This document shows, piece after piece, positions 1 to 64,000 of a DNA stretch of 64,000 bases. How positions within the stretch are numbered: the stretch's first letter is position 1; every line of letters starts with the position of its first letter. This DNA is from Bacteroidales bacterium. GTDB taxonomy: Bacteria > Bacteroidota > Bacteroidia > Bacteroidales > UBA932. The translations under genes and the position numbers were made by a program. Under the pieces are notes generated by a model. The model was not told the origin of the DNA, ran no database searches, and saw only the letters and a list, made by a program, of their open reading frames with translations. The stretch spans positions 186,001 through 250,000 of the forward strand of contig JAFPWG010000011.1 in NCBI GenBank assembly GCA_017395045.1, written 5' to 3'.

Positions 1-1089
1 GATTCCTTCGTGTACATGGTCTCTCCCCAGCCGCTTCCGAACATAAACTACTCCTGGGGTACCATCCATACTTTCAACGTGGGTGTGGACTTCGAGGCCT
101 GGAACGGCCTGCTGGGTGTTACAGTGGACTACTTCAACCGTCAGCTGACCGGTATCCTTGCCCAGGATTCCAACACACTTCCGACCGTCGTGGGCGCCTC
201 CGCCCCGGTGATGAACCTCGAGTCCAAGCGGAATTTCGGCCTGGAGGTGGAACTCTCCCACCGCAATAAGGTCGGGGAGGTTCGGTACGGTCTCACGGGC
301 ATGATGACCATCACCCGCGAGAAGTACGGCACCTCCGTCACCAAGGGCAACTACGGCAGCCAGTATGACCGCTGGCGCAACGACAACCTGAACAACCGAT
401 ACCAGGGCATCCAGTTCGGCTACGAAGGCGCCGGCCGCTTCAACTCCTGGGAGGACATCTGGGATTATGGCCAGACGGTCTTTACCGAACGGGACGTGCT
501 TCCTGGCGACTACAAGTACCTGGACTGGAACGGGGACGGCGAGATCAACGGCCTGGACGAGCACCCGTATGCCTACGACCAGACCCCTTGGATGAACTAC
601 TCCCTGAGTTTCGACATGGAGTGGCGCAACTTTGACTTCAGCATGCTCTTCCAAGGTTCCGCACTGGGGTCGGTGCAGTACACCGAGTCCCTCCGTGCCA
701 TCTGGGGCGTCAATGCCGGTGCGGGCGGTGTCCTCACCCAGTATCTGGACCGCTGGCATCCGACTGTCGACGGTTGGACCGACCCGTACGACCAGAGTCT
801 CGCCTGGAGCGGTGGCTACTACGCCCTGACCGGACATTCCCCGAGGGACAACTCCTCCTTCAACCGGATCAGCACCGACTATCTCCGCCTGAAGACCGTC
901 GAACTGGGTTACACCCTTCCGAAGATCAACTCCGCAAGGAACTTCTCCCTCAGGATTTTTGCCAATGCTTACAATCCTCTGACGTTCAGCCACATGAAGT
1001 ATAGCGATCCGGAGCATCCCTCCAGCAGCTACGACCGTCTGTATCCGCTGAACAAGACCTATACGCTCGGTGTCAACCTTTCCTTCTAA
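1..1089 (+). CDS. SusC-type TonB-dependent outer-membrane receptor, C-terminal part
   Basis: This is the last 362 codons of a SusC/RagA-family beta-barrel, open at the left edge of the window, so the signal peptide, carboxypeptidase-like domain and plug are not visible. The visible part is the late barrel: repeated aromatic strands, a calcium-type loop DWNGDGEINGLDEHP near the middle, and the typical C-terminal strand ending in NLSF with a terminal Phe. The family imports oligosaccharides across the outer membrane with its SusD partner, powered by TonB. It is followed 15 bases later by susD and then a DUF3823 gene, the usual order. Linked GH92 and GH125 genes suggest alpha-mannosides as substrate; that is inferred from context, not from this fragment. 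Confidence 0.93.
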   Translation, partial: DSFVYMVSPQPLPNINYSWGTIHTFNVGVDFEAWNGLLGVTVDYFNRQLTGILAQDSNTLPTVVGASAPVMNLESKRNFGLEVELSHRNKVGEVRYGLTGMMTITREKYGTSVTKGNYGSQYDRWRNDNLNNRYQGIQFGYEGAGRFNSWEDIWDYGQTVFTERDVLPGDYKYLDWNGDGEINGLDEHPYAYDQTPWMNYSLSFDMEWRNFDFSMLFQGSALGSVQYTESLRAIWGVNAGAGGVLTQYLDRWHPTVDGWTDPYDQSLAWSGGYYALTGHSPRDNSSFNRISTDYLRLKTVELGYTLPKINSARNFSLRIFANAYNPLTFSHMKYSDPEHPSSSYDRLYPLNKTYTLGVNLSF

Positions 1090-1104
1090 TTCATTGAAAG
1101 CATT

Positions 1105-3126
1105 ATGAGAAAGTCATTCAAATATATGATTCTGGCTGCGCTCCTTGCAGCCGTGTCCTGCGAGCAGATGAACCTTCCCACCAAGGACAAGGTTTCCGAT
1201 GACGACATCTTCTCGTCTGCGTCGAGCCTGCAGGTCTATATGGCCAGAATGTACAGCTATCTCCCGATCGAGGATTTCAAGTATCTGGCCGAATGGGGTG
1301 TGGAATACAACTCCTGGCTGGGATCCTTCGGCATGGAAGGGACCGGAGAGGCCGTGAACCGTGACTGCTCCAGATCCTTCACCGGGGAGCGGACCACGTT
1401 CTGGTCTCCTGCCTTCTCCATAATCCACGATGCGAACCACATCATTGAAACAGCACCCTTGTACGAGGAGGCCCTGGGGGCGGAAGTGACCAACGAAGCC
1501 ATTGGACAGGGTTATTTCGTGCGTGCCTTCACTTTCTATGCGATGGCCCGCCGGTTCGGAGGCATTCCTCTCGTGACGAAGACCATCGATTACGATCGCG
1601 AGAACCCCGAGACGATGGAAGTCCCGCGCGCCAGCGAGGAAGAGACCTGGGACCAGATTGCCCGTGACTTCGACGAGGCGGCGAAACATCTTCCCGTGAC
1701 GCCCAGCGCCAAGGGGTATGCCAACAAGTATACTGCCCTTGCCGTGAAGGCCGAAGCGATGAACTATGCCGGCTGCGTAGCTAAGTACAACGAGACTGTC
1801 CAGGGCCGCCTGAGCGGGACCGGCGAGAAGACCGGCGTCCGTGTCATGGGCTTCGACGCCTCTTCGGCCGCCGCGGCTTCCAAGCGCTATTTCGAGGAGG
1901 CTTTCAAGGCCGCGAACGAGGTGATCCAGAGCGGGAAGTACTCCCTGTATCGTGCCAACAAGGACAAATATCAGAACATGGTGGATATGTGGCGGGACGA
2001 TACGAGTTCCGAGAATATCTGGGTGCGCTACTACTCCTATCCCACGCTTACGCATGGATTGGATTCTTATTCCTCGCCCTGCCTGTGGCACCTCCCGCTT
2101 TCCGGCGGCACCAGCCCGACCCTGGACTTCGTGGAACTCTTCGACGGTCTGCCCAGGTATGCCGACGGTACCCTCCGCGTGACTGACGGGAAGGATCACA
2201 CCGACGGCAATTACATCCTCTACGATTCTCCGTATGACATCTTCGCAAGCGCCGAGCCACGCCTGCGGGCCTACGTTATCCTCCCAATGGACAAGTTCCG
2301 CGGCGAAACGATCGAAACCCGCATGGGGATCTACAAAGGCGACGAGACCCGCATCAAGCCGCTGGGCCACTATGCATACGGTGATGCCGGTGTCAAGTAT
2401 GCCGCCTATGGCAATGACAAGATTAAGTGCGGGACCCGTCGTACCGACAACGAGTTCGACAATGACGCCCAGATGACCCGGAGCGGCAGTTGCGGACCTT
2501 TCACCGACGACAACGAAGCCACCACCACCGGTTTCCACCTGCGCAAGTACCTTAATCCTGACATGGGTGCTGACGATATCGGTGAAGGAAAGTCCGACCA
2601 GCCCTTCATCCTGATGCGCTATGCCGATGTCCTGCTGGCCGCCGCCGAAGCGGGCGTGGAGCTCGCCCTTGTGGGAGAGACCAGCGTGGACGGTGCGAAC
2701 GTCCTCTCCGTGGCGACCGAAGCCATCGCCGACATCCGTGACCGTGCCGGTGCCGACCCGCTTGTGGGGTCTCTCTCCGCTTCCGTCGAAAGCCGCAACA
2801 TCGTGCGTCGCGAGCGCCGCAAGGAGCTCGCCTTCGAGCACAAGTCCAAGTGGGATATCCGCCGCTGGAGGGTCATCGACGAACAGAACCGTGATGGTTT
2901 CTGGGGGGAGGTCCGCGACCACAGCACCTTCTCCGACGGAACCCGATTCCACTTCCGCGGCTTGTATCCGTTCTACTCCACCTCTACGGGCAAGTACTTC
3001 CTTGATGCACGCTACGAGTGCAACCTGAACAAGAATTATGACTATAACACGGTCGACTACTACTTTGCCATTCCTTCCGACCAGGTGTCCAAGAGCAGCG
3101 TCATCGACCAGCAGCCTAACAGATAA
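1105..3126 (+). CDS. SusD/RagB-family glycan-binding lipoprotein
   Basis: 673 residues. A lipoprotein signal (MRKSFKYMILAALLAAVSC, Cys19) puts it on the cell surface as the lid of the SusC transporter. The C-terminal half carries the RagB/SusD signature: a run like FILMRYADVLLAAAEA, then a region rich in RERRKELAFE and WDIRRWRVID, and an end with YYFAIPSDQV. At 673 residues it is longer than the usual 500-600, with extra loops in the middle. It lies between susC (15-base gap) and the DUF3823 lipoprotein (6-base gap), so it is co-transcribed. The ligand cannot be read from sequence; the mannosidases downstream suggest a mannose-rich glycan. Confidence 0.95.
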   Translation: MRKSFKYMILAALLAAVSCEQMNLPTKDKVSDDDIFSSASSLQVYMARMYSYLPIEDFKYLAEWGVEYNSWLGSFGMEGTGEAVNRDCSRSFTGERTTFWSPAFSIIHDANHIIETAPLYEEALGAEVTNEAIGQGYFVRAFTFYAMARRFGGIPLVTKTIDYDRENPETMEVPRASEEETWDQIARDFDEAAKHLPVTPSAKGYANKYTALAVKAEAMNYAGCVAKYNETVQGRLSGTGEKTGVRVMGFDASSAAAASKRYFEEAFKAANEVIQSGKYSLYRANKDKYQNMVDMWRDDTSSENIWVRYYSYPTLTHGLDSYSSPCLWHLPLSGGTSPTLDFVELFDGLPRYADGTLRVTDGKDHTDGNYILYDSPYDIFASAEPRLRAYVILPMDKFRGETIETRMGIYKGDETRIKPLGHYAYGDAGVKYAAYGNDKIKCGTRRTDNEFDNDAQMTRSGSCGPFTDDNEATTTGFHLRKYLNPDMGADDIGEGKSDQPFILMRYADVLLAAAEAGVELALVGETSVDGANVLSVATEAIADIRDRAGADPLVGSLSASVESRNIVRRERRKELAFEHKSKWDIRRWRVIDEQNRDGFWGEVRDHSTFSDGTRFHFRGLYPFYSTSTGKYFLDARYECNLNKNYDYNTVDYYFAIPSDQVSKSSVIDQQPNR

Positions 3127-3132
3127 CCAGAT

Positions 3133-3936
3133 ATGAAAAAGATAACAAACCTTCTTCTTGTCGCGGCGGCGGCCGTTTGCGCCGCTTCCTGCTCCCTGTT
3201 CGAGCTTGACAACTATGACGCACCTGCCGAGACGCTTTTCGGCAAGGTGACCGACGCTGCCGGCAATCCGGTCCTCACCGACCAGGGTTCCGAAGGCATC
3301 CGCGTCCGCCTCACCGAGACTTCCTGGGAAGGTAACGTGACGCCTCTCGATTTCTACTGCCGTCCCGACGGAACCTTCAACAACACGAAAGTGTTCGAAG
3401 GCGACTACAACATCCGCATTGACGGACCGTTCATTCCGCTGGTCCGCTCTACGCAGGACGGAATCCTGCTCTCCGACGAGTCCAAGAATGCGCATGTCAA
3501 GGGCCAGACCGAAGTGAACTTCATCGTCGAGCCTTTCCTGCATGTGGAACTGGTAGGAATTCCCCAGGCCGCCGGCGGAAAGATTACGGCGAACGTGAAA
3601 GTCACCCGCGGCGTGTCCAAGGAGGATTTCCGCTCCAAGGTGGAGCCGATGGGAAACTACTCCGATGATTTCCTGAATGTCACCGACATCCAGCTTTTCG
3701 TCAGTTATTCCTCTTCCGTGGGCTATCGTGCGCGGGACGACCGCTGGTCTTCTTCGATCGAATATGCGGGCGCATCCTTCGAGGATCTGCTCGGTACCGA
3801 GGTGAGCATCTCTTCCAAGGGGGCCATTCCTTCCGGCCGCAAGGTGTACGTCCGGGCCGCCGCGCGCATCAATTACGCCACGGAGGGGAACCGCCGCTGG
3901 AACTATTCCGAGCCTATCGAAGTTTATCTCCCTTAA
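3133..3936 (+). CDS. DUF3823-family surface lipoprotein of the SusCD locus
   Basis: 267 residues with a lipoprotein signal ending at CAASC (Cys19). After it comes the family start, a LDNYDAPAETLFGKVTDAAG-like segment in which a first carboxypeptidase-like beta-sandwich begins, followed by a second beta-sandwich rich in short strands. DUF3823 proteins normally follow SusC/SusD genes and are thought to be accessory glycan-binding lipoproteins; no enzymatic residues are expected. It is the last gene of the first transcription unit, and a strong hairpin terminator follows at 3972. Confidence 0.85.
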   Translation: MKKITNLLLVAAAAVCAASCSLFELDNYDAPAETLFGKVTDAAGNPVLTDQGSEGIRVRLTETSWEGNVTPLDFYCRPDGTFNNTKVFEGDYNIRIDGPFIPLVRSTQDGILLSDESKNAHVKGQTEVNFIVEPFLHVELVGIPQAAGGKITANVKVTRGVSKEDFRSKVEPMGNYSDDFLNVTDIQLFVSYSSSVGYRARDDRWSSSIEYAGASFEDLLGTEVSISSKGAIPSGRKVYVRAAARINYATEGNRRWNYSEPIEVYLP

Positions 3937-3971
3937 TATAGGTGGTTGGTTAATTGTTAAATTGGGGAGGA

Positions 3972-4008
3972 GGGAGGATGGAGTTGCCAGATTTCATCCT
4001 CCCTTTTT
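3972..4008 (+). terminator. Rho-independent terminator after the SusC/SusD/DUF3823 unit
   Basis: A perfect 9-bp stem, GGGAGGATG at 3972-3980 and CATCCTCCC at 3995-4003, is followed directly by five T residues. It separates the SusC-SusD-DUF3823 operon from the enzyme genes that begin at 4023, so the enzymes probably have their own promoter or depend on partial read-through. Confidence 0.85.
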
Positions 4009-4022
4009 ATTATCTTTACAAA

Positions 4023-6179
4023 ATGAACAAGTACACGATTGTATACCTGGCCGGTTTCGTTCTGGCAGTAGCCTGTGCTCCCCGTGGACCCCAGCATCCT
4101 GCGGACAAAACTACTTTCCAGACCTCCCGGGCCTGGAGCGAACATATCGACAACCGGGCCGATGCCGTCATGGTATACGGCGTAGGCGGCAATCCCTCTG
4201 ACCGGAACGGGCGCGGCCTGTCCCTCGAGGACCGGCTCGCTTCCTGGAAGGAAAGGGGGTACACCACTCAGTTCATGACCGGTATCGCCTGGGGGGAATA
4301 CCAGGACTATTTTACCGGTGAATGGGATGGAAAGTGGCACCTGGACGAAGGACAGGTCCAGATAAGCGGAGACACGATCTGGCACGGCCGGATGGTCCCT
4401 TATATCGTCCCCACGGAGAACTATCTCTCCTATTTCAAGGAGAGGCATATCAAGCGGGTCATCGATGCCGGCGTCGATGCCATCTTCCTGGAAGAACCGG
4501 AATTCTGGGCGCGCAGCGGTTACAGCGATGCTTTCAAGCGGGAATGGAAAGATTATTACGGTACGGAGTGGCGTCCCCAGGACGAATCTCCGGAAGCGAC
4601 ATACCTGTCATCCAAACTGAAGTATCACCTGTATTACCGGGCGTTGGATGAAGCCTTTACCTTTGCCAAGGACTATGGCCGGAGCCTGGGCCGCGACATC
4701 AAGTGCTACGTCCCCACCCACTCGCTGCTGAACTATGCCCAGTGGCAAATTGTTTCGCCCGAGGCCTCCCTGGCTTCGCTGCCCTGCGTGGACGGATATA
4801 TCGCCCAGGTCTGGACCGGGACCTCCCGCGAGCCGGATTATTACAACGGCGTGTACAAGGAGCGTGTATTCGAGACCGCTTACCTGGAATACGGCTGCAT
4901 GGCTTCCATGACGGCCCCGACCGGCCGTCGCGTATGGTTCCTCACGGACCCTATCGAGGACTGGCCCCGTGACTGGGCCGACTACAAGCGCAACTACCAG
5001 GCCACCTTTACGGCCCAGCTCCTATACCCTCAAATCTCCGACTTTGAGATTATGCCGTGGCCGGAACGGATCTACCGGGGGTTCTATCGCACCAGCGCCG
5101 ATTCCGAGGAACGCACGCGCATCCCCAAGGACTATTCGTCCATGATGCAGGTGATGATCAACGCCGCCCATGACGTGCCCGTCTCCCAGAGCAAGCTCAG
5201 CGGGTCCAAGGGCATCTCCGTTTTGATGGGGAACTCCCTTATGTTCCAGCGTTTCCCGGTCCATGAAGGCTATGACGACCCGCAGCTTTCCAATTTCTAC
5301 GGGCTAGCCATGCCGCTCCTCAAGCACGGTGTCCCCGTGGAGATATCCCACATCGAGAACCTTTCCTATCCCAAAACCCTGGAAGGCGTGAAGGTGCTCC
5401 TGATGACCTATTCCAACATGAAACCCCTCGACCCTGAGGCTCATTCCTATCTGGCCGGCTGGGTGAACAATGGCGGACATCTGATCTATTGCGCCACCGA
5501 CCAGGATCCTTTCCAGAAGGTGAACGAGTGGTGGAATACCGGAGACAACCACTATGCCGCCCCTTCGGACCATCTCTTCGCCCAGATGGGAATCGAAGCA
5601 GGAGCCATGGAGGGAACGTACCGCTATGGCAAGGGCAGCGTCCGCATCCTCCGGCATGATCCCAAAGAATTCGTCCTGAAGGAGAGAGGGGACACCCTGC
5701 TGTTGGAAGCCGTTACGGCCGCTTACGGCCCCATCGAGGAGAAGAACCACTTTGTCCTGGACCGCGACGCCTATAAGCTGGTGGCGGTGGTGGACGAAGG
5801 GGTGAGCGACGAGCCCTATCGGCTGGACGGATGCTTCATCGACCTGTACGATGCCGATCTTCCCGTTTACACGTCGCTTTCCGTGCGTCCCGGGACCCAG
5901 CGCTTCCTCTATGATGTGTCCAAGGCACCCAAGGCGCCGGCCATCCTGGCTGCGGCCAGCCGCGCTTACGATGTCAAGAGGACCGGACATGGTTTCACGT
6001 ATGTATGCAAGAGTCCGGTGGAGACCGTCAATGTTACGCGCATCCTTTTACCTTCAAAACCGGTGAAAGTGTTGGTGAACGACATTACATCCGATTTCGA
6101 ATGGGATCCCTCCAGCAAGACCTGCCTCCTTCGTCACGACAACCTCCCCGATGGTGTAACCGTAGAAATCCAATGGTAA
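4023..6179 (+). CDS. TIM-barrel, glycoside-hydrolase-like lipoprotein of unassigned family
   Basis: 718 residues from the ATG at 4023. An ATG at 3954 lies upstream of the terminator hairpin and gives no signal peptide, so I rejected it. The N-terminus is a lipoprotein signal (Cys17 in LAVACAP). Residues about 60-370 look like a (beta/alpha)8 barrel: VDAIFLEEPEFWARSG carries an acidic pair at the end of a strand, and YIAQVWTG and FEIMPWPERIYRG come later. Residues about 400-520 look like a Rossmann/GATase-like domain as in beta-galactosidase trimerisation regions (VLLMTYSNMKPLDPEA, GWVNNGGHLIYC). The tail is beta-rich. I do not recognise a numbered family. It precedes the glutaminase-like, GH92 and GH125 genes in one operon, so a role in the same alpha-mannoside or glycoconjugate pathway is likely. 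Confidence 0.7.
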   Translation: MNKYTIVYLAGFVLAVACAPRGPQHPADKTTFQTSRAWSEHIDNRADAVMVYGVGGNPSDRNGRGLSLEDRLASWKERGYTTQFMTGIAWGEYQDYFTGEWDGKWHLDEGQVQISGDTIWHGRMVPYIVPTENYLSYFKERHIKRVIDAGVDAIFLEEPEFWARSGYSDAFKREWKDYYGTEWRPQDESPEATYLSSKLKYHLYYRALDEAFTFAKDYGRSLGRDIKCYVPTHSLLNYAQWQIVSPEASLASLPCVDGYIAQVWTGTSREPDYYNGVYKERVFETAYLEYGCMASMTAPTGRRVWFLTDPIEDWPRDWADYKRNYQATFTAQLLYPQISDFEIMPWPERIYRGFYRTSADSEERTRIPKDYSSMMQVMINAAHDVPVSQSKLSGSKGISVLMGNSLMFQRFPVHEGYDDPQLSNFYGLAMPLLKHGVPVEISHIENLSYPKTLEGVKVLLMTYSNMKPLDPEAHSYLAGWVNNGGHLIYCATDQDPFQKVNEWWNTGDNHYAAPSDHLFAQMGIEAGAMEGTYRYGKGSVRILRHDPKEFVLKERGDTLLLEAVTAAYGPIEEKNHFVLDRDAYKLVAVVDEGVSDEPYRLDGCFIDLYDADLPVYTSLSVRPGTQRFLYDVSKAPKAPAILAAASRAYDVKRTGHGFTYVCKSPVETVNVTRILLPSKPVKVLVNDITSDFEWDPSSKTCLLRHDNLPDGVTVEIQW

Positions 6180-8617
6180 TGAAACAATTCAGACTGATCC
6201 TTATCCTTGCGTTCACCCTGACTGCATGCCAGACGCAGACGGTGCAGCGCAACGCCCTGCGCGCTCCGGCCTATCCGCTTGTATCCATCGACCCGTACAC
6301 CAGTGCCTGGAGCATGTACGACCACCTGTACGACGGGCCGGTGAAGCATTGGACCGGGGCGGAATTCCCGCTCATCGGTGCCTTGAAGGTGGACGGCGAA
6401 GTGTACCGTTTCCTCGGCATGGAGGAAGTGGAGCTGAGTCCGTTGGCCCCTCTGGCGGCGGAAACGCCCTGGCGGGGTGCTTACACCTTCTCCGAGCCCA
6501 AGGGCGACTGGTTCGCCGAATCCTACCGGCCGTCCGGCTGGAACGAGGGCCCTGCCGCCTTTGGAACCCCGGGCTACCTGACTTCCCTTACGCCCTGGCA
6601 GACTGAAAAGGTATGGGTGCGCCGGGAAGTGGAGGTGTCCGAGGATCTCAGCGGCAAGCGGGTGTATCTCGCCTACAGCAACGATGACGACGCCGTTTTC
6701 TACATCAACGGCGTGGAGGTGCTCAATACGGGGCACGAGTGCCATACGAATGCCTTTACTCCTGTTCCCGACGGGGTGCTCCGGGAGGGAAAGAACCTGA
6801 TTGCCGCCACCTGCACGGACACCGGCGGACTGGCTTATCTGGACATGGGGCTGATGCTTCAGAACGAGCTCCATACGGCCCTTGAGCAGGCCGCGGAGCA
6901 GCTCTATGCCGACGTCCAGGCTACCCGGACGCATTATGGCTTCCGCTGCGGCCCCGTGGAGCTGGAACTCAGTTTCACCGCCCCGCTCTTCCTGGACGAC
7001 CTGGATCTCATCTCCCGCCCGGTGAACTATATCAGCTACAAGGTAGTATCCCGGGATGGCGGGAAGCACGACGTCCAGCTGTACCTGGAAGCCTCCCCCC
7101 GCTGGGCGACCGACCAGGCGGGACAGCCTTCCCGCAGCGAAGCCTACACCGACGGGCAGGGCGTCTGGCTGAAGTGCGGCAGCCAGGCACAGCAGGTCCT
7201 GGCCAAGCGCGGGGACGATCTCCGGATTGACTGGGGCTACTTCTATCTCCACGCAAAGGACGGTCAGGTGGGAACCGGAACCGGCCTGGCGCTTCGTGAG
7301 GCGTTCCTCGGCGGTATCCCCTTCTCCGCCACTTCCGGAGAGAACCTTGCCGGCCGGATGGCCCTCGTGAGAAAGGTGGATGTCGGACAGGAGGATCATG
7401 TCCTCATCGGCTACGACGACCTGTATTCCATCCAGTATTTCGGGGAGAACCTCCGGCCCTATTGGAACCGCAGCGGGGACAAGACCATCCAGGACATGTT
7501 CGCGGCGGCGGAAGCGGATTATGCGGAACTCCTCCGGCGCTGCGACGACTTCGACCGCCGCCTGATGGCCGACTGCGAAAAAGCCGGCGGCCGGAAATAT
7601 GCCGAGCTGTGCGCCCTCGCGTACCGCCAGTCCATCCACGCCCACAAGCTGGTGCAGGCCCCGGACGGAGCGATTCTCTGGCTTTCCAAGGAGAACAATT
7701 CCAACGGGTCCATCGGCACGGTGGACATCACCTATCCGTCGGCTCCGCTGTTCCTTTACTATAATCCCAAGTTTGCGGAATACTTGATGAACCACATCTA
7801 CTATTACGCGGAAAGCGGACGCTGGACGAAGCCTTTCCCCGCGCACGATGTGGGCACCTATCCCATGGCCAACGGGCAGACGTACGGCGGCGACATGCCG
7901 GTGGAGGAGGGTGGCAACATGATCATTCTCACCGCCGCGGTCTGCAAGTTCGAGGGGAATGCCGACTATGCGGAGAGACATTGGGAAACCCTCACGGTCT
8001 GGGCCGATTACCTTCGCCAGTTTGGACTCGATCCGGAAAACCAGCTTTGTACGGATGACTTTGCCGGCCATTTTGCGCATAATACCAACCTTTCCATCAA
8101 GGCCATCCTGGGCGTTGCCTCCTATGGATACATGGCCGGGCTGCTGGGCAGGCAGGCCATTGCCGATGAATATACGGCAGCCGCCCGCGAGATGGCCTCC
8201 CGATGGGTAGAGATGGCCGACGACGGCGACCACTACCGGCTTACTTTCGACAAGGAAGGAACCTGGAGCCAGAAATACAATCTGGTCTGGGACAAGCTGT
8301 TGGGACTGGACATCTTCCCGGACAGTGTCGCTCGGAAGGAGATCGCCTACTATCCGTCCCGCTTCAACGAATACGGGCTTCCACTGGACAACCGGGAGAC
8401 CTATACCAAGTTGGACTGGATTATGTGGACCGCCACCATGGCTTCCGACAAGGCCACCTTCGAATCCTTCATCGAACCGGTCTGGCGTTTTGAGAATGAA
8501 ACCATGGACCGTGTTCCCATGTCCGACTGGGTGTTCACCGACAAGCCCAATTACCGGGGATTCAAGGCCCGGAGTGTGGTGGGAGGCTATTTCATCAAAC
8601 TCTTGGAAACGAAATGA
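6179..8617 (+). CDS. DUF4965/glutaminase-A-like lipoprotein
   Basis: 812 residues from the ATG that overlaps the previous stop (TAATG); an in-frame ATG two codons earlier is possible. A lipoprotein signal ends at LTAC. Domains in order: a short DUF4964-like start (PLVSIDPYTSAWSM), a jelly-roll insert at about 140-220 (KRVYLAYSNDDDAVFYING), DUF5127, then a six-hairpin alpha/alpha barrel of the DUF4965/DUF1793 type (AYRQSIHAHKLV, GTVDITYPSAPLFL, NLSIKAILGVASY, WSQKYNLVWDKLLGL). Fungal relatives are called glutaminase A, but the Bacteroidetes ones sit in glycan loci and their substrate is unsettled. The neighbours here are mannosidases, so glycoside or glycopeptide cleavage is as plausible as glutamine hydrolysis. 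Confidence 0.85.
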   Translation: MKQFRLILILAFTLTACQTQTVQRNALRAPAYPLVSIDPYTSAWSMYDHLYDGPVKHWTGAEFPLIGALKVDGEVYRFLGMEEVELSPLAPLAAETPWRGAYTFSEPKGDWFAESYRPSGWNEGPAAFGTPGYLTSLTPWQTEKVWVRREVEVSEDLSGKRVYLAYSNDDDAVFYINGVEVLNTGHECHTNAFTPVPDGVLREGKNLIAATCTDTGGLAYLDMGLMLQNELHTALEQAAEQLYADVQATRTHYGFRCGPVELELSFTAPLFLDDLDLISRPVNYISYKVVSRDGGKHDVQLYLEASPRWATDQAGQPSRSEAYTDGQGVWLKCGSQAQQVLAKRGDDLRIDWGYFYLHAKDGQVGTGTGLALREAFLGGIPFSATSGENLAGRMALVRKVDVGQEDHVLIGYDDLYSIQYFGENLRPYWNRSGDKTIQDMFAAAEADYAELLRRCDDFDRRLMADCEKAGGRKYAELCALAYRQSIHAHKLVQAPDGAILWLSKENNSNGSIGTVDITYPSAPLFLYYNPKFAEYLMNHIYYYAESGRWTKPFPAHDVGTYPMANGQTYGGDMPVEEGGNMIILTAAVCKFEGNADYAERHWETLTVWADYLRQFGLDPENQLCTDDFAGHFAHNTNLSIKAILGVASYGYMAGLLGRQAIADEYTAAAREMASRWVEMADDGDHYRLTFDKEGTWSQKYNLVWDKLLGLDIFPDSVARKEIAYYPSRFNEYGLPLDNRETYTKLDWIMWTATMASDKATFESFIEPVWRFENETMDRVPMSDWVFTDKPNYRGFKARSVVGGYFIKLLETK

Positions 8618-10845
8618 GCAAGCGTACAATAAAGATTTACGGGGTGCTGTTCCTGACTTGGCTGGCAACGGTTTCCGCCGTGGCCAGGCCAGAGCGTCCG
8701 GATCCGGTGTCTTATGTCAACACCCTGGTAGGGACAGCCTCCACTTACGAACTCTCCACCGGCAATACCTATCCGGCGGTTGCCGTGCCATGGGGCGCCG
8801 ATTTCTGGACGCCGCAGACTGGCTCGAACGGAGACGGCTGGACCTACCGTTATGATGCAACGCATATCCGTGGGCTCAAGCAGACACATCAACCCAGCCC
8901 CTGGATCAACGACTATGGCGCTTTCTCCCTCATGCCGGTGACAACCGGTCCTGTATATGACCAGGACGCGCGAGCCAGCTGGTTTTCCCACAAGGCAGAA
9001 GTTGCAACCCCTTATTACTATAGTGTGTATCTGGCTGACCATGACGTTACGGCGGAACTTACCCCAACGTCCCATGCCGCGGCCTTCCGGCTTACCTATC
9101 CCGAAGGGCAGTCCTACCTGGTCGTGGATGCTTTCGAGGGCGGGAAGGTATCCCTGGTTGATGCGTACACGATCAGGGGCTATACCGTCCACAACCACGG
9201 CGGAGTAGCCGACGGCTTCCGCAACTGGTTCATTGTCCGTTCCGATACGCCTTTCGAAGCCTGCCCGGCCCGGGAGGATGTGGCTCTTGTCGGCTTCAGG
9301 ACCGTTCGGGGTCAGCAGGTGAACCTGCAGGTGGCCTCGTCGTTCATTTCGGCGGAGCAGGCCGAACGGAACCTCTTGGAGGTGACAGGAGGCTTCGAGG
9401 TCGTGCGGAACGCAGCCCGCGATGAGTGGAATGCCCTGCTGGGCCGAATCGAGGTGACGGACGGGAATCTGGACAACTTGCGCACATTCTACAGCTGCCT
9501 GTACCGTTGCCTGCTGTTTCCACGCGACCTGTCCGAAATCAACGAAGCGGGAGAACGCGTGCATTACAGTCCGCATAACGGCCGCATCGAAAAAGGCTAT
9601 TTCTTCACGGATACCGGCTTCTGGGACACCTTCCGCAGCCTTTTCCCGCTGTTGAACCTGGTGTATCCGGAAACATCGGCCCGGGTGCAGGCAGGACTTG
9701 TAAACGATTTCCGGGAGAGCGGTTTTCTGCCGGAATGGGCGTCGCCGGGACACCGGGGGTGCATGGTGGGGAACAACAGTGCCTCCGTGGTCGCCGATGC
9801 TTTCCTGAAGGGAATCCCTTGCCAGGATATCGATGAGCTCTGGGAAGCGGTTACCCATGGGGCGCATGCGGTGCATCCGAGGGTTTCCTCTTCCGGTCGT
9901 CTGGGCTGGCAATACTACGATTCCCTGGGTTACGTGCCCTGCGATGTAGGGATCAACGAAAGTGCGGCACGCACACTGGAATACGCCTATGACGACTGGT
10001 GTATCTGGCAGTTGGGCCAGGCCCTGGGCAAGACGGAGGAGGAACTCGCCCCTTACCGGCATGCTGCGCTGAATTACCGGAATCTGTATGATTCGGAATT
10101 CAGGCTCATGAACGGCCGGAAGGCCGACGGCCGTTTCTCCAGGCCCTTCTCTCCCTTGAAATGGGGCGGAGACTTCACGGAAGGGAACTCGTTGCACTAC
10201 ACATGGAGCGTGTTCCACGACGTTGAAGGCCTTATCGGCCTGATGGGCGGGCCGGAAACTTTTGCGGCCCAACTGGATACGGTATTCCAGATGCCGCCCA
10301 AATACGATGACAGCTACTATGGCCGTCCGATCCATGAAATCATTGAGATGACGGTGATGGGCATGGGAAACTATGCCCATGGGAACCAACCCATCCAGCA
10401 CATGCTGTACCTGTACGACTGGTGCTCCCAGCCGTGGAAGACGCAGGCGCGTGTGCGGGAAGTGATGGGGAAATTCTACGGTCCCTGGGCCGACGGCTAC
10501 TGCGGCGACGAAGATAATGGCCAGACATCGGCCTGGTATGTTTTCTCGGCCCTGGGGTTCTATCCGGTATGCCCGGGCAGCGGAGAATATGCGCTGGGGT
10601 CTCCGCTCTTTGAGAAGGCTGTCCTGCACCTCCCCGGAGGCGATGTCCATATTGAAGCGCCCGGAAACGCTGAGGAGAAAGTGTATGTAGAGAAACTCCG
10701 CCTCAACGGACGGGTCTGGCAGCACAATTATATCCGGCATGACGACCTCCTCCACGGCGCCAAGCTCCGCTTTACCCTTTCAGACAAGCCGTCCTTCCTC
10801 CGCGGGACCCGGCCGGAAGACCGCCCGTATTCCTTAAGCCGATAA
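8614..10845 (+). CDS. GH92 alpha-mannosidase
   Basis: 743 residues with an N-terminal signal peptide lacking an obvious lipobox, so probably periplasmic. The start overlaps the previous stop by four bases (ATGA). GH92 hallmarks are clear: VNTLVGTASTYELSTGNTYP at the start of the N-terminal beta-sandwich, SGFLPEWASPGHRGCMVG in the catalytic (alpha/alpha)6 barrel, GNQPIQHMLYLYDW, and GYCGDEDNGQTSAWYVFSAL, where the acidic residues carry calcium-dependent inverting catalysis. GH92 enzymes remove alpha-1,2-, 1,3- or 1,4-linked mannose from the non-reducing ends of N-glycans or mannan. Which linkage is cut here cannot be read from motifs. The pairing with GH125 just downstream suggests stepwise removal of branched mannose. 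Confidence 0.95.
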   Translation: MSKRTIKIYGVLFLTWLATVSAVARPERPDPVSYVNTLVGTASTYELSTGNTYPAVAVPWGADFWTPQTGSNGDGWTYRYDATHIRGLKQTHQPSPWINDYGAFSLMPVTTGPVYDQDARASWFSHKAEVATPYYYSVYLADHDVTAELTPTSHAAAFRLTYPEGQSYLVVDAFEGGKVSLVDAYTIRGYTVHNHGGVADGFRNWFIVRSDTPFEACPAREDVALVGFRTVRGQQVNLQVASSFISAEQAERNLLEVTGGFEVVRNAARDEWNALLGRIEVTDGNLDNLRTFYSCLYRCLLFPRDLSEINEAGERVHYSPHNGRIEKGYFFTDTGFWDTFRSLFPLLNLVYPETSARVQAGLVNDFRESGFLPEWASPGHRGCMVGNNSASVVADAFLKGIPCQDIDELWEAVTHGAHAVHPRVSSSGRLGWQYYDSLGYVPCDVGINESAARTLEYAYDDWCIWQLGQALGKTEEELAPYRHAALNYRNLYDSEFRLMNGRKADGRFSRPFSPLKWGGDFTEGNSLHYTWSVFHDVEGLIGLMGGPETFAAQLDTVFQMPPKYDDSYYGRPIHEIIEMTVMGMGNYAHGNQPIQHMLYLYDWCSQPWKTQARVREVMGKFYGPWADGYCGDEDNGQTSAWYVFSALGFYPVCPGSGEYALGSPLFEKAVLHLPGGDVHIEAPGNAEEKVYVEKLRLNGRVWQHNYIRHDDLLHGAKLRFTLSDKPSFLRGTRPEDRPYSLSR

Positions 10846-10851
10846 AGAAAA

Positions 10852-12264
10852 ATGATGAAAAACAGTTTACTCTGCCTGTCTTTTATAACCGTGGCCATTC
10901 TCGCTTCGGCCCAACCTTATCAGGATCGGCGGCCCGCCGCGAAGGACCGGCTATTCACCTCTGAGGCCGTCGAGGCTAGAATCGTGGAGGTAGAAGCCCT
11001 TTTGTCGAATGCAAAGCTTCGCTGGATGTTCCGGAACTGTTTCCCCAACACGCTGGATACCACGGTCCATTATAGCGAAGATGAAAACGGTACGCCCCGG
11101 ACCTTTGTCTATACCGGAGACATCCACGCCATGTGGCTCCGGGATTCCGGAGCCCAGGTCTGGCCTTACCTCTCCCTGATGCGGGACGACCCGGCGCTGA
11201 GGAAACTGCTGGAAGGGGTCATCCGCTGCCAGTTCAGTCTTATCAACATCGACCCGTATGCCAACGCTTTCAACGACGGACCGACCGGAGGGGAATGGAT
11301 GAGCGACCTGACGGACATGAACCCCTATGTTCACGAGCGCAAGTGGGAGATTGATTCCATGTGCTACCCTGTCCGTCTTGCTTATGAGTATTGGAAGATA
11401 AGCGGTGATGCGTCCGTTTTCGATGATACCTGGCTGCAGGCGGCCCGGAACATCTATACAACCCTCCGGACGCAGCAGCGAAAGGAGGGGAAGGGGCCCT
11501 ATCACTTTCAGCGCCGGACTGAACGCCAGTTGGACACCAAGGCCTGCGATGGCTGGGGAAACCCGGTGAGACCCGTCGGACTCATTGCATCGGCCTTCCG
11601 TCCATCGGATGATGCCACTACCTTTGAATTTCTGGTTCCATCCAACTTCTTTGCAGTAAGTTCTTTACGAAAAATGGCAGAGATTCTTGAAAGCGTCAAC
11701 GGCGAGAAGGAGCTAGCCGGGAACTGCCGTTCGCTGGCGACGGAAGTCGAGGCTGCACTAAAAAAATACGCCGTTTATAAACACCCGAAGTATGGAAAGA
11801 TCTATGCCTTCGAGGTGGACGGTTTCGGGAACCGTTTCTTGATGGATGATGCCAATGTCCCGTCGCTGCTGGCGATGGCCTACCTGGGGGACGTCCCGTC
11901 CCGGGACAAGATTTACCGGAACACACGGAAATTTGTCTGGAGCGAGGATAATCCTTTCTTTTTCAAAGGAAAAGCAGGTGAAGGGATTGGGGGACCCCAT
12001 ATCGGCTATGATATGGTCTGGCCCATGAGCATCATGATGAAAGCATTTACCGCGACCGATGATGCCGAGATCAAATGGTGTATCGAGACCTTGTTGGATA
12101 CAGATGCAGGGACCGGGTTCATCCACGAAAGTTTCCACAAGGATGATGCCTCCCGCTTCACCCGTCCGTGGTTCGCCTGGCAGAATACCCTTTTCGGAGA
12201 ACTCATCCTGGACCTGATTGACCGAGGAAAATTGGGACTCCTCAACAGTATTGACAACCGGTAA
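10852..12264 (+). CDS. GH125 exo-alpha-1,6-mannosidase
   Basis: 470 residues, close to the usual family length. A short signal peptide (MMKNSLLCLSFITVAILASA) predicts a periplasmic enzyme. Family signatures are GDIHAMWLRDSGAQVWPY near residue 90, DLTDMNPYVHERKWEIDSM, FLVPSNFFAVSSLRK and GPHIGYDMVWPMSIMM. GH125 is a metal-independent inverting exo-alpha-1,6-mannosidase that finishes the core after alpha-1,2/1,3 mannose has been removed. It lies 6 bases after the GH92 gene and is the last gene of the locus. Together they support alpha-mannan or high-mannose N-glycan degradation by the whole cluster. Confidence 0.95.
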   Translation: MMKNSLLCLSFITVAILASAQPYQDRRPAAKDRLFTSEAVEARIVEVEALLSNAKLRWMFRNCFPNTLDTTVHYSEDENGTPRTFVYTGDIHAMWLRDSGAQVWPYLSLMRDDPALRKLLEGVIRCQFSLINIDPYANAFNDGPTGGEWMSDLTDMNPYVHERKWEIDSMCYPVRLAYEYWKISGDASVFDDTWLQAARNIYTTLRTQQRKEGKGPYHFQRRTERQLDTKACDGWGNPVRPVGLIASAFRPSDDATTFEFLVPSNFFAVSSLRKMAEILESVNGEKELAGNCRSLATEVEAALKKYAVYKHPKYGKIYAFEVDGFGNRFLMDDANVPSLLAMAYLGDVPSRDKIYRNTRKFVWSEDNPFFFKGKAGEGIGGPHIGYDMVWPMSIMMKAFTATDDAEIKWCIETLLDTDAGTGFIHESFHKDDASRFTRPWFAWQNTLFGELILDLIDRGKLGLLNSIDNR

Positions 12265-12281
12265 TAGGCGGATAGTGTTTG

Positions 12282-12312
12282 TTTCGCATATGGTTAAATG
12301 TTTCTATCTTTG
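12282..12312 (+). promoter_or_regulatory. Bacteroidetes-type promoter upstream of the 12326 gene
   Basis: A consensus -7 element TATCTTTG at 12305-12312 is preceded, 19 bases upstream, by TTTC at 12282-12285, one base off the TTTG consensus. It lies 13 bases before the ATG at 12326. Confidence 0.65.
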
Positions 12313-12325
12313 CATAGGAACGGGT

Positions 12326-12952
12326 ATGGAAGCTCTCTCCGCAAAAGACTGTATGCCCATGACACTGAAACGTTTCTTCCTGACCCTGGTCGCGCTCGCC
12401 GCGGCCGTGGCCTTCCAGATGGACCAAGAGTACATCGAAGGCGAATTCTGGGCCCCGAACGGGAGGCTATATATCAGATCTCAGTATTTAGGGACCTATG
12501 ATGATGATTATTATGACACCGTGGACGAAGTCTTTTTGGGAAACATCATGGAATCTGGAAATCTGACTGTAATCACAGATGAGGGGCTTGACTTAGCGGT
12601 AATGGTGCCACAAGGAAATGACACCGCCGAGTTACAGCCGATGGGAGTGACTGTTAATACGGCGAGCGGCAGCTATAATACGACGTTCTACTCGATGCAG
12701 TATTACATGTGGGACCACAAGAATCAAGGGTACCATCCATACAATGCAAATGCTGGTGGTTTCCAACTCCCATTCACGATGACGCGGCTCCCGGGCACCA
12801 GAACCTCTGCTTTAGTCACTGCCCCGGCAATGCGGCAGCGCACAGCAACTAAAGCCTCCGTCCATCACGGTCAGCCCAAAGCCGGAGAAAAAGCCCGAAA
12901 TAGTATGGCGAGAAAGAAATCCGCGAGAACCCTGTCACCCACCAAGGATTGA
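12326..12952 (+). CDS. Hypothetical secreted protein with an abnormal C-terminus
   Basis: 208 residues from the ATG at 12326, chosen because a promoter ends just upstream; an internal Met at residue 12 would also leave the hydrophobic segment LKRFFLTLVALAAAVAFQ as a signal peptide. The body is acidic and tyrosine-rich (YDDDYYDTVDEVFLG). After about residue 150 the composition changes sharply to basic low-complexity (RQRTATKASVHHGQPKAGEKARNS-like), as expected of a frame change. Another frame from about 12770 gives a Cys/His-containing end that stops near 12850. I do not recognise the family. It may be a decayed host gene at the edge of the integrated region. Confidence 0.45.
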   Translation: MEALSAKDCMPMTLKRFFLTLVALAAAVAFQMDQEYIEGEFWAPNGRLYIRSQYLGTYDDDYYDTVDEVFLGNIMESGNLTVITDEGLDLAVMVPQGNDTAELQPMGVTVNTASGSYNTTFYSMQYYMWDHKNQGYHPYNANAGGFQLPFTMTRLPGTRTSALVTAPAMRQRTATKASVHHGQPKAGEKARNSMARKKSARTLSPTKD

Positions 12953-13364
12953 CGAGGCAACTTGCAGGGATTGAGTAATAGCCCCTCCCTCGTCCATGAG
13001 ACTCTCTGCCATTGGAATTGATGGCAAGGGTACTAGAGGTCTGCCCACGGTCGTCTCGAAAGGGACGGCCGTTTTTATTGTGCGGCGGAAACAAAGAGGA
13101 GCATCTCACGACGGTCCCCTTTGCCTATCTACAGAAGAATTTATAAAAAGCTTTTGCTGATGTACGTACATATCAGCACCGTTAAGGAATTGACCGTTTC
13201 CCCTATTCTACGCATCTGGGTGTACGTTTTTTGTGCATTTTTGTCAGACGGATATAATAGTAGTAGTCCCATAGACTACTTACATAATGCTTTTTTGATT
13301 CATGGAAAGACCCGCATCCTTTACCAGATGCGTGTCCTTCCTGTACGGCACCAACATAAACCTC
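12953..13364. other. Non-coding stretch at the left edge of the integrated element
   Basis: No convincing gene. It contains a hairpin with T-run at 13048, a TGTACGTACA palindrome at 13160-13169, and a 7-bp perfect inverted repeat AGTAGTC/GACTACT at 13262-13280 with a 5-base spacer. Composition is visibly more AT-rich than the mannosidase locus to its left. I looked here for a copy of the tRNA-Leu 3' end as the second attachment site and did not find one. Confidence 0.5.
13048..13080 (+). terminator. Rho-independent terminator
   Basis: Stem CGGTCGTCT (13048-13056) and GGGACGGCCG (13062-13071) with a short CGAAA loop and G-T wobbles, followed by TTTTTATTG. It points rightward and may end transcription from the gene at 12326. 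Its right arm and T-tract (GGCCGTTTTTATTGT) resemble the second hairpin at 13469. Confidence 0.65.
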
Positions 13365-13395
13365 TTTGTATTATCACATAGAATCTATATCTTTG
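13365..13395 (+). promoter_or_regulatory. Consensus Bacteroidetes promoter, rightward
   Basis: TTTG at 13365-13368, exactly 19 bases, then TATCTTTG at 13388-13395. This matches both consensus boxes fully. It is not in front of any recognised gene: it points into the 3' end of the leftward nuclease-like gene at 13507. Transcription should begin near 13402. Confidence 0.75.
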
Positions 13396-13401
13396 ACACA
13401 G

Positions 13402-13482
13402 GAAATGAGGCTACTGTGCTTCATCTTAGGGAAAAAACCGGACAACTGCGGCTACTTCAGAAATGGGGTGGCCGCTTTTATT
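13402..13482 (+). ncRNA. Candidate small RNA between a consensus promoter and a hairpin
   Basis: Starting about 7 bases after the -7 box, roughly 80 bases run to a hairpin (GCGGCTA 13448-13454 with TGGCCGC 13469-13475, one mismatch, 14-base loop) followed by TTTTATTG. An ATG at 13405 opens a reading frame that passes through the hairpin into the nuclease-like gene on the other strand, with no family resemblance. A short regulatory RNA, or an antisense transcript if the hairpin leaks, explains the layout better than a protein. The long loop makes the terminator only moderately convincing. Confidence 0.4.
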
Positions 13483-13506
13483 GTTCGACGCTCATCCCGT
13501 GTAGTT

Positions 13507-14496
13507 CTAGAGGGAATAGAAGGTCTTTACGGCGTGATCCAAATCATATTCGCGGAACACATCCTGATACGTAAAGCACTGTTCAACAACCTTAAAGTTA
13601 TCGGCAAGACCATTCAACCCCTTAGCCAGAGTTCCATAGAGCTGGCAGTAATCCTCAAACTTGCCGTGGTTATTGTCGATTGAGTCCGGGAATGAGTAGA
13701 GGATTTCGCCAAGGTAAACATCGTATCCGCTATTCCGGTATTCGTTGGCGACATTCTGCCCCCCAAGGAAATGCGAGACCATCTGTTTGATACCGCCGGC
13801 ATAGTGGCGAGTACGACCTTTAATGGACGATAAAACGGAATACCCCTCTTCTTCCGCATTATCATCAATCGTTAACCCCATCTGCTTCAGACACCCGCTC
13901 TCTGACAACAGCGAGTAGATCTTCTCATAAACCCGCTTGGAAATCTTCGAGTACTTCCCCCAGGTTAAGTATTCCGAAAACTTCGATTCGAGAAACAGCG
14001 CGACGGGTTTTTCGGACTCCATATCTTCTCCCAGAAGTACCACGTCAATATTCGAGTTGTGAGTCTGACCGCTCTCGTCTATGCCAACAGGGTTCTTGAC
14101 CTCAAAACAGGGCGTAGTAAAGGAAACTGTCCGACCATCAACCGTCAGACGCAGAGGTTTAAAGGCGGAAACATCGTAAAAACAGAGAAGGCTGATTAGG
14201 GATGATGAATGGAGCGTCCGAATCCGCCGCGCTTCTTGTCCGTCACCCTCTGTCGCTTCTTTGAATTTGAAGGGGAAGGATTTGCGGTTTAAGCCAAATA
14301 AGCGTATGAGGTCGGCGGAATCATTTACGTCATCACACTTTATGCTCAAGGATCTATCCGATGGTTCACCTCTCCACGGCGTCGGTATCAGTGTGGCGCT
14401 CCGCAGGATATTGTCCACCTCCGGGCGATTGAAGATAGAGTATAGGGGGTTATTCTTGACAGCTTTTTCAATCAGTTGGGCGTTGCTCATATTCAT
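13507..14496 (-). CDS. PD-(D/E)XK nuclease-like protein paired with a DnaE-like protein
   Basis: 329 residues; the ATG two codons in is an equally good start. I recognise no named family. A PD-(D/E)XK-type core is suggested by a conserved-looking order: FEVKNPVGIDE around 131-141, SNIDVVLLG (Asp151) and VALFLESKFSEYL (Glu170-Ser-Lys172), the spacing of restriction-type nucleases. The N-terminal 100 residues and C-terminal 120 residues have no features I know. It lies 16 bases downstream of the DnaE-like gene on the same strand, so the two are one unit. A candidate rightward small RNA points at its 3' end. A nuclease or a nuclease-fold binding protein are both possible. Confidence 0.55.
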   Translation of the reverse strand: MNMSNAQLIEKAVKNNPLYSIFNRPEVDNILRSATLIPTPWRGEPSDRSLSIKCDDVNDSADLIRLFGLNRKSFPFKFKEATEGDGQEARRIRTLHSSSLISLLCFYDVSAFKPLRLTVDGRTVSFTTPCFEVKNPVGIDESGQTHNSNIDVVLLGEDMESEKPVALFLESKFSEYLTWGKYSKISKRVYEKIYSLLSESGCLKQMGLTIDDNAEEEGYSVLSSIKGRTRHYAGGIKQMVSHFLGGQNVANEYRNSGYDVYLGEILYSFPDSIDNNHGKFEDYCQLYGTLAKGLNGLADNFKVVEQCFTYQDVFREYDLDHAVKTFYSL

Positions 14497-14512
14497 TGTT
14501 GGTTAAATGGTT

Positions 14513-15457
14513 CTATCGTAAAGAGGTTTTCATTCTTCTCGGCCAAATCGCTTCGACCGCCAGCATCGTCCTGGCGACAAAGTGGCCTTTGAGAGCCAGG
14601 TCTTTGAAAGGCGTGTCCACTGGGAAGCCTGTCTCCTGGAGCATCAATGCCTGTTCTTGATAGAGCAGGATGCCGTAGGTGTCGCGGAGAATGCGGTCAG
14701 CGGCTTCGTTTCCAGCAGAGGGAATCTCGTCTGGATTCAACTTGCGGCGAAGGAATTCCGGGAATAATTGGATTCGGCCTGGCCAGTAGAGGGCATTCAG
14801 AAGAACAAGGTCGGACATGGATTCCGGGCCAAAGTCGGTCAGCCATTCCCGCATCTTGTCGGACTCAAACCAGAGGGCGCCATCAGTGGTTCCCCGACCG
14901 AAGTGGCGCAGCGTGGCTTCGTCCAGCCGATGCCAGCCATTCTTTATGGTGTCGGGAAAACGGTCCAACTCAGAATACTCCTGTATGATGACTTCAATGG
15001 GGCTGTCCATATTGCCTTCAAGGAAGTTAACCCGGAATTGTCCCGGCTCATGCTCGATGATGAGTTCGTCACGATTCTTCAAGACTTGACGGGCCACTTC
15101 GGTGCCACCGGTGCCGGTTTCCAGGAAGATTTTGCTACCTAAGTCAAAGGAGCGGATAAAGCGGGAGAAAGGCAAGTCCCATTCTACCGGGTTGACGCGA
15201 GTCACGCCGGTCAAATAGAGCAGGAAGGAACTGGTGAGGAAGCCGAATCCGGGGCTGGTGACGATGCCGGCAGAGCGGACTTTTTCCATCACGTCGTTCA
15301 ACAGCTGGATGCAAGCCCAGCGGTCGGGGTCAGCATCTGCCCAGTCGAGTTCCTCAGTGAGACGTTTCTGGAGGGCTTCTTTGGTGACCGGGGCCATGCA
15401 GGTGGCTTTGGTGTTCTCCAGAGCGCGGTTGATTTTTGCAAGGAGTTTTCTATTCAT
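14513..15457 (-). CDS. Short DnaE-like (DNA polymerase III alpha) protein lacking catalytic aspartates
   Basis: 314 residues. Two blocks match DNA polymerase III alpha in order. SPGFGFLTSSFLLYLTGVT with NPVEWDLPFSRF (68-100) matches the GRGSGAGSLVAY...DPLEFDLLFERF region. GALWFESDKMREWL, LLNALYWPGRIQLFPEFLRRK and LRDTYGILLYQEQALM (193-272) match the VFQLES, ALVALFRPGP and PTYGIILYQEQ blocks. The PDxDxDF stretch that should follow FERF and holds two catalytic Asp is replaced by LGSKIFLETGTGG. The intervening segment is much shorter than in DnaE; PHP, beta-binding and OB domains are absent. It is therefore probably not an active polymerase. It precedes the nuclease-like gene in a two-gene unit and diverges from the arm/DUF1653 gene. 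Confidence 0.7.
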   Translation of the reverse strand: MNRKLLAKINRALENTKATCMAPVTKEALQKRLTEELDWADADPDRWACIQLLNDVMEKVRSAGIVTSPGFGFLTSSFLLYLTGVTRVNPVEWDLPFSRFIRSFDLGSKIFLETGTGGTEVARQVLKNRDELIIEHEPGQFRVNFLEGNMDSPIEVIIQEYSELDRFPDTIKNGWHRLDEATLRHFGRGTTDGALWFESDKMREWLTDFGPESMSDLVLLNALYWPGRIQLFPEFLRRKLNPDEIPSAGNEAADRILRDTYGILLYQEQALMLQETGFPVDTPFKDLALKGHFVARTMLAVEAIWPRRMKTSLR

Positions 15458-15580
15458 TATCTGTTCGATTACATATTATAATACGAAGTCGCGATTTAAA
15501 AAGACGTCGTTTTGAGGCAAAAAAGGCCGATTGTCTCTTAAATAATGAAAGAATGGACGTTATAGCCGCTTATGTTGCGC

Positions 15581-15611
15581 TTGAAAATTCGCTTGTAATT
15601 CTATACATTTG
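15581..15611 (+). promoter_or_regulatory. Bacteroidetes-type promoter of the arm/DUF1653 gene
   Basis: TTGA at 15581-15584, a 19-base spacer, then TACATTTG at 15604-15611, 15 bases before the ATG at 15627. The same intergenic stretch (15458-15626) carries an imperfect inverted repeat, ACGAAGTC at 15481 with GACGTCGT at 15505, that could be an operator shared with the divergent DnaE-like gene. Confidence 0.6.
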
Positions 15612-15626
15612 CAAAAACCACATCAT

Positions 15627-16220
15627 ATGCCATTGAAGTTCTACCTTGAAAAGCGGCTCAACAAGCACGGAGAAGCCCCCATCCGTGCAGTTTGGTCTTT
15701 TAACGGAGACCGCTTTCAGACAACGATAGGGTTCAGTATCCCACCGCAGGCATGGGATGATCAAGCCGCGCGGGTCCTGCCTGTCCCATCCAACCACAAA
15801 GGAGAGATGTCGGCATTTATGAACGCCATTATTGAAGCATTGGAAAAAGCGGTGTCCCGAGTCGAGTATTTTTCCCGCCGATATAATGTTCGGCTTAACA
15901 AACCGACGGTGAATAAGGTTGTTGCCGATGTGCGTGCTGCCGGTGGTGAATACCCTTCCACCCAGGAAGCTGTTTGGAGGAGGATGGTTAAGGAACGCGG
16001 CCGACTTACGGATTGCTACTATGAGCACTACACGGGAGGAAAATATAAAGTAATCGCATATGGTAAGGAGACGGAGACGCTGGTGGACGTTGTAATATAC
16101 CAGGAGATGTTCGGCGATCATCAAATATGGGTTCGACCAAGATCCATCTTCTTCGGGAAAAAGAAGATGCCGGATGGGACGGTAGTGGATTTATACAGAG
16201 AGATTACAAGTCCAGTATAA
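15627..16220 (+). CDS. Integrase-arm-type DNA-binding domain fused to a DUF1653 domain
   Basis: 197 residues from the ATG at 15627; earlier codons in frame overlap the promoter. Residues 1-105 resemble the N-terminal arm-binding domain of Bacteroidetes tyrosine recombinases (MPLKFYLEKRLNKHGEAPI, TTIGFSIPPQAWD, then a helix-rich stretch). Residues about 120-190 match DUF1653: YYEHYTGGKYKVIAYGKETE, LVDVVIYQEMFG and IWVRPRSIFF. No recombinase catalytic domain is present. It is the only rightward gene in the element. It probably binds the element's own arm-type or related sites and could regulate integration or transcription; the DUF1653 role is unknown. Confidence 0.7.
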   Translation: MPLKFYLEKRLNKHGEAPIRAVWSFNGDRFQTTIGFSIPPQAWDDQAARVLPVPSNHKGEMSAFMNAIIEALEKAVSRVEYFSRRYNVRLNKPTVNKVVADVRAAGGEYPSTQEAVWRRMVKERGRLTDCYYEHYTGGKYKVIAYGKETETLVDVVIYQEMFGDHQIWVRPRSIFFGKKKMPDGTVVDLYREITSPV

Positions 16221-16352
16221 ACAGAGCCTGATGAACGGGTGAACTGCGGCGGAAATGAACGGGCAGAAACTTGGAATGTGCTGATAATGAGTCCAGATGC
16301 GGGTAAACGGGAGGGTGAACGGTTTAGGGGGCAGTTTAGGACATAGAACGAA

Positions 16353-16379
16353 GAAAGCGGGCCGTAGACACCCGCTTTC
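16353..16379 (-). terminator. Hairpin at the end of the long leftward unit
   Basis: Perfect 9-bp stem, GAAAGCGGG (16353-16361) and CCCGCTTTC (16371-16379), with a 9-base loop, just beyond the stop of the DUF3987-like gene and facing the end of the arm/DUF1653 gene. The T-tract on the leftward side is broken (CTTCGTTC), so it could act weakly in both directions. Confidence 0.6.
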
Positions 16380-16390
16380 CATCATAGAAT

Positions 16391-18223
16391 CTATTTGCTT
16401 TCACTTCCGCCGGAGCGTCGTTTCAGCCTGTCCTCGTACTTTCGGACCAGCTTCTTGATCCAAGTTCCCGAGCAGCCGTACTTCTCGCCGAGCTTATCCC
16501 AACCAACGCCCGCATCGTGTTCCCGCTTCAACCTCGGTGCATCGTCTGGACCAGGTTTCCGCGATGGTGACGACGTTTGCTGTGTGGGCGTCGTGGTTGT
16601 GGTCGTTCCCTTTTCCACGACCGCTTCCGCCTGCTGACTCTTTTCGCGCAGATAGTTCTGTTCATCGGCGAATTTGTGAAGATATCTCTCCATCACGTAA
16701 TCAGCAATGTACTGAACGAGCCCGACAACCTGGTTCCTTGCATCGGGGTTGTCCTTGCCCGGTTCACCAGCGAGCTCATGAAGAACAATGCCACAATGGA
16801 ATGCTATCGCTGCAATTCTGGCTCGGGCATCCTTTCTTGCGAGGTTGCCGTCGGCCTTGTAGATGGGAACTTGGTCATCGAGCCATTTTTGCAGCGCCTT
16901 GTTCACGTAGTCAAGGTCCACGATGGTTTCCGGGCAAGGGACATCATTACCGAGCTCATCCTGGGTATAGACGAGTCTCTTCCGCCAGTCGTCAATCCTA
17001 TCCCGAATCTGGTCAAGAAGGGCATCCTCGGCAAGCTCGACCGACTGCAACTTGTCATCGCTGTCCGGAATGAGACTGAAGATGTACCTGGAGACCATAC
17101 CACCCTGCAGATTGCCACGAGTGAAAGCGGCAACAGCGTCAGGCGTACCGGTATAGAAGACGTTCATGAAGACCGGGAACATACCCTTCACGGAATCCTT
17201 CGCCTTGTTGTTCTGGTAGACGGGGTCGTTGTCGAAAGCCTTGCAGTAATGCGCCGTGGTCAGGCCGTTCTTCTCCTTCATGGCCATGTTGACGTCCACC
17301 AGCTCCGGCTCAAAGTCAAAAATGTGAATCCCGCTGTTGGCCGCAAGGACGTCGAACAGCTTGGACCTGGTAACGGAAACGCCAACGTTCTGGATGATCT
17401 TCTTCGTCTTCGGTGCCGCTCCCTTGCTTCCGTTCGTTTCGTAGAGCTTGGCCTGGTCCGATTCGATGACACGCTTGAACAGCCTCTTGAAAATCTGACC
17501 GAACTTCGCCTTTCCCTGTCCCCAGTTGCCCTCCACGATCACTAGAAGGTTCGGCGCATGGAGATTCCCGTCGAGATATTTGGCACGAACGCGGGAAAAG
17601 GCCAGGGCTCCGAACGCCGAGAGAAGCAAGAACAACATCGGCTCGAAATACCCAAGCGGACAGCACGCCAGGATATAGCCCAAGGGGTCCGGCAGGCAGA
17701 GGAGATTCGGCTTGGGATGCTTGGCGCGGAACCGTTCCATCCAGGTCTTCTTCATGGGCGTTTCAGGGTCACCGGGATTCAGCTCCCCGGTTTCCTGCTC
17801 CTCCTTCACCTTGTACTCCTTGTCGATGCGCTTCTTTTGCTTATACTCGGCAACGGAGCACTTCATGCCGACGACCTGCTTGACGGTATCCTTGGCCATG
17901 TCCCAGAGGCTAGCGATACCCTTCAACTGACGAAAAGCGCTGACCGTGCCGTTCTTGGCGCGCTCGATGATGTCACCCGTGTTACGACCGGCGGCTGATA
18001 CGGAGAAGGGACCGAGGCCGAGGCTGACGCGTTCCTGATTACGGCGCTCATACCGGGATTGTCTACGTTTCCCGGAACGACGCTGATTGAGAGGTACATC
18101 GATGGGGGAGCCGGAGCCCCCCATCGGATTCAGATTCTCAAGGCCATCCTTCAGGCCCTGAGCCAAGTCCAGACCACACTCCCGCGGTCGGACGTAGTTG
18201 TTACGATAACTTCTTCTGGCCAT
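16391..18223 (-). CDS. DUF3987-like replication ATPase with a C-terminal helix-turn-helix
   Basis: 610 residues from the ATG at 18223 (MARRSYRNNYVRP); in-frame codons further upstream run into the small gene before it. The first 180 residues are basic and low in structure. The core resembles DUF3987 primase-helicase-like ATPases of Bacteroidetes elements: hydrophobic segment YFEPMLFLLLSAFGALAF, a Walker A-like loop VEGNWGQGKAKFG (232-241) in which the usual Ser/Thr after GK is Ala, a Walker B-like IHIFDFEPEL, and GGMVSRYIF late. After a Thr/Pro-rich linker the last 50 residues form an HTH (AGVGWDKLGEKYGCSGTWIKKLVRKY). It probably works in element replication, and the altered P-loop is notable. 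It overlaps the preceding gene by 23 bases. Confidence 0.65.
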   Translation of the reverse strand: MARRSYRNNYVRPRECGLDLAQGLKDGLENLNPMGGSGSPIDVPLNQRRSGKRRQSRYERRNQERVSLGLGPFSVSAAGRNTGDIIERAKNGTVSAFRQLKGIASLWDMAKDTVKQVVGMKCSVAEYKQKKRIDKEYKVKEEQETGELNPGDPETPMKKTWMERFRAKHPKPNLLCLPDPLGYILACCPLGYFEPMLFLLLSAFGALAFSRVRAKYLDGNLHAPNLLVIVEGNWGQGKAKFGQIFKRLFKRVIESDQAKLYETNGSKGAAPKTKKIIQNVGVSVTRSKLFDVLAANSGIHIFDFEPELVDVNMAMKEKNGLTTAHYCKAFDNDPVYQNNKAKDSVKGMFPVFMNVFYTGTPDAVAAFTRGNLQGGMVSRYIFSLIPDSDDKLQSVELAEDALLDQIRDRIDDWRKRLVYTQDELGNDVPCPETIVDLDYVNKALQKWLDDQVPIYKADGNLARKDARARIAAIAFHCGIVLHELAGEPGKDNPDARNQVVGLVQYIADYVMERYLHKFADEQNYLREKSQQAEAVVEKGTTTTTTPTQQTSSPSRKPGPDDAPRLKREHDAGVGWDKLGEKYGCSGTWIKKLVRKYEDRLKRRSGGSESK

Positions 18224-18428
18224 TTCTGGGTCGATGGTTACGAGGATGGGTGCGGCGGTACTCTTGGCGCATCTTCCACGAGGCATCTTGGGCCTTGATG
18301 ACCTTGCGCCAAGCGAGTCCAGCGGCGATAGGACCACCGATGGCCGCACCGAGTTTGAAGATTTCGGCGGAAGCCTCCAGGAAGTCCAGGAAGCTATCCC
18401 ACCTTGAAGACGAATTATTATTCTCCAT
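18201..18428 (-). CDS. Small membrane protein
   Basis: 75 residues from the ATG at 18428 (MENNNSSSRWDSF). An amphipathic first half leads into a Gly/Ala-rich hydrophobic segment (FKLGAAIGGPIAAGLAW) and then a strongly basic tail ending RPRNGQKKLS. The start overlaps the preceding HTH gene by 11 bases and the end overlaps the ATPase gene by 23 bases, which indicates translational coupling. This is one of three small proteins with a hydrophobic segment in the same unit. No family recognised. Confidence 0.65.
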   Translation of the reverse strand: MENNNSSSRWDSFLDFLEASAEIFKLGAAIGGPIAAGLAWRKVIKAQDASWKMRQEYRRTHPRNHRPRNGQKKLS

Positions 18429-18882
18429 CGTTCTTCTGATTTTGTTGGTTAGAATCCTTTTTGCGACGTGCGTAGACGGTCTTGACGGAGATGTCAAGAC
18501 GAGCGGCGATTTCCTTCGCAGGAACGCCTTCGCTCTCCCACGCACGAATAAGTGCTACTTCCTCGTCGGTGAGCTTGCGCTTGGCTACACCGGCGGGGGC
18601 ATGATGGTAAACAGGTTCCTCGGCCGTACATCCATCGTTGTCGTGGCCTTTGACATCGACGGGAAGATCGGACGGAGGAAGTAAAGTCGGTTCACCCTCG
18701 GGCATAGGACGGCCGCTCCTGCTAGCATTGGAACGTTTGCCGTTGGTGACGATGTAGAAGATACCGGCCGTTGCGAGTCCCAGGATGTACCCGAGGACGC
18801 CGGCCTTGGTCGTGGAAATGGACCCGGAGCCACTGGGGGTTCCGAGCGGAGCGCTTGAAGGCGCAGATGATGTACTGGACAT
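18418..18882 (-). CDS. Membrane-anchored helix-turn-helix protein
   Basis: 154 residues. A Ser/Pro/Gly-rich N-terminus leads to one transmembrane segment (AGVLGYILGLATAGIFYIV, about 27-45), a Pro/acidic linker, and a C-terminal HTH of the Hin/resolvase type (LTDEEVALIRAWESEGV, then AKEIAARLDISVKTVYARRK). A DNA-binding domain tethered to the inner membrane by an N-terminal segment is unusual, and a second protein of similar plan is at 22065. It could dock DNA to the membrane or sense a signal. It is 14 bases downstream of the methyltransferase gene and overlaps the next small gene. Confidence 0.7.
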   Translation of the reverse strand: MSSTSSAPSSAPLGTPSGSGSISTTKAGVLGYILGLATAGIFYIVTNGKRSNASRSGRPMPEGEPTLLPPSDLPVDVKGHDNDGCTAEEPVYHHAPAGVAKRKLTDEEVALIRAWESEGVPAKEIAARLDISVKTVYARRKKDSNQQNQKNDGE

Positions 18883-18896
18883 ATTGGTAAAAATGG

Positions 18897-19784
18897 TTAT
18901 GCGGACTTAAGCCAGGCCATGATTTCGTGATGCAGGCTGAACGGCGGGTTGTCGATCACGATGTCACATGCGTCCTTGATGGCGGTACATTCGGCGCTAT
19001 CGAAGGAGCCGTTGCCGGAGAGCCTCGTGATGGTGACCACCGCGCCGTCATAGTCATACCGCCATGCCCCATCCCCTCGGTCGAAGCAGGTGGCGGTGTA
19101 GTGGGCGAGACCGAGTTCATGGAAATGTTCGGTGAAGTACGCGACGAACTGGGACTGCCTGTAGTCTGAGAAGGGGGAGTAGATCCGTTTGCCCCTCAGT
19201 TCCCGTCTGTAGTGTGCAACCTCTGCGGCGATGTCGGAAATGTGCGTGTAGAACTCGTCGTCCTTTGCCGTGCGAGCCTTCTTGAGTTTTTCGTTTTTTG
19301 CCATAGGCGTAACTTTTTGGATTATAATGCGTGTAAATAGGTTCTTCCCGTTAAGCCTGCCCTGATGCCCAAGAACGTACTCGCCATCGATCACAGTGTG
19401 CTCGCCCGTCAGCATCCCCAGCGTCCTATAGCCGGGGAGCGGGTTTTCGAGATACGTGACCGGAACTGCCAAGGGACCCTCGCAGTCGTAGGGGATGTCT
19501 TTCACACGGCTGACCTCGATGGCGTCATAGTTGTCGAGCTTGGGATACGCGGTCGGATTCTCGCTGTAGGACTTGACGAGGGTCGCGGTCTTGCGCACCT
19601 TCTCGCCGTCACCCTCTAGGTTCGTGAACCAGAGCGAGGCAACCGACTTCTCCGTGCCGTCTGGTCTGGTGAAAGACTTCGGCTTGGTATAGCCGACCCT
19701 GACCTCGCCGTCTTTTATCTGGGGGAAGGTGTCCGTTACGTATCCCATTGCGCTCTTCGATCCGAGCAGGAGGTATTTCTTCAT
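18897..19784 (-). CDS. EcoRI-family adenine methyltransferase with swapped halves
   Basis: 295 residues. The family (M.EcoRI and phage relatives) methylates adenine N6 using SAM. All family blocks are present but in circularly permuted order. Residues 1-160 carry what is normally the C-terminal half: KKYLLLGSKSAMGYV, SLWFTNLEG, YPKLDNYDAIEV, KDIPYDCEGPLAVPVTYLE, LNGKNLFTRIII. Residues 161-295, beginning with Met161-AKNEKLKKARTAKDDEFYT, carry the normal N-terminal half: DIAAEVAHYRREL, FTEHFHELGLAHYTATC, and the catalytic DNPPFSLHHE (NPPF 279-282), ending 13 residues later. In M.EcoRI the segment after NPPF continues directly into the KKFLIIAN block, so the new termini fall exactly there. All motifs look intact, so it may be active. 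It lies in the middle of the leftward unit. Confidence 0.85.
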   Translation of the reverse strand: MKKYLLLGSKSAMGYVTDTFPQIKDGEVRVGYTKPKSFTRPDGTEKSVASLWFTNLEGDGEKVRKTATLVKSYSENPTAYPKLDNYDAIEVSRVKDIPYDCEGPLAVPVTYLENPLPGYRTLGMLTGEHTVIDGEYVLGHQGRLNGKNLFTRIIIQKVTPMAKNEKLKKARTAKDDEFYTHISDIAAEVAHYRRELRGKRIYSPFSDYRQSQFVAYFTEHFHELGLAHYTATCFDRGDGAWRYDYDGAVVTITRLSGNGSFDSAECTAIKDACDIVIDNPPFSLHHEIMAWLKSA

Positions 19785-19819
19785 ATTCGTATCAATTAAT
19801 TTGCGACCGGCGGAGGTAT

Positions 19820-19846
19820 CACCCTCTTATCACCGGCCAAAGGGTG
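19820..19846 (-). repeat. Intercistronic inverted repeat
   Basis: CACCCT at 19820-19825 and AGGGTG at 19841-19846 with a GC-containing loop, immediately after the stop of the small membrane gene and before the methyltransferase. It is weaker than the hairpins at 20195 and 21182. Confidence 0.4.
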
Positions 19847-20176
19847 CTAGTCGCTGTCGTTGCGACACTCATACCTGCGCTTGCGGATGTAGGAAATGAA
19901 ACCGCAGACTCCGACGCCGATGATGGCACCACCTGCGAGACCGCCGACGAGGGTCTTCCGACACGCAGCAGCAGTACGAATGCCATACTCATAGTAGTTC
20001 TGTGCGGCATCCACTAACTCCATGATGGTCTCCACCGACACTCGCGACCATTTCTTTCCTGGCGTGCTGCGGTTTTCATCATCGATTGCATCGCAGAATG
20101 CGACTACGGCTGGGGCTGCTGGCCGCTTGACCAGATTGGATGCCCCTGTGTTGTTGGATTGATTGTGTTGTGACAT
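19847..20176 (-). CDS. Small membrane protein
   Basis: 109 residues. A polar N-terminus (MSQHNQSNNTGASNLVKRP) and a helical middle (VETIMELVDAAQNYYEYGI) precede a Gly-rich transmembrane segment (TLVGGLAGGAIIGVGVCGF, about 75-94) and a short basic tail. No family recognised. It lies between the radical SAM gene and the methyltransferase in the leftward unit, with a GC-rich hairpin upstream (20195-20222) and another downstream (19820-19846). Confidence 0.6.
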   Translation of the reverse strand: MSQHNQSNNTGASNLVKRPAAPAVVAFCDAIDDENRSTPGKKWSRVSVETIMELVDAAQNYYEYGIRTAAACRKTLVGGLAGGAIIGVGVCGFISYIRKRRYECRNDSD

Positions 20177-20194
20177 TGGTATTGTTGTTTTAGT

Positions 20195-20222
20195 GGCCTG
20201 GCGGGGCGAGCCCGCCGAGGCC
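20195..20222 (-). repeat. Intercistronic GC-rich hairpin
   Basis: GGCC-T-GGCGGG pairs with CCCGCC-GA-GGCC around a CGAG loop, between the radical SAM gene and the small membrane gene. No T-run follows, so it is unlikely to be a simple terminator. Similar hairpins are found at 21182 and 19820. Confidence 0.6.
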
Positions 20223-20230
20223 GGTTTGTA

Positions 20231-21151
20231 CTAGTCCTTGCAGTCGCTCTGGCCACCGACGACCTTGGCGATGGACTCCTTCCAGCTGATGAGGGGGTCG
20301 TCCTTGTAGCGGTCGTAGATCGCCTTGATGTTCGAGTCGGCGTACCAGACGGTCATCAGCTCGTTGTACTTGGCCTCCGTCTGCGGGTTCCAGTGGCCGT
20401 TGTTCTTCATCCGAGCCTTGCCCCGGTTCATCTTGCCGATCCAGATGGAATCGGTGACGAAGGGCCGGAGTTCGGAGATGAGGCTGTCGATGTCGCCTCC
20501 CCACCAGGGCTCGACGGAAATGCCGGTCCCATAGCCATGCTCGAAGGCGTATTGGAGACAGGCCTTGCGCTCCTCGTAGGACGGCGCTCCGGGCTCCCAG
20601 AACTTGAGGACTTCGTTGTCGGTGCTGCCGATGGTGAGACGGAAGGTGATGCGGTCCTTCTCGGCATCGAAGCGGGTGCAGATGGACGTGACCACTTCCT
20701 CATAGGGCTTGAGGACGAGGAGGAGGTCGCTGCCGCTGTCCAGGATCTGCTGGATCTTCTCCTCGCAAGGGTCCAGGAACTCGGGCGAGATGTTGTGGGT
20801 GGACGGGAACATGGTCAACTTGCCGCCTTTGGGAACCTTCGCATTGAAGGCTCGCTCGTTCAGAACCTCGGTCTCCCACTGGCCGGGGGCAACCATCTTG
20901 AACCGGTTGGCGATATCAGCGGCAAAACACCCAAGGCACCCACAGTTGCAGCCTCGGATGATGTTGATGGTCCGGTCTGCCCACTGATGGGTACCGAAGG
21001 CCCTGCTGGCGGCCTCCTTGATCTTCTCCTGGTCACCGCTGGCGACAGCGGCGGTTAGTGCTTCGTCGGCGGCCGTGATGACCTTGCCGACTCTCTTGAC
21101 GGTCTCCTCCCGGGCGGCGAGCGCTCCGGCGGTCATAGTTTTCTTGTTCAT
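20231..21151 (-). CDS. Radical SAM protein related to SplB/DUF5131 proteins
   Basis: 306 residues. A cysteine cluster at 68-75 (RGCNCGCLGCFA) fits CxxxCxxC (Cys68, Cys72, Cys75) for a SAM-bound 4Fe-4S cluster, with an extra Cys70. After it come alternating strands and helices of a partial TIM barrel: KLTMFPSTHNI, DLLLVLKP, ITFRLTIGST, LKFWEPGAPSYEERKACLQYA, GYGTGISVEPWWGG, DSIWIGKMNRGKARM. The WEPGAPSYEERKACLQYA and SVEPWW pattern is like spore-photoproduct-lyase relatives and the phage DUF5131 (Gp37/Gp68) family. The substrate is unknown; DNA or RNA is plausible given the methyltransferase in the same unit. Spelling of the first 55 residues gives no domain. Confidence 0.7.
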   Translation of the reverse strand: MNKKTMTAGALAAREETVKRVGKVITAADEALTAAVASGDQEKIKEAASRAFGTHQWADRTINIIRGCNCGCLGCFAADIANRFKMVAPGQWETEVLNERAFNAKVPKGGKLTMFPSTHNISPEFLDPCEEKIQQILDSGSDLLLVLKPYEEVVTSICTRFDAEKDRITFRLTIGSTDNEVLKFWEPGAPSYEERKACLQYAFEHGYGTGISVEPWWGGDIDSLISELRPFVTDSIWIGKMNRGKARMKNNGHWNPQTEAKYNELMTVWYADSNIKAIYDRYKDDPLISWKESIAKVVGGQSDCKD

Positions 21152-21181
21152 CGTGTCATGATAATAATGGTTGGTTTGGAA

Positions 21182-21209
21182 GGTTGGGGCGGATGAGACC
21201 GCCCCAACC
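21182..21209 (-). repeat. Perfect 11-bp intercistronic hairpin
   Basis: GGTTGGGGCGG at 21182-21192 and CCGCCCCAACC at 21199-21209 with a 6-base loop. It lies between the DUF1848 gene and the radical SAM gene. There is no T-run on the transcribed strand, so an RNA-stabilising or processing element is more likely than termination. Confidence 0.7.
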
Positions 21210-21220
21210 GTGGGAATCCG

Positions 21221-22039
21221 TCACTTTCTGACGGGGTTTTCATAGCAGTACAGGCAGCCAGACGGGCACGGCTTTGCGGGCCAGCCACCTAGGTCCAGGT
21301 CGAAGCAGCAGCCGCAGAGCGGGCGACCGAGTCTCTTTTTCTTCTCATGAACGAGTGAGCGGTGGGTAGGATGCAGCTCTTCCAGGCGGTCAGCGTCGAG
21401 GCAGTGACCCATGGGAAGTCCGGGGACCGCACAGGCGGACAGGTTTACGCCGTACTTCGCGGCGACGGCCATCATGCCATCGGCAATCTGTAGACGCTCG
21501 GTGTCATCCGGGGCCAACAGCGTGAACCCCTCCTTCCTGAAGCGTGAAGTGACCTTCTTGTGCATGTCGTTCTCGACAAAGGAGGTTGCGAAGTCCTCCA
21601 CCCCCAGCGCGGCACAGGCGGCCATGATGGGCTCGAAGAGGTCGTAGTTGCTGTGGACATCCCCGGCAGCATCCCTGCAGCGGAGCTGAGGGTCGATCCG
21701 GAGCTTAATGCGGCGGACGTCACCGATGAAATCAGCGACAGAAGGGATGGTAGCTACTGTGTCCTTCCAAGCAGGAACACCAGGCTCAATATCGGTACCA
21801 CCCATGCCGGTGATGGTCAACTGGAGGCAGACTTGGACACCCTGGCACTGGATGTCAACAAGGAATGAGCGCAGGGGCTCGGAGAGAAGTGCGGCTGGAA
21901 ACTTCGTCCAGATCATGAGAGTGTGAGGGTCCCAGCCGCGTGCGACGGCGGCATGGAAGGCGTCAATCAGCGCCTGAGGGTACCACATGGCCAGGTCTAC
22001 AATGCGACTGGCGGAGAAAACTACAGGTAACGTTTTCAT
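21221..22039 (-). CDS. DUF1848 protein with a C-terminal CxxxCxxC cluster motif
   Basis: 272 residues from the ATG at 22039 (MKTLPVVFSASRIVDL). DUF1848 features in order: VVFSASRIVDLAMWYP, TLMIWTKFPAALL, VCLQLTITGMGGTDIEPGVP, IGDVRRIKLRIDPQL, then EDFATSFVENDMHKK. The C-terminus carries CGCCFDLDLGG and CPSGCLYCYENP, where CPSGCLYC fits CxxxCxxC. The family is treated as a radical-SAM relative that binds its cluster at the C-terminus instead of the N-terminus; the reaction is unknown. It directly precedes a second radical SAM gene, so two iron-sulfur enzymes may act in sequence or as a pair. Confidence 0.8.
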   Translation of the reverse strand: MKTLPVVFSASRIVDLAMWYPQALIDAFHAAVARGWDPHTLMIWTKFPAALLSEPLRSFLVDIQCQGVQVCLQLTITGMGGTDIEPGVPAWKDTVATIPSVADFIGDVRRIKLRIDPQLRCRDAAGDVHSNYDLFEPIMAACAALGVEDFATSFVENDMHKKVTSRFRKEGFTLLAPDDTERLQIADGMMAVAAKYGVNLSACAVPGLPMGHCLDADRLEELHPTHRSLVHEKKKRLGRPLCGCCFDLDLGGWPAKPCPSGCLYCYENPVRK

Positions 22040-22064
22040 AATACTGTGATTATAAGGGTGAAAC

Positions 22065-22631
22065 TTAAGCTGCGAGGAGGGTGGCGCAAGATGTGGGACA
22101 AGGAGTCGGGGCACCACCGCTGAGGACACGGCTGATAGACCGTGCCCCCAAGCCGGTAGCTTTCGAGATTTGCCAGATGGACATGCCCTTTCCGTGGAGA
22201 AGGATGATAGCTGATACCACGACGCGCGGCATCTCCCAGTTTCCGGACTCCTTCCCATCAAGCGGTGAGCGACGACCGTGCTTCTCGGTGGACTTCTCAG
22301 TAGACGTCACGGTGGGCTTGACGACGGGCTGGGCTGAATGGTTACAAGCAGCGCGCTCTTCTCGGTGGTCGGACACAGGGACATGCTGGCTGCTGATACG
22401 AATACGACGACGACTTCCGCCAGGACGGATCTGGGATAGGTCGATTCTTCCGATGTCGTGAATGGAAGGTGCGTCGGGAGAAGTACCTGCCGGGGTCTGG
22501 GGCTCCGGTGTGGTGGGGGTGTCGGTGTCAGCGGCGGTGCTGGTACTCGATGATCTACGGGCGCTGGCCACGAGGGCGACAGCTCCGAAAACGGCTGCGA
22601 AGGCAGCGGCAGAAATAATAATTTTATTCAT
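22065..22631 (-). CDS. Membrane-anchored helix-turn-helix protein, second copy of the plan
   Basis: 188 residues. An N-terminal hydrophobic segment (IIISAAAFAAVFGAVALVA, 4-22) is followed by a Ser/Thr/Pro-rich linker, a basic stretch (GGSRRRIRISS), and a C-terminal HTH (VVVSAIILLHGKGMSIWQ, ISKATGLGARSISRVL). The order hydrophobic segment, disordered linker, HTH repeats the plan of the 154-residue protein at 18418, although the sequences are not close. The segment could also be read as a secretion signal, but a cytoplasmic HTH makes an N-in anchor the better model. It is 21 bases after the excisionase-like gene and 25 bases before DUF1848. Confidence 0.65.
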   Translation of the reverse strand: MNKIIISAAAFAAVFGAVALVASARRSSSTSTAADTDTPTTPEPQTPAGTSPDAPSIHDIGRIDLSQIRPGGSRRRIRISSQHVPVSDHREERAACNHSAQPVVKPTVTSTEKSTEKHGRRSPLDGKESGNWEMPRVVVSAIILLHGKGMSIWQISKATGLGARSISRVLSGGAPTPCPTSCATLLAA

Positions 22632-22652
22632 CTTTAATATTTTTAAAAATGT

Positions 22653-22949
22653 TTATTTTCTCTTCATGTCACGGCTGGGGCGAGTATTCCGGGCTTTGAA
22701 CTCCAGGATGGCCTTCTTCGGGTACACTACACGATGTGGCCCAATTTTGCGGAACGGGATGACGGCACGGGACCGATAATTCGCCATCGTCCGCTCGGAT
22801 ACCTTTAGAATCTGCATTGCCTCCTCGGTCGTAATCTCGCCATCCTCATCCTCCTCAGCAGGGGCTGCGGATTGCACAAGAGAGACTCGGCTGAGTTCCT
22901 CACGAAAAATTCTTCTTATGTCTTCTTCCGTTAATACCGGAATTATCAT
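22653..22949 (-). CDS. Excisionase-type helix-turn-helix protein
   Basis: 98 residues. Residues 1-30 form an acidic helix (TEEDIRRIFREELSRV). Residues 38-85 form a MerR/Xis-like winged HTH: ITTEEAMQILKVSERTM, then ANYRSRAVIPFRKIG and HRVVYPKKAILEF. Proteins of this type in Bacteroidetes elements act as recombination directionality factors or transcription activators. It is first in the long leftward unit and is separated from the integrase unit by the terminator at 23037. Confidence 0.8.
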   Translation of the reverse strand: MIIPVLTEEDIRRIFREELSRVSLVQSAAPAEEDEDGEITTEEAMQILKVSERTMANYRSRAVIPFRKIGPHRVVYPKKAILEFKARNTRPSRDMKRK

Positions 22950-23031
22950 TATTGTTGTCGGCGAGGGCTATGGTTCTCCCTTCACCGGCAGCAAAAGTCG
23001 GCAAAATAAAAGGGGGAAAACGGGGAAGAAG

Positions 23032-23064
23032 AAAAAAAGAGCTGCTCATTTTCGAGCAACTCTT
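23032..23064 (-). terminator. Rho-independent terminator of the integrase unit
   Basis: On the leftward strand, AAGAGTTGCTC (23064-23054) pairs with GAGCAGCTCTT (23047-23037) with one G-T pair, followed by seven T residues. It begins at the stop codon of the hypothetical gene and separates it from the excisionase unit. Confidence 0.8.
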
Positions 23065-23936
23065 CAAAGGCTATTCTGGATGACTTGTCGTAGTCGGGAG
23101 CGAAACTCCTCTGATCTATGGGATTCCCGTTTTTTGAGAGTAATGGGTGCGCCTGCCAATCCTATGAATTTGTTTTCAACAATTCTTCGGACGTATCTGT
23201 TTTCAAGATCAACACCAAGCTCTTCGAATGTGATATAGAGCAAATGCATGTTGGTGCCTGTGGCGGTAGATGTTTCCTTAATCCACTTGATGCTATATCC
23301 TGTCGGGATACGCCCCATGTTTATAAAAAGGGCGAGAAATGCGTTGCGTGTTTCGGTATCATTATACAAACAGCCTTCTTTTACTAGAAAATCGTATACG
23401 GCAAGAATTGTATTAGGGCCGTATGTAGTAAACAATCTTTCGCCTACGGAGAAATCTTTTTCGAGATGTAAGCCTAGTTTGTTCGCCTTGGGGGCCAAAC
23501 GGACGAATAAACAGTCAAGATAATTTCTATAGATGGTCATTGTCGGTGAAAACTCGTCCGAGTTTGCCTTCCTTACGAACCGAAGTGCCTGTCCAGAGAA
23601 CGTTGGCGGGAAGGATTCCAAAAGCTCTTTCGGCATTGAGAAAACGTGCTCCAAATATTTGTTGATTTCTTCCTCACTTATGTCCATAGACAAATTCAGT
23701 TTCTCAATGGGGTCGATAAGAAAGTCCGGGTTGTCAACGATCGCTCGCAAACCGGCAAGGGCCGAAGCGAAATTGGTGACAGTGTTCTTCTTTTTTATGC
23801 CATCAATTAGCCTCTCTGCAATTGATAGAGGCGGAAGACTCGGAGATAAAGAAATAATAGCACTGTAGAGAGGAATGACGACTTCCTCTTCCAATGAGCT
23901 TTTAAGAGACCTGCGATTATTTGATGTTGGGGGCAT
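23064..23936 (-). CDS. Hypothetical protein linked to the integrase
   Basis: 290 residues, no signal peptide and no transmembrane segment, probably cytoplasmic and mostly helical. Segments such as PIEKLNLSMDISEEEINKYL and YRNYLDCLFVRLAPKANKLG suggest an all-alpha fold. I recognise no motif or family. It starts 16 bases after the integrase stop on the same strand and ends in a good terminator, so it is co-transcribed only with the integrase. It may assist or regulate recombination, or may be cargo. Lower GC than the flanking chromosomal genes. Confidence 0.65.
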   Translation of the reverse strand: MPPTSNNRRSLKSSLEEEVVIPLYSAIISLSPSLPPLSIAERLIDGIKKKNTVTNFASALAGLRAIVDNPDFLIDPIEKLNLSMDISEEEINKYLEHVFSMPKELLESFPPTFSGQALRFVRKANSDEFSPTMTIYRNYLDCLFVRLAPKANKLGLHLEKDFSVGERLFTTYGPNTILAVYDFLVKEGCLYNDTETRNAFLALFINMGRIPTGYSIKWIKETSTATGTNMHLLYITFEELGVDLENRYVRRIVENKFIGLAGAPITLKKRESHRSEEFRSRLRQVIQNSL

Positions 23937-23952
23937 AATTCTACACGGATTA

Positions 23953-25485
23953 TTAAATGGTTTTTGAACCCTTGCCCGCTTTCTTCCGCCGATACTCCTC
24001 CAGCATAGCAGCCAAATCCTCTTCCGGAAGCTCTGCCAGTTGCTTTAAAAGATCTCTCTTGTGCACCATCTCTGGTGCGAGCGGCTTGAAAATCTCCCTA
24101 AGCGCATCATCTCGGGCATCGGTACTAAACCTTCCCATGTACCGCTCCGTCGTGCTTATGCTGGAATGTAGAAGTAAGCCCTGGACCAGAGAGTTGTCCG
24201 TGTGAACTTCCTTGGCTAAGCGGGCGAATGAATGGCGAGCGATATGAGTGCTGAGGGGCTTCGTCAGGCCGGCCATAGTCCGGATCGTCCGAAGGCCGTT
24301 GTTGACCATCGATTCTTTCGAACTGATTGTCTCCTTATATTTGAGTTTGTCCTGACCGTCCATGCTGTCCAGTTCTCTATCGGACATGATTCGCTCCCAC
24401 TTGTCCTTGTACTTTCCCGTGCGCATATACGGAAAGATGTAGCTGTTTGGGTCGGCATCGTCACGACGGTATAGTTCCAATATTTCGACGGCTAACGGCA
24501 GAAGTGGAATATCCTGGATCTTATGATTCTTCTCCATCTGGTAACGGAGTCGACCATCGGTGGTGATATTGCGCCACCGCAGACACAGTAGGTCGCCAAT
24601 ACGGACACCAGCACAATACATGGCAAAAAGGAAAAAGTTGCGGGAGTGCCATTCGCGGCTGCCTTCGGGGAGATCAAGGGCGATAATACGTTGAATCTCC
24701 TCAAGGGTCAGTTCTTCACGCTGCGTCTCTTCCTTACGAATCTTGTATGTATTGAATGGGTTATCCTCACGGTGTATTAGTTTCTCGTCCGCCGCCTTAT
24801 TGAGCAGGGTCCGGAAATAATTGAGAATTTTAGCGATATAATTCTGGTGTAGCCTGGGCGAACCTGGCGTGGATTGGTCGGGTTTGACGTTCTTACCATC
24901 AACCTTCACCGAGGACATGTACTGCTTGTTGTCCAGCGTCTTCATAAAAGCCTCAAAGTCGCTGACAAAGGAATAATCAATCTCTTTGAACTTGACGTGA
25001 TACGGGTCTCGTCGCCGGCTCTCCATATATGCGGAGAACTTCCTACATACCTGATCGTATTTCCGGTAGCTGGAAAGCTTACCTTCATTCTTGAACCTAT
25101 CCCGATACCGCTCGGCGAACTCTAGGAAAGAATCCGACCGGTCGCCGCCCCGCAGTTCTTCAATGATACGGTCAGGGCTGGACTCTTCCTGCAACCGGCG
25201 ATGAATCCCTTTTGCTTTTTCCATCAACTGATCCAGGTTGTTTTGCCAGTCATCGCGGTTTGGCTCAGTATACCTGATTTTTTGACGGGATTGATCCCAA
25301 TCGGATTTGCGGCTTAACGTCACATCGGACTTATAACGCAAGTGACGACCGTCCTCCGTAATTCTGAGGAAGACGGGGTAACCGGTGGATGTCTTGCGCA
25401 GTTCGAAATTGAAGGTGATTACCTTCCTTCTTTCGAGGGTCACTTTGCCATCGGAAGTCTGCTCTATCGTTTCAGTGTTATCCAT
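23953..25485 (-). CDS. Tyrosine recombinase (integrase) of the element
   Basis: 510 residues from the ATG at 25485. An arm-binding domain (FNFELRKTSTGYPVFLRIT) comes first, then a SAM-like core-binding domain (about 115-230, SDSFLEFAERYRDRF) and the catalytic domain. Catalytic residues: Arg295 in AGVRIGDLLCLRW, His414 and Arg417 in STHIARHSFARL, His440 in LLLHSSISTTERY, and Tyr449. The length is typical of Bacteroidetes integrases. A TATCTTTG box lies at 25499-25492, only 6 bases before the ATG, so the mRNA would be nearly leaderless. It is next to tRNA-Leu, with repeated GTGTAAAAT sites between, as expected for an element inserted at a tRNA 3' end. Confidence 0.95.
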   Translation of the reverse strand: MDNTETIEQTSDGKVTLERRKVITFNFELRKTSTGYPVFLRITEDGRHLRYKSDVTLSRKSDWDQSRQKIRYTEPNRDDWQNNLDQLMEKAKGIHRRLQEESSPDRIIEELRGGDRSDSFLEFAERYRDRFKNEGKLSSYRKYDQVCRKFSAYMESRRRDPYHVKFKEIDYSFVSDFEAFMKTLDNKQYMSSVKVDGKNVKPDQSTPGSPRLHQNYIAKILNYFRTLLNKAADEKLIHREDNPFNTYKIRKEETQREELTLEEIQRIIALDLPEGSREWHSRNFFLFAMYCAGVRIGDLLCLRWRNITTDGRLRYQMEKNHKIQDIPLLPLAVEILELYRRDDADPNSYIFPYMRTGKYKDKWERIMSDRELDSMDGQDKLKYKETISSKESMVNNGLRTIRTMAGLTKPLSTHIARHSFARLAKEVHTDNSLVQGLLLHSSISTTERYMGRFSTDARDDALREIFKPLAPEMVHKRDLLKQLAELPEEDLAAMLEEYRRKKAGKGSKTI

Positions 25486-25532
25486 CGCCCGCAAAGATAA
25501 TGAAAAAACCGGGGGATGAGAACGTTTCTCCG

Positions 25533-25595
25533 GTGTAAAATGAGTGTAAAATAAGTAAATTTCGTTTCCCTAAAGGGTCATATGAGTGTAAAATA
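25533..25595. repeat. Repeated GTGTAAAAT sites, probable integrase arm sites
   Basis: GTGTAAAAT occurs at 25533-25541, again within ATGAGTGTAAAATA at 25540-25553, and again within an identical ATGAGTGTAAAATA at 25582-25595, all in the same orientation. They lie between the integrase start and tRNA-Leu, where attachment-site arm repeats are expected. The 42-base spacing of the two 14-base copies equals four helical turns. Confidence 0.6.
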
Positions 25596-25691
25596 CGATG
25601 CAATTTGGCGCATCCAATTTCATTCAAGAAAGATGAAAAAACGGCCTTCTACATGCGTCTATGCGTGATTATTGCATGAATCAAAAAGAAA

Positions 25692-25718
25692 AAGAGACAG
25701 CCTTTCGGACTGTCTCTT
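25692..25718 (-). terminator. Terminator of tRNA-Leu
   Basis: AAGAGACAG (25692-25700) and CTGTCTCTT (25710-25718) form a perfect 9-bp stem. On the leftward strand it begins 1 base after the tRNA and is followed by TTTCTTTTT. Because the tRNA 3' end, this hairpin and the integrase are contiguous, the hairpin may belong to either element or host. Confidence 0.85.
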
Positions 25719-25719
25719 G

Positions 25720-25802
25720 TGCGGTAGGTGAGAGTCGAACTCACACACCCCAACGGGCACTACCCCCTCAAAGTAGCGTGTCTACCATTTCACCACTACC
25801 GC
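25720..25802 (-). tRNA. tRNA-Leu (anticodon GAG)
   Basis: 83 bases including the discriminator A, CCA not encoded. Acceptor stem GCGGTAG pairs with CTACCGC. The anticodon stem CTACT/GGTAG encloses the 7-base loop TTGAGGG, anticodon GAG. A long variable arm (TGCCCGTTGGGGTGT region) fits class II Leu, and the T arm contains GAGTTCGACTCTC. It reads leftward, with its 3' end towards the integrase. Confidence 0.95.
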
Positions 25803-25814
25803 GGATTGGGACTG

Positions 25815-25845
25815 CAAAGATACGTCAAAAATCGGAATCTGCAAA
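25815..25845 (-). promoter_or_regulatory. Consensus promoter of tRNA-Leu
   Basis: On the leftward strand TTTG (25845-25842), 19 bases, then TATCTTTG (25822-25815), with the tRNA 5' end 12 bases further at 25802. Both boxes match the Bacteroidetes consensus exactly. Confidence 0.85.
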
Positions 25846-26772
25846 TTATTTTTCCACTTTCTTATGGTGTACACGATTCCACCGGCCGTAGATCTCGCTC
25901 ACGTTTCCGGCCGTGATAAAGGCATGGATATCCTGCTTCTTGATGAACTCCATCAGGTTCGCAAACTCGTCCTTCGTGAGGAGGGCCTGGATTTCCTGAC
26001 CCCTTTCGCCGGAATAGCCGCCCGTGACGTCATACAGGGAACAGCCGCGTTCCAGCGTACCGACGATGTAGTCGCGGATGGCCTCTTCATGGCCCCTGGC
26101 GATGATGCACACGCGCTTGCGCCGGTTGATGCTGCTCATGAAGTAATCCAGGAACAGGCCGTTCATCCAGGTGCCGATGAGGCCGATGACCACCATCCGG
26201 AACGGGTTGATGGCGAAAGCCGTGCAGCAGATGATGGCGCCCGCGACGGTCACGGACACGCCGATGTCGAAGTGCAGGTACTTGTTCACGATCTTCGCCA
26301 GGATGTCCAATCCGCCCGTGGAGGCGTTGATGCTGAACAGGATGGTCTGGCTGATGCTCACGATCAGGACGAAACAGATCAGGTCCAGCAGCGGGTCGCC
26401 CATCACGGAATTCTGGCCGGCCTCGATGAGGTTCTCATAGGGGAAGACCTTTTCCCAAAAGTCGATGAGCGGGCCCAGGATCAGGGCGGTGTACACGGTC
26501 TTGGCGCCGAATTCCTTCCCGATGAAGATCCATGCCAGTACGAGGAGGATGGCGTTGATGGCCATCACCACCCAGGAGACCTTGACGGGTATGCCAGCCA
26601 TGCCGAACAGGTTGGAAACGACGATGGAGAGACCGGAGATCGATCCCAGCACAAGTTTGCTCGGGACCATGAAATAATACACGGCGGCCGCGGCGATGGC
26701 CATACCCAGGGTCATGATGATGAGTTCCTTCCAGAACTTCCAGGTGCCGAGGTATTTCAGGATGTCTTTCAT
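25846..26772 (-). CDS. YitT-family membrane protein (DUF161/DUF2179)
   Basis: 308 residues. Five to six transmembrane segments occupy residues 12-210 (LIIMTLGMAIAAAAVYYFMV with the family Gly-rich GSISGLSIVVSNLFG; GGLDILAKIVNKYLHFDIG). A soluble C-terminal DUF2179 domain follows (RKRVCIIARGHEEAIRDYI, TGGYSGERGQEIQALLTKDE, IHAFITAGNVSEIYGRW). The family is widespread and its role is not settled; a transport or ligand-sensing function is usually assumed. It is a single gene divergent from the M20 dipeptidase; a CAAAGTTA (leftward TAACTTTG) box lies at 26793-26800. Confidence 0.9.
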   Translation of the reverse strand: MKDILKYLGTWKFWKELIIMTLGMAIAAAAVYYFMVPSKLVLGSISGLSIVVSNLFGMAGIPVKVSWVVMAINAILLVLAWIFIGKEFGAKTVYTALILGPLIDFWEKVFPYENLIEAGQNSVMGDPLLDLICFVLIVSISQTILFSINASTGGLDILAKIVNKYLHFDIGVSVTVAGAIICCTAFAINPFRMVVIGLIGTWMNGLFLDYFMSSINRRKRVCIIARGHEEAIRDYIVGTLERGCSLYDVTGGYSGERGQEIQALLTKDEFANLMEFIKKQDIHAFITAGNVSEIYGRWNRVHHKKVEK

Positions 26773-26812
26773 GGGTTATCAATTACAAAGGTCAAAGTTA
26801 CGAATAATTTGC

Positions 26813-26820
26813 TATTTTTG
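26813..26820 (+). promoter_or_regulatory. -7 element of the M20 dipeptidase gene
   Basis: TATTTTTG 15 bases before the ATG at 26836. The divergent YitT -7 box is 12 bases away on the other strand, so the two promoters overlap. No clear TTTG box is found 19 bases upstream. Confidence 0.55.
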
Positions 26821-26835
26821 TGAAAACACCGAACC

Positions 26836-28200
26836 ATGAAAACTTACATCGACCAGAACCGGGAACGCTTTTTCGAGGAACTCTTCTCCCTCCTGCGCAT
26901 TCCCTCCATCAGCGCCAAACCCGAATACAAGCCCGACATGTACCGCTGCGCCCGCCGCCTGACGGAGCTCCTCCTCGCGGCCGGGGCCGACAAGGCAGCC
27001 GTGTACGAGACCGCGGGCAACCCGGTCGTCTTCGGGTCCAAGGCCATACCCGGCGCGGAGAAAACGGTCCTGGTGTACGGCCACTACGACGTCCAGCCGC
27101 CGGAGCCCCTGGACAAATGGCGCACGGACCCGTTCCAGCCCGTCATCGCGAAGGATCCCGCCACCGGGGAGGATGCCATCTACGCCCGCGGGGCCAACGA
27201 CGACAAAGGCCAGCTGTTCATGCATCTGAAGGCCTTCGAGTACCTGCTTTCCGCCGGTTTGCTCCGGCATAACGTAAAATTCATCTTCGAGGGCGAAGAG
27301 GAAGTGGGCAGCCCCTCCCTCGCCGCCTGGGCCGAGGCGCACAAGGACCTCCTGAAGGCCGATATCATCCTCGTTTCCGACACCACGATGATTTCGGAGA
27401 AAGTGCCGTCCATCAACTGCGGCATGCGCGGCCTGGCCTATCTGGAAGTCACCGTTACGGGCCCGAACAAGGACCTTCATTCCGGTCACTACGGCGGAGC
27501 GGTGGCCAATCCCATCAACACGCTGTGTGCGATGGTCGCCAGCCTGCACGACGCCGACGGCCGCGTCACCGTGCCCGGCTTCTATGACGACGTCGTGGAG
27601 CTTTCTGCCGAAGACCGGGCGATGCTCGCCCGCGCCCCGTTCGACATGGACGAATACAAGGCTTTCCTGGACATCGACGAAGTAAAGGGCGAGAAAGGCT
27701 ATACGACGCTGGAGCGCGTGGGCATCCGGCCGTGCCTGGACGTCTGCGGCATCTGGGGCGGCTATACCGGCGCCGGCGCCAAGACCGTCCTTCCATCCAC
27801 CGCCCATGCGAAAATCTCGATGCGGCTGGTCCCGAACCAGACCTCGGAAAAGATCACGGAACTGTTCGAACGGCATTTCCGCGCCATCGCCCCGCCGTAT
27901 GTGAAGGTCGACGTCAAGCGCTGCGAAGGCGGCAACGGCTTCCTCATCCCCATCACCTCCGAAGGCTACAAGGCAGCCTCCAGGGCGATGGCGGAGGTAT
28001 ATGGCATCGAACCCGTCCCCTCCCGCGGCGGCGGTTCCATCGCCATCCTCGCCGACCTCCAGCACATCCTGGGCATCGACCCGCTGCTGATGGGCTTCGG
28101 CCTGGAACGCGACACCATCCACTCCCCGAACGAAAGCTACCTGCTGCGGCAGCTTTTCGCGGGGATGGAATCCATCGCGCTGTTCTATCGGTATTACTAG
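26836..28200 (+). CDS. M20-family dipeptidase/peptidase
   Basis: 454 residues, the usual length. It is a cytoplasmic zinc peptidase of the M20 family that cleaves short peptides. Metal and catalytic motifs are intact: LVYGHYDVQPPEPLDKW (His and Asp), ARGANDDKGQLFMHL (bridging Asp), FEGEEEVGSPS (Glu-Glu pair), and IPSRGGGSIAILADL with GFGLERDTIHSPNES for the distal His. The central lid domain starts near residue 200 (YLEVTVTGPNKDLHSGHYGG). Possible substrates are dipeptides such as Xaa-His or beta-Ala-His. It stands alone between divergent YitT and a convergent lipoprotein gene. Confidence 0.92.
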   Translation: MKTYIDQNRERFFEELFSLLRIPSISAKPEYKPDMYRCARRLTELLLAAGADKAAVYETAGNPVVFGSKAIPGAEKTVLVYGHYDVQPPEPLDKWRTDPFQPVIAKDPATGEDAIYARGANDDKGQLFMHLKAFEYLLSAGLLRHNVKFIFEGEEEVGSPSLAAWAEAHKDLLKADIILVSDTTMISEKVPSINCGMRGLAYLEVTVTGPNKDLHSGHYGGAVANPINTLCAMVASLHDADGRVTVPGFYDDVVELSAEDRAMLARAPFDMDEYKAFLDIDEVKGEKGYTTLERVGIRPCLDVCGIWGGYTGAGAKTVLPSTAHAKISMRLVPNQTSEKITELFERHFRAIAPPYVKVDVKRCEGGNGFLIPITSEGYKAASRAMAEVYGIEPVPSRGGGSIAILADLQHILGIDPLLMGFGLERDTIHSPNESYLLRQLFAGMESIALFYRYY

Positions 28201-28204
28201 GCCC

Positions 28205-28744
28205 TTACTTTTTCAGGCGGACGATTCCCCCTTCCACCGGGGCTCCGTTCAGCTTGAATTCCGTGTGATACGTCTCCGGTCCTTCCTTGCCCCAACGGAA
28301 GGTATGGAGGACATGGATAACATCTTCACTGCCGTCAGGCCAGGAGATGAAAAGGTCCGTGTCCCAGTCCTCCACCCCGTCCAGTTCCCCGAAGCGAAGA
28401 TAAACTTCCTTGGAATCCGAATACCAGGAGGGATAGATATAAAAGCCTTTCAGCTCCGCAAAATACTCTCTGGTCCTGGCAGAGGGCCACAGGAATTCCT
28501 CTCCGTTGAAAGTGGCGGAGAAGGATTCGGAAAGCCAGTTCCCGGGAGTGGATGCGTCGAACAGGTTGTTCCCCTGCGCATCGGTAACCACCATGATGAC
28601 TTCGACCGGACCGATATCCCAAATCATATCTCCCTTGTCCGGGGGAGTCTCAATCGGTTCTGCCGTAATCGGTTCTGCCGTGCAGGAGGTCAGAAGCAAC
28701 AGAAAAGCCAGGATAAACCAGGCGACACAAGACTTTTTCATCAT
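28205..28744 (-). CDS. Hypothetical lipoprotein
   Basis: 179 residues from the ATG at 28744 (MMKKSCVAWFILAF); upstream codons in frame precede a clear signal peptide and are unlikely. A lipobox LLTSC gives a short signal. The mature protein starts with a duplicated EPITAEPIETP segment and continues as a beta-rich domain (VEVIMVVTDAQGNNLFD, FSATFNGEEF, YLRFGELDGVEDWDTDLF, HTEFKLNGAPVEGG). No family recognised beyond similarity in style to Bacteroidales surface lipoproteins of unknown role. Confidence 0.7.
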   Translation of the reverse strand: MMKKSCVAWFILAFLLLLTSCTAEPITAEPIETPPDKGDMIWDIGPVEVIMVVTDAQGNNLFDASTPGNWLSESFSATFNGEEFLWPSARTREYFAELKGFYIYPSWYSDSKEVYLRFGELDGVEDWDTDLFISWPDGSEDVIHVLHTFRWGKEGPETYHTEFKLNGAPVEGGIVRLKK

Positions 28745-28797
28745 AATTTTCGATAAAGTACAACCCTGAAATCCAGAAATCACGATTTCTTGCATGT

Positions 28798-30159
28798 TCA
28801 GTCCTCTTTCACCCTCAGATATTTCCATCCGATTACCGGGAGGACGAAGGCGATGAAGCAGGCAACGATCCAGAAGATGGATACGGGACCGAAGTCATAG
28901 ACGCCGTCGGAAGCGTTCCCTTCGATGAGAAAACCCGAAACGATGGACTGCAGGCCGGCGGCGGCATAACTGGAGATGCCCACGATGCCGAGGGCGGCAC
29001 CGGTGGCCTTGCGGGGGACGAAGTCCAGCGCCATGAGACCGGCCACCACGCAGAACACCACGCTGAACGCCATACTGAATACCGCGACGAAGGCGATATT
29101 GGCCCAGTAGCCGCCACCCCAGAACAGGAAGCCGGCGAGGGCGAATACGGTGAGGATGCCGGAGATCACCACCGGCCGGACCCGGTTCCCCCGGAACACC
29201 ACGTCGGACAGCCAGCCGGCAAGCACGGTACCGGCCACGCCGAAGGCCTCGGAAATCCCGATGATCTGCGTCGCACTTTCCAGGGAGAAAGCCTTCTGCT
29301 TCTGGAGGAAGAGAACGCCCCAGTCGCTGACCGCGTGCTGGGTAATGTAGATAAAGGCGCTGGAAATGGCGATGACCCAGATGCCGGGATGGCGGAACAC
29401 CCATTTCTGGAGTTCTTTCGTGGGTTTCTTGTCCAGGGTTTTGAGCGGCTCGCCGGCGAGTTCCTGCACCGTTGGAAGTCCCTTGCTTTCAGGCGTGTCG
29501 GAGATGAACACCAACGCGATGACCGTGCCGATGACGCCCGCGGCCGCGGCCGCGATGAAACCCCACTGCCAGCCGGCCGCCGCCACGATAAATCCCGTGG
29601 CGATCATCGTGAGGGCCTTGCCGAAGGAAGGCGTGGAACTGAAGATGCTGTACATCGTGCCGCGCCGGTTCAGCGGGAACCAGCGGGACAGGCTGATGGT
29701 TCCGGGAGGCGCCCCCATCGACTGCATCCAGCCGTTCACGCCCCACAGGAGCGCAAACAGCACCAGCGTCAGGACGGATCCCATCCCCAGCGGGCCGTGC
29801 AGCAGGCCCAGGACGCCGAGCAGCAGATTCACGGCCGCGGAGATTCCGAGTCCCCATGCCATGAACCGCCGGATGTTGCAGTAGTCGGCGATGAACCCGT
29901 TGGTGAACTTCCCCACCGCATAGATGAAGTAGAACGCCGACCCGATGATGCCCAGCTGTCCGGCCGTAAGCACGCCCCCGTCGATGACGGGCTGCTTCAC
30001 GACGCCGAGGGTCATCCGGCACACATAATACAGGACATAGGCGCTCGTCACGCCCCAGAACGTACGGCTCCTGAGACGCTTGTATTCGGCATCCACCCGC
30101 TCTGCGGGCACCTTCTCCGCGGAAGGCTTGCTGATCCGGAAATAACTGTACAAAGACAT
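28798..30159 (-). CDS. OPA-type MFS transporter (GlpT/UhpT/PgtP-like)
   Basis: 453 residues from the ATG at 30159. Twelve transmembrane segments are visible. The organophosphate:phosphate antiporter signature GWMQSMGAPPGTISLSRWF occurs in the first half, with KPSAEKVPAERVDAEYKRLRSRTFWG before helix 1 and YYVCRMTLGVVKQP in helix 1. The family exchanges sugar phosphates or glycerol 3-phosphate for inorganic phosphate across the inner membrane. Which phosphate ester is used is not clear. It starts 2 bases after the HAD hydrolase stop, suggesting a phosphate-ester uptake and dephosphorylation pair. Confidence 0.9.
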   Translation of the reverse strand: MSLYSYFRISKPSAEKVPAERVDAEYKRLRSRTFWGVTSAYVLYYVCRMTLGVVKQPVIDGGVLTAGQLGIIGSAFYFIYAVGKFTNGFIADYCNIRRFMAWGLGISAAVNLLLGVLGLLHGPLGMGSVLTLVLFALLWGVNGWMQSMGAPPGTISLSRWFPLNRRGTMYSIFSSTPSFGKALTMIATGFIVAAAGWQWGFIAAAAAGVIGTVIALVFISDTPESKGLPTVQELAGEPLKTLDKKPTKELQKWVFRHPGIWVIAISSAFIYITQHAVSDWGVLFLQKQKAFSLESATQIIGISEAFGVAGTVLAGWLSDVVFRGNRVRPVVISGILTVFALAGFLFWGGGYWANIAFVAVFSMAFSVVFCVVAGLMALDFVPRKATGAALGIVGISSYAAAGLQSIVSGFLIEGNASDGVYDFGPVSIFWIVACFIAFVLPVIGWKYLRVKED

Positions 30160-30161
30160 CG

Positions 30162-30776
30162 CTACAAACACTTTTCCACACAGGCGCCGAGGTCGGTGCC
30201 GGGCTGGTAATGGACCGCCTGCCAACCGGCCTTGAGGGCCCCTTCGACATTGACCGGGGAATCATCGACAAACAGGATTTCCTCCGTCGGGATTCCGATT
30301 TCCGCCGCTGCCGCATCGAAGATTTCCCGGGACGGCTTCATCATCTTCATCCGGCTGGAAACGAACTCCTTCCGGAAGACATGCCGCCAGTCCAGTCCAT
30401 ATTCTTCATAGATGGCATGGCTCCGGGCCATGGATATCTCGTTGTTGTTGGTAAGACAATAGATGGGATACTTCCCGGCAAGGCGTTCCAGGACCTGCAC
30501 CTTGGCCGGGTCCATCCCCGGCAGGAAAGCCGCCATGCAGCGGTCCACGTCCGCGCCCGTGCAGCCGGGCCGGGATTCCTTCAGGATGGCGGCGCGGAAC
30601 TCATCGGCCGAAATCAGCCCCGCTTCCATGTCCCCATAGACCCCCTTCTGGTGATAGGGGTCCAGGAGCTCGACAATTCTCTCGAAACCAAGTACTTCCC
30701 GGAAAGCCCGGATGCACCGGTCCCGGTCCAGGTCCACCAGGACGCCGCCAAGGTCAAATACGATCGCTCTTACCAT
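30162..30776 (-). CDS. HAD-superfamily phosphatase
   Basis: 204 residues from the ATG at 30776 (MVRAIVFDLGGVLVDL); the ATG at 30785 lies within the expected transcription start region. Motif I is FDLGGVLVDLD (nucleophile Asp8), motif II YCLTNNNEISM, motif III Lys in SRMKMMKPS, motif IV ILFVDDSPVNVEGA. The cap is of the small C1 helical type, as in alpha-D-glucose-1-phosphatase YihX and related enzymes. A TATCTTTG box lies at 30794-30787 on the same strand. It is the first gene of a two-gene unit with the OPA transporter. Confidence 0.9.
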   Translation of the reverse strand: MVRAIVFDLGGVLVDLDRDRCIRAFREVLGFERIVELLDPYHQKGVYGDMEAGLISADEFRAAILKESRPGCTGADVDRCMAAFLPGMDPAKVQVLERLAGKYPIYCLTNNNEISMARSHAIYEEYGLDWRHVFRKEFVSSRMKMMKPSREIFDAAAAEIGIPTEEILFVDDSPVNVEGALKAGWQAVHYQPGTDLGACVEKCL

Positions 30777-30825
30777 AATAGTCATACAAAGATAGGGATT
30801 CTTTCCGAATAACCGGGAAAAACAC

Positions 30826-30833
30826 TACCTTTG
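30826..30833 (+). promoter_or_regulatory. -7 element of the EamA transporter gene
   Basis: TACCTTTG, 21 bases before the ATG at 30855. The TTG within it could be read as a start in the same frame, but it belongs to the promoter. Confidence 0.6.
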
Positions 30834-30854
30834 CGCCACTTTTTCGACCGTATC

Positions 30855-31721
30855 ATGTGGTGGCTCCTCGCCTTTGCTTCCGCCGCCCTGCTGGGCTGCT
30901 ATGATTCCTCCAAGAAGATTTCCCTGGAGAGGAACGCCGTCATCCCGGTACTCCTGCTGAACACCGCCCTGTCGGCCCTCATCTTCTCCCCCGGCCTCTT
31001 CATGACCGGATTCGGCGGCTGGGCCGTGCAGAAATACATCCTGCTGAAGAGCGCCCTCGTGCTGTCCTCCTGGATGGCAGGGTATTACGCGATGAAGCAT
31101 CTGCCCCTCACGATCGTGGGCCCGGTCAATGCCACCCGCCCGGTACTGGTGCTTCTCGGGGCCATCTTCCTGTTCGGGGAGCGGTTGAACCTGCTGCAGT
31201 GGATCGGCGTGGGCCTGGCCGTCATCGCTTATCTCCTGCTGCGGATTTCGGGGAAGAAGGAAGGAATCCGGACGGGCGACAAATGGCTGCTGTGCCTGAT
31301 CCTCGCCGTCCTGCTCGGCGCCGCCAGCGGCCTGTACGACAAGTACTTGATGTCTCCGGAATACTTAGGGCTGAACAGGATGCAAGTACTGAGCTGGTAC
31401 ACGCTGTACCAGGCCGGAATGATGGCGGTCGTTACTGCCTTCCTGTGGTATCCAATCCGGAAGAAGACCACGCGCTTCCGCTGGCGCTGGTCCATCCCCC
31501 TGATCAGCATCTTCCTCTGCGGGGCCGACTACCTGTACATGCAGGCCCTCTCGCATCCCGAAGCCCTCATCGCCGTCGTATCGATGATCCGCCGCGGCAG
31601 CGTCCTCGTGAGCTTCGCCATCGGCGCCCTGCTCCTCAAGGAAAAGAACCTCAAGGCCAAGGCTTTGGACCTGTGCCTGCTCCTCCTGAGCATGGTGTTC
31701 CTGTATTTCGGCTCTTGCTAG
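30855..31721 (+). CDS. EamA/DMT-family transporter
   Basis: 288 residues from the ATG at 30855. Ten transmembrane segments in two five-helix EamA repeats: repeat 1 includes HLPLTIVGPVNATRPVLVLL and repeat 2 includes ALSHPEALIAVVSMIRRGSVLV, each with the family helix-4 pattern. These carriers export or import amino acids, nucleobases or nucleotide sugars across the inner membrane; the substrate cannot be inferred. It is a single gene, convergent with the twin ABC ATPase that ends 5 bases away. Confidence 0.88.
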   Translation: MWWLLAFASAALLGCYDSSKKISLERNAVIPVLLLNTALSALIFSPGLFMTGFGGWAVQKYILLKSALVLSSWMAGYYAMKHLPLTIVGPVNATRPVLVLLGAIFLFGERLNLLQWIGVGLAVIAYLLLRISGKKEGIRTGDKWLLCLILAVLLGAASGLYDKYLMSPEYLGLNRMQVLSWYTLYQAGMMAVVTAFLWYPIRKKTTRFRWRWSIPLISIFLCGADYLYMQALSHPEALIAVVSMIRRGSVLVSFAIGALLLKEKNLKAKALDLCLLLLSMVFLYFGSC

Positions 31722-31725
31722 CGGC

Positions 31726-32988
31726 CTACAGGCTCAGGCTGTGGTCGATGCAGGCGGGATACTCTTCGGGGTAATGGGTGACCATCACGAGGGTCTTGCC
31801 GGGAGCGCCGCAGAAACGGTCCAGCAATCCTTTGACATAGTGCCGATGGTCCTCGTCCAGGCCCTGCAGGGGCTCGTCCAGGATATACAGGGGCGGATCC
31901 TTGACAAAGGCGCGGGCGACCAGGCACAGGCGCTGCTCCCCGCTGGAGAGCCGGAGGAAAGGCCTGTCGGCCAGATCCCCGATGCGGAACTCCCTCATCC
32001 ATCCGAGCGCCCCCGCCCGCTGTCCTTCGGTGGGGTGCCGGTATAAACCTTCCGTGTCGAAATAGCCGCTCGTGACGATATCCAGCGCCGGAGCGTCCAT
32101 CCGGAACGCCCGGTGCAGCTCCGGACTCACATAGCCGATCTGCCGCTTGATGTCCCAGATGCTCTCCCCGCTCCCCCGCGGACGGCCGAAGAGTTCGATG
32201 TCGTGGGCATAGGCCTGGGGATTGTCGGCATTGACGAGGCTCAGGAGGGTACTCTTGCCGCTGCCGTTCGCGCCGGTCAGCGCCCAATGCTCCCCTTGCC
32301 GTACCGTCCAGTCCAATCCGTCCAGGATCACGCGATTACCGTAACGGATGGTCACTTTCCGCATCCGGATGACCGCCGGCGGAAGGACCGCGTCCAGATA
32401 CTCGTCCAATGGAATCTTTTCGTCCGCGATGCCGTTCTCCACAGGGATGACGTGCGTGATGAACGGCGGAATCTCCGCCGGCCGGGACAGCACCAGCACC
32501 ACGGTGGTGGAAGCGGTCAAGGCGGTCAGCAGTTCCGTCAGCAGGTTTCTCGTGCGGGGATCGAGCCCGATATAGGGATTGTCCACGACCAGCACCTTCG
32601 GACCGCCCAGAAGGGCTCGCGTAAGCTGGTACTTCCGCAGTTCACCGGAAGACAGGGTGACCAGCGGCTTATCCAGCAACGGTCCCATCGAAAACAGGTC
32701 GATGAGTCCGTGCAGATTCCGCTCCGCCGCAACCGGATCCGGACTCTCAGCCGCAGATTCACGCAAAGCCTCCCCCACCGAAGGCGGGTCTCCCTCCAGC
32801 GTGAACAGGTTCCAGCGCTGCTGCATGAAGAAATTACGGTCGCCATAACTGCCGTACGAATCGCGGAACGAGATGTATTTCGCGCCGCACCGCCCCGCGA
32901 ATGCGGCGGCCAGGCGGCTTTTCCCGGAAGCGTTGCCGCCCACCAGGGCGACCTGCTCCCCCGGACGGATATCCAAACAACTTGTCAT
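31726..32988 (-). CDS. Twin ABC ATPase, ModF-like
   Basis: 420 residues from the ATG at 32988. Two ABC nucleotide-binding domains and no membrane segments. NBD1 has LVGGNASGKSRLAA (Walker A), LSSGELRKYQLTRAL (signature) and VLVVDNPYIGLD (Walker B, where Asn replaces the usual catalytic Glu). NBD2 has LTGANGSGKSTLLSL, LSSGEQRLCLVARAF and LYILDEPLQGLD (intact Glu). The arrangement is like ModF/PhrA proteins. No transporter or molybdate gene is adjacent, so the role is open; the asymmetric NBD1 would make it hydrolyse ATP mainly at one site. Confidence 0.85.
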   Translation of the reverse strand: MTSCLDIRPGEQVALVGGNASGKSRLAAAFAGRCGAKYISFRDSYGSYGDRNFFMQQRWNLFTLEGDPPSVGEALRESAAESPDPVAAERNLHGLIDLFSMGPLLDKPLVTLSSGELRKYQLTRALLGGPKVLVVDNPYIGLDPRTRNLLTELLTALTASTTVVLVLSRPAEIPPFITHVIPVENGIADEKIPLDEYLDAVLPPAVIRMRKVTIRYGNRVILDGLDWTVRQGEHWALTGANGSGKSTLLSLVNADNPQAYAHDIELFGRPRGSGESIWDIKRQIGYVSPELHRAFRMDAPALDIVTSGYFDTEGLYRHPTEGQRAGALGWMREFRIGDLADRPFLRLSSGEQRLCLVARAFVKDPPLYILDEPLQGLDEDHRHYVKGLLDRFCGAPGKTLVMVTHYPEEYPACIDHSLSL

Positions 32989-33044
32989 GCTGCAAGTTAC
33001 CCATTTCCTGCGAAACGGGCAAATCCCAAAGGGTGATAACACAT

Positions 33045-33075
33045 TTTGAAAAGTGGTAACATTCCCCTATCTTTG
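33045..33075 (+). promoter_or_regulatory. Consensus promoter of the toxin-antitoxin pair
   Basis: TTTG at 33045-33048, 19 bases, TATCTTTG at 33068-33075; the antitoxin ATG is at 33092. An exact match to both Bacteroidetes boxes. Confidence 0.8.
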
Positions 33076-33091
33076 CAGAAAAGAAACGACC

Positions 33092-33376
33092 ATGGACACG
33101 ACCACGACCCGCGTACAAACCGCCTTCCGCCTTCCCCCCGACCTCCTCGCCCGGGTCAAACTATTTGCCAGACGGGAGAATCTATCCGTGAACAGTTATG
33201 TGGAACACATACTGGACAAGGCGACGGCTCTTGTTTTCCCTAAACTCCCCAAGGATTTTCAAATCCCGGAAGAACTACTCCAAAGTGCCGGATGCATTCC
33301 CGCCCCGTCCGAACAGGAACTGAAAAACGACCCCAGACTTGCACACGCCCTCGGATATGATCAAAGCATTCATTGA
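33092..33376 (+). CDS. Antitoxin-like protein of a PIN module
   Basis: 94 residues from the ATG at 33092. The N-terminal half resembles a ribbon-helix-helix DNA-binding fold (TRVQTAFRLPPDLLARVKLF, ARRENLSVNSYVEHILDKA). The C-terminal half (FQIPEELLQSAGCIPAPSEQEL) would be the toxin-wrapping tail. It overlaps the PIN gene by 20 bases, as typical of antitoxin-first VapBC-like pairs. It probably represses its own promoter. Confidence 0.8.
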   Translation: MDTTTTRVQTAFRLPPDLLARVKLFARRENLSVNSYVEHILDKATALVFPKLPKDFQIPEELLQSAGCIPAPSEQELKNDPRLAHALGYDQSIH

Positions 33377-33788
33377 CACGAACGTCCTGCTGGACCAATT
33401 CGTCGAAGACCGGGACCCGAACGGCTATGCCCGAACTATTTTCGCTGCAGTCCGGGCGCACAAGATTGAAGCAGTCATTACCATCCAGAGCATCCTGGAT
33501 GCCGCTTATGTTGCCATGAATCGCCAGGGCGTCAAATTGAATCAGTTCAAGAACACCCTTCTCGGGATGTTCAATTACATCAACATCAGCCACATAGATT
33601 CCTTCGACATCCGCGACGCCCTCTTATCTGAAGAACCCGACATCGAAGACAACGCCCAATATGCGCATGCGGTGTCGGAGGCCTGCGACATCATCCTCAC
33701 GAATGACCGGAAGTTCATCCAAAGAAAAGCCTCCGGGGACATCCTGATGATGACCCCGGAGGAATTCGTCGGGAAGATGCGGGAATAA
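33357..33788 (+). CDS. PIN-domain ribonuclease toxin
   Basis: 143 residues from the ATG at 33357. PIN-domain acidic residues are present: Asp7 in FIDTNVLLD, an acidic helix near DIEDNAQYAHAV, and Asp in IILTNDRKF. The fold and length are those of VapC-type toxins that cleave tRNA or other structured RNA. The upstream overlapping gene is the antitoxin. It is of the Bacteroidetes PIN_3-like subgroup by its DTNVLLDQF start. Confidence 0.88.
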   Translation: MIKAFIDTNVLLDQFVEDRDPNGYARTIFAAVRAHKIEAVITIQSILDAAYVAMNRQGVKLNQFKNTLLGMFNYINISHIDSFDIRDALLSEEPDIEDNAQYAHAVSEACDIILTNDRKFIQRKASGDILMMTPEEFVGKMRE

Positions 33789-33791
33789 CCC

Positions 33792-36020
33792 CTACAGCAG
33801 GAATACCACGGAAGAGTTGCCGGAAAGGGTGAGGGTGTCTTGGTCCAGGGTCACGGTACCCAGGATGGCGACCGGCTTGGAAATATCGTCGGATACCGCG
33901 ACGGACTTCTCGCCGGAAGCCGTATTGTGGATCACGAGCATCTTCTGCGAACCGGCGGTCATGTACCAGGCGGCGATGGAGTTGCCGCCCTTGAGACCGG
34001 CATTGGTCATCGTGCCTTCAGCCAGGGCCGGATAGGTGTTGCGCACCCGGGAGAAGGTCTTGTACACGTTCAGGAGCGACTCGGAATTGGCATCCTGGGC
34101 CTCCACGGAGATATCGGACTTCAGCATCCCGTTGTCCACCTTGTTGTTCACGCCCTTCTTGGCGCAGTCCTTGCCCGCCTTGTCCCACATCATGGGCGTG
34201 CGGACGTACTCGTCGCCATTGTCTTTCTTGCCATAATAGCCCAGCTCCTCACCCTGGTAGATGAATGGCTTTCCGGGCGAAGTAAGCAGCATCGCGGCAG
34301 CCTGTTTCTCCTTCACGACATTCTTGCCCAGGGATTCCGCGGCGCGGTTCTGGTCGTGGTTGGTCATGAACAGGGAGGTAATGGCGTCGTCGCGGACGGC
34401 GGAATGGTCCCTGACATACCCGCTCACCGAAGAAACGTAATTCGACGCATTCCCGTTGAGCGCCTGGGTCAAGGCGCCGAAATACTCGAACTCGAAACAG
34501 GAGGTCAGGCTCTTGTAGTACTGCTTCTCCGTAACGTGACCATCCCATTCTTCGGCCACCATGAAGATGTTGTCGTCGTGGCCTGCAGCCTTGTAAGTGG
34601 CGTTGCAATGCTCATACCACTTCTTCAGCAGGGTCTGGTTCGACGAGTGGTTGAAAGAGCCGATGCCGCCGCAGATGTGCTTGACCGCATCCAGGCGGAA
34701 TCCGTCGACACCCAGGTTGATCCATTTGTCGGCCGAGGCGGCCAGATCCTGGAAGCAGGGGTTGGTTTCGGCTTTCGAGGGATCTCCATAGTTCAGGTCC
34801 GGCATCCAGTCACTGAAGCAGCCCATGTAATAGAGGGTTTCCGTGGAAACGTTTGTGAGCTCGATCTTGTAGCGGCCGTTGCCTGTGAAACTGATATCCT
34901 TTCCTTCCGCCACCAGGTCGATCGTCGCCCCGTCCGTCAGGGTAGTCGTTCCGGAGGCGCCGAACTTGGAGCCGGCGTCCCAGTTCATGTATTTACGCAC
35001 CAGCATGCCCCACTTGCCGTTGATGTCCATCACCAGATAGTAGGTTCCGTCTCCCTTGTCCACGAAATTGACAGCCTTGTCCCCCACGTTGTCCTGCCAC
35101 ATATAGAGATTCCAGTTGGAAGTACCGTTGGTCACGGCCTCGGTGGTCTTTTTGATGGTCAGCTTGGGCGAACCGCTGGTTGCCTGTTTCCATTCATCGG
35201 ACTTGTAGCTCGTTCCTTTCAGCATCGGGAAGGATGAGTAATCCTTCGAAGGATTGGTGCTGAAGAAATAATAGTCCCGGTACGGACTGGAAGGGTCGGC
35301 CAGTGCCTGGGTGAACCAGGAATTTCCCTTGCCGGAATGGTTCAGGACATAGTCCATGTAGATCTTGATTCCCCTGGCATGGGCCGCGTCGATCAGGTTC
35401 TTGAAGTCCTGCACCGTACCGTACAGCGGATTCACGTCATAATAGTCCGTCACGTCGTAGGCGTGATAGCTGTCGGACGGATGCGCCGGAGACAGCCACA
35501 AGGCCGTCGCGCCCAGGCCATCCAGATAGTCCAGCTTGTTCTGGATACCCTTGAAGTCTCCGACTCCGTCGCCGTCGCTGTCGGCGAAGGAGTAGATGAG
35601 CAGCTGGTACGTCGTGGAAGAACGCTTAGTGCCGTCGAAGGCGTCGGCGATCGGGGTCAACGTCTTGACGTTCTTTCCCTTCTGGGAGACGGCGACCGTC
35701 ACGGTATTCGAACCCTTGACCGTGATGGAACCGGAACGGTCCTCTTTCGCATTGGCATCGACCGACACATCCAGCGATGCGTTCCCGGTTCCGGAGGTCT
35801 TCGCCAGATGGATCCAGGAATCGGAGGGCGTCGCCGTCCAGTCTCCGGCGGTGGTGACCAAAATGAGTTTATGCCCCTTGTCCTCGGCCTCGAAGGAGAC
35901 GGATTCGGGACTTACGGAAAGGTCGTTGTTTACGACCGGATCCACCTTGGGATCGCAGGAAAACAACATGCTGAGCGCGGCGAATACCGGCACGAGCAGA
36001 AGGACGGCCTGTTTCTTCAT
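33792..36020 (-). CDS. SusG-like surface alpha-amylase (GH13)
   Basis: 742 residues. Lipobox MLFSC (Cys22), then a BACON domain (about 32-117, WTATPSDSWIHLAK) and a GH13 catalytic barrel from 135. Catalytic residues: Asp444 in GVDGFRLDAVKH, Glu490 in FMVAEEWDG, Asp556 in FMTNHDQNR. About 110 residues (288-400) are inserted in the B domain, with TSNWNLYMWQD and GRYKIELTNV, in the same place as the starch-binding CBM58 of B. thetaiotaomicron SusG. It degrades starch at the cell surface, feeding the SusCD complex. It is the last gene of the leftward Sus operon; a BACON domain in front is an addition compared with the classic SusG. Confidence 0.94.
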   Translation of the reverse strand: MKKQAVLLLVPVFAALSMLFSCDPKVDPVVNNDLSVSPESVSFEAEDKGHKLILVTTAGDWTATPSDSWIHLAKTSGTGNASLDVSVDANAKEDRSGSITVKGSNTVTVAVSQKGKNVKTLTPIADAFDGTKRSSTTYQLLIYSFADSDGDGVGDFKGIQNKLDYLDGLGATALWLSPAHPSDSYHAYDVTDYYDVNPLYGTVQDFKNLIDAAHARGIKIYMDYVLNHSGKGNSWFTQALADPSSPYRDYYFFSTNPSKDYSSFPMLKGTSYKSDEWKQATSGSPKLTIKKTTEAVTNGTSNWNLYMWQDNVGDKAVNFVDKGDGTYYLVMDINGKWGMLVRKYMNWDAGSKFGASGTTTLTDGATIDLVAEGKDISFTGNGRYKIELTNVSTETLYYMGCFSDWMPDLNYGDPSKAETNPCFQDLAASADKWINLGVDGFRLDAVKHICGGIGSFNHSSNQTLLKKWYEHCNATYKAAGHDDNIFMVAEEWDGHVTEKQYYKSLTSCFEFEYFGALTQALNGNASNYVSSVSGYVRDHSAVRDDAITSLFMTNHDQNRAAESLGKNVVKEKQAAAMLLTSPGKPFIYQGEELGYYGKKDNGDEYVRTPMMWDKAGKDCAKKGVNNKVDNGMLKSDISVEAQDANSESLLNVYKTFSRVRNTYPALAEGTMTNAGLKGGNSIAAWYMTAGSQKMLVIHNTASGEKSVAVSDDISKPVAILGTVTLDQDTLTLSGNSSVVFLL

Positions 36021-36085
36021 GGTACGGACTGTTAATTGGCAGGCCGGGGTCCGGTCAGGGGCCCCGGCCCGAAAAGAATCAGGGA

Positions 36086-39000
36086 CTACTTGACGGTGTA
36101 AGTCAATGTCATCAGGTTGGCATCCTTGTTACCCCAACTGGTAATCGAGATGGTCTGGCCTTTCTCGACCGCCGGAAGGTTGGCACGCGGGATCCGGGTT
36201 TCGGTTTCAATCAAACCGTTCTCCGACGTATCGTTGTCGAGCGTACCCTTGCAGATGATATTGTCGATCGTGCAACCCTTTCCGCTGCCGGCAGGCGACT
36301 CCCAGAAGGCAGGGGCATCGGGAGTACCGCCAAAGAGGTACAGGTACATCCAGGCCTCGAAGTTGCCGTGGGAACCTTCGGCATAGTCTCCGGTTTCGGC
36401 GTTATTGTCCAGATCGAAATCATAGTAGTAATACCCCTTGTTCGATCCCCAGAGTTCGTTGCCTCTCTTCTTGTTCCGCATGGAGTAGATGTAGAAGAAC
36501 TCATCGTCGTTCGTGACTTTCAGCGACTTGTAAACACCGTCGCTGCTTGCGCCTTCGACACCCGCCCAGTCGGACATGTCACCGTCGATGGTGATGCTGG
36601 CGGCAGGCTGGCCACCCTTCGGAGTAAGGGTAAGCGTTCCCTTGTTCAGGTCCAGTTTGGCGTCGTATTCGCCGGCATCGGCCACCTTCGCATTGCCCTC
36701 GACGGCGGAGAGACGGTTCAGGTCACCACCCATCGAATAGTCCCAGTTGCCGTTGAAGCGGACCTTCAGTTCGGCGTTCGCTTCCAGGGTCACGGTTCCG
36801 TTGTAGGTGCAGTCAGCGGCATCGAAACGCAGGACGACATCATCCGACCACTGGTTGAAGGAACCGATGAGGCCCACTTTCTCCACCTTGAGCGCGGTGG
36901 CCGTCTTGGAATCCAGGTTCACGGTCCAGAAATAGGTTCCTTCGTCGAGGGTCATGTTGTCGCTGGCCCCCAGGGTGAAGTTAAGCCCGTCAGCCGTGCC
37001 GCCGATCCAGGTGCCGTCGTGTCCGAACTTGAACTCTACGGCAGCATCGCCTTGCTTGTACATGGTCAGAGCACCCTTGTACTCCCCGTCGCCCTTGCCC
37101 AGAAGCTTGGGAGCCGTATCGAGGTTCCACTCGCTGCCGGAATAAGCGCCCGGGACGCTGATCTCGGTTTTGTAAGCCGGGGCTTCTCCTTCGCCGGTAA
37201 TGGTACCGGTTCCGGCGTTGAAGTCAAGCGTAGCCACCTGTCCGGCCAGGATGTCCGGAACTCCCTGCAGCTCATCGAGCACGCGCGGGACGAGCTGACC
37301 GTCGATAATGTTGAACTCACGGGTCCACCAGGACGTCGTGGCTATGTCGGAGGCGACATACATGCGCAGCTTGCCGGCCTTCGGGGCAGTCACCTTCAGC
37401 GTCCGGCCATCGGCCTCGAACAGGGCATTTTCCATGGCCTCGTCCCAGGCGCCGAAGGCATCACCGATGCCATAGACCTTCGCAGGTTCAACGTTCAGGA
37501 TGCTGTTCTTGAGGTCGACATGCACCAGATAGATACCTTCCTCGGGGACGATGATGTTTCCATCACCGTCATTGGTGAAGCCATGGTTCGTATTCAGCGA
37601 ACCGAACTGATTGTTATCCCACTCCCTGGCGCCGTTGAGCTTGAATCCGTTCTTGGTGAAGTAACGGATGGTATAGAACTGGCCTTCGGCCGACTTGCCG
37701 CCGTCCCAGTCCGGTTTGTTGATCACCGGCCACAGTTCAACGGTTCCTTCGCCCCAGCTCCAATTGCCGAAGTCGGTACCGGTCATGTACAGGTGTTCGG
37801 GGAATTCCCTGTACTCCTCGATGAGGATGGTAGGCGCATCGCCGTAAGTGAAGGTGATGTTGTAATTACCTTCGACGCCGATACGGATGTTCTTGCCGCC
37901 CGCCGCGAAGGTTTCACCCAGCACCGGCTGGTAGACGCCATAGACGTTGCCTTCCTCGTAGGTGCTCTCGGCATTCTCCTCAGGTCCGCCGTAACTCTTG
38001 GCCCAATCGTGGTCGGCGCGGATCTTGAACTCGTCCTTTTCACGGACATAGAGGTTCTTGATGGTCCACACGTCACCGCTCACGTTCGTCAAGTCATAAT
38101 CCTTTTCCCAGCCGCTGTCCTCCAGCGTACCGATCACGGACCAGGCCTTCGGCTTGGGCTGCGGCGGAGGAACGTCGCCTGAATCCTTGGCGATGGACTT
38201 GATCACCTTCGCGGTAGCATTCTCCGGATCCAGGATGAAGTCATATACACCGTCTTCCAGGACAATGATGTTAGCGCCATTCTGAGCCACTTCGAACTCT
38301 TCGCCCAGCGTGTAGGTAGTCACACCCTCGGCATAACCGAAGTTCACATCCCAACCGGCGTCCTTGCGGAACTTCCACTCCTCACCGGCGTTCAGCGCAA
38401 TGGCCTTGCACACGTGGAGGGTACCATTGGTGACCATCTCCACATCGCCGCCCCAGCTGTTGAAGGAGCCGATGACGCTCCAGGGGCTCGTCTCGGTGTA
38501 TGCGGCATAAGGATCGACGTCGATGACCTTCGTCTTGATGATCTTAGCAGTCGCATTCTCCGGATCCAGGATGAGGTCATAGGCGCCGTCCTCGGCGATT
38601 ATGATGTTGGCACCGCCCTGGCCCAGGGCGAATTCCTCGTCCAGCGTGTAGGATGTCACACCCTCGGCATAACCGAAGTTTACATCCCAGCCGGCATCCT
38701 TGCGGAACTTGAATTCATCGCCCGCAGCAAGCGTGATGTTCTTGCAGACGTGGAGGGTACCATTGGTGACCATCTCCACATCGCCGCCCCAGCTGTTGAA
38801 GGAGCCGATGACGCTCCAAGGACTCGTCTCGGTGTAGCCGGCATACGGGTCATCCTGCGGCGCAACGCTCTTGATGATCTTCGCGGTCGCGTTCTCCGGA
38901 TCCAGGATGAAATCATAGACGCCGGCCTCGGCAATCACGATGTTGGCTCCGCCCTGGCTCAGGTCGAATTCCTCGCCCAGCACATAGGACGAAATCCCTT

Positions 39001-39655
39001 CGGCATAACCGAAGTTCACATCCCAGCTGGCATCCTTGCGGAACTTGACTTCCGCGTTGGCATCCAGCTGAACGGCCTTGGCCACGTGAAGCGTACCGTT
39101 CGTCCACATCTCGTAGTCGCCGCCCCAATCGTTGAAGGAACCGATCAGGCTCCATTCACTCGGCTGCGTGTAGCGGGCATAAGGATCGCCGCTGGGCAGG
39201 ATGATTTCATAGGCGTCGATGATGATATGGGCGACGGATTCGATATAGGAACCCGGATTCTGGTCATCGGGGGTCTTCAGGTTGGAGGCCCGGATAGCCA
39301 TCTCAAGGGAATGCGTGCTTCCTTCCTCGCAGCCCAGCTCCTGCAGGGCGCGGGTCAGGTTGGTAGCGGAGACGGACAGGACGCCGTCCTTGTCAGTCGA
39401 ATTCACCCGCTTGCTGACAGCGTTCCCATCCAGGGAAACGATGGCCAGCATGTGGTTGAGAATCTTGGGGTTGGTATTGAGAACGGCGGGGGTGTATTCG
39501 GCCGTAACGGCGCCATCCACCACCTCATACCCGTTCAGCACCGGTGCGGTGCACTGGGAGGGATCGAAGATAGCCCTGTCCTCCTCCTTCATGCAGGAGC
39601 CCAGGCCAAGCAACAGCGTGGCTCCTGCCAATACAATGGATATCAGTCTTTTCAT
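36086..39655 (-). CDS. Giant SusE/SusF-like starch-binding lipoprotein
   Basis: 1189 residues from the ATG at 39655, against 390-490 for classic SusE/F. Lipobox LLGLGSC; then a DUF5019/SusE-type N-terminal Ig domain (to about 160); three near-identical modules of about 112 residues, each with SPWSVIGSFNSWGGD, NGTLHVCK, FRKDAGWDVNFGYAEG, ILDPENATAKII; then two diverged modules (AWSVIGTLEDSGWEKDYDLT; LYMTGTDFGNWSWG), another SusF-like part, and a C-terminal CBM9/DOMON-like domain (ITIDGDMSDWAGVEG). This is a surface starch binder with many sites. Its position between susD and the amylase is that of susE/F. The near-identical modules are also nearly identical in DNA, so they are a recent duplication. 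Confidence 0.88.
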   Translation of the reverse strand: MKRLISIVLAGATLLLGLGSCMKEEDRAIFDPSQCTAPVLNGYEVVDGAVTAEYTPAVLNTNPKILNHMLAIVSLDGNAVSKRVNSTDKDGVLSVSATNLTRALQELGCEEGSTHSLEMAIRASNLKTPDDQNPGSYIESVAHIIIDAYEIILPSGDPYARYTQPSEWSLIGSFNDWGGDYEMWTNGTLHVAKAVQLDANAEVKFRKDASWDVNFGYAEGISSYVLGEEFDLSQGGANIVIAEAGVYDFILDPENATAKIIKSVAPQDDPYAGYTETSPWSVIGSFNSWGGDVEMVTNGTLHVCKNITLAAGDEFKFRKDAGWDVNFGYAEGVTSYTLDEEFALGQGGANIIIAEDGAYDLILDPENATAKIIKTKVIDVDPYAAYTETSPWSVIGSFNSWGGDVEMVTNGTLHVCKAIALNAGEEWKFRKDAGWDVNFGYAEGVTTYTLGEEFEVAQNGANIIVLEDGVYDFILDPENATAKVIKSIAKDSGDVPPPQPKPKAWSVIGTLEDSGWEKDYDLTNVSGDVWTIKNLYVREKDEFKIRADHDWAKSYGGPEENAESTYEEGNVYGVYQPVLGETFAAGGKNIRIGVEGNYNITFTYGDAPTILIEEYREFPEHLYMTGTDFGNWSWGEGTVELWPVINKPDWDGGKSAEGQFYTIRYFTKNGFKLNGAREWDNNQFGSLNTNHGFTNDGDGNIIVPEEGIYLVHVDLKNSILNVEPAKVYGIGDAFGAWDEAMENALFEADGRTLKVTAPKAGKLRMYVASDIATTSWWTREFNIIDGQLVPRVLDELQGVPDILAGQVATLDFNAGTGTITGEGEAPAYKTEISVPGAYSGSEWNLDTAPKLLGKGDGEYKGALTMYKQGDAAVEFKFGHDGTWIGGTADGLNFTLGASDNMTLDEGTYFWTVNLDSKTATALKVEKVGLIGSFNQWSDDVVLRFDAADCTYNGTVTLEANAELKVRFNGNWDYSMGGDLNRLSAVEGNAKVADAGEYDAKLDLNKGTLTLTPKGGQPAASITIDGDMSDWAGVEGASSDGVYKSLKVTNDDEFFYIYSMRNKKRGNELWGSNKGYYYYDFDLDNNAETGDYAEGSHGNFEAWMYLYLFGGTPDAPAFWESPAGSGKGCTIDNIICKGTLDNDTSENGLIETETRIPRANLPAVEKGQTISITSWGNKDANLMTLTYTVK
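38180..39188 (-). repeat. Three tandem modules, period about 336 bp
   Basis: Approximate units 38180-38517, 38518-38853 and 38854-39188 within the SusE/F-like gene. The best-conserved block, about 70 bases beginning at 38412 and 38748 (offset 336, which is 112 codons), appears identical in two units. The third unit is more diverged. Such repeats are prone to copy-number change. Confidence 0.85.
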
Positions 39656-39670
39656 ATTCAGAAGCATCTG

Positions 39671-41254
39671 TTAATAACCGGGGTTCTGCCCCAGAAGGCT
39701 GTTGGTATTATACTCGGCATCCGGAATCGGGAAGAGTTTCAGGTGGTCCGCTACGGACGTTCCGTTATACTCTTCACCCTTCCAGGTCCACAGGTAGGCA
39801 TTTCCGGTGTACTTGCCGAAACGGATCAGGTCGCTACGACGGTGACCTTCCCAATACAGTTCCCGGCCGCGCTCATCGAGGAGCTCATCCAGGCTGTAAT
39901 TGGAAACGTTACCCAGACCGGCGCGGGCGCGGACGGCATTCCAGGCGGCCTTCGCCTCGGATTCCGTCACATTGCCGGCACCCCTGAGCTGGCACTCGGC
40001 GAGCATCAGGTATGCGTCGGCGGCACGGAAAAGCGGGAAGTCGGTATCCACGAAGGTCGCACCTTCATAGATATTGCCCGTGCTGGCCATGTTGCTGAAC
40101 TTGTGGGACGTCCAGGCGGTCTTGAAGGAACCGGGGTCGTCCATCGTTTCGGGATAGTTGTTGGGGCCGCCGTCGAAGATGAAACGGGCATCGTTCGTGC
40201 GGTCGAACTTCTGCAGGAAGGTAGGCGTGACGACGACGCCACCCCAGCCTCCGGAATTCATGCCAAGCCGGTTGCCGGTCTCCGCATCGCCTTCCTCGTA
40301 GGTGCTGCGGATCAGGAACTGGGTTGCACCCCAGGTCTGCGTTTCACCGGCCTTTGCCTCCACGCCGAAGATTATTTCGTCGGTGCAGCGGTCATTGTCG
40401 GCCATGAACAGCTCCTGATAGTTGGAATGCAGGGCGGGATACGCGGCGACGATGGCCTTGCAGGCTTCGGCAGCCTTTTCGTAGTAAGGCTTCGCTTCCG
40501 CACCGGAAAGGTTCAGGTACACCGGGGCGTTCAGGTTCAACTTGGCCTTGAGCATCTGGACAAAACCCTTGTCCACACGGCCATATTCCGCTTTGCGGAT
40601 TTCAGCCAGCTTGTCGGTGCTCAAAAGTTCATCAACCTGCTCCTCCATCCAGTCGATGAGATTCAGATTCGGAGCGGGACCCACGGAACCCACGCTGGTT
40701 TCCTCGGTAGCGAAAGGAACGTGCTCATAGCCGAACATGTCCACGATGTGGAGATAGCTCAGCAGGCGCAGGGCCTTGGCTTCGGCAATGTACTGCTGGA
40801 TCTTGGCGTCATCCTTGAACTGGGAGGCTTCCGCCTGGCGGATGAGCTCGTTGCACATGCTGATCTGATAATAGCCGCGGGAGAACATAGAACGCACGAA
40901 CACATCGGAACGGGTCCATTTCATATAGTGGAGGAACCGGACTGTCTTGTCGTCCCACACGCAGTGGGCGGCGTCCGTGGTAAGTTCCTGCATATAGAAG
41001 AGAGCGCGGATGTACTGGCCGAAACCGTTGTCGATACCATCGATGTCGCCGGAGTTTTCACCGGCAGGTCCGGAGACGGCCAGGCCGATGTAACACTTGG
41101 CCAGTACCTGTTCATATTGCTCAACCCCCGTCAGGATATCGGCAGGCAGCACCACGTCATCATCAACAGGCTCGATATTCAGGTCCTGGATGCAGGAGGT
41201 GGCGGAAAGAAGGGCAGCGGCGATAACCGCTAAAACGCTTAAATACTTTTTCAT
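39671..41254 (-). CDS. susD: SusD-family starch-binding lipoprotein
   Basis: 527 residues from the ATG at 41254. Lipobox LLSATSC. The SusD features are the N-terminal TPR-like helices (YIAEAKALRLLSYLHIVDMFG) and the C-terminal DAYLMLAECQLRGAG, WNAVRARAGLG, LDELLDERGRELYWEGHRRSDLIRFG and FPIPDAEYNTN. It clamps malto-oligosaccharides on top of the SusC barrel at the surface. The stop is 15 bases from the SusE/F-like gene and the start is 18 bases from the SusC stop, in one operon. Length equals classic SusD. Confidence 0.95.
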   Translation of the reverse strand: MKKYLSVLAVIAAALLSATSCIQDLNIEPVDDDVVLPADILTGVEQYEQVLAKCYIGLAVSGPAGENSGDIDGIDNGFGQYIRALFYMQELTTDAAHCVWDDKTVRFLHYMKWTRSDVFVRSMFSRGYYQISMCNELIRQAEASQFKDDAKIQQYIAEAKALRLLSYLHIVDMFGYEHVPFATEETSVGSVGPAPNLNLIDWMEEQVDELLSTDKLAEIRKAEYGRVDKGFVQMLKAKLNLNAPVYLNLSGAEAKPYYEKAAEACKAIVAAYPALHSNYQELFMADNDRCTDEIIFGVEAKAGETQTWGATQFLIRSTYEEGDAETGNRLGMNSGGWGGVVVTPTFLQKFDRTNDARFIFDGGPNNYPETMDDPGSFKTAWTSHKFSNMASTGNIYEGATFVDTDFPLFRAADAYLMLAECQLRGAGNVTESEAKAAWNAVRARAGLGNVSNYSLDELLDERGRELYWEGHRRSDLIRFGKYTGNAYLWTWKGEEYNGTSVADHLKLFPIPDAEYNTNSLLGQNPGY

Positions 41255-41272
41255 GGTCATATCCTCCTGATT

Positions 41273-44200
41273 TTAGAAGTTGAACTTCACGCCCGCCACA
41301 TAGTTGCGCGGACGGGGATAGAGGTTGGAGTCGATTCCGTTGAACACTTCCGGATCCACACCCGTGTAGCGGGTGATGGTAAGGACGTTCTGCACGGTGA
41401 AGAAGAAGTTCAGGGACGCACTGCGTTCCGCCAGCTTGAAGAGGCTCGGTATCGTGTATCCCAGCGTAACGTTGTCCAGCTTGAGGAAGGACGCATTCTC
41501 GATGAAGAAGTCACTAAAATACAGGTTGTCGCTGTTATAGAACGGATCCTGCAGGACACTGGAGATGCGGTTGGCCGTGAAATTGTTGGTCCACAGGTCA
41601 CCCATATAGCTGAACTGGGACTTGTTGTTGTTGTACACATAGTTGCCCAGATTGGCATGGGCGGATGCGGCCAGCGTCCAGTTCTTCCAGGTGAAATTGG
41701 TGTTGAAGCCGAAGGTAAAATCCGGGGCGGGTTTCTTGTAGCAGTACATGTCGTCCTCGTTCACTTTGCCGTTATCGTCACGGTCGACGAACAGGCCGGC
41801 GATGGGATGGCCCTGGTTATCGTAAACCTGCTGATATACGTAGAAGGTCTGAACAGGCTCACCCACCATGAAACGCTGGATGGTGTTGCCCACGGCGCCG
41901 GAGATGCCGCCCGTAGCGACACCCTTGTACTCTGCAGAGTCGTATGCGGTCAGTTTCGTGACCTTGTTCTTATTGTAGGCCACGTTGAAACCAATCTGCC
42001 AGAACAGGTCCTTTTTCTGGAGGGCGATGTAGTTCAGGTCCAGCTCGACACCCTTGTTCACCAGCGTACCGATGTTCGCCACCAGTTCGTTCTTGAGGTT
42101 AGCACCGGCAGGAATCGGGGTCTTGTTGAGCAAGTCGGTCGTTTTGCGGTAATACACATCCAGATTCGCGGTGAGGCGGTCGTTCCAGAAGCCCAGGTCC
42201 AGACCCGCGTTATAGGTCGTGGTGGTTTCCCATTTCAGGTCTGCGTTATATCCTTGTGGAGCGATGGGGATGATCCTTTGGTTGCCGAAATAGTACATAC
42301 TGGCATCCTGGCTGAAGACATAGGTGGGCAGGGACGGGTAGTCACTCTCGGTGTTTAGTTCCTGCTGACCGGTCTGGCCCCAGGAGAGACGCAGCTTGGC
42401 GGCGGAGATGTTCTCCACGTTCTTGAGGAAGTCCTCATTCTTTGCATTCCAGGCCAAAGCAACGGAAGGGAAGATACCCCACTTGTTGTTCACGAAGCGG
42501 GAAGTACCGTCGGCACGGACCGTCGCAGTGAGAAGGTATTTGCCGTCAAAGGAATAATTGGCACGGCCATAGAAGGAGATCAGGCGATACAGGAAATCGT
42601 AGTTATCAGCCTCCTCGAACACTTCTTTCTGGTCGGCGGAAGTGGTCTCGTCCCAGCTGTGAACCTTGAATTCCTGCCAGGAATAACCTGCCATGGCGCC
42701 GAAGCTGTGCTTGCCCACTTCCTTGTTGTAGTTGGCATAGACTTCCAGGGTCTTGTCGGTACGGTTCTCGTTCCAGGGGTGGTTGGAACCCAGGCCGTAA
42801 TGGGCCTGGTCGTGATAGGACTGCTCGGTTCCGGCGGCCACGTAGCTCAAACCGTTCGAACTGGAGGTGTCCAGACCCAGGTTGACGTGCAGGTGAAGGT
42901 CTTCGAAGCCGTGGACGGCATAGTCGACCTGAGCGTTACCGATGAAGCGGAGGGCGTCATTCTCGTTGGAATACTCGTCCAAGGCCGCCACAGGGTTCAT
43001 GGTAGACAGCTGGGCGGTGCCGCCCTCGCTGTTCTTGATGGTATAGTAGCCGTTCACGCCGTTGGGGTCATAAATAGGCTGCGTCGGGTTGAACACGGCA
43101 GCGGCACCGATGGCGCCCGTATTGGCGTAACGTGTGTGCATGTAAGTTTCCTTGGCGCTCAGATCCAGCTTCAGGTGCTTGTCGAAGAAGGTAGGATTGA
43201 GGTTGACGGCCACGTTGGCCCGCTTCATGCCGGAGGTTTTGAGGGTACCCTCCTGAGTAAGGATACCGCCGGACACACGGTAAGGAACGTAAGCTTCCTT
43301 GCCGAACTTGATGTTTCCGGTGACACCGACGTTTCCTTCGTAGGTCTTACCCAGCTGGTAGATGGCCCTCTGCCAGTCCGTATTCTCCTTGCCCAGGTTG
43401 GCGGTAGCCGCAGCACGGTCCTTCTCGTTGCCCAGGCGGGTGGCGATGTAACCCTTTTCGCCCAGCATCAGGTCGCGGAGTTCGTCGCCGGTGAGCATGG
43501 AAAGATAACGGGTGTTCTGGCTCACGGAAGTGGTGAAGTCTGCATTGACATGGGGAAGCGTACCATCCGACCGCTTACCGGTCTTGGTGGTGATGATGAT
43601 GACGCCGTTGGAAGCACGGGAACCGTAGATGGCGGTTGCAGATGCATCCTTCAGGACGGTGAAGCTGTCGATGTCGTCCGGGTTGATGGAAGCGAGCGGA
43701 TCAGACATACCGCCCACGCCATGGGTACCCACGGGCAGGCCGTCCACGATGATGAGCGGGTCGTTGCTTGCCGTGAGGGAGGAACCGCCACGGATGCGGA
43801 TGGTGGAAGCGGAACCAGGGGCGCCGTCTCCAGCCGTCACCACAACACCGCCGGCCTTGCCGGCAAGCAGCTGGGAGGGCGAAGAAGCGATACCTTTGTT
43901 CACCTGGTCGGCACGGACGGTGGAGACGGAACCGGTCATGTCCGTCTTCTTCACGGTACCGTAGCCGATAACCACGACTTCGTCCAGGAAGTGGGTATCT
44001 TCAGCAAGGGTGATGGTGGCGGGGATAGCCGACGCCGTAAAAGTTTGGGAAGCATAACCAATGCAACTCACCTCGATGATGGCATTGGCACTCGAGACGG
44101 TCAGGACATAGTCGCCGTCCAGGCCGGTGGAGGTTCCCACCGTGGTCCCCTGTTCCATGACCGTCGCACCGATCACGGGGCCCTGGGCGTCGACTACGAC

Positions 44201-44290
44201 TCCTTTGATCTGATATCCGCCCTGGGCGAATACAGACGTGCCTGTCAAGCTTGCGAGCAAGACAAACACTGCGGTTAAAATCCTTTTCAT
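41273..44290 (-). CDS. susC: SusC TonB-dependent starch oligosaccharide receptor
   Basis: 1005 residues from the ATG at 44290 (MKRILTAVFVLLASLTG); an upstream in-frame ATG is inside the MFS gene. Signal peptide, carboxypeptidase-like domain (GYQIKGVVVDAQGPVIGATV), TonB-box region (LDEVVVIGYGTVKKTDMTGSV), plug (RIRGGSSLTASNDPLIIVDG, SIEVLKD-type sequence DSFTVLKDASATAIYGSRAS), then a barrel ending YVAGVKFNF. It imports malto-oligosaccharides with SusD. Adjacent SusD, SusE/F-like and SusG-like genes support starch as substrate. Confidence 0.95.
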   Translation of the reverse strand: MKRILTAVFVLLASLTGTSVFAQGGYQIKGVVVDAQGPVIGATVMEQGTTVGTSTGLDGDYVLTVSSANAIIEVSCIGYASQTFTASAIPATITLAEDTHFLDEVVVIGYGTVKKTDMTGSVSTVRADQVNKGIASSPSQLLAGKAGGVVVTAGDGAPGSASTIRIRGGSSLTASNDPLIIVDGLPVGTHGVGGMSDPLASINPDDIDSFTVLKDASATAIYGSRASNGVIIITTKTGKRSDGTLPHVNADFTTSVSQNTRYLSMLTGDELRDLMLGEKGYIATRLGNEKDRAAATANLGKENTDWQRAIYQLGKTYEGNVGVTGNIKFGKEAYVPYRVSGGILTQEGTLKTSGMKRANVAVNLNPTFFDKHLKLDLSAKETYMHTRYANTGAIGAAAVFNPTQPIYDPNGVNGYYTIKNSEGGTAQLSTMNPVAALDEYSNENDALRFIGNAQVDYAVHGFEDLHLHVNLGLDTSSSNGLSYVAAGTEQSYHDQAHYGLGSNHPWNENRTDKTLEVYANYNKEVGKHSFGAMAGYSWQEFKVHSWDETTSADQKEVFEEADNYDFLYRLISFYGRANYSFDGKYLLTATVRADGTSRFVNNKWGIFPSVALAWNAKNEDFLKNVENISAAKLRLSWGQTGQQELNTESDYPSLPTYVFSQDASMYYFGNQRIIPIAPQGYNADLKWETTTTYNAGLDLGFWNDRLTANLDVYYRKTTDLLNKTPIPAGANLKNELVANIGTLVNKGVELDLNYIALQKKDLFWQIGFNVAYNKNKVTKLTAYDSAEYKGVATGGISGAVGNTIQRFMVGEPVQTFYVYQQVYDNQGHPIAGLFVDRDDNGKVNEDDMYCYKKPAPDFTFGFNTNFTWKNWTLAASAHANLGNYVYNNNKSQFSYMGDLWTNNFTANRISSVLQDPFYNSDNLYFSDFFIENASFLKLDNVTLGYTIPSLFKLAERSASLNFFFTVQNVLTITRYTGVDPEVFNGIDSNLYPRPRNYVAGVKFNF

Positions 44291-44319
44291 TAGAGTGTAG
44301 TTAGTAATTGGTATAGTTG

Positions 44320-45660
44320 TTATTTCGTTTTGACGAGACGTACGCACAAGGCGCCGACGACGAGGTAGATTCCCGCCATCAGCAGCATCGCGGGCTGGCT
44401 GTCACCCACCAGGCGCAGCACGAGGCCGCCGGTTGCCGCCGCAACGATCTGCGGCAGGCAGATGGTGCAGTTGAACAGGCCCAGGTAGGAACCCATGTAC
44501 GGGCTGCCCTCCAGGGCGTTCGTCAGCAGGGTGAACGGCAGGGCGAGCATCGCGGCCCAGGCGAAGCCGATGAGGAAGTAGCTCACGAACAGCGCATACT
44601 GGTTGTGGATGAACATCACCGAGGCAAAGCCGACGGCGCCGATGAGGAGGCTCACCACATAGCCGGTCCTGATGCTCTTGAAGCGCGGCAGGACGGTGGC
44701 CCACAGGATGGAGCCTACGGCCTGGACGGCGAACAGGACGCCTACCCAGTTGCCAGCGGCCTGGAAGCCCGCCGAGGCGGCGGCGCCTTCCACGGCCATG
44801 TCCACGCCCCAGCAGTTCACGGCGATGGCGCCGTTCGTGTAGTTCCACATGTACAGGAACGCGGCCCAGCAGAAGAACTGCACCAGGCCCACGGTCCAGA
44901 AAGTGCCCGGAGCCTCCTTCAGGAGCTGCAGCAGGCCCTTGTCGGACTTGCTCTCCTGCTTCTGGAGGTCGATGCCGTGGAATTCGGCATACTCCTTCGG
45001 AGGCATTTCCTTCACACGCAGGAAAGTATACAGGACGCACAGGATGAGGATGGCGGCGCCCACGTAGAAGCTATATACGACGCTGTCGGGCACCACGCCT
45101 TCCGGAGCCTCGTTCGCAATGCCGATCCAGGTGAAGAAGATCGGGAACAGGTAGCCGAGGAGGGAACCCGCGTTGCACAGGAAACTCTGGATGCTGTAGG
45201 CGGTGGTCTTCTGTTTCTCGTTGACCATGTCGCCCACCATCATCTTGAACGGCTGCATGGCCACGTTGATGGAGGTGTCCAGGAAAATCAGCGAGAACAG
45301 GCCGAACCACATCGCCATGTTCAGGCCCAGGAAGACCCGGGTGGAGAAATGGAGCGAACCGGCGTTCGGCAGGAAGGCCATCACCAGGACGGCGATGACG
45401 GCGCCGACGATCAGGTACGGCTTGCGTCGTCCCATCTTGCACCAGGTACGGTCGGAATACTTGCCGATGAGGGGCTGGACGATCATGCCCATCAGCGGAG
45501 GAAGGATCCAGAAAAACGACAGTTGGTGGGGGTCTGCGCCCAGGGTGGCGAAGATGCGGCTGATGTTCGCGCTCTGCAGGGCGTAGGCAATCTGCACGCC
45601 CAGAAAGCCGAAACTCAGGTCTACCAGCTGTCGGAATGTCAAATCACGTTGGTTGCTCAT
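44320..45660 (-). CDS. MFS maltose/maltodextrin transporter (SLC45/GPH-like)
   Basis: 446 residues, 12 transmembrane segments. The opening QLVDLSFGFLGVQIAYALQ and the loop GKYSDRTWCKMGRRKPYLI are typical of the bacterial SLC45-like MFS sugar symporters. It probably moves maltose or short maltodextrins across the inner membrane after periplasmic trimming. It is the first gene of the Sus operon, with only 29 bases to susC, so inner- and outer-membrane steps are co-expressed. The upstream region holds phased TTTCCCG repeats. Confidence 0.88.
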   Translation of the reverse strand: MSNQRDLTFRQLVDLSFGFLGVQIAYALQSANISRIFATLGADPHQLSFFWILPPLMGMIVQPLIGKYSDRTWCKMGRRKPYLIVGAVIAVLVMAFLPNAGSLHFSTRVFLGLNMAMWFGLFSLIFLDTSINVAMQPFKMMVGDMVNEKQKTTAYSIQSFLCNAGSLLGYLFPIFFTWIGIANEAPEGVVPDSVVYSFYVGAAILILCVLYTFLRVKEMPPKEYAEFHGIDLQKQESKSDKGLLQLLKEAPGTFWTVGLVQFFCWAAFLYMWNYTNGAIAVNCWGVDMAVEGAAASAGFQAAGNWVGVLFAVQAVGSILWATVLPRFKSIRTGYVVSLLIGAVGFASVMFIHNQYALFVSYFLIGFAWAAMLALPFTLLTNALEGSPYMGSYLGLFNCTICLPQIVAAATGGLVLRLVGDSQPAMLLMAGIYLVVGALCVRLVKTK

Positions 45661-45688
45661 GGTTACTAATCTGCGGTCATACGCACCG

Positions 45689-45696
45689 CAAAAATA
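45689..45696 (-). promoter_or_regulatory. -7 element of the Sus operon
   Basis: Leftward TATTTTTG (complement CAAAAATA), 28 bases before the ATG at 45660. No TTTG is found 19 bases upstream, as expected of an activator-dependent promoter. Confidence 0.6.
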
Positions 45697-45701
45697 GAAT
45701 C

Positions 45702-45775
45702 TTTCCCGTGTAATTCCCTACGGGAATAAACCGGGCGCCCGGTTTTCCCGGACGGACGGTGCGATTTCCCGGACG
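45702..45775. promoter_or_regulatory. Phased TTTCCCG repeats, candidate LytTR operator
   Basis: TTTCCCGGACG occurs at 45744-45754 and again at 45765-45775, 21 bases apart, and a shorter copy TTTCCCGTG starts at 45702, 42 bases before the first. All face the same way and stand in a 21-base register (two helical turns). LytTR regulators bind direct repeats with this kind of spacing, and a LytTR gene lies at 47197. The block lies between the divergent Sus operon and the sensor kinase gene. The copy at 45702 also forms an inverted repeat with ACGGGAA at 45720-45726. Confidence 0.6.
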
Positions 45776-45826
45776 AACGGCGGCCGGATTTGCTTTATCG
45801 CTGCATTTTTCGTTATTTTGCGGACG

Positions 45827-47191
45827 ATGAAACGGATCCGGACGGCATATCTCATCCACGGGTTCGCGGTGCTGCATGCCGCGGTCACCCTCGCATGCCT
45901 CCTCATCGGCGTGCCGGACTCGCTCATACTCACCCTCCTGACGATGCTCCTCACGGTGCTCATCTGTCTCCGGCGCAACCTGTCGGTGGAATTCACCGCC
46001 ATCTGCGTCATCCTGGTGAACATCGTGGGCTACGTCATCGGCAGCCTCATCGCACAGGTGTTCAACTTCCCCTCCGAGATGCTCAGCCGATGTCTGGCCA
46101 CGTTCTTCACGACGGAACTGCTGGGGTGGGCGCTGAACCTTTTCGCGCGCACCTACCGCATCCCGGCGGGACGGCGCGGATCATGGAAGGACAACCTGGG
46201 GTGGCTCATCTTCGCCGTCGTGACGGTTTTCGCCCTGCGCCTGGTCATCGAATATGTCATCTTCCGGGAAGGACCGTTCCAGGGCGTTTCCATCCTGGGC
46301 GTGTTCCGGTCCCTGATGGGCAATTCCCTGGTCGTACTGGGGATGTTCGCGGGCACGCTGTATTTCATCCGGAAGGGGCACAAGTGGCACTACAGCCTGG
46401 ACGTCGCCACCATCGGCACCACCCTCTTCATCGGCCTCATGGCCGTTCTGGGCGCCCTCATCCATACCCTCGGACTCCCCTTCCAGTGGAATCCGCCCCT
46501 GGACGTCACCGCCTTCGCCCGGAACCTCGTGGTCGCCCTTATTGTAGAAACCGCCGTCTTCGCCCTCATCTATGTCATCGAGTATGCTGTGAAGACGCGC
46601 ACCGAACTGGTCACCCAGCGGGAACGCCGCCACCAGGCCGAATTCCGCTACATGGCCCTGAAGAACCAGGTCAATCCCCACTTCCTGTTCAACTCCCTCA
46701 ACATCCTGGATTCCATCATCCAGGAAGAGCCCCGGGAAACGGCCAGCCGCTATGTCCACAAACTGTCCGGCATCTACCGGTACATGCTCCAGCACGACGG
46801 CAGCCGGCTGGTACGGCTGAGCGAGGAAGAGACCTTTGTGACCATGTACTACGACCTGCTGAAAGTCCGCTTCCCTGAAGGATTTACGGTAGAAAAGAAC
46901 ATCCGGGAGGAAGACCTGGGCCGGATGATCGTCCCCTGCACGCTGCAGCTCCTGCTGGAGAACGTGACCAAGCACAACGCCATCTCCGCCGACTCTCCCA
47001 TCCATATCTCCGTCCAGACTGCCGACGGCTTCCTGGAGATGGAGAACAACCGCGTTCCGAAAGCTTCTCCCGCCACTTCCACGGGCCTGGGGCTCAAATA
47101 TATCAGACAACAGTATCTGGACATTTCCGGACGGGAGATCGAGGTCGACGAGACCGATGAATCCTTCCGGGTCCGCATCCCCTTATTGTAA
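45827..47191 (+). CDS. LytS-type sensor histidine kinase
   Basis: 454 residues from the ATG at 45827; a TTG codon upstream belongs to the promoter (TTATTTTG). About seven hydrophobic segments fill residues 1-255. The kinase core follows with phosphoacceptor His in LKNQVNPHFLFNSLNIL, ATP-binding Asn in LLLENVTKHNAI and the Gly box STGLGLKYIRQQY. This is the His_kinase/HATPase_c arrangement of LytS/YehU. It phosphorylates the LytTR regulator encoded 5 bases downstream. Its position opposite the Sus operon suggests that it senses carbohydrate or cell-envelope state. Confidence 0.93.
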   Translation: MKRIRTAYLIHGFAVLHAAVTLACLLIGVPDSLILTLLTMLLTVLICLRRNLSVEFTAICVILVNIVGYVIGSLIAQVFNFPSEMLSRCLATFFTTELLGWALNLFARTYRIPAGRRGSWKDNLGWLIFAVVTVFALRLVIEYVIFREGPFQGVSILGVFRSLMGNSLVVLGMFAGTLYFIRKGHKWHYSLDVATIGTTLFIGLMAVLGALIHTLGLPFQWNPPLDVTAFARNLVVALIVETAVFALIYVIEYAVKTRTELVTQRERRHQAEFRYMALKNQVNPHFLFNSLNILDSIIQEEPRETASRYVHKLSGIYRYMLQHDGSRLVRLSEEETFVTMYYDLLKVRFPEGFTVEKNIREEDLGRMIVPCTLQLLLENVTKHNAISADSPIHISVQTADGFLEMENNRVPKASPATSTGLGLKYIRQQYLDISGREIEVDETDESFRVRIPLL

Positions 47192-47196
47192 TTTCC

Positions 47197-48009
47197 ATGA
47201 ACGCCCTCATCGTTGAAGACGAGCCCCGCGCCCAGCGCATCCTCGAAAATATGCTCCGGACCCATTTCCCCGAGGTCACGGTCACCGGCGTCACCGCCTC
47301 GGTGAAGGACACCCTCGCCTGGCTGTCCGCCCACAAGGCCGACGTCATCTTCATGGACGTGGAACTGTCCGACGGCAACTGCTTCGACATCTTTGCACAA
47401 GGTCCCGTGGACGCGCAGGTCATCATGACCACCGCCTATGACAATTATGCCGTGGACGCCTTCAAGGTGAACTCGGTGGACTATCTGCTGAAACCGGTGG
47501 ATGTGGACGACCTGAAACGCGCCGTCGAGCGCGTGCGGCAGCGGCTCGATGCCCCTTCCGCCTCCGGAAAAGCCGACGCCGTGGACTTCTCCAAGGTCCT
47601 GGAGGCATTCCAGGCCTACCAGGCGGAAGAGTCGGCCATCCCAGCCGCCGCACCGGCCGGTCCGCACCGCGAAAAGTTCCTGATCCGCCTGAACGACCGG
47701 ATCGTCCCGGTCCACGTGAACGATATCGCGTATTTCTATTCGGAATCGAAGAATTCCTTCATCGTGACCAAGGCCGGCATCAATTACGTGCTGGACGATT
47801 CCCTGGACACCATCGAGCAGGGGCTGTCCCCGAAGGCCTTCTTCCGCATCTCGCGCAGCTGCATCGTCGCCGAAAGCGTGATCGACAGCGTCTCCAAGCT
47901 CCTGGGCGGCCGGCTCCGCCTTTCCCTCGTCCGCGGCGTCCCGGCCGAAACCGACCTCACCGTGTCCCGCGCCCGGGCCGACGCGTTCCTCACCTGGCTG
48001 GAAGGGTAA
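47197..48009 (+). CDS. LytTR-type response regulator
   Basis: 270 residues. The receiver domain has Asp9-Glu10 (VEDEPRAQ), phosphorylation Asp in VIFMDVELSDGN and the Lys in VDYLLKPVDVDDL. After an Ala/Pro-rich linker (about 120-160) comes the LytTR DNA-binding domain (FLIRLNDRIVPVHVNDIAYFYSE, FFRISRSCIVAESVIDSVSK, VSRARADAFLTWLEG). LytTR domains bind direct repeats about 21 bases apart, as found upstream of the kinase gene. It is likely to control the Sus operon and its own operon. Confidence 0.94.
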   Translation: MNALIVEDEPRAQRILENMLRTHFPEVTVTGVTASVKDTLAWLSAHKADVIFMDVELSDGNCFDIFAQGPVDAQVIMTTAYDNYAVDAFKVNSVDYLLKPVDVDDLKRAVERVRQRLDAPSASGKADAVDFSKVLEAFQAYQAEESAIPAAAPAGPHREKFLIRLNDRIVPVHVNDIAYFYSESKNSFIVTKAGINYVLDDSLDTIEQGLSPKAFFRISRSCIVAESVIDSVSKLLGGRLRLSLVRGVPAETDLTVSRARADAFLTWLEG

Positions 48010-48010
48010 G

Positions 48011-48916
48011 CTAAAACAGGTGCGCGCAGAAACCGATGCCTGCGAGGAGGCAGAACAGGAAAGAGGAGATAACGAGCAGGGGCAGCATCGGGTCGAGGGC
48101 CCGTCCCGTACGTTTCCATACGCCCCTGAGATGCAGGACGAACAAAGGCAGGGTGAGCACGAAGAGGTAGTGCCACCACGAGAACATCCGTAACTGACAG
48201 TAAGCCAGCATCAGCAGCCAGCCCAGTACGATCAGGACGGTCTGGTAGATTTTCGCTTTGCGTTCGCCCAGGCGGATGGCCACCGTGACGCGGTTCACGG
48301 CGTCCGTCTCCATGTCGCGGATGTTGTTGACATTCAGCACACCCACAGAGAAACATCCGATGGCTGCACCGGGCAGCAGCAACCGCCAGAAGAGGGTGTG
48401 GCAGGCGACGAAATAGCCGCCCAGCACCGCGACGAGGCCGAAGAACAGGAATACGTACACGTCCCCGAGCCCCCGGTATCCATAAGGATTGCGGCCCAGG
48501 GTATATTTCATCGCTCCCATGATGGCGGCAGCGCCCATCAGTAGCACCAGGATGGACGTCATGTCCCACAGCGTCCCGAAGGAAACGACGGTCATCGCCG
48601 TACCCGAAAGGATGCACAGGCCCACGAACACGCCGATCAGCACCTTCATCTCCCCGATCGTAAGCACCCCGCCGTTCAACCCGTACTGCGGACCTTTCCG
48701 GTCCGCCGTGTCCGTACCATGGAGCACGTCGCCCAGTTCGTTGGAGAGGTTGGACAAGATTTGCAGGCACACTGTGGTGAGGACGGTCAGGACGGCCACC
48801 CACACATCCACCTTATAATCGGCCGTTGCCAGCAGGATACCCAGGATGACGCCGCCGGTGGACAGGGGCAGCGTACGGAGCCGCATGGAGGCAACGGCGG
48901 CATGGAACTTATTCAT
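48011..48916 (-). CDS. menA: 1,4-dihydroxy-2-naphthoate prenyltransferase
   Basis: 301 residues with eight to nine transmembrane segments, an inner-membrane enzyme of menaquinone synthesis that attaches the polyprenyl chain to dihydroxynaphthoate. UbiA-family Asp-rich motifs are present: SNELGDVLHGTDTADRKG and NNIRDMETDAVNRVTVAIR. The N-terminus (AAVASMRLRTLPLSTGGVILG) is typical of MenA. It overlaps the preceding glycosyltransferase-like gene by 8 bases. Confidence 0.92.
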   Translation of the reverse strand: MNKFHAAVASMRLRTLPLSTGGVILGILLATADYKVDVWVAVLTVLTTVCLQILSNLSNELGDVLHGTDTADRKGPQYGLNGGVLTIGEMKVLIGVFVGLCILSGTAMTVVSFGTLWDMTSILVLLMGAAAIMGAMKYTLGRNPYGYRGLGDVYVFLFFGLVAVLGGYFVACHTLFWRLLLPGAAIGCFSVGVLNVNNIRDMETDAVNRVTVAIRLGERKAKIYQTVLIVLGWLLMLAYCQLRMFSWWHYLFVLTLPLFVLHLRGVWKRTGRALDPMLPLLVISSFLFCLLAGIGFCAHLF

Positions 48917-49571
48917 AGACAGACAGGTTATGGATCACGAACCGTCGGAAAGTGGACCGGAGGAAGTACCAGATGGCGGTAAAAGGCCCCTTGCTCCGAA
49001 GGTCCAGCAGGAAGTCGGCCGCCAGCGTACGGTCCGGGTTCGGGCGTTCTGGACAGGTGCAGGTGATTCCCGGAGCGATGACGCTGGGATATCCGGCTTT
49101 GCGGGCGCGCATGCAGTAGTCGAAGCCGGCAAGCTGGCCGCGGTAACGGCCGCCCAGCACGCCGATGCGCTTGTAAACCACCTGCGGAACCAGGGCGAAA
49201 AGGCCGTCGAACATCTTGCAGGCCACCGGAATCACCGGGTCCGGCTGCAGCAGGCGCCGGTTGCGGCCGAAGCCGCCGCTGACGATGTGCCCTTCGGCAT
49301 CCTGCACCGTTCCCACGAGAAGCGCCCGGTCCCCGAGGAAGGAGGAGTTGTCCAACAGGCTGTACAGGGCGCCCTCCACCGGGGTGACGAGTCCGTGCAG
49401 CCAGATATAGAAGTCCCGCTCCCCGGCCGCCCGCCACGCGGCGTCCAGGTCGGGATTCACGAACATTTCGAATTCGTATTCGTCGGACGGGATGAGTTCG
49501 ATCTGCCGCCGGCACTCCGCCAGCTGCGCATCCGTCGTTTCGGCATATACGAGCAGGGCGACCGTCTTCAT
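48909..49571 (-). CDS. GT2-like glycosyltransferase-fold protein
   Basis: 220 residues. The start [16 protein letters not shown], a DFYIWLHGLVTPVEGALYSLL stretch at the usual donor-site position, and GFDYCMRARKAGYPSVIAPG towards the end resemble a short GT-A/family-2 fold. A canonical DxD is not obvious, so either activity is altered or the fold is used for binding. The start is directly next to lepA and the end overlaps menA, in one leftward unit. The substrate is unknown. Confidence 0.6.
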   Translation of the reverse strand: MKTVALLVYAETTDAQLAECRRQIELIPSDEYEFEMFVNPDLDAAWRAAGERDFYIWLHGLVTPVEGALYSLLDNSSFLGDRALLVGTVQDAEGHIVSGGFGRNRRLLQPDPVIPVACKMFDGLFALVPQVVYKRIGVLGGRYRGQLAGFDYCMRARKAGYPSVIAPGITCTCPERPNPDRTLAADFLLDLRSKGPFTAIWYFLRSTFRRFVIHNLSVYE

Positions 49572-51358
49572 CAGTCAAGCTTCAAAACGGCCATGAACGC
49601 GCTCTGGGGCACCTGGACGGTACCGATCTGGCGCATCCGCTTCTTGCCTTCCTTCTGCTTTTCGAGCAGCTTGCGCTTGCGGGTGACGTCGCCGCCGTAG
49701 CACTTGGCAGTCACGTCCTTACGGACCTGGCGCACCGTTTCGCGGGCGATGATCTTCGCCCCGATGGCCGCCTGCACGGCGATGTCGAACTGCTGGCGCG
49801 GGATCAGTTCCTTGAGTTTCAGGCAGATCTTGCGCCCGAAGTCGTAGGCGTGGTCCTCGTGGATAAGGGTGGAGAGCGCGTCGGCCGGGTCGCCGTTCAA
49901 CAGGATGTCCAGTTTCACGAGTCGGGCAGGACGGAAGTCCGTGACGTGATAGTCGAAGGACGCATAGCCCTTGGAGATGGACTTGAGCTTGTCGTAGAAG
50001 TCGAAAACCACCTCCGACAGCGGAAGGTCGTAGTTCAGTTCCACCCGGTCGGTCGTGATGTAGTGCTGGCCGATGAGGGTGCCGCGCTTATCCATGCACA
50101 GTTTCATGATGGGCCCGTAGAAATCGGACTTGGAGATGATCTGGGCGCGGATATAGGGCTCTTCGATATGGTCGATGAGCGTCTGCGGCGGAAGGCCGGA
50201 AGGGTTGTGGACATCGACCACCTCGCCCTTGGTCGTATAGACCTTGTAGGATACGTTCGGGACGGTGGTGATCACGTCCATGTTGAACTCCCGGAACAGG
50301 CGTTCCTGCACGATCTCCAGATGCAGCAGGCCAAGGAAGCCGCAGCGGAAGCCGAAGCCCAGGGCCAGCGAGCTCTCCGGCTCGTACACGAAGGACGCGT
50401 CGTTGAGCTGGAACTTCTCCAGCGTGGCACGGAGTTCCTCGAACTTGGAAGCATCCACCGGATACAGGCCCGCGAAGACCATCGGCTTCACCTCCTCGAA
50501 TCCCGCAATCGCCTGGGAACAAGGGGTGTCCACGTGTGTAATGGTATCACCCACCTTCACTTCCACGGCCGCCTTGATGCCGGAAATGATATAGCCTACG
50601 TCGCCGGTACGGACCTCACCCGTGGGGTTGAGCTTCAGTTTCAGGTTGCCGATCTCCTCGGCCTCATATTCCTTTCCCGTGTTGAAGAACTTCACCTTGT
50701 CGCCTTTCCGGATGCTGCCGTTCACGACCTTGAAATAGGCGATGATGCCGCGGAAGGAGTTGAAGACGGAGTCGAAGATGAGCGCCTGCAGCGGAGCGTC
50801 CGGGTCGCCCTTCGGCGCGGGAATCTTGTCCACGATGGCGTCCAGCACCGCCTGTACGCCCTCACCGGTGCGGGCAGACACCCGGTACACATCCTCCGGG
50901 TCGCAACCCAGCAGGTCGCACACCTGGTCCGTCACCAGTTCCGGCTGGGCCGACTCCATGTCAATCTTGTTCAGCACGGGGATGATCTCCAGCGAATGGT
51001 CGATGGCCTGGTACAGGTTGGAGATCGTCTGCGCCTGGATACCCTGCGAGGCGTCCACCACCAGGAGCGCGCCCTCGCACGAGGCGATGGACCGCGACAC
51101 CTCATAGCTGAAGTCCACGTGGCCGGGGGTATCGATGAGGTTCAGCCGGTACGTTTCCCCGCCCCGGGTGTACTCCATCTGGATGGCGTGGCTCTTGATC
51201 GTAATGCCCTTTTCCCGCTCCAGGTCCATGTCGTCCAGCACCTGGTTCTCCATCTCCCGGTCGCTCAGCGTACGCGTGAGCTCCAGCAGCCGATCCGCCA
51301 GGGTGCTCTTTCCATGGTCGATATGCGCGATGATGCAAAAGTTGCGGATGTTCTTCAT
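49571..51358 (-). CDS. lepA: Elongation factor 4
   Basis: 595 residues from the ATG at 51358, the normal family length. G-domain motifs: [37 protein letters not shown]. The LepA-specific C-terminal domain is complete ([36 protein letters not shown]-like end). It is a translational GTPase that back-translocates or remodels stalled ribosomes. A TATCTTTG box lies at 51372-51365, only 6 bases before the ATG. Confidence 0.97.
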
Positions 51359-51408
51359 AACTTGCAAAGATACGCATTTTCCGGGAAACTCACGCAACGC
51401 ACAGCATC

Positions 51409-52740
51409 TCAATACCCGTACCGCCTGCGGTAGGCCAGGATCAGGGAGACGGAGAGGATGAGGCAGCAGAAGTCGGCGGCGTCGACGGCGAGCCAGATGC
51501 CGTCGGGACCCAGGAGGACGGGCAGCAGGAAGACGAAGCCCAGTTCGAAGACCAGATTCCGGATGAAGGAGAGCACGGCCGACACCTTACCGTTGCCGAG
51601 GCCGGTGAACCAGGCCGAGGCGAAGAGGTTGATGCCCGCGATGAAGAAGCTGATCATGTACAGCCGGATGGCGTGCTTGGTGAGGGCCGACAACGCAGAA
51701 TCATAGCCCACGAAGAGCCGGGCGGCGGGGCCGGCCGTGAGTTCCGACACCAGCGTCATCAAGGCGCCCAACACCAGCAGGAGGATCACCGAATGCCGCA
51801 GGAGGCTCTTCAGTTCCACCTTGTTCCCCGCCCCGTAATTGTAGCCGATCACCGGCGTGACCGCGATGTTGAAGCCGAAGAAGACCGCGGCGAAGATGTA
51901 CCCGTAGTAGAGCAGGACCGAATAGGCCGCCACACCGTTCTCCCCCATCATCCGGAGGAGCTGGAGGTTGTAGCACATCGCCAGGACGTTCCAGGAGATG
52001 TTGCCCACATACTCGGAAAGGCCGTTGCTCGAGGCCTGCAGCAGCGGTTCCCTTTCGAGCTTCGCCCGCACGAGCCGGATCGAACTCTTGTTATGTCGAC
52101 TTGAGAAATACCACAACGGGAAAAAACCGCCCACGCAGCAGGCGAGCATCGACGCGGCCGCCGCACCCGCAAGTCCCCAATGGAATACGACGATGAACAG
52201 GGCGTCCAGCACCATGTTCGTGACGGCGCACACGATGGACATCACCGTCCCGAGCTGCGGCCGCTCCGCCGTCATGTAGAACGACTGGAAGCACATCTGG
52301 AGCATGAAGGCGGGCAGGCCGACGGTGCAGATGCTGCCGTACACCACGCACAGGCGGGCCGTCTCCCCTTCCGCCCCGAGCAGGCGGGCCAGGGGTTCCA
52401 TGAACACCAGAAGCGGGACCATGAAAACGAGCGAGAGGAGGATCGTGAACTTGACGAGCATCGTGAAAACCTGGCTCGCCCGGTAATAGTCCCCTTCGCC
52501 CATCGTCTTGGAAACCAAGGCCGATCCGCCCGTTCCGACCATCAGTCCGAGCGACCCGACCAGCATCACCGCCGGCCAGATGATGTTCAGCGCGGAGAAG
52601 GCCGACGTCCCCACGAAATTTGAAACGAACAGCCCGTCCACCACGCTGTATATGCTCCCCACGAGCATCATCAGGATGCTCGGAACCGAAGACACCACCA
52701 GCCTCCTGTACCCGTAATGACCGCTCAGCGCAATATCCAT
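51409..52740 (-). CDS. MATE-family efflux transporter
   Basis: 443 residues from the ATG at 52740. Twelve transmembrane segments; the family pattern [21 protein letters not shown] begins near residue 22 and the second half repeats it weakly ([30 protein letters not shown]). MATE proteins export drugs or metabolites with sodium or protons. A TATCTTTG box is at 52756-52749. It is upstream of lepA on the same strand with its own promoter, and divergent from the transketolase genes. Confidence 0.9.
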
Positions 52741-52780
52741 AGCGGGTGCAAAGATAAGCGGTTTTTGCAAATATAATTTG

Positions 52781-52788
52781 TATATTTG
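52781..52788 (+). promoter_or_regulatory. -7 element of the split transketolase operon
   Basis: TATATTTG, 29 bases before the ATG at 52818. A TTTG at 52764-52767 is only 13 bases upstream, so the upstream box is uncertain. Confidence 0.5.
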
Positions 52789-52817
52789 TACGATAAAGGA
52801 TTTACACGCTTTCTGAT

Positions 52818-53666
52818 ATGTACAGTAATGAAAAACTCCAGGAGATCTCGACGCAGGTGCGGCGGGACATCCTGAGGATGGTGTGCAAGGCGAAGTCCGG
52901 GCATCCGGGCGGGTCCATGTCCTCCACCGACATCCTCACGGCACTCTATTTCAATGTGATGAAGCACGATCCGGCCACCTGGACGCGCGACGGAAAGGGG
53001 CAGGACATGTTCATCCTCTCCGCCGGCCACATGACCCCGGTCTATTACTCCGTCCTCTCCCGCGCCGGCTATTTCCCGGTGGAAGAGCTGGGAACCTTCC
53101 GTACCTTCGGCGCCCGCCTGCAGGGCCATCCGTCCATCCGCAAGGGCCTTCCGGGCGTCTTCCAGGCCTCCGGTTCCCTGGGCCAGGGCCTGTCCGCCGC
53201 CTGCGGCCTCGCCCTCGGCAAGAAGATGGACAAGGACGACAACCGCGTCTGGTGCCTCTGCGGTGACGGCGAGTCCGAGGAAGGCCAGATCTGGGAAGCC
53301 GGCATGTTCGCCGTGTTCCACAAGCTGGACAACCTCGTCGCGATGACCGACTGGAACGGCAAGCAGATCGACGGTCCGGTCAGCGAGGTCTCCGGCGAAG
53401 GCGACCTTGCGGCGAAATGGGAAGCCTGGGGCTGGAACGTCATCGTCGCCGAAGGCCACGATTTCGATTCCATCCAGCAGGCCTTCGAACTGGCCAAGGC
53501 CGGCAAGGGCAGCGGCAAGCCCACGATGATCCTCTTCAAGACCGAAATGGGACATGGCGTGGACTTCATGGCCGGCACCCACAAGTGGCACGGCTCCGTC
53601 CCGAAGCCGGAGCAGCTCGAGGACGCCCTCAAGCAGTTGGGTGAGACTTCGTTGGGAGACTTTTAA
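52818..53666 (+). CDS. Transketolase, N-terminal (TPP-binding) subunit
   Basis: 282 residues, the thiamine-diphosphate-binding half of transketolase. Motifs are CKAKSGHPGGSMSSTDIL, FQASGSLGQGLSAACGLALG and the TPP motif GDGESEEGQIWEAGMFA. Together with the next gene it forms the pentose-phosphate enzyme that transfers two-carbon units. The split into two genes is known in many bacteria and archaea. The C-terminal subunit begins 12 bases downstream. Confidence 0.93.
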   Translation: MYSNEKLQEISTQVRRDILRMVCKAKSGHPGGSMSSTDILTALYFNVMKHDPATWTRDGKGQDMFILSAGHMTPVYYSVLSRAGYFPVEELGTFRTFGARLQGHPSIRKGLPGVFQASGSLGQGLSAACGLALGKKMDKDDNRVWCLCGDGESEEGQIWEAGMFAVFHKLDNLVAMTDWNGKQIDGPVSEVSGEGDLAAKWEAWGWNVIVAEGHDFDSIQQAFELAKAGKGSGKPTMILFKTEMGHGVDFMAGTHKWHGSVPKPEQLEDALKQLGETSLGDF

Positions 53667-53678
53667 ATCATTGACATC

Positions 53679-54632
53679 ATGAAGAAATACATCGATACAG
53701 GCAAGAAGGACACCCGCAGCGGATTCGGCGTGGGCCTTCTCGAAGCCGGAAAGGCCGACGCCCGCGTCGTCGCCCTCACCGCCGACCTCAAGGGCTCCCT
53801 CAAGATGGACGCCTTCGCGGCCGAATTCCCCGAACGCTTCATCCAGTGCGGCATCGCCGAGGCCAACATGGTCGGCGCCGCCGCCGGACTGGCGATTACC
53901 GGCAAGGTTCCTTTCATCGGCTCCTTCGCCGAGTTCGTGACCGGCCGCGTGTATGACCAGGTCCGCCAAGAGGTCGCCTATGGCAAGACCAACGTGAAGA
54001 TCGCCTCCTCCCACGCCGGCATCACCCTCGGCGAGGACGGCGCCACGCACCAGACGATGGAGGACATCGCCCTGATGCGCGCCCTGCCGGAGATGGTGGT
54101 CATCAACCCCTGCGACTTCAACCAGACCAAGAACGCCACCATCGCCGCCGCGAAATACGTGGGCCCGGTGTACCTGCGCTTCGGCCGTCCGTCCGTCCCG
54201 AACTTCACTCCGGAGAACGAGGAGTTCGTGATCGGCAAGGCCCAGGTGATGAATGAAGGCAAGGATGTCACCATCGTCGCCTGCGGGCACCTCGTATGGG
54301 AGGCCCTCCAGGCCGCCGAGATCCTGGAAGCCGAAGGCATCTGCGCCGAAGTGATCAACATGGCCACCATCAAGCCGCTGGACGAGGAAACCCTCCTTAC
54401 CTCCGCCGTGAAGACGAAGGCCGTCGTGGTCGCCGAAGAGCACAACATGGCCGGCGGCCTCGGCGAAGCCGTCGCCGGCGTGTTCGCCCGCGCCCTCCCC
54501 ACTCCGGTGGAATTCGTCAACGGCAAGGACCTTTTCGGCCAGACTGGCACGCCTTCTGCATTGATGGAGGCATATGGCCTCGACGCGCAGCACATCGCCG
54601 CAGCGGCCCGCAAGGTCATCACCCGGAAGTAG
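53679..54632 (+). CDS. Transketolase, C-terminal subunit
   Basis: 317 residues with the pyrimidine-binding and C-terminal domains: FIQCGIAEANMVGAAAGLA (catalytic Glu in GIAEAN), SHAGITLGEDGATHQTMEDI, RFGRPSVPNF, AEEHNMAGGLGEAVAGV. It pairs with the N-terminal subunit upstream. The stop is immediately followed by the sigma factor ATG at 54633, so the sigma gene may be translationally coupled. Confidence 0.94.
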   Translation: MKKYIDTGKKDTRSGFGVGLLEAGKADARVVALTADLKGSLKMDAFAAEFPERFIQCGIAEANMVGAAAGLAITGKVPFIGSFAEFVTGRVYDQVRQEVAYGKTNVKIASSHAGITLGEDGATHQTMEDIALMRALPEMVVINPCDFNQTKNATIAAAKYVGPVYLRFGRPSVPNFTPENEEFVIGKAQVMNEGKDVTIVACGHLVWEALQAAEILEAEGICAEVINMATIKPLDEETLLTSAVKTKAVVVAEEHNMAGGLGEAVAGVFARALPTPVEFVNGKDLFGQTGTPSALMEAYGLDAQHIAAAARKVITRK

Positions 54633-55148
54633 ATGGACAATGTCGAACGGCTCTTCAACGAGATCGTAAAGGACTACAGCGAACGTGTTTACTGGCACGT
54701 CCGCCGGTTCGTGAACTCGCACGAAGACGCCGACGACCTGGTCCAGGACATCTTCCTGAAAATCTGGACTGCGCTTCCCTCGTTCCGGGGGGAGGCGCAG
54801 TTGTTTACCTGGATCTGGCGCATCGCCACGAACGAGACGCTGAACTGGCTCCGCCGCGAAAAGGTGCGTGCCGCCCTGCGGTTCTCCACCATCGACGCGG
54901 AAATGGAGCGGCGGATCGACAGCGACCCCTTCTTCGACGGGGATGCGGCCGACCGTGCCCTGTCCAAGGCCGTAGCCAAACTGCCTGAGAAACAGCGCCA
55001 GGTTTTCATCCTCCGCTATTACGACGAAGTCCCCTACGAGGAGATGTCCGAAATCCTGGGCACCTCCGTGGGTGCGCTCAAGGCCTCCTACCATATCGCG
55101 CAGGAAAAAGTCCGCGCCTCCCTGGGAGAATTTGACGGAGGCGATTAA
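54633..55148 (+). CDS. ECF-type RNA polymerase sigma factor
   Basis: 171 residues. Sigma region 2 is HEDADDLVQDIFLKIWTALPSF and region 2.4 FTWIWRIATNETLNWLRR. Region 4 is KLPEKQRQVFILRYYDEVPYEEMSEILGTSVGALKASYHIAQEKVR. No region 3, so ECF group. It starts directly at the transketolase stop. The next gene encodes a one-membrane-segment protein that may be its anti-sigma partner, followed by a Spy-like periplasmic protein, a stress-type arrangement. Confidence 0.93.
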   Translation: MDNVERLFNEIVKDYSERVYWHVRRFVNSHEDADDLVQDIFLKIWTALPSFRGEAQLFTWIWRIATNETLNWLRREKVRAALRFSTIDAEMERRIDSDPFFDGDAADRALSKAVAKLPEKQRQVFILRYYDEVPYEEMSEILGTSVGALKASYHIAQEKVRASLGEFDGGD

Positions 55149-55184
55149 ACCTTCACCCCCCACCCCGTGTCTAACCGTTCGTCT

Positions 55185-55574
55185 ATGACCAGAAAGAATG
55201 ACATCCTTACGCCGGAAGGCTATTTCGAGAACCTGCAGGACAGGCTCTCGCAGATTCCTGCCCGCCAGCAGCCGGTAAGTACCGTGCGCCGCATCGCGCC
55301 CTACTTCGCCTACGCCGCCAGCCTGCTGGTGGCGGTGATGCTCGGGAACGCCGTCCTGAAAAAGACGGCCGCCCCCGCCCAGGACGACAACTGGACCTAC
55401 GTTTCCTACCTGGCCGACGCCCTGGATCCCGACGGCGCAGCCCTATACGAGGAGGACGAATGGTATGAAGACGGAGAACAGGACCTTTCCGAAGACGACA
55501 TCATCAACTATCTGATTGCAGACGGCATTTCCGTTGAACACCTGAATTACGTAAATTATGAAGAAGGTTATTAG
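55185..55574 (+). CDS. Single-span membrane protein, possible anti-sigma factor
   Basis: 129 residues from the ATG at 55185; a GTG at 55167 is possible. A cytoplasmic N-terminus (LTPEGYFENLQDRLSQIP), one transmembrane segment (YFAYAASLLVAVMLGNAVL, about 42-60), then a very acidic periplasmic tail (YEEDEWYEDGEQDLSEDD). No zinc anti-sigma motif. Its place between a sigma factor and a Spy-like gene suggests an anti-sigma role. It overlaps the next gene by 17 bases. Confidence 0.65.
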   Translation: MTRKNDILTPEGYFENLQDRLSQIPARQQPVSTVRRIAPYFAYAASLLVAVMLGNAVLKKTAAPAQDDNWTYVSYLADALDPDGAALYEEDEWYEDGEQDLSEDDIINYLIADGISVEHLNYVNYEEGY

Positions 55575-56154
55575 CATTTTGTGTGCCCTGACCGTCCTTG
55601 CGGCCGGTGCATGGGCCCAGGATCAGCAGCAGCACCATCGCCGGAACGGAAACGGAAACGGCTGGCGCGAGCGCGTCCGGGCCGAGAAGGTCGCCTTCCT
55701 GACCCAGGAGATCGACCTGACCGAAAGCGAGGCCCAGGTATTCTGGCCTATCTACAACCAGATCCAGAAGGAGCAGCGCGAATCCTTCGAGGCCATCCGC
55801 CAGGCCTATGAAGCCATGGAAAAGGGTCTCAAGGAAGGCAAGTCCGGCAAGGAGATGGAGAAGCTGGTCAAGGCCTACATCGACGCCAAGGACAAGAACG
55901 CCGGCATCGAGACCAAGTCTTTCAACAAGTTGATGAAAGCCCTCCCCGCCGAGAAAGTGGCCCGCTACTTCGTGGCCGAGGAGAAGTTCCGCCACCAGCA
56001 GATCGGCCGCCTGGGCGGCGGCAACATGCCCAACTTCCGGATGTCGGAGGAGCAGAAGCAGCAGTGGAAGGAACGCGGCGAGCAGATGCGGGAGCAGTTC
56101 CGCAACTGGACCGGCCAGAAACGAAACTCCGAAGAGCCCGTGCAGGAGCTCTAA
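55558..56154 (+). CDS. Spy/CpxP-like periplasmic helical protein
   Basis: 198 residues. Signal peptide MKKVISILCALTVLAAGAWA, then a Gln/His/Asn-rich mature start and an all-helical charged domain (FLTQEIDLTESEAQVFWPIYNQ pattern, which resembles the LTxxQ motif of Spy/CpxP). A C-terminal tail is Gln/Arg/Glu-rich. Such proteins act as periplasmic chaperones under envelope stress. It overlaps the membrane protein gene upstream and ends before a strong terminator. Confidence 0.7.
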   Translation: MKKVISILCALTVLAAGAWAQDQQQHHRRNGNGNGWRERVRAEKVAFLTQEIDLTESEAQVFWPIYNQIQKEQRESFEAIRQAYEAMEKGLKEGKSGKEMEKLVKAYIDAKDKNAGIETKSFNKLMKALPAEKVARYFVAEEKFRHQQIGRLGGGNMPNFRMSEEQKQQWKERGEQMREQFRNWTGQKRNSEEPVQEL

Positions 56155-56185
56155 GAAACTGGCCGACAGCAAATTATTTTAACGG

Positions 56186-56215
56186 GGCTGACTCGATACA
56201 GAGTCAGCCTTTTTC
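56186..56215 (+). terminator. Rho-independent terminator after the sigma operon
   Basis: Perfect 9-bp stem GGCTGACTC (56186-56194) and GAGTCAGCC (56201-56209) with a 6-base loop, followed by five T residues. It lies between the Spy-like gene and the convergent lolD-like gene, overlapping its stop. Confidence 0.9.
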
Positions 56216-56870
56216 ATAAGACGAACTGTCCGTCCCGCATGACCAGGGTGCGGTCGCAGAGTTCCGCCAGGGAAGGGTCGTGGGTGACGATGACCACCGT
56301 CTGGCGCAGCCGGTCGCGGAGGTCGAAGAACAGGCGGTGGATCTCCTCCTTGGTCTTGCTGTCCAGGTTGCCGGACGGCTCGTCGGCAAAGAGGATGGCG
56401 GGATCGTTCACCAGGGCACGGGCGATAGCCACGCGCTGCTGCTCGCCGCCGGAAAGTTCGGACGGTTTGTGAGTGAGACGCTCCGTGAGCCCGACCTCCG
56501 AAAGCAGGCGGCGGGCCTTTTCTTTCGCCTCCCGCGGCGGGACGCCGGCGATGAGGGCGGGAATCATCACGTTCTCCTGGGCGTCGAATTCGGGCAGCAG
56601 ATGGTGTGCCTGGAACACGAAGCCGATCCGGCGGTTCCGGAAGGCGGAAAGCTCGCGAGAGCCCAGGTGAAGGACGTCGGTTCCGTCCACGCGGAGAGTG
56701 CCCGCGTCCGGCGTGGATAGGGTCCCCAGAATCTGGAGGAGCGTGGATTTCCCCGCACCGGAGGCGCCCATGATGGCCACGACCTCGGACCGGTCCACTT
56801 CCAGATCGACCCCCTTGAGCACTTTCAGCGTGCCAAAACTCTTTTCGATACCCTTTGCTTCGATAATCAT
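56214..56870 (-). CDS. LolD/MacB-type ABC transporter ATPase
   Basis: 218 residues from the ATG at 56870. Walker [17 protein letters not shown]-loop [12 protein letters not shown], signature [15 protein letters not shown], Walker [17 protein letters not shown]-loop VIVTHDPSL. The sequence is typical of LolD (lipoprotein release) and MacB-like export ATPases. No permease gene is adjacent. A TATTTTTG box lies at 56882-56875, 4 bases before the ATG. Confidence 0.9.
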
Positions 56871-56926
56871 GACGCAAAAATAAGGAAAAATCGCCGTTCC
56901 CGCTGTGGAAATCGGAAAAAATGTGC

Positions 56927-56934
56927 TATCTTTG
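56927..56934 (+). promoter_or_regulatory. -7 element of rpsP-rimM
   Basis: TATCTTTG 62 bases before the rpsP ATG, with no clear TTTG 19 bases upstream. The leader between it and the gene is AT-rich near the start (TTAACAAACAATTAAAAAAC). Confidence 0.6.
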
Positions 56935-56996
56935 CCGTCCGCAATCTCGAGAAGGTTGCATAACGCATTAACAAACAATTAAAAAACAGATTCACA

Positions 56997-57533
56997 ATGG
57001 CTGTTAAAATCAGACTCCAGCGCCACGGTAAGAAGGATTTCGCATTCTTCCACATTGTTGTGGCCGACTCCCGTTCCCCGCGTGACGGACGGTTCATCGA
57101 GCAGCTCGGTTCCTACAACCCGAACACGAACCCTGCCACCATCATCCTCGACAGTGAAAAGGCCCTCAAGTGGCTCAACGTCGGTGCCCAGCCCACGCTG
57201 ACCGCCCGCCGCATCCTGTCCTACGAAGGCGTTCTCCTCCGCAAGCACCTCCAGGAAGGTGTCGCCAAGGGCGCCCTCACCCAGGCTCAGGCCGACGAGA
57301 AATTCGCCGCCTGGAAGGCCGGACAGGACCAGAAGATCGCCGCCAAGAAGGCCGGCCTGAAGAACGAGGCCATCGCCAAGGCGAAGGAAGCCAAGGCCGC
57401 CGAGGCCAAGGTCAACGAGGCCCGCGCCGAAGCCATCGCCAAGAAGAAGGCCGAGGCTGAGGAAGCCGCCCGCAAGGCTGCCGAAGAGGCTGCCGCCGAG
57501 ACCGCTGAGGCCGTCGAGACCCCTGCCGAATAA
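56997..57533 (+). CDS. rpsP: 30S ribosomal protein S16
   Basis: 178 residues. Residues 1-80 are the conserved S16 fold ([40 protein letters not shown]). The remaining 100 residues are a Lys/Ala/Glu-rich, probably helical extension ([19 protein letters not shown]), common in Bacteroidetes and absent in E. coli S16 (82 residues). It overlaps rimM by one base. Confidence 0.97.
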
Positions 57534-58018
57534 TGCTGAAAATCGCGCAGGTACTGAAATCCAACGGGCGCGACGGAGAACTCCTGATCAGTTTCTTCGA
57601 CATGGCCCCCGAGGATATCGACCTTGAGGAACCGGTGTTCATCGAATTCGATGGACTGCCGGTTCCCTTTTATTTCGAGTCTTTCCAGCAGCGGGGCAAT
57701 TCCCGCGCCCTCGTCCGCCTGACCGGCGTCCACAACCTGACGGATGCCGACGAACTCGCCGGCCGTGCCGTCTATGCCGACGACGACCTGTACGAGGATG
57801 CGGAGGAGGACCTCACCGGCTGGACCGTCCAGGATGCGGACGGCAACGAAGTGGGCACCGTCTCCGCCCACGAGGACATCCCCGGGAACCCCTGCGTGTG
57901 GGTGGACACGAAAAAAGGAGAGGTACTGGTCCCTCTCCATGAAGAACTCGTCCTTTCCGTGGACGAAGACGCCCAGGTCCTCCGGATGGAAATCCCCGAA
58001 GGCCTGCTGGACCTTTAG
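57533..58018 (+). CDS. rimM: Ribosome maturation factor RimM
   Basis: 161 residues. N-terminal RimM barrel (ILKIAQVLKSNGRDGELLI-like start) and C-terminal PRC-barrel (GWTVQDADGNEVGTVSAHED, PCVWVDTKKGEVLVPLHEEL). It assists 16S rRNA 3'-domain assembly by binding S19 and is encoded next to S16 as in most bacteria. TAATG stop/start overlap. Confidence 0.93.
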   Translation: MLKIAQVLKSNGRDGELLISFFDMAPEDIDLEEPVFIEFDGLPVPFYFESFQQRGNSRALVRLTGVHNLTDADELAGRAVYADDDLYEDAEEDLTGWTVQDADGNEVGTVSAHEDIPGNPCVWVDTKKGEVLVPLHEELVLSVDEDAQVLRMEIPEGLLDL

Positions 58019-58725
58019 ACCAGTCCCCCGTTCAGTTCATAATCCGCCTTTACGTCCTCGTAGAAGGCGGCTACGGACGTCTGCATGTAGGGAACGAGCC
58101 ACAGGAGGCCGATGCCCAACGTGAAGATGCACAGGAACGCCCAGCCGATGAAGCTCAGGTACAGCCAGAACAGGTCGAACTTGTGCCCCTTCATCATGGC
58201 GCGGCTGTGGTCGATGGCTTCGCCCGCCGACAGTTCCGGTCTCTCTTCCAGGATATAGGGTGTCATCGCATAGGAAAAAGCCTTCACGATCCCCGGAATA
58301 ATGAGGAGGAGGGACCACAGCATGATGAACAGGCTCATCAGGAACATGCCCCACACCTTGTGCCAGTAGTTCCGGAAAGCGATCCGGAAAGTATTGGCCG
58401 TCAGGCGGTCGTCTCCTTCACGCAGCAGTTTGAGGAATGCATTCATGAACCCGAGGCTCACCACGCTGTACACGAAGATCTGCAGGAGTGTCCCCAGGGA
58501 GCTCCAGGAAGTCATGGAGGAGTAGACCTTCATCATCCCTTCGATGTCGCCGGAGGCCATCATCGCGTTGAGGTCCGAAATGGTTCCGCTGAACAGCGGG
58601 ACCTCGGAAGGCGCAACGACCAGCGTCACGACCAGTAAGAAAATGGCCGTGGCCAGCACGGCAGGAGCCCAGTTGCCCTTCAGGGCCGCCAGCGCCTCGT
58701 TCTTGTATTCGGTGTTGGTTTTCAT
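58015..58725 (-). CDS. DUF975 membrane protein
   Basis: 236 residues with five to six transmembrane segments. Family marks: the start EYKNEALAALKGNWAPAVLATAIF, VSLGFMNAFLKLLREGD, and the central YWHKVWGMFLMSLFIMLWSLLLIIPGIVKAFSYAMT-type segment followed by RPELSAGEAIDHSRAMMKG. The function of the family is unknown. It is convergent with rimM (4-base overlap) and 3 bases downstream of the DUF4465 lipoprotein gene. Confidence 0.88.
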   Translation of the reverse strand: MKTNTEYKNEALAALKGNWAPAVLATAIFLLVVTLVVAPSEVPLFSGTISDLNAMMASGDIEGMMKVYSSMTSWSSLGTLLQIFVYSVVSLGFMNAFLKLLREGDDRLTANTFRIAFRNYWHKVWGMFLMSLFIMLWSLLLIIPGIVKAFSYAMTPYILEERPELSAGEAIDHSRAMMKGHKFDLFWLYLSFIGWAFLCIFTLGIGLLWLVPYMQTSVAAFYEDVKADYELNGGLV

Positions 58726-58728
58726 GAC

Positions 58729-59502
58729 CTAATAGATTTCAAGATAGTGGACGTACAGGTCGTCCAGGGCCACATACAGGGGCATGTCCGGCCGGCTGCA
58801 GGTGATGCTCAGTTTCAGCTCGTCGGCCTGGGACATCTTGGACAGGTCCACTTCGGTCCATTCCTCCAGGATCTGCGTCCCCTTCACCAGGTGGACGGAC
58901 TTCTCCCCGGCGGGATTCCCTTTGTAGAAGGCCTTGAAGGTCAGGTCCATCCAGTCGGTTTCACGGAACGGACCACCGGAGAGGCCGACGCCGTACTTGA
59001 CCGCCTCCACCACCGCGTGCGTATTCTGCACGAAAACGCTGTAGAAGCTGGCGGTGGACTCGTCGTTGGGGATGTAGACCAGGATGTCGTGCTCGGGCAT
59101 CAGGACAGAGGTCGTGTCGTGGAAGACCGCGTAGCAGAGGGACCTGGCGTTACCGCTGCTGTCGCATACGGCGAGCGGGGCAGGACGGCGGTCGGGACTG
59201 ATCAGGGTGTCCACGCCGATGCACATCGCGAATCCGCCGAAATGCCTCTTGTCCACACCCGGTTTCGCATAATGGGAGACGGGGCCGTAGAAGAACGAAT
59301 CCCGGACGGAAACGGAATCTTTTCCTCCCTGGAACAATGTGTTCAGGAATTCCTGCAGCTCGCTGTAAGACTGGGGTTCGTACCGGACCTGGATATACCC
59401 TTCATATCTGCCTCGCGGTCCGTCAAATATATTGAAGCAGGATACGGTCGTCAGTGTCAGAAGCCCAAGCAGGGCGCAACGTTTCATCAAATTAGCTTTC
59501 AT
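58729..59502 (-). CDS. DUF4465-like lipoprotein
   Basis: 257 residues; an ATG five codons further is also possible. Lipobox LTTVSC. DUF4465-like features are HFGGFAMCIGVD, SFYSVFVQNTHAVVEAVKYG, MDLTFKAFYKGNPAGEK and WTEVDLSKMSQADELKLSITC with YVALDDLYV. The family is a beta-sandwich of surface lipoproteins in Bacteroidetes, perhaps for glycan or protein binding. A TAGTTTTG box is at 59514-59507, just upstream. Confidence 0.75.
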   Translation of the reverse strand: MKANLMKRCALLGLLTLTTVSCFNIFDGPRGRYEGYIQVRYEPQSYSELQEFLNTLFQGGKDSVSVRDSFFYGPVSHYAKPGVDKRHFGGFAMCIGVDTLISPDRRPAPLAVCDSSGNARSLCYAVFHDTTSVLMPEHDILVYIPNDESTASFYSVFVQNTHAVVEAVKYGVGLSGGPFRETDWMDLTFKAFYKGNPAGEKSVHLVKGTQILEEWTEVDLSKMSQADELKLSITCSRPDMPLYVALDDLYVHYLEIY

Positions 59503-59566
59503 GCTGCAAAACTACGCAATTTTTGTTAAATTTGTACGATTGACAACCCTTTAACGGTATTTGATT

Positions 59567-60118
59567 ATGTCTACGACCCTTATCGTCATCCTGGCCCTCG
59601 TGGCCCTTCTCGTGCTCTGGGGCATCTCCGTCCAGAACAAACTCGTCCAGAGCGATGAACTGTGCAACAACGCCCTCAAGCAGATCAATGTCCAGCAGGT
59701 CAGCCGCTACGACGCCCTCCAGGCGCTCGTGAAGCTCACCCGCGAATATGCTTCCTACGAGAGTGAAACCCTCCAGAAGATCATCGCCCAGCGCAAGATC
59801 ACCGCTTCCCCGAATCCGACCGTGGAAGAGATCAATGCCAACGAGGAGGCCCTCAAGGCCGTGAGCGCGAAACTCATCGCCATCGCCGAGCAGTATCCCG
59901 ACCTCAAGGCGAACCAGACCTACCAGCAGACCATGGCCGACATCAAGCAGTACGAAGAGAACGTCCGCCTGGCCCGCATGACCTTCAACGACACCGTCAC
60001 CCGGTACAACAACCAGGTGCGGATGTTCCCGGGCTCCGTGGTCGCCGGAATCCTGGGCTTCCCCAAGCGCGAATACCTCGCCGAGGACGCTTCCAAGAAG
60101 GATTATCCCGTCATCTAG
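59567..60118 (+). CDS. LemA-family protein
   Basis: 183 residues from the ATG at 59567; a TTG two codons upstream is not needed. One N-terminal membrane segment (TLIVILALVALLVLWGI) then a coiled-coil-like helical domain (LCNNALKQINVQQVSRYDAL, VKLTREYASYESETL, NDTVTRYNNQVRMFPGSVVAGILGF). The family is of unknown function, often linked to DUF2207 or TPM proteins as here. A TAAATTTG box lies at 59527-59534. Confidence 0.92.
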   Translation: MSTTLIVILALVALLVLWGISVQNKLVQSDELCNNALKQINVQQVSRYDALQALVKLTREYASYESETLQKIIAQRKITASPNPTVEEINANEEALKAVSAKLIAIAEQYPDLKANQTYQQTMADIKQYEENVRLARMTFNDTVTRYNNQVRMFPGSVVAGILGFPKREYLAEDASKKDYPVI

Positions 60119-60121
60119 GCG

Positions 60122-61789
60122 ATGAAACGAACGCTCCTGACAGTGCTGGCGGTCTTCGCCGGCACATTCTGCGTCTATGCCCAGACCCTCCGGGACCTCG
60201 ACATCCGTGCGGAACTCCTGCCGGACGGATCGGCCCGGATCACCCAGGTCTGGGACGCCACGGTCGTGGACGGGACGGAGATGTACATCCCCATCTCCAA
60301 TCTTGGCAAGATGACCGTGCAGGACCTCTCCGTCAGCGAAAACGGGCAGCCCTACATCAACGAAGGACGCCGTTGGGACGTGGACCGCTCGCTCGCCGAG
60401 AAAGCGGGCCGCTGCGGCATCATCGACAAACACGACGGGGTGGAACTGTGCTGGGGCAAGACTTCCTACGGTTCCCACGTGTGGACGGTAGCATTCACGG
60501 TCACCGGTCTCGTCCAGTCCTTCACCGATGCCGACGGCTTCAACTACATGTTTGTAAATCCGGGATTCGACGCTCCCGCGGAGCACGTGAAGGTCACCCT
60601 GGTCAATGCCACCGGCGGCCCCGGCTGGACCTACGACAATACCCGTGTCTGGGGCTTCGGATCCTATGGCGACATCAACGTGACGGACGAAGGGACCATC
60701 GTTTACGAGTCTTCCGAACCGTTCTCCTACAAGAGTTCCGTCATCACCCTCGTGCGGTTCGAGAAGGGGCTCTTCACCCCGACCGTCTCCCGCAACATGA
60801 CCTTTGATGAATTGAAGGAGAATGCGCTGGAAGGCAGTTCCTACGGACAGGACAGCTGGTTGGAGAAGCTGTTCCTCGGGTTCTTCGCCCTCATCTTTGG
60901 CGGAAGCATCTTCGCCCTCATCCGCGCCTGCGTCCTCACCGCCCTGGGCTACAAGTACAAGAAGTCCATGTACGGCAAGACCAAGATCACGGAATGGTAC
61001 CGGGAAGCCCCGATGGACGGGAACCTGTTCGCCTCCAGTTTCGTACTGGACAACGGATGGCGGTTCCCTTCCGGGCAGACATCCTCGAAGGGGCTCATCG
61101 GCGCCTTCTTCCTCCGGTGGATCCTGGACGGGAAAGTGAAGGTGCAGCAGGATCCCAGGAGCACCAGACGGGTGAACCTGGACTTCTCGCTGGACCCACA
61201 CATCCAGGATGACGTGGAACTTGCCCTGTTCAACATGGCCCGCGACGCCGCCGGCTCGAATCTCGTGCTGGAAAGCGGGGAATTCGAGAAATGGTCCGAG
61301 CGGAACTTCAAGAAGATGACCGCCTGGCCCACCCGGGCGAAGGCCCGCGGCCAGGGCTACATGCAGGACAAGCACTACTTCAGCCGCGGCACCCAGACCA
61401 ACGCCGACGGTGCCCGGGAGGCCTGCCGCGTGGTGGAATTCAAGAACTTCCTCAACGACTTCACCCTGTCCAAGGAGCGGGGTGCCGTGGAAGTGGGCCT
61501 GTGGAAGGATTACCTCGTGTTCGCCCAGCTGTACGGCATCGCCGATAAGGTGGCGACCCAGTTCCAGAAACTGTTCCCGAAGGAATTCCAGGAGATTGCG
61601 CAGACCGTGGGCATCGATCCCACCATCATGATGCGCACCATCCGCGTTACCGACAACATGTCCACCTCCGCGATCTCGCACGCCGTCGCCAAGCAGCAGG
61701 CGGGCAGCATCCGGGGCGTCGGCGGCCATACCTCCTTCGGAGGCGGCGGCGGTTTCTCCGGCGGTGGTTTCGGCGGCGGCGGCCGGTAA
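60122..61789 (+). CDS. DUF2207 membrane protein
   Basis: 555 residues. Signal peptide, DUF2207 N-terminal beta domain (LRDLDIRAELLPDGSARITQVW), a transmembrane segment near 255-275 (LGFFALIFGGSIFALIRACVL), a cytoplasmic helical domain (EFKNFLNDFTLSKERGAVE, WKDYLVFAQLYGIADKV), and a Gly-rich tail (GGGGFSGGGFGGGGR). It is 3 bases downstream of lemA; the two are probably a complex of unknown role in the envelope. Confidence 0.9.
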   Translation: MKRTLLTVLAVFAGTFCVYAQTLRDLDIRAELLPDGSARITQVWDATVVDGTEMYIPISNLGKMTVQDLSVSENGQPYINEGRRWDVDRSLAEKAGRCGIIDKHDGVELCWGKTSYGSHVWTVAFTVTGLVQSFTDADGFNYMFVNPGFDAPAEHVKVTLVNATGGPGWTYDNTRVWGFGSYGDINVTDEGTIVYESSEPFSYKSSVITLVRFEKGLFTPTVSRNMTFDELKENALEGSSYGQDSWLEKLFLGFFALIFGGSIFALIRACVLTALGYKYKKSMYGKTKITEWYREAPMDGNLFASSFVLDNGWRFPSGQTSSKGLIGAFFLRWILDGKVKVQQDPRSTRRVNLDFSLDPHIQDDVELALFNMARDAAGSNLVLESGEFEKWSERNFKKMTAWPTRAKARGQGYMQDKHYFSRGTQTNADGAREACRVVEFKNFLNDFTLSKERGAVEVGLWKDYLVFAQLYGIADKVATQFQKLFPKEFQEIAQTVGIDPTIMMRTIRVTDNMSTSAISHAVAKQQAGSIRGVGGHTSFGGGGGFSGGGFGGGGR

Positions 61790-61804
61790 TTGAGCGTTCT
61801 GGAC

Positions 61805-63187
61805 ATGGCCATCGAAAACACCACCCCCGAAAGGATCGAAGGACTTGTCCGCAGGCAGCGGGCGTTCTTCGCCACCGGCGTCACCCGCAACGTGGACTGG
61901 CGCCGTTTCCAGCTGAAGCAGTTTGGCGAAGGGCTCAAAAAGTGGGAGAAACCCCTCTGTGACGCCTTGTGGACCGACCTCCACAAGAGTTATGAAGAAG
62001 CGTACATGACCGAAATCGGCCTCGTGTACGGCGAGATCCGCGAAGCGGTCCGGAAAGTTGGCCGATGGGCGCGGCGCCGTTGCAGGCCCACCCCGCTCAC
62101 CGTCCTGCCTTCGTCCTCGCACATCGTCCGGGAGCCGCTCGGCTGCACCCTCATCGTATCGCCGTGGAACTATCCGGTGCAACTGCTGCTGAATCCCCTC
62201 GTGGGCGCCATCGCCGCCGGATGCACGGCCATCCTGAAGCCGTCGCCCTACGTTCCGAACGTCTCGAAAGTCCTGGAGGAGTTCATCAAGGATACCTTTG
62301 AGGAGGATTTCGTGGCCGTGGTTCAGGGCAACCGCGTCGTGAACGGAGAGTTGTTCAGGCACCGCTACGACCTGGTGTTCCTGACCGGCAGCCCCTCGCT
62401 GGGAAAGATCGCGATGGCGGCCCAGGCGCAGTTTCTCACGCCGATGGTCCTCGAGCTTGGCGGCAAGAGTCCGTGCATCGTGGACAAGGACGCCGACCTC
62501 ACCGTCGCCGCCCGCCGCATCGCCTGGGGCAAGTGCCTGAACAGCGGCCAGACCTGCATCGCGCCGGACTATCTTTTCCTGCACGAAGACATCAAGGACG
62601 CCTTTGTCGATACGTTCAAGCGGGAACTCGCCGGCCTGTATCCCGACGGCACGGAGCACTCCGACAAGTTCGTCCATATCGTGAAGGAGTCTGCCTTCGA
62701 CCGGCTTACGGGCTATTTCAAGGATGGTGAAATCCTGGCCGGCGGGCATTCCGACCGCGAAAGGCTCTGGATCGAACCCACCCTGCTGGACAAGGTCTCT
62801 CCCGATGCGCCCGTGATGCAGGAGGAGATCTTCGGCCCCATCTTCCCGATCCTGACCTTCCGCGACCGGAAAGAGGTGGAAGACTTCGTGAACGGCCGCG
62901 AGAAACCGCTGGCTTTCTACTATTTCGGCAAGGCCTCAGACGGCTGGGACATCATCGGCCGGACCACTTCCGGCGGCGCGTGCATCAACGACACCATCAT
63001 GCACATCGCCAATTCAAAGATTCCCTTCGGCGGCGTGGGCAATTCCGGCATGGGTTCCTATCACTCCGAGCGCTCTTTCCTGGCCTTCAGCCACGAGCGT
63101 TCCGTCGTGAAGTCCCCCACCTGGATCGACCTCAAGTTCCGCTACATGCCCTACAAGCTCTTCCCGCTGATCAAGAAGATGCTATAA
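61805..63187 (+). CDS. Aldehyde dehydrogenase
   Basis: 460 residues from the ATG at 61805; the alternative TTG is 5 codons upstream. NAD(P)-binding and catalytic motifs: VSPWNYPVQLLLNPL, ILKPSPYVPNV, FLTGSPSLGKIAM, LELGGKSPCIV (catalytic Glu), NSGQTCIAPDY (catalytic Cys), EEIFGPIFPI. The C-terminal PFGGVGNSGMGSYHSERSF and a hydrophobic end (YMPYKLFPLIKKML) resemble membrane-associated fatty-aldehyde dehydrogenases of the YwdH/ALDH3 type. It is convergent with the UvrA-like gene, overlapping by 6 bases. Confidence 0.95.
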   Translation: MAIENTTPERIEGLVRRQRAFFATGVTRNVDWRRFQLKQFGEGLKKWEKPLCDALWTDLHKSYEEAYMTEIGLVYGEIREAVRKVGRWARRRCRPTPLTVLPSSSHIVREPLGCTLIVSPWNYPVQLLLNPLVGAIAAGCTAILKPSPYVPNVSKVLEEFIKDTFEEDFVAVVQGNRVVNGELFRHRYDLVFLTGSPSLGKIAMAAQAQFLTPMVLELGGKSPCIVDKDADLTVAARRIAWGKCLNSGQTCIAPDYLFLHEDIKDAFVDTFKRELAGLYPDGTEHSDKFVHIVKESAFDRLTGYFKDGEILAGGHSDRERLWIEPTLLDKVSPDAPVMQEEIFGPIFPILTFRDRKEVEDFVNGREKPLAFYYFGKASDGWDIIGRTTSGGACINDTIMHIANSKIPFGGVGNSGMGSYHSERSFLAFSHERSVVKSPTWIDLKFRYMPYKLFPLIKKML

Positions 63188-64000
63188 ATACTCCCTTGTC
63201 ACGGATTCCGGGCAGTCCTTGAGGCCGGCGGGCGTGCCGGCGTAGAGGACTGTCCCGCCGTTTTCTCCAGCGCCGGGACCCAGTTCGATGACATAGTCGG
63301 CGCTTCGGATGACGTCCAGGTTGTGTTCGATGAGCCAGACGGTATTCCCCCGGTCCACAAGCGCGTCGAAAAGACGGAGGATGTGCCGGACATCCTTCGT
63401 ATGCAGGCCGTCAGTAGGCTCGTCCACGATGAAAATCTTCCCCTCCACCCCCAGGTAGGAAGCCAGCTTCAACCGCTGGAGCTCGCCACCGGACAAGGTG
63501 GAAAGCGCCTGGTTCAGATGGAGATACTGCAGTCCCACGTCCACGAGGGGCCGCAGTTTCTGTTCAATGACCGTCCCCTTGAAAAAGGCCGACGCGAGCC
63601 GGACGGAAAGGTCCATCACCTGGGCGATGTTCAGGGTCTCCCCCGTCGCGCCCGTAAGCGTATAGGCCAAAGCTTCCGGCGCATAGCGCAGGCCGCCGCA
63701 GGCCTCGCAGGTGGTCTCGATAGCATCCATGAAGGCCATCTCCGACACGATGACTCCCTTGCCGCCACAAACGGGGCAGGCACCCTTCCCGTTGAATGTA
63801 AAGTATTCTTCCTTGATCTTATGGGCCTTGGCGAAGGCCTTGCGGATATCGCCCGCCACCTCCATGTAGGTCGCCGGGGTGGACCGTAGGCTCACGCCGA
63901 TGTTCTTCTGGCTGATGTACACCACCTTGTCCGGGACGGGATAAGCCTGCCGGAAGCACTCCATCAGGGAACTCTTTCCGGAGCCCGCGACGCCGATGAC
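63182..64000 (-). CDS. UvrA-like excinuclease ATPase, C-terminal part
   Basis: 272 codons of the C-terminal ABC domain, open at the right edge. Visible are Walker A GVAGSGKSSL at the edge, zinc module CPVCGGKGV with CEACGG, signature LSTLSGGELQRLKLASYL, Walker B FIVDEPTDGLH and VWLIEHNLDVIRSADYVIEL. DEPTDGLH in place of the DEPTTGLH of classic UvrA, and a short insertion, suggest a UvrA-like paralogue (UvrA2 or drug-resistance type) rather than the main repair protein. The remainder is outside the window. Confidence 0.85.
   Translation of the reverse strand, partial: VIGVAGSGKSSLMECFRQAYPVPDKVVYISQKNIGVSLRSTPATYMEVAGDIRKAFAKAHKIKEEYFTFNGKGACPVCGGKGVIVSEMAFMDAIETTCEACGGLRYAPEALAYTLTGATGETLNIAQVMDLSVRLASAFFKGTVIEQKLRPLVDVGLQYLHLNQALSTLSGGELQRLKLASYLGVEGKIFIVDEPTDGLHTKDVRHILRLFDALVDRGNTVWLIEHNLDVIRSADYVIELGPGAGENGGTVLYAGTPAGLKDCPESVTREYL

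Follow-up and report, generated by a model that had tools for sequence, protein, structure and literature searches.

The EcoRI-type adenine methyltransferases make up the Pfam family PF13651, whose namesake we take to be M.EcoRI. Among restriction systems, those of type I can combine one M with several S genes. Their methylation and recognition subunits are separate (PMC3874165), and M.AquI and M.EcoHK31I are described as C5-methyltransferases of two polypeptides each (PMC3404938). For the gamma group of amino-methyltransferases the order of elements is given as X-I-II-III-IV-V-VI-VII-VIII-TRD (PMC2890505). Natural permuted C5-methyltransferases such as M.BssHII, according to PMC5944983, carry their cut in the variable region in every case and keep each domain intact, and for other permuted methyltransferases a break after motif II, in the naming of that paper, is given (PMC1282579). 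A review names two main routes to permutation and takes independent polypeptides in relatives as evidence for fission and fusion (PMC3320104). In the open-licence PMC literature we found neither a description of a permuted or split EcoRI-type enzyme, in agreement with the preliminary description of this DNA, which knew of no permuted family member, nor one of a single catalytic half combined with several second halves.

Here we analysed a gene of this family in the window, by which we mean the whole stretch of 64,000 nucleotides from a Bacteroidales genome (Table 1). The gene starts with ATG and contains no internal stop, and as judged from its sequence it is a circular permutation of an EcoRI-type adenine methyltransferase. 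In a Pfam-A scan the whole protein matched PF13651 (EcoRI_methylase) with 181.6 bits against a cut-off of 26.4, this being the sole strong family, with two others remaining under their cut-offs. Each half passes the PF13651 cut-off by itself: residues 1–159 alone match profile positions 163–342 (E 2.3e-20), while residues 161–295 alone match from profile position 2 (E 7.9e-33). In the genome search, the profile segments follow each other in a single frame in the order 162–342, 2–71 and 116–160, and we therefore place the cut between profile positions 160 and 162. The preliminary description had read the C-terminal half as coming first and the N-terminal half second, and had suggested aligning the halves with PF13651 separately; this alignment confirmed the reversed order within one frame, and the motifs it quoted are, together with Met161, all present. 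No second PF13651 match was found in the source genome (2.67 Mb, 96% complete).

Table 1. Features of the permuted methyltransferase gene and of the element that carries it (positions in the window)
Feature	Position	Strand	Basis or remark
Compact integrative element carrying the gene	16391-25494	(-)	From the DUF3987 gene to the tyrosine integrase
DUF3987 gene of the element	16391..18349	(-)	Homologues in G778 (81%), G860 (79%), G855 (38%)
Gene directly downstream of the methyltransferase	18418..18882	(-)	C-terminal helix-turn-helix; matches below Pfam cut-offs
Permuted EcoRI-type adenine methyltransferase gene	18897..19784	(-)	295 aa, C-half then N-half; Pfam and ORF reading
Family N-half, aa 161-295	18900..19304	(-)	Profile 2-71 and 116-160; SAM-binding/catalytic part by homology
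Catalytic NPPF (motif IV), aa 279-282	18939..18950	(-)	Sequence motif
SPFSD, aa 203-207, replacing the usual CNCDD	19164..19178	(-)	Alignment
DEFYT motif, aa 176-180	19245..19259	(-)	Alignment
Joint, aa 156-177	19254..19319	(-)	Read as flexible linker; pLDDT <50 at residues 159-177 of the model
Internal Met161 (ATG)	19302..19304	(-)	Aligns with N-half start codon in two-gene G778 (GCCTATG common)
Family C-half, aa 1-160	19305..19784	(-)	Profile 163-342; begins MKKYLLLG at the strand after the NPPF helix
Tyrosine integrase of the element	23953..25494	(-)	Pfam
tRNA-Leu (gag)	25719-25802		Adjoins the integrase

Structure models place the break inside the Rossmann domain, just past the NPPF helix. 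In the model of a normal-order control, residue 133 is the last of this helix and residue 137 the first of the following strand, bearing out the earlier view that the point after NPPF is where the permuted protein ends and begins. The Dim1-matching part of the same control comprises residues 16–192 and spans the break point. Since the N-half stops short of the strand after the NPPF helix, it holds no whole methyltransferase domain of the kind found in a type I-like M subunit. The model of the permuted protein itself is middling (pLDDT 74, pTM 0.61) and yielded no clear match in the PDB. Its alignment (A5) comprised the 3 fused rows, 12 shortened copies of these as anchors, which contribute no independent depth, 52 C-halves and 6 N-halves; a further alignment (A4) was dropped because MAFFT placed C-half rows over N-half columns when the halves were aligned with the fused rows.

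A scan of genome contigs, in keeping with the earlier suggestion to search for other permuted homologues, returned two further fused permuted genes, L008 (RUG12971, genome G860) and L009 (RUG619, genome G855), with 84 and 85% full-length identity to the window gene. Their record titles name an uncultured Bacteroidia and an uncultured Bacteroidales, their RUG names presumably denote rumen genomes, and both are members of the window's own genus. Because the fused permuted gene recurs in two further genomes of the genus, the arrangement in the window is not an assembly error. Over the whole gene, the three sequences differ with dN of 0.10–0.12 and dS of 0.57–1.15 (NG86), which gives dN/dS values between about 0.09 and 0.17; taken separately, both halves likewise show low dN. 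The fused permuted gene is real and under selection.

We additionally considered that the gene is in decay or has ceased to encode a methyltransferase, leaving the permuted frame as a relic. This reading could draw on the middling structure model, on NQPF in the place of the expected NPPF in the L009 copy, and on an Asp that is invariant in normal-order rows (103 of the 103 with a letter there) and is replaced by Ser in each of the four permuted or swapped members, a Ser also found in the separate N-half of the phage locus L156. However, an open frame in three genomes at 84–85% identity, the low dN in both halves and the retention of NPPF and DEFYT in the window gene and L008 render a relic very unlikely. 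The PFSD of the window protein is common to its three permuted or swapped relatives, and its SPFSD is close to the YSPCDDYR seen in several separate phage N-halves.

The same swapped order exists as two genes in G778, a further genome of the window's genus, where the halves lie upstream of the same neighbour gene as in the window. The TGA of the C-half gene and the ATG of the N-half gene overlap in ATGA (L058:1528-1531), and the heptamer GCCTATG at this spot is common to G778 and the three fused genes, in which the upstream frame runs into the N-half frame at its ATG, i.e. at Met161, retained in three of three. We therefore regard Met161 as the old start codon, as the preliminary description had done; its further reading of this Met as a duplication seam is not sustained, since G778 shows here the start of a separate gene. 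The C-half of G778 shares 42–45% identity with the fused ones and the N-half 50–55%, and the larger distance of the C-half would fit a history in which C-halves were exchanged next to a single N-half. A second start at Met161 might also yield a free N-half that pairs with C-halves in trans, in line with the alignment of this Met, present in all three fused genes, with the two-gene start codon and with the existence of N-halves as free genes in phages. We hold such a two-protein product to be improbable, since our search of the window's own genome, which is 96% complete, gave no further PF13651 C-half and the retained ATG is the only direct sign.

By scanning viral contigs with N-halves, C-halves and separate N-halves, we found 11 IMG/VR contigs in which the halves are separate genes. 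A PF13651 search of 12 whole viral records, the twelfth of which (that of L164) holds a fused normal-order gene with a C-half piece and lies outside the 11, detected exactly one N-terminal region in every record of the 11, extending from profile position 1 or 2 to about 70–75; these records may be fragments, and a second N-half could lie beyond them. Each contig carries 1–5 C-half genes, 29 in total when a 40-aa piece is not counted, ranging from one complete C-half each in the L160 and L240 contigs to five beside the single N-half of L155. The genes are tightly packed: in 10 contigs, the two genes lie within 60 nt of each other in 24 of 28 successive pairs, of which 15 show an overlap of exactly 4 nt; start codons in these overlap measurements were chosen by a scripted pattern. 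A C-half gene lies directly upstream of the N-half gene in three contigs (L159, L161 and L160); in the L160 contig, whose ends share a 26-nt repeat, the C-half gene stops where the N-half gene starts. The L157 array adjoins genes for an HNH endonuclease and a large terminase.

C-halves within an array keep a common core at a mean identity of 41% (32 pairs), compared to 37% between arrays (374 pairs, counting also the C-half of the window protein). N-halves of different phage contigs share 59% on average (45 pairs). In the related arrays L155 and L156, the N-halves are 86–87% identical, the shared C-halves 96, 82 and 76%, and the first C-halves 46%. Of 10 gene pairs examined, dS was computable for 6 and dN lies below it, four of these being C-half pairs; in the other 4 dS was saturated. 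As far as the gene content allows this reading, one N-half shared by several C-halves is possibly a multi-specificity methyltransferase. We propose, with about even confidence, that phages carry an adenine methyltransferase split in the middle of its fold into one catalytic half and exchangeable halves that set the target, that the reverse fusion of one such pair gave rise to the permuted enzyme, and that one gene set would thereby serve against several restriction enzymes. A possible, somewhat less probable explanation is that the array C-halves are not specificity sets, one pairing with the N-half and the extra ones being idle duplicates or inhibitors, as the two of 11 contigs with a single complete C-half (L160, L240) might suggest. 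Against idle copies stand their divergence to 41% identity despite the common core, the exact 4-nt overlap in 15 of 28 successive gene pairs and the excess of dS over dN in those six pairs. We consider these phage arrays, with one catalytic half and several second halves, the larger find and the most interesting part of this work.

Descent was addressed by trees of the N-halves. In a careful tree of 47 rows (11 separate, 4 permuted and 32 drawn at random from 120 others, with 10 long-branch or odd rows left out, among them L243 and L187, the latter an N-half whose 541-aa frame continues past the locus edge and has no C-half match), the four permuted or swapped sequences cluster at 100/98. They are joined first by the separate N-halves L155 and L156 at 99/87 and then by L157 and L158 at 99/91, and the 11 separate and four permuted or swapped N-halves form one group at 84/91. 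The bootstrap of this tree was unsettled, and in the AU test a tree with the 8 nearest separate N-halves as a clade without the permuted ones stays acceptable (p 0.172), so that nesting of the permuted clade among separate N-halves is favoured, not proven. A larger, quick tree of 145 rows likewise puts the four inside a group with 8 separate N-halves (98); here the long-branched fused L243 lies inside that group, and the separate N-halves L163, L236 and L240 lie elsewhere. The C-half trees are weakly resolved. From the rows of one of them, as from those behind the G778 identities, we had removed duplicates, further extracts of a gene already present and short halves. In another, the sequences closest by path to the permuted set, beyond the set itself, are separate C-halves, at weak support.

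Matches at E ≤0.001 occurred in 17 of 200 relatives with a single-protein query, and in 51 of 393 genomes at the level of the order and 45 of 398 at that of the family; the window genome is counted in each, and one contiguous permuted frame was seen in these searches only for the window's own gene. A phylum draw queried with the N-half gave matches in 17 of 296 genomes, and in all 11 loci taken from other genomes of this draw the N-half comes first. Among 117 distinct full-length frames, which include overlapping extracts of one gene, 113 run from N to C; the remaining 4 run from C to N and represent 3 genes (window, L008 and L009), the fourth frame being a cut copy of that of L009. Of 164 viral loci classed (loci rather than contigs, some overlapping), 119 hold just one normal-order fused gene and none a fused C–N frame on the plus strand. 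The 268 viral frames with a match comprise 142 N–C, 35 N, 90 C, one N–C–C and no C–N.

Some frames depart from these orders in other ways. The N–C–C frame (L274:5167-6618, 484 aa) has a short second C match and is possibly a fused two-module form, and L175, L230, L232 and L233 hold frames of ~700 aa with some 360 residues between the N-half and C-half matches. The normal-order genes L126 (G617) and L114 (G221) are each divided into two frames, at a profile point common to both that lies ~21 positions inside the C-half; this may reflect a frameshift, an error in the sequence or a second place of natural splitting.

These counts bear on permutation by duplication, in which tandem normal-order copies are trimmed at both ends to leave a C-half followed by an N-half, the route that the preliminary description had assumed. 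Tandem normal-order pairs do exist in the family, in G792 (L121; same genus, 66%) and in the viral loci L190, L219, L312 and L315 (46–71%), and duplication therefore stays a rival; moreover, DNA methyltransferases are given as an example of this route (PMC3320104), and experiments on C5 enzymes are said to support the model (PMC5944983). However, neither N–C–N nor C–N–C occurs among 165 cellular, plasmid and phage-record frames and the 268 viral ones, L274 being the one N–C–C. In addition, the permuted N-half has its nearest relatives in free-standing N-half genes, on contigs that also hold free-standing C-half genes, and the same-genus G778 has the swapped order as two ATGA-overlapping genes at the same Met, rendering duplication unlikely. 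Fission and fusion is the reading that we prefer, since the halves stand alone in relatives, which is the evidence named for this route in PMC3320104; these independent units, in G778 and 11 phage contigs, are known as genes only.

The methyltransferase gene resides on an element that contains genes for a tyrosine integrase, an excisionase-like helix-turn-helix protein, a radical-SAM-like protein, DUF1848, the methyltransferase, a further helix-turn-helix protein and DUF3987. Related elements with variable cargo are present in G778, G860 (two) and G855, and homologues of the downstream helix-turn-helix gene were found in the same genomes with 67, 44 and 47% identity, respectively. Just upstream of the permuted gene in L009, a frame at 7390-7938 resembles, by eye, a phage Dam-type N6-adenine methyltransferase. 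In the plasmid loci L149, L150 and L152, a DUF262-domain gene directly follows an EcoRI-type methyltransferase, a possible defence pairing. A search for the EcoRI endonuclease family (PF02963) gave no match in the window's own genome or in any control genome.

From family membership and motifs, the permuted enzyme is expected to bind SAM and to methylate adenine at N6. The C-half is the predicted site of target recognition because of its place in the gamma order (PMC2890505), several C-halves would then correspond to several targets, and the element or phage would presumably gain protection from restriction.

We propose a model, which we consider likely, in which an EcoRI-type N6-adenine methyltransferase was made by fission, reordering and fusion in reverse order, its halves folding into one active domain that serves as an orphan protector of its element. 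In this enzyme the usual second half, holding the last Rossmann strands and the probable region of target recognition, comes ahead of the usual first half with the SAM pocket, DEFYT and the catalytic NPPF. In the ancestral lineage, the enzyme would have been cut into two genes before the permuted fusion took place. A C-half gene upstream of an N-half gene would subsequently have fused with it, a small frame change having removed the stop codon that overlapped the N-half ATG, as the two-gene relative suggests, with this ATG left behind as Met161. Connected by the flexible joint of ~20 residues, both parts would fold together as a single active domain. Phages of the parent lineage may use one N-half gene with several C-half genes, which would encode interchangeable specificity subunits. 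On the integrative element, the fused enzyme would act as an orphan modification enzyme, most likely shielding the element from host restriction. The permutation would thus be visible with its likely intermediates, i.e. fused in normal order, split, split and swapped, and fused in swapped order, in contrast to the review in which DNA methyltransferases exemplify permutation by duplication (PMC3320104).

Compared to the EcoRI-type methyltransferases of PF13651, the window protein is alike in that both halves match the profile with DEFYT and NPPF kept, and differs in the reversed halves and in SPFSD for CNCDD. With the gamma group it shares a SAM region before motif IV and a motif IV of NPP type; in contrast to that group it has all sequence beyond motif IV at its N terminus, and its order is none of the alpha, beta and gamma orders given in PMC2890505. 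As in M.BssHII and the other permuted C5-methyltransferases, a DNA methyltransferase has been circularly permuted in nature, whereas the window enzyme is broken inside its Rossmann domain and its expected target is adenine. The break thus falls within the SAM-binding fold, as opposed to the variable-region cuts of the natural permuted C5 enzymes (PMC5944983). The phage systems, known here from their genes, resemble M.AquI and M.EcoHK31I as methyltransferases in two parts and differ from them in having up to five alternative second halves per catalytic half. With type I systems they would share one catalytic subunit and separate specificity subunits, if the specificity predicted for the arrays holds, but their split runs through the Rossmann fold and the second subunit also provides core strands. 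If the second halves are indeed specificity subunits, these phages already contain a set of adenine methyltransferase specificities that can be swapped and put to the test.
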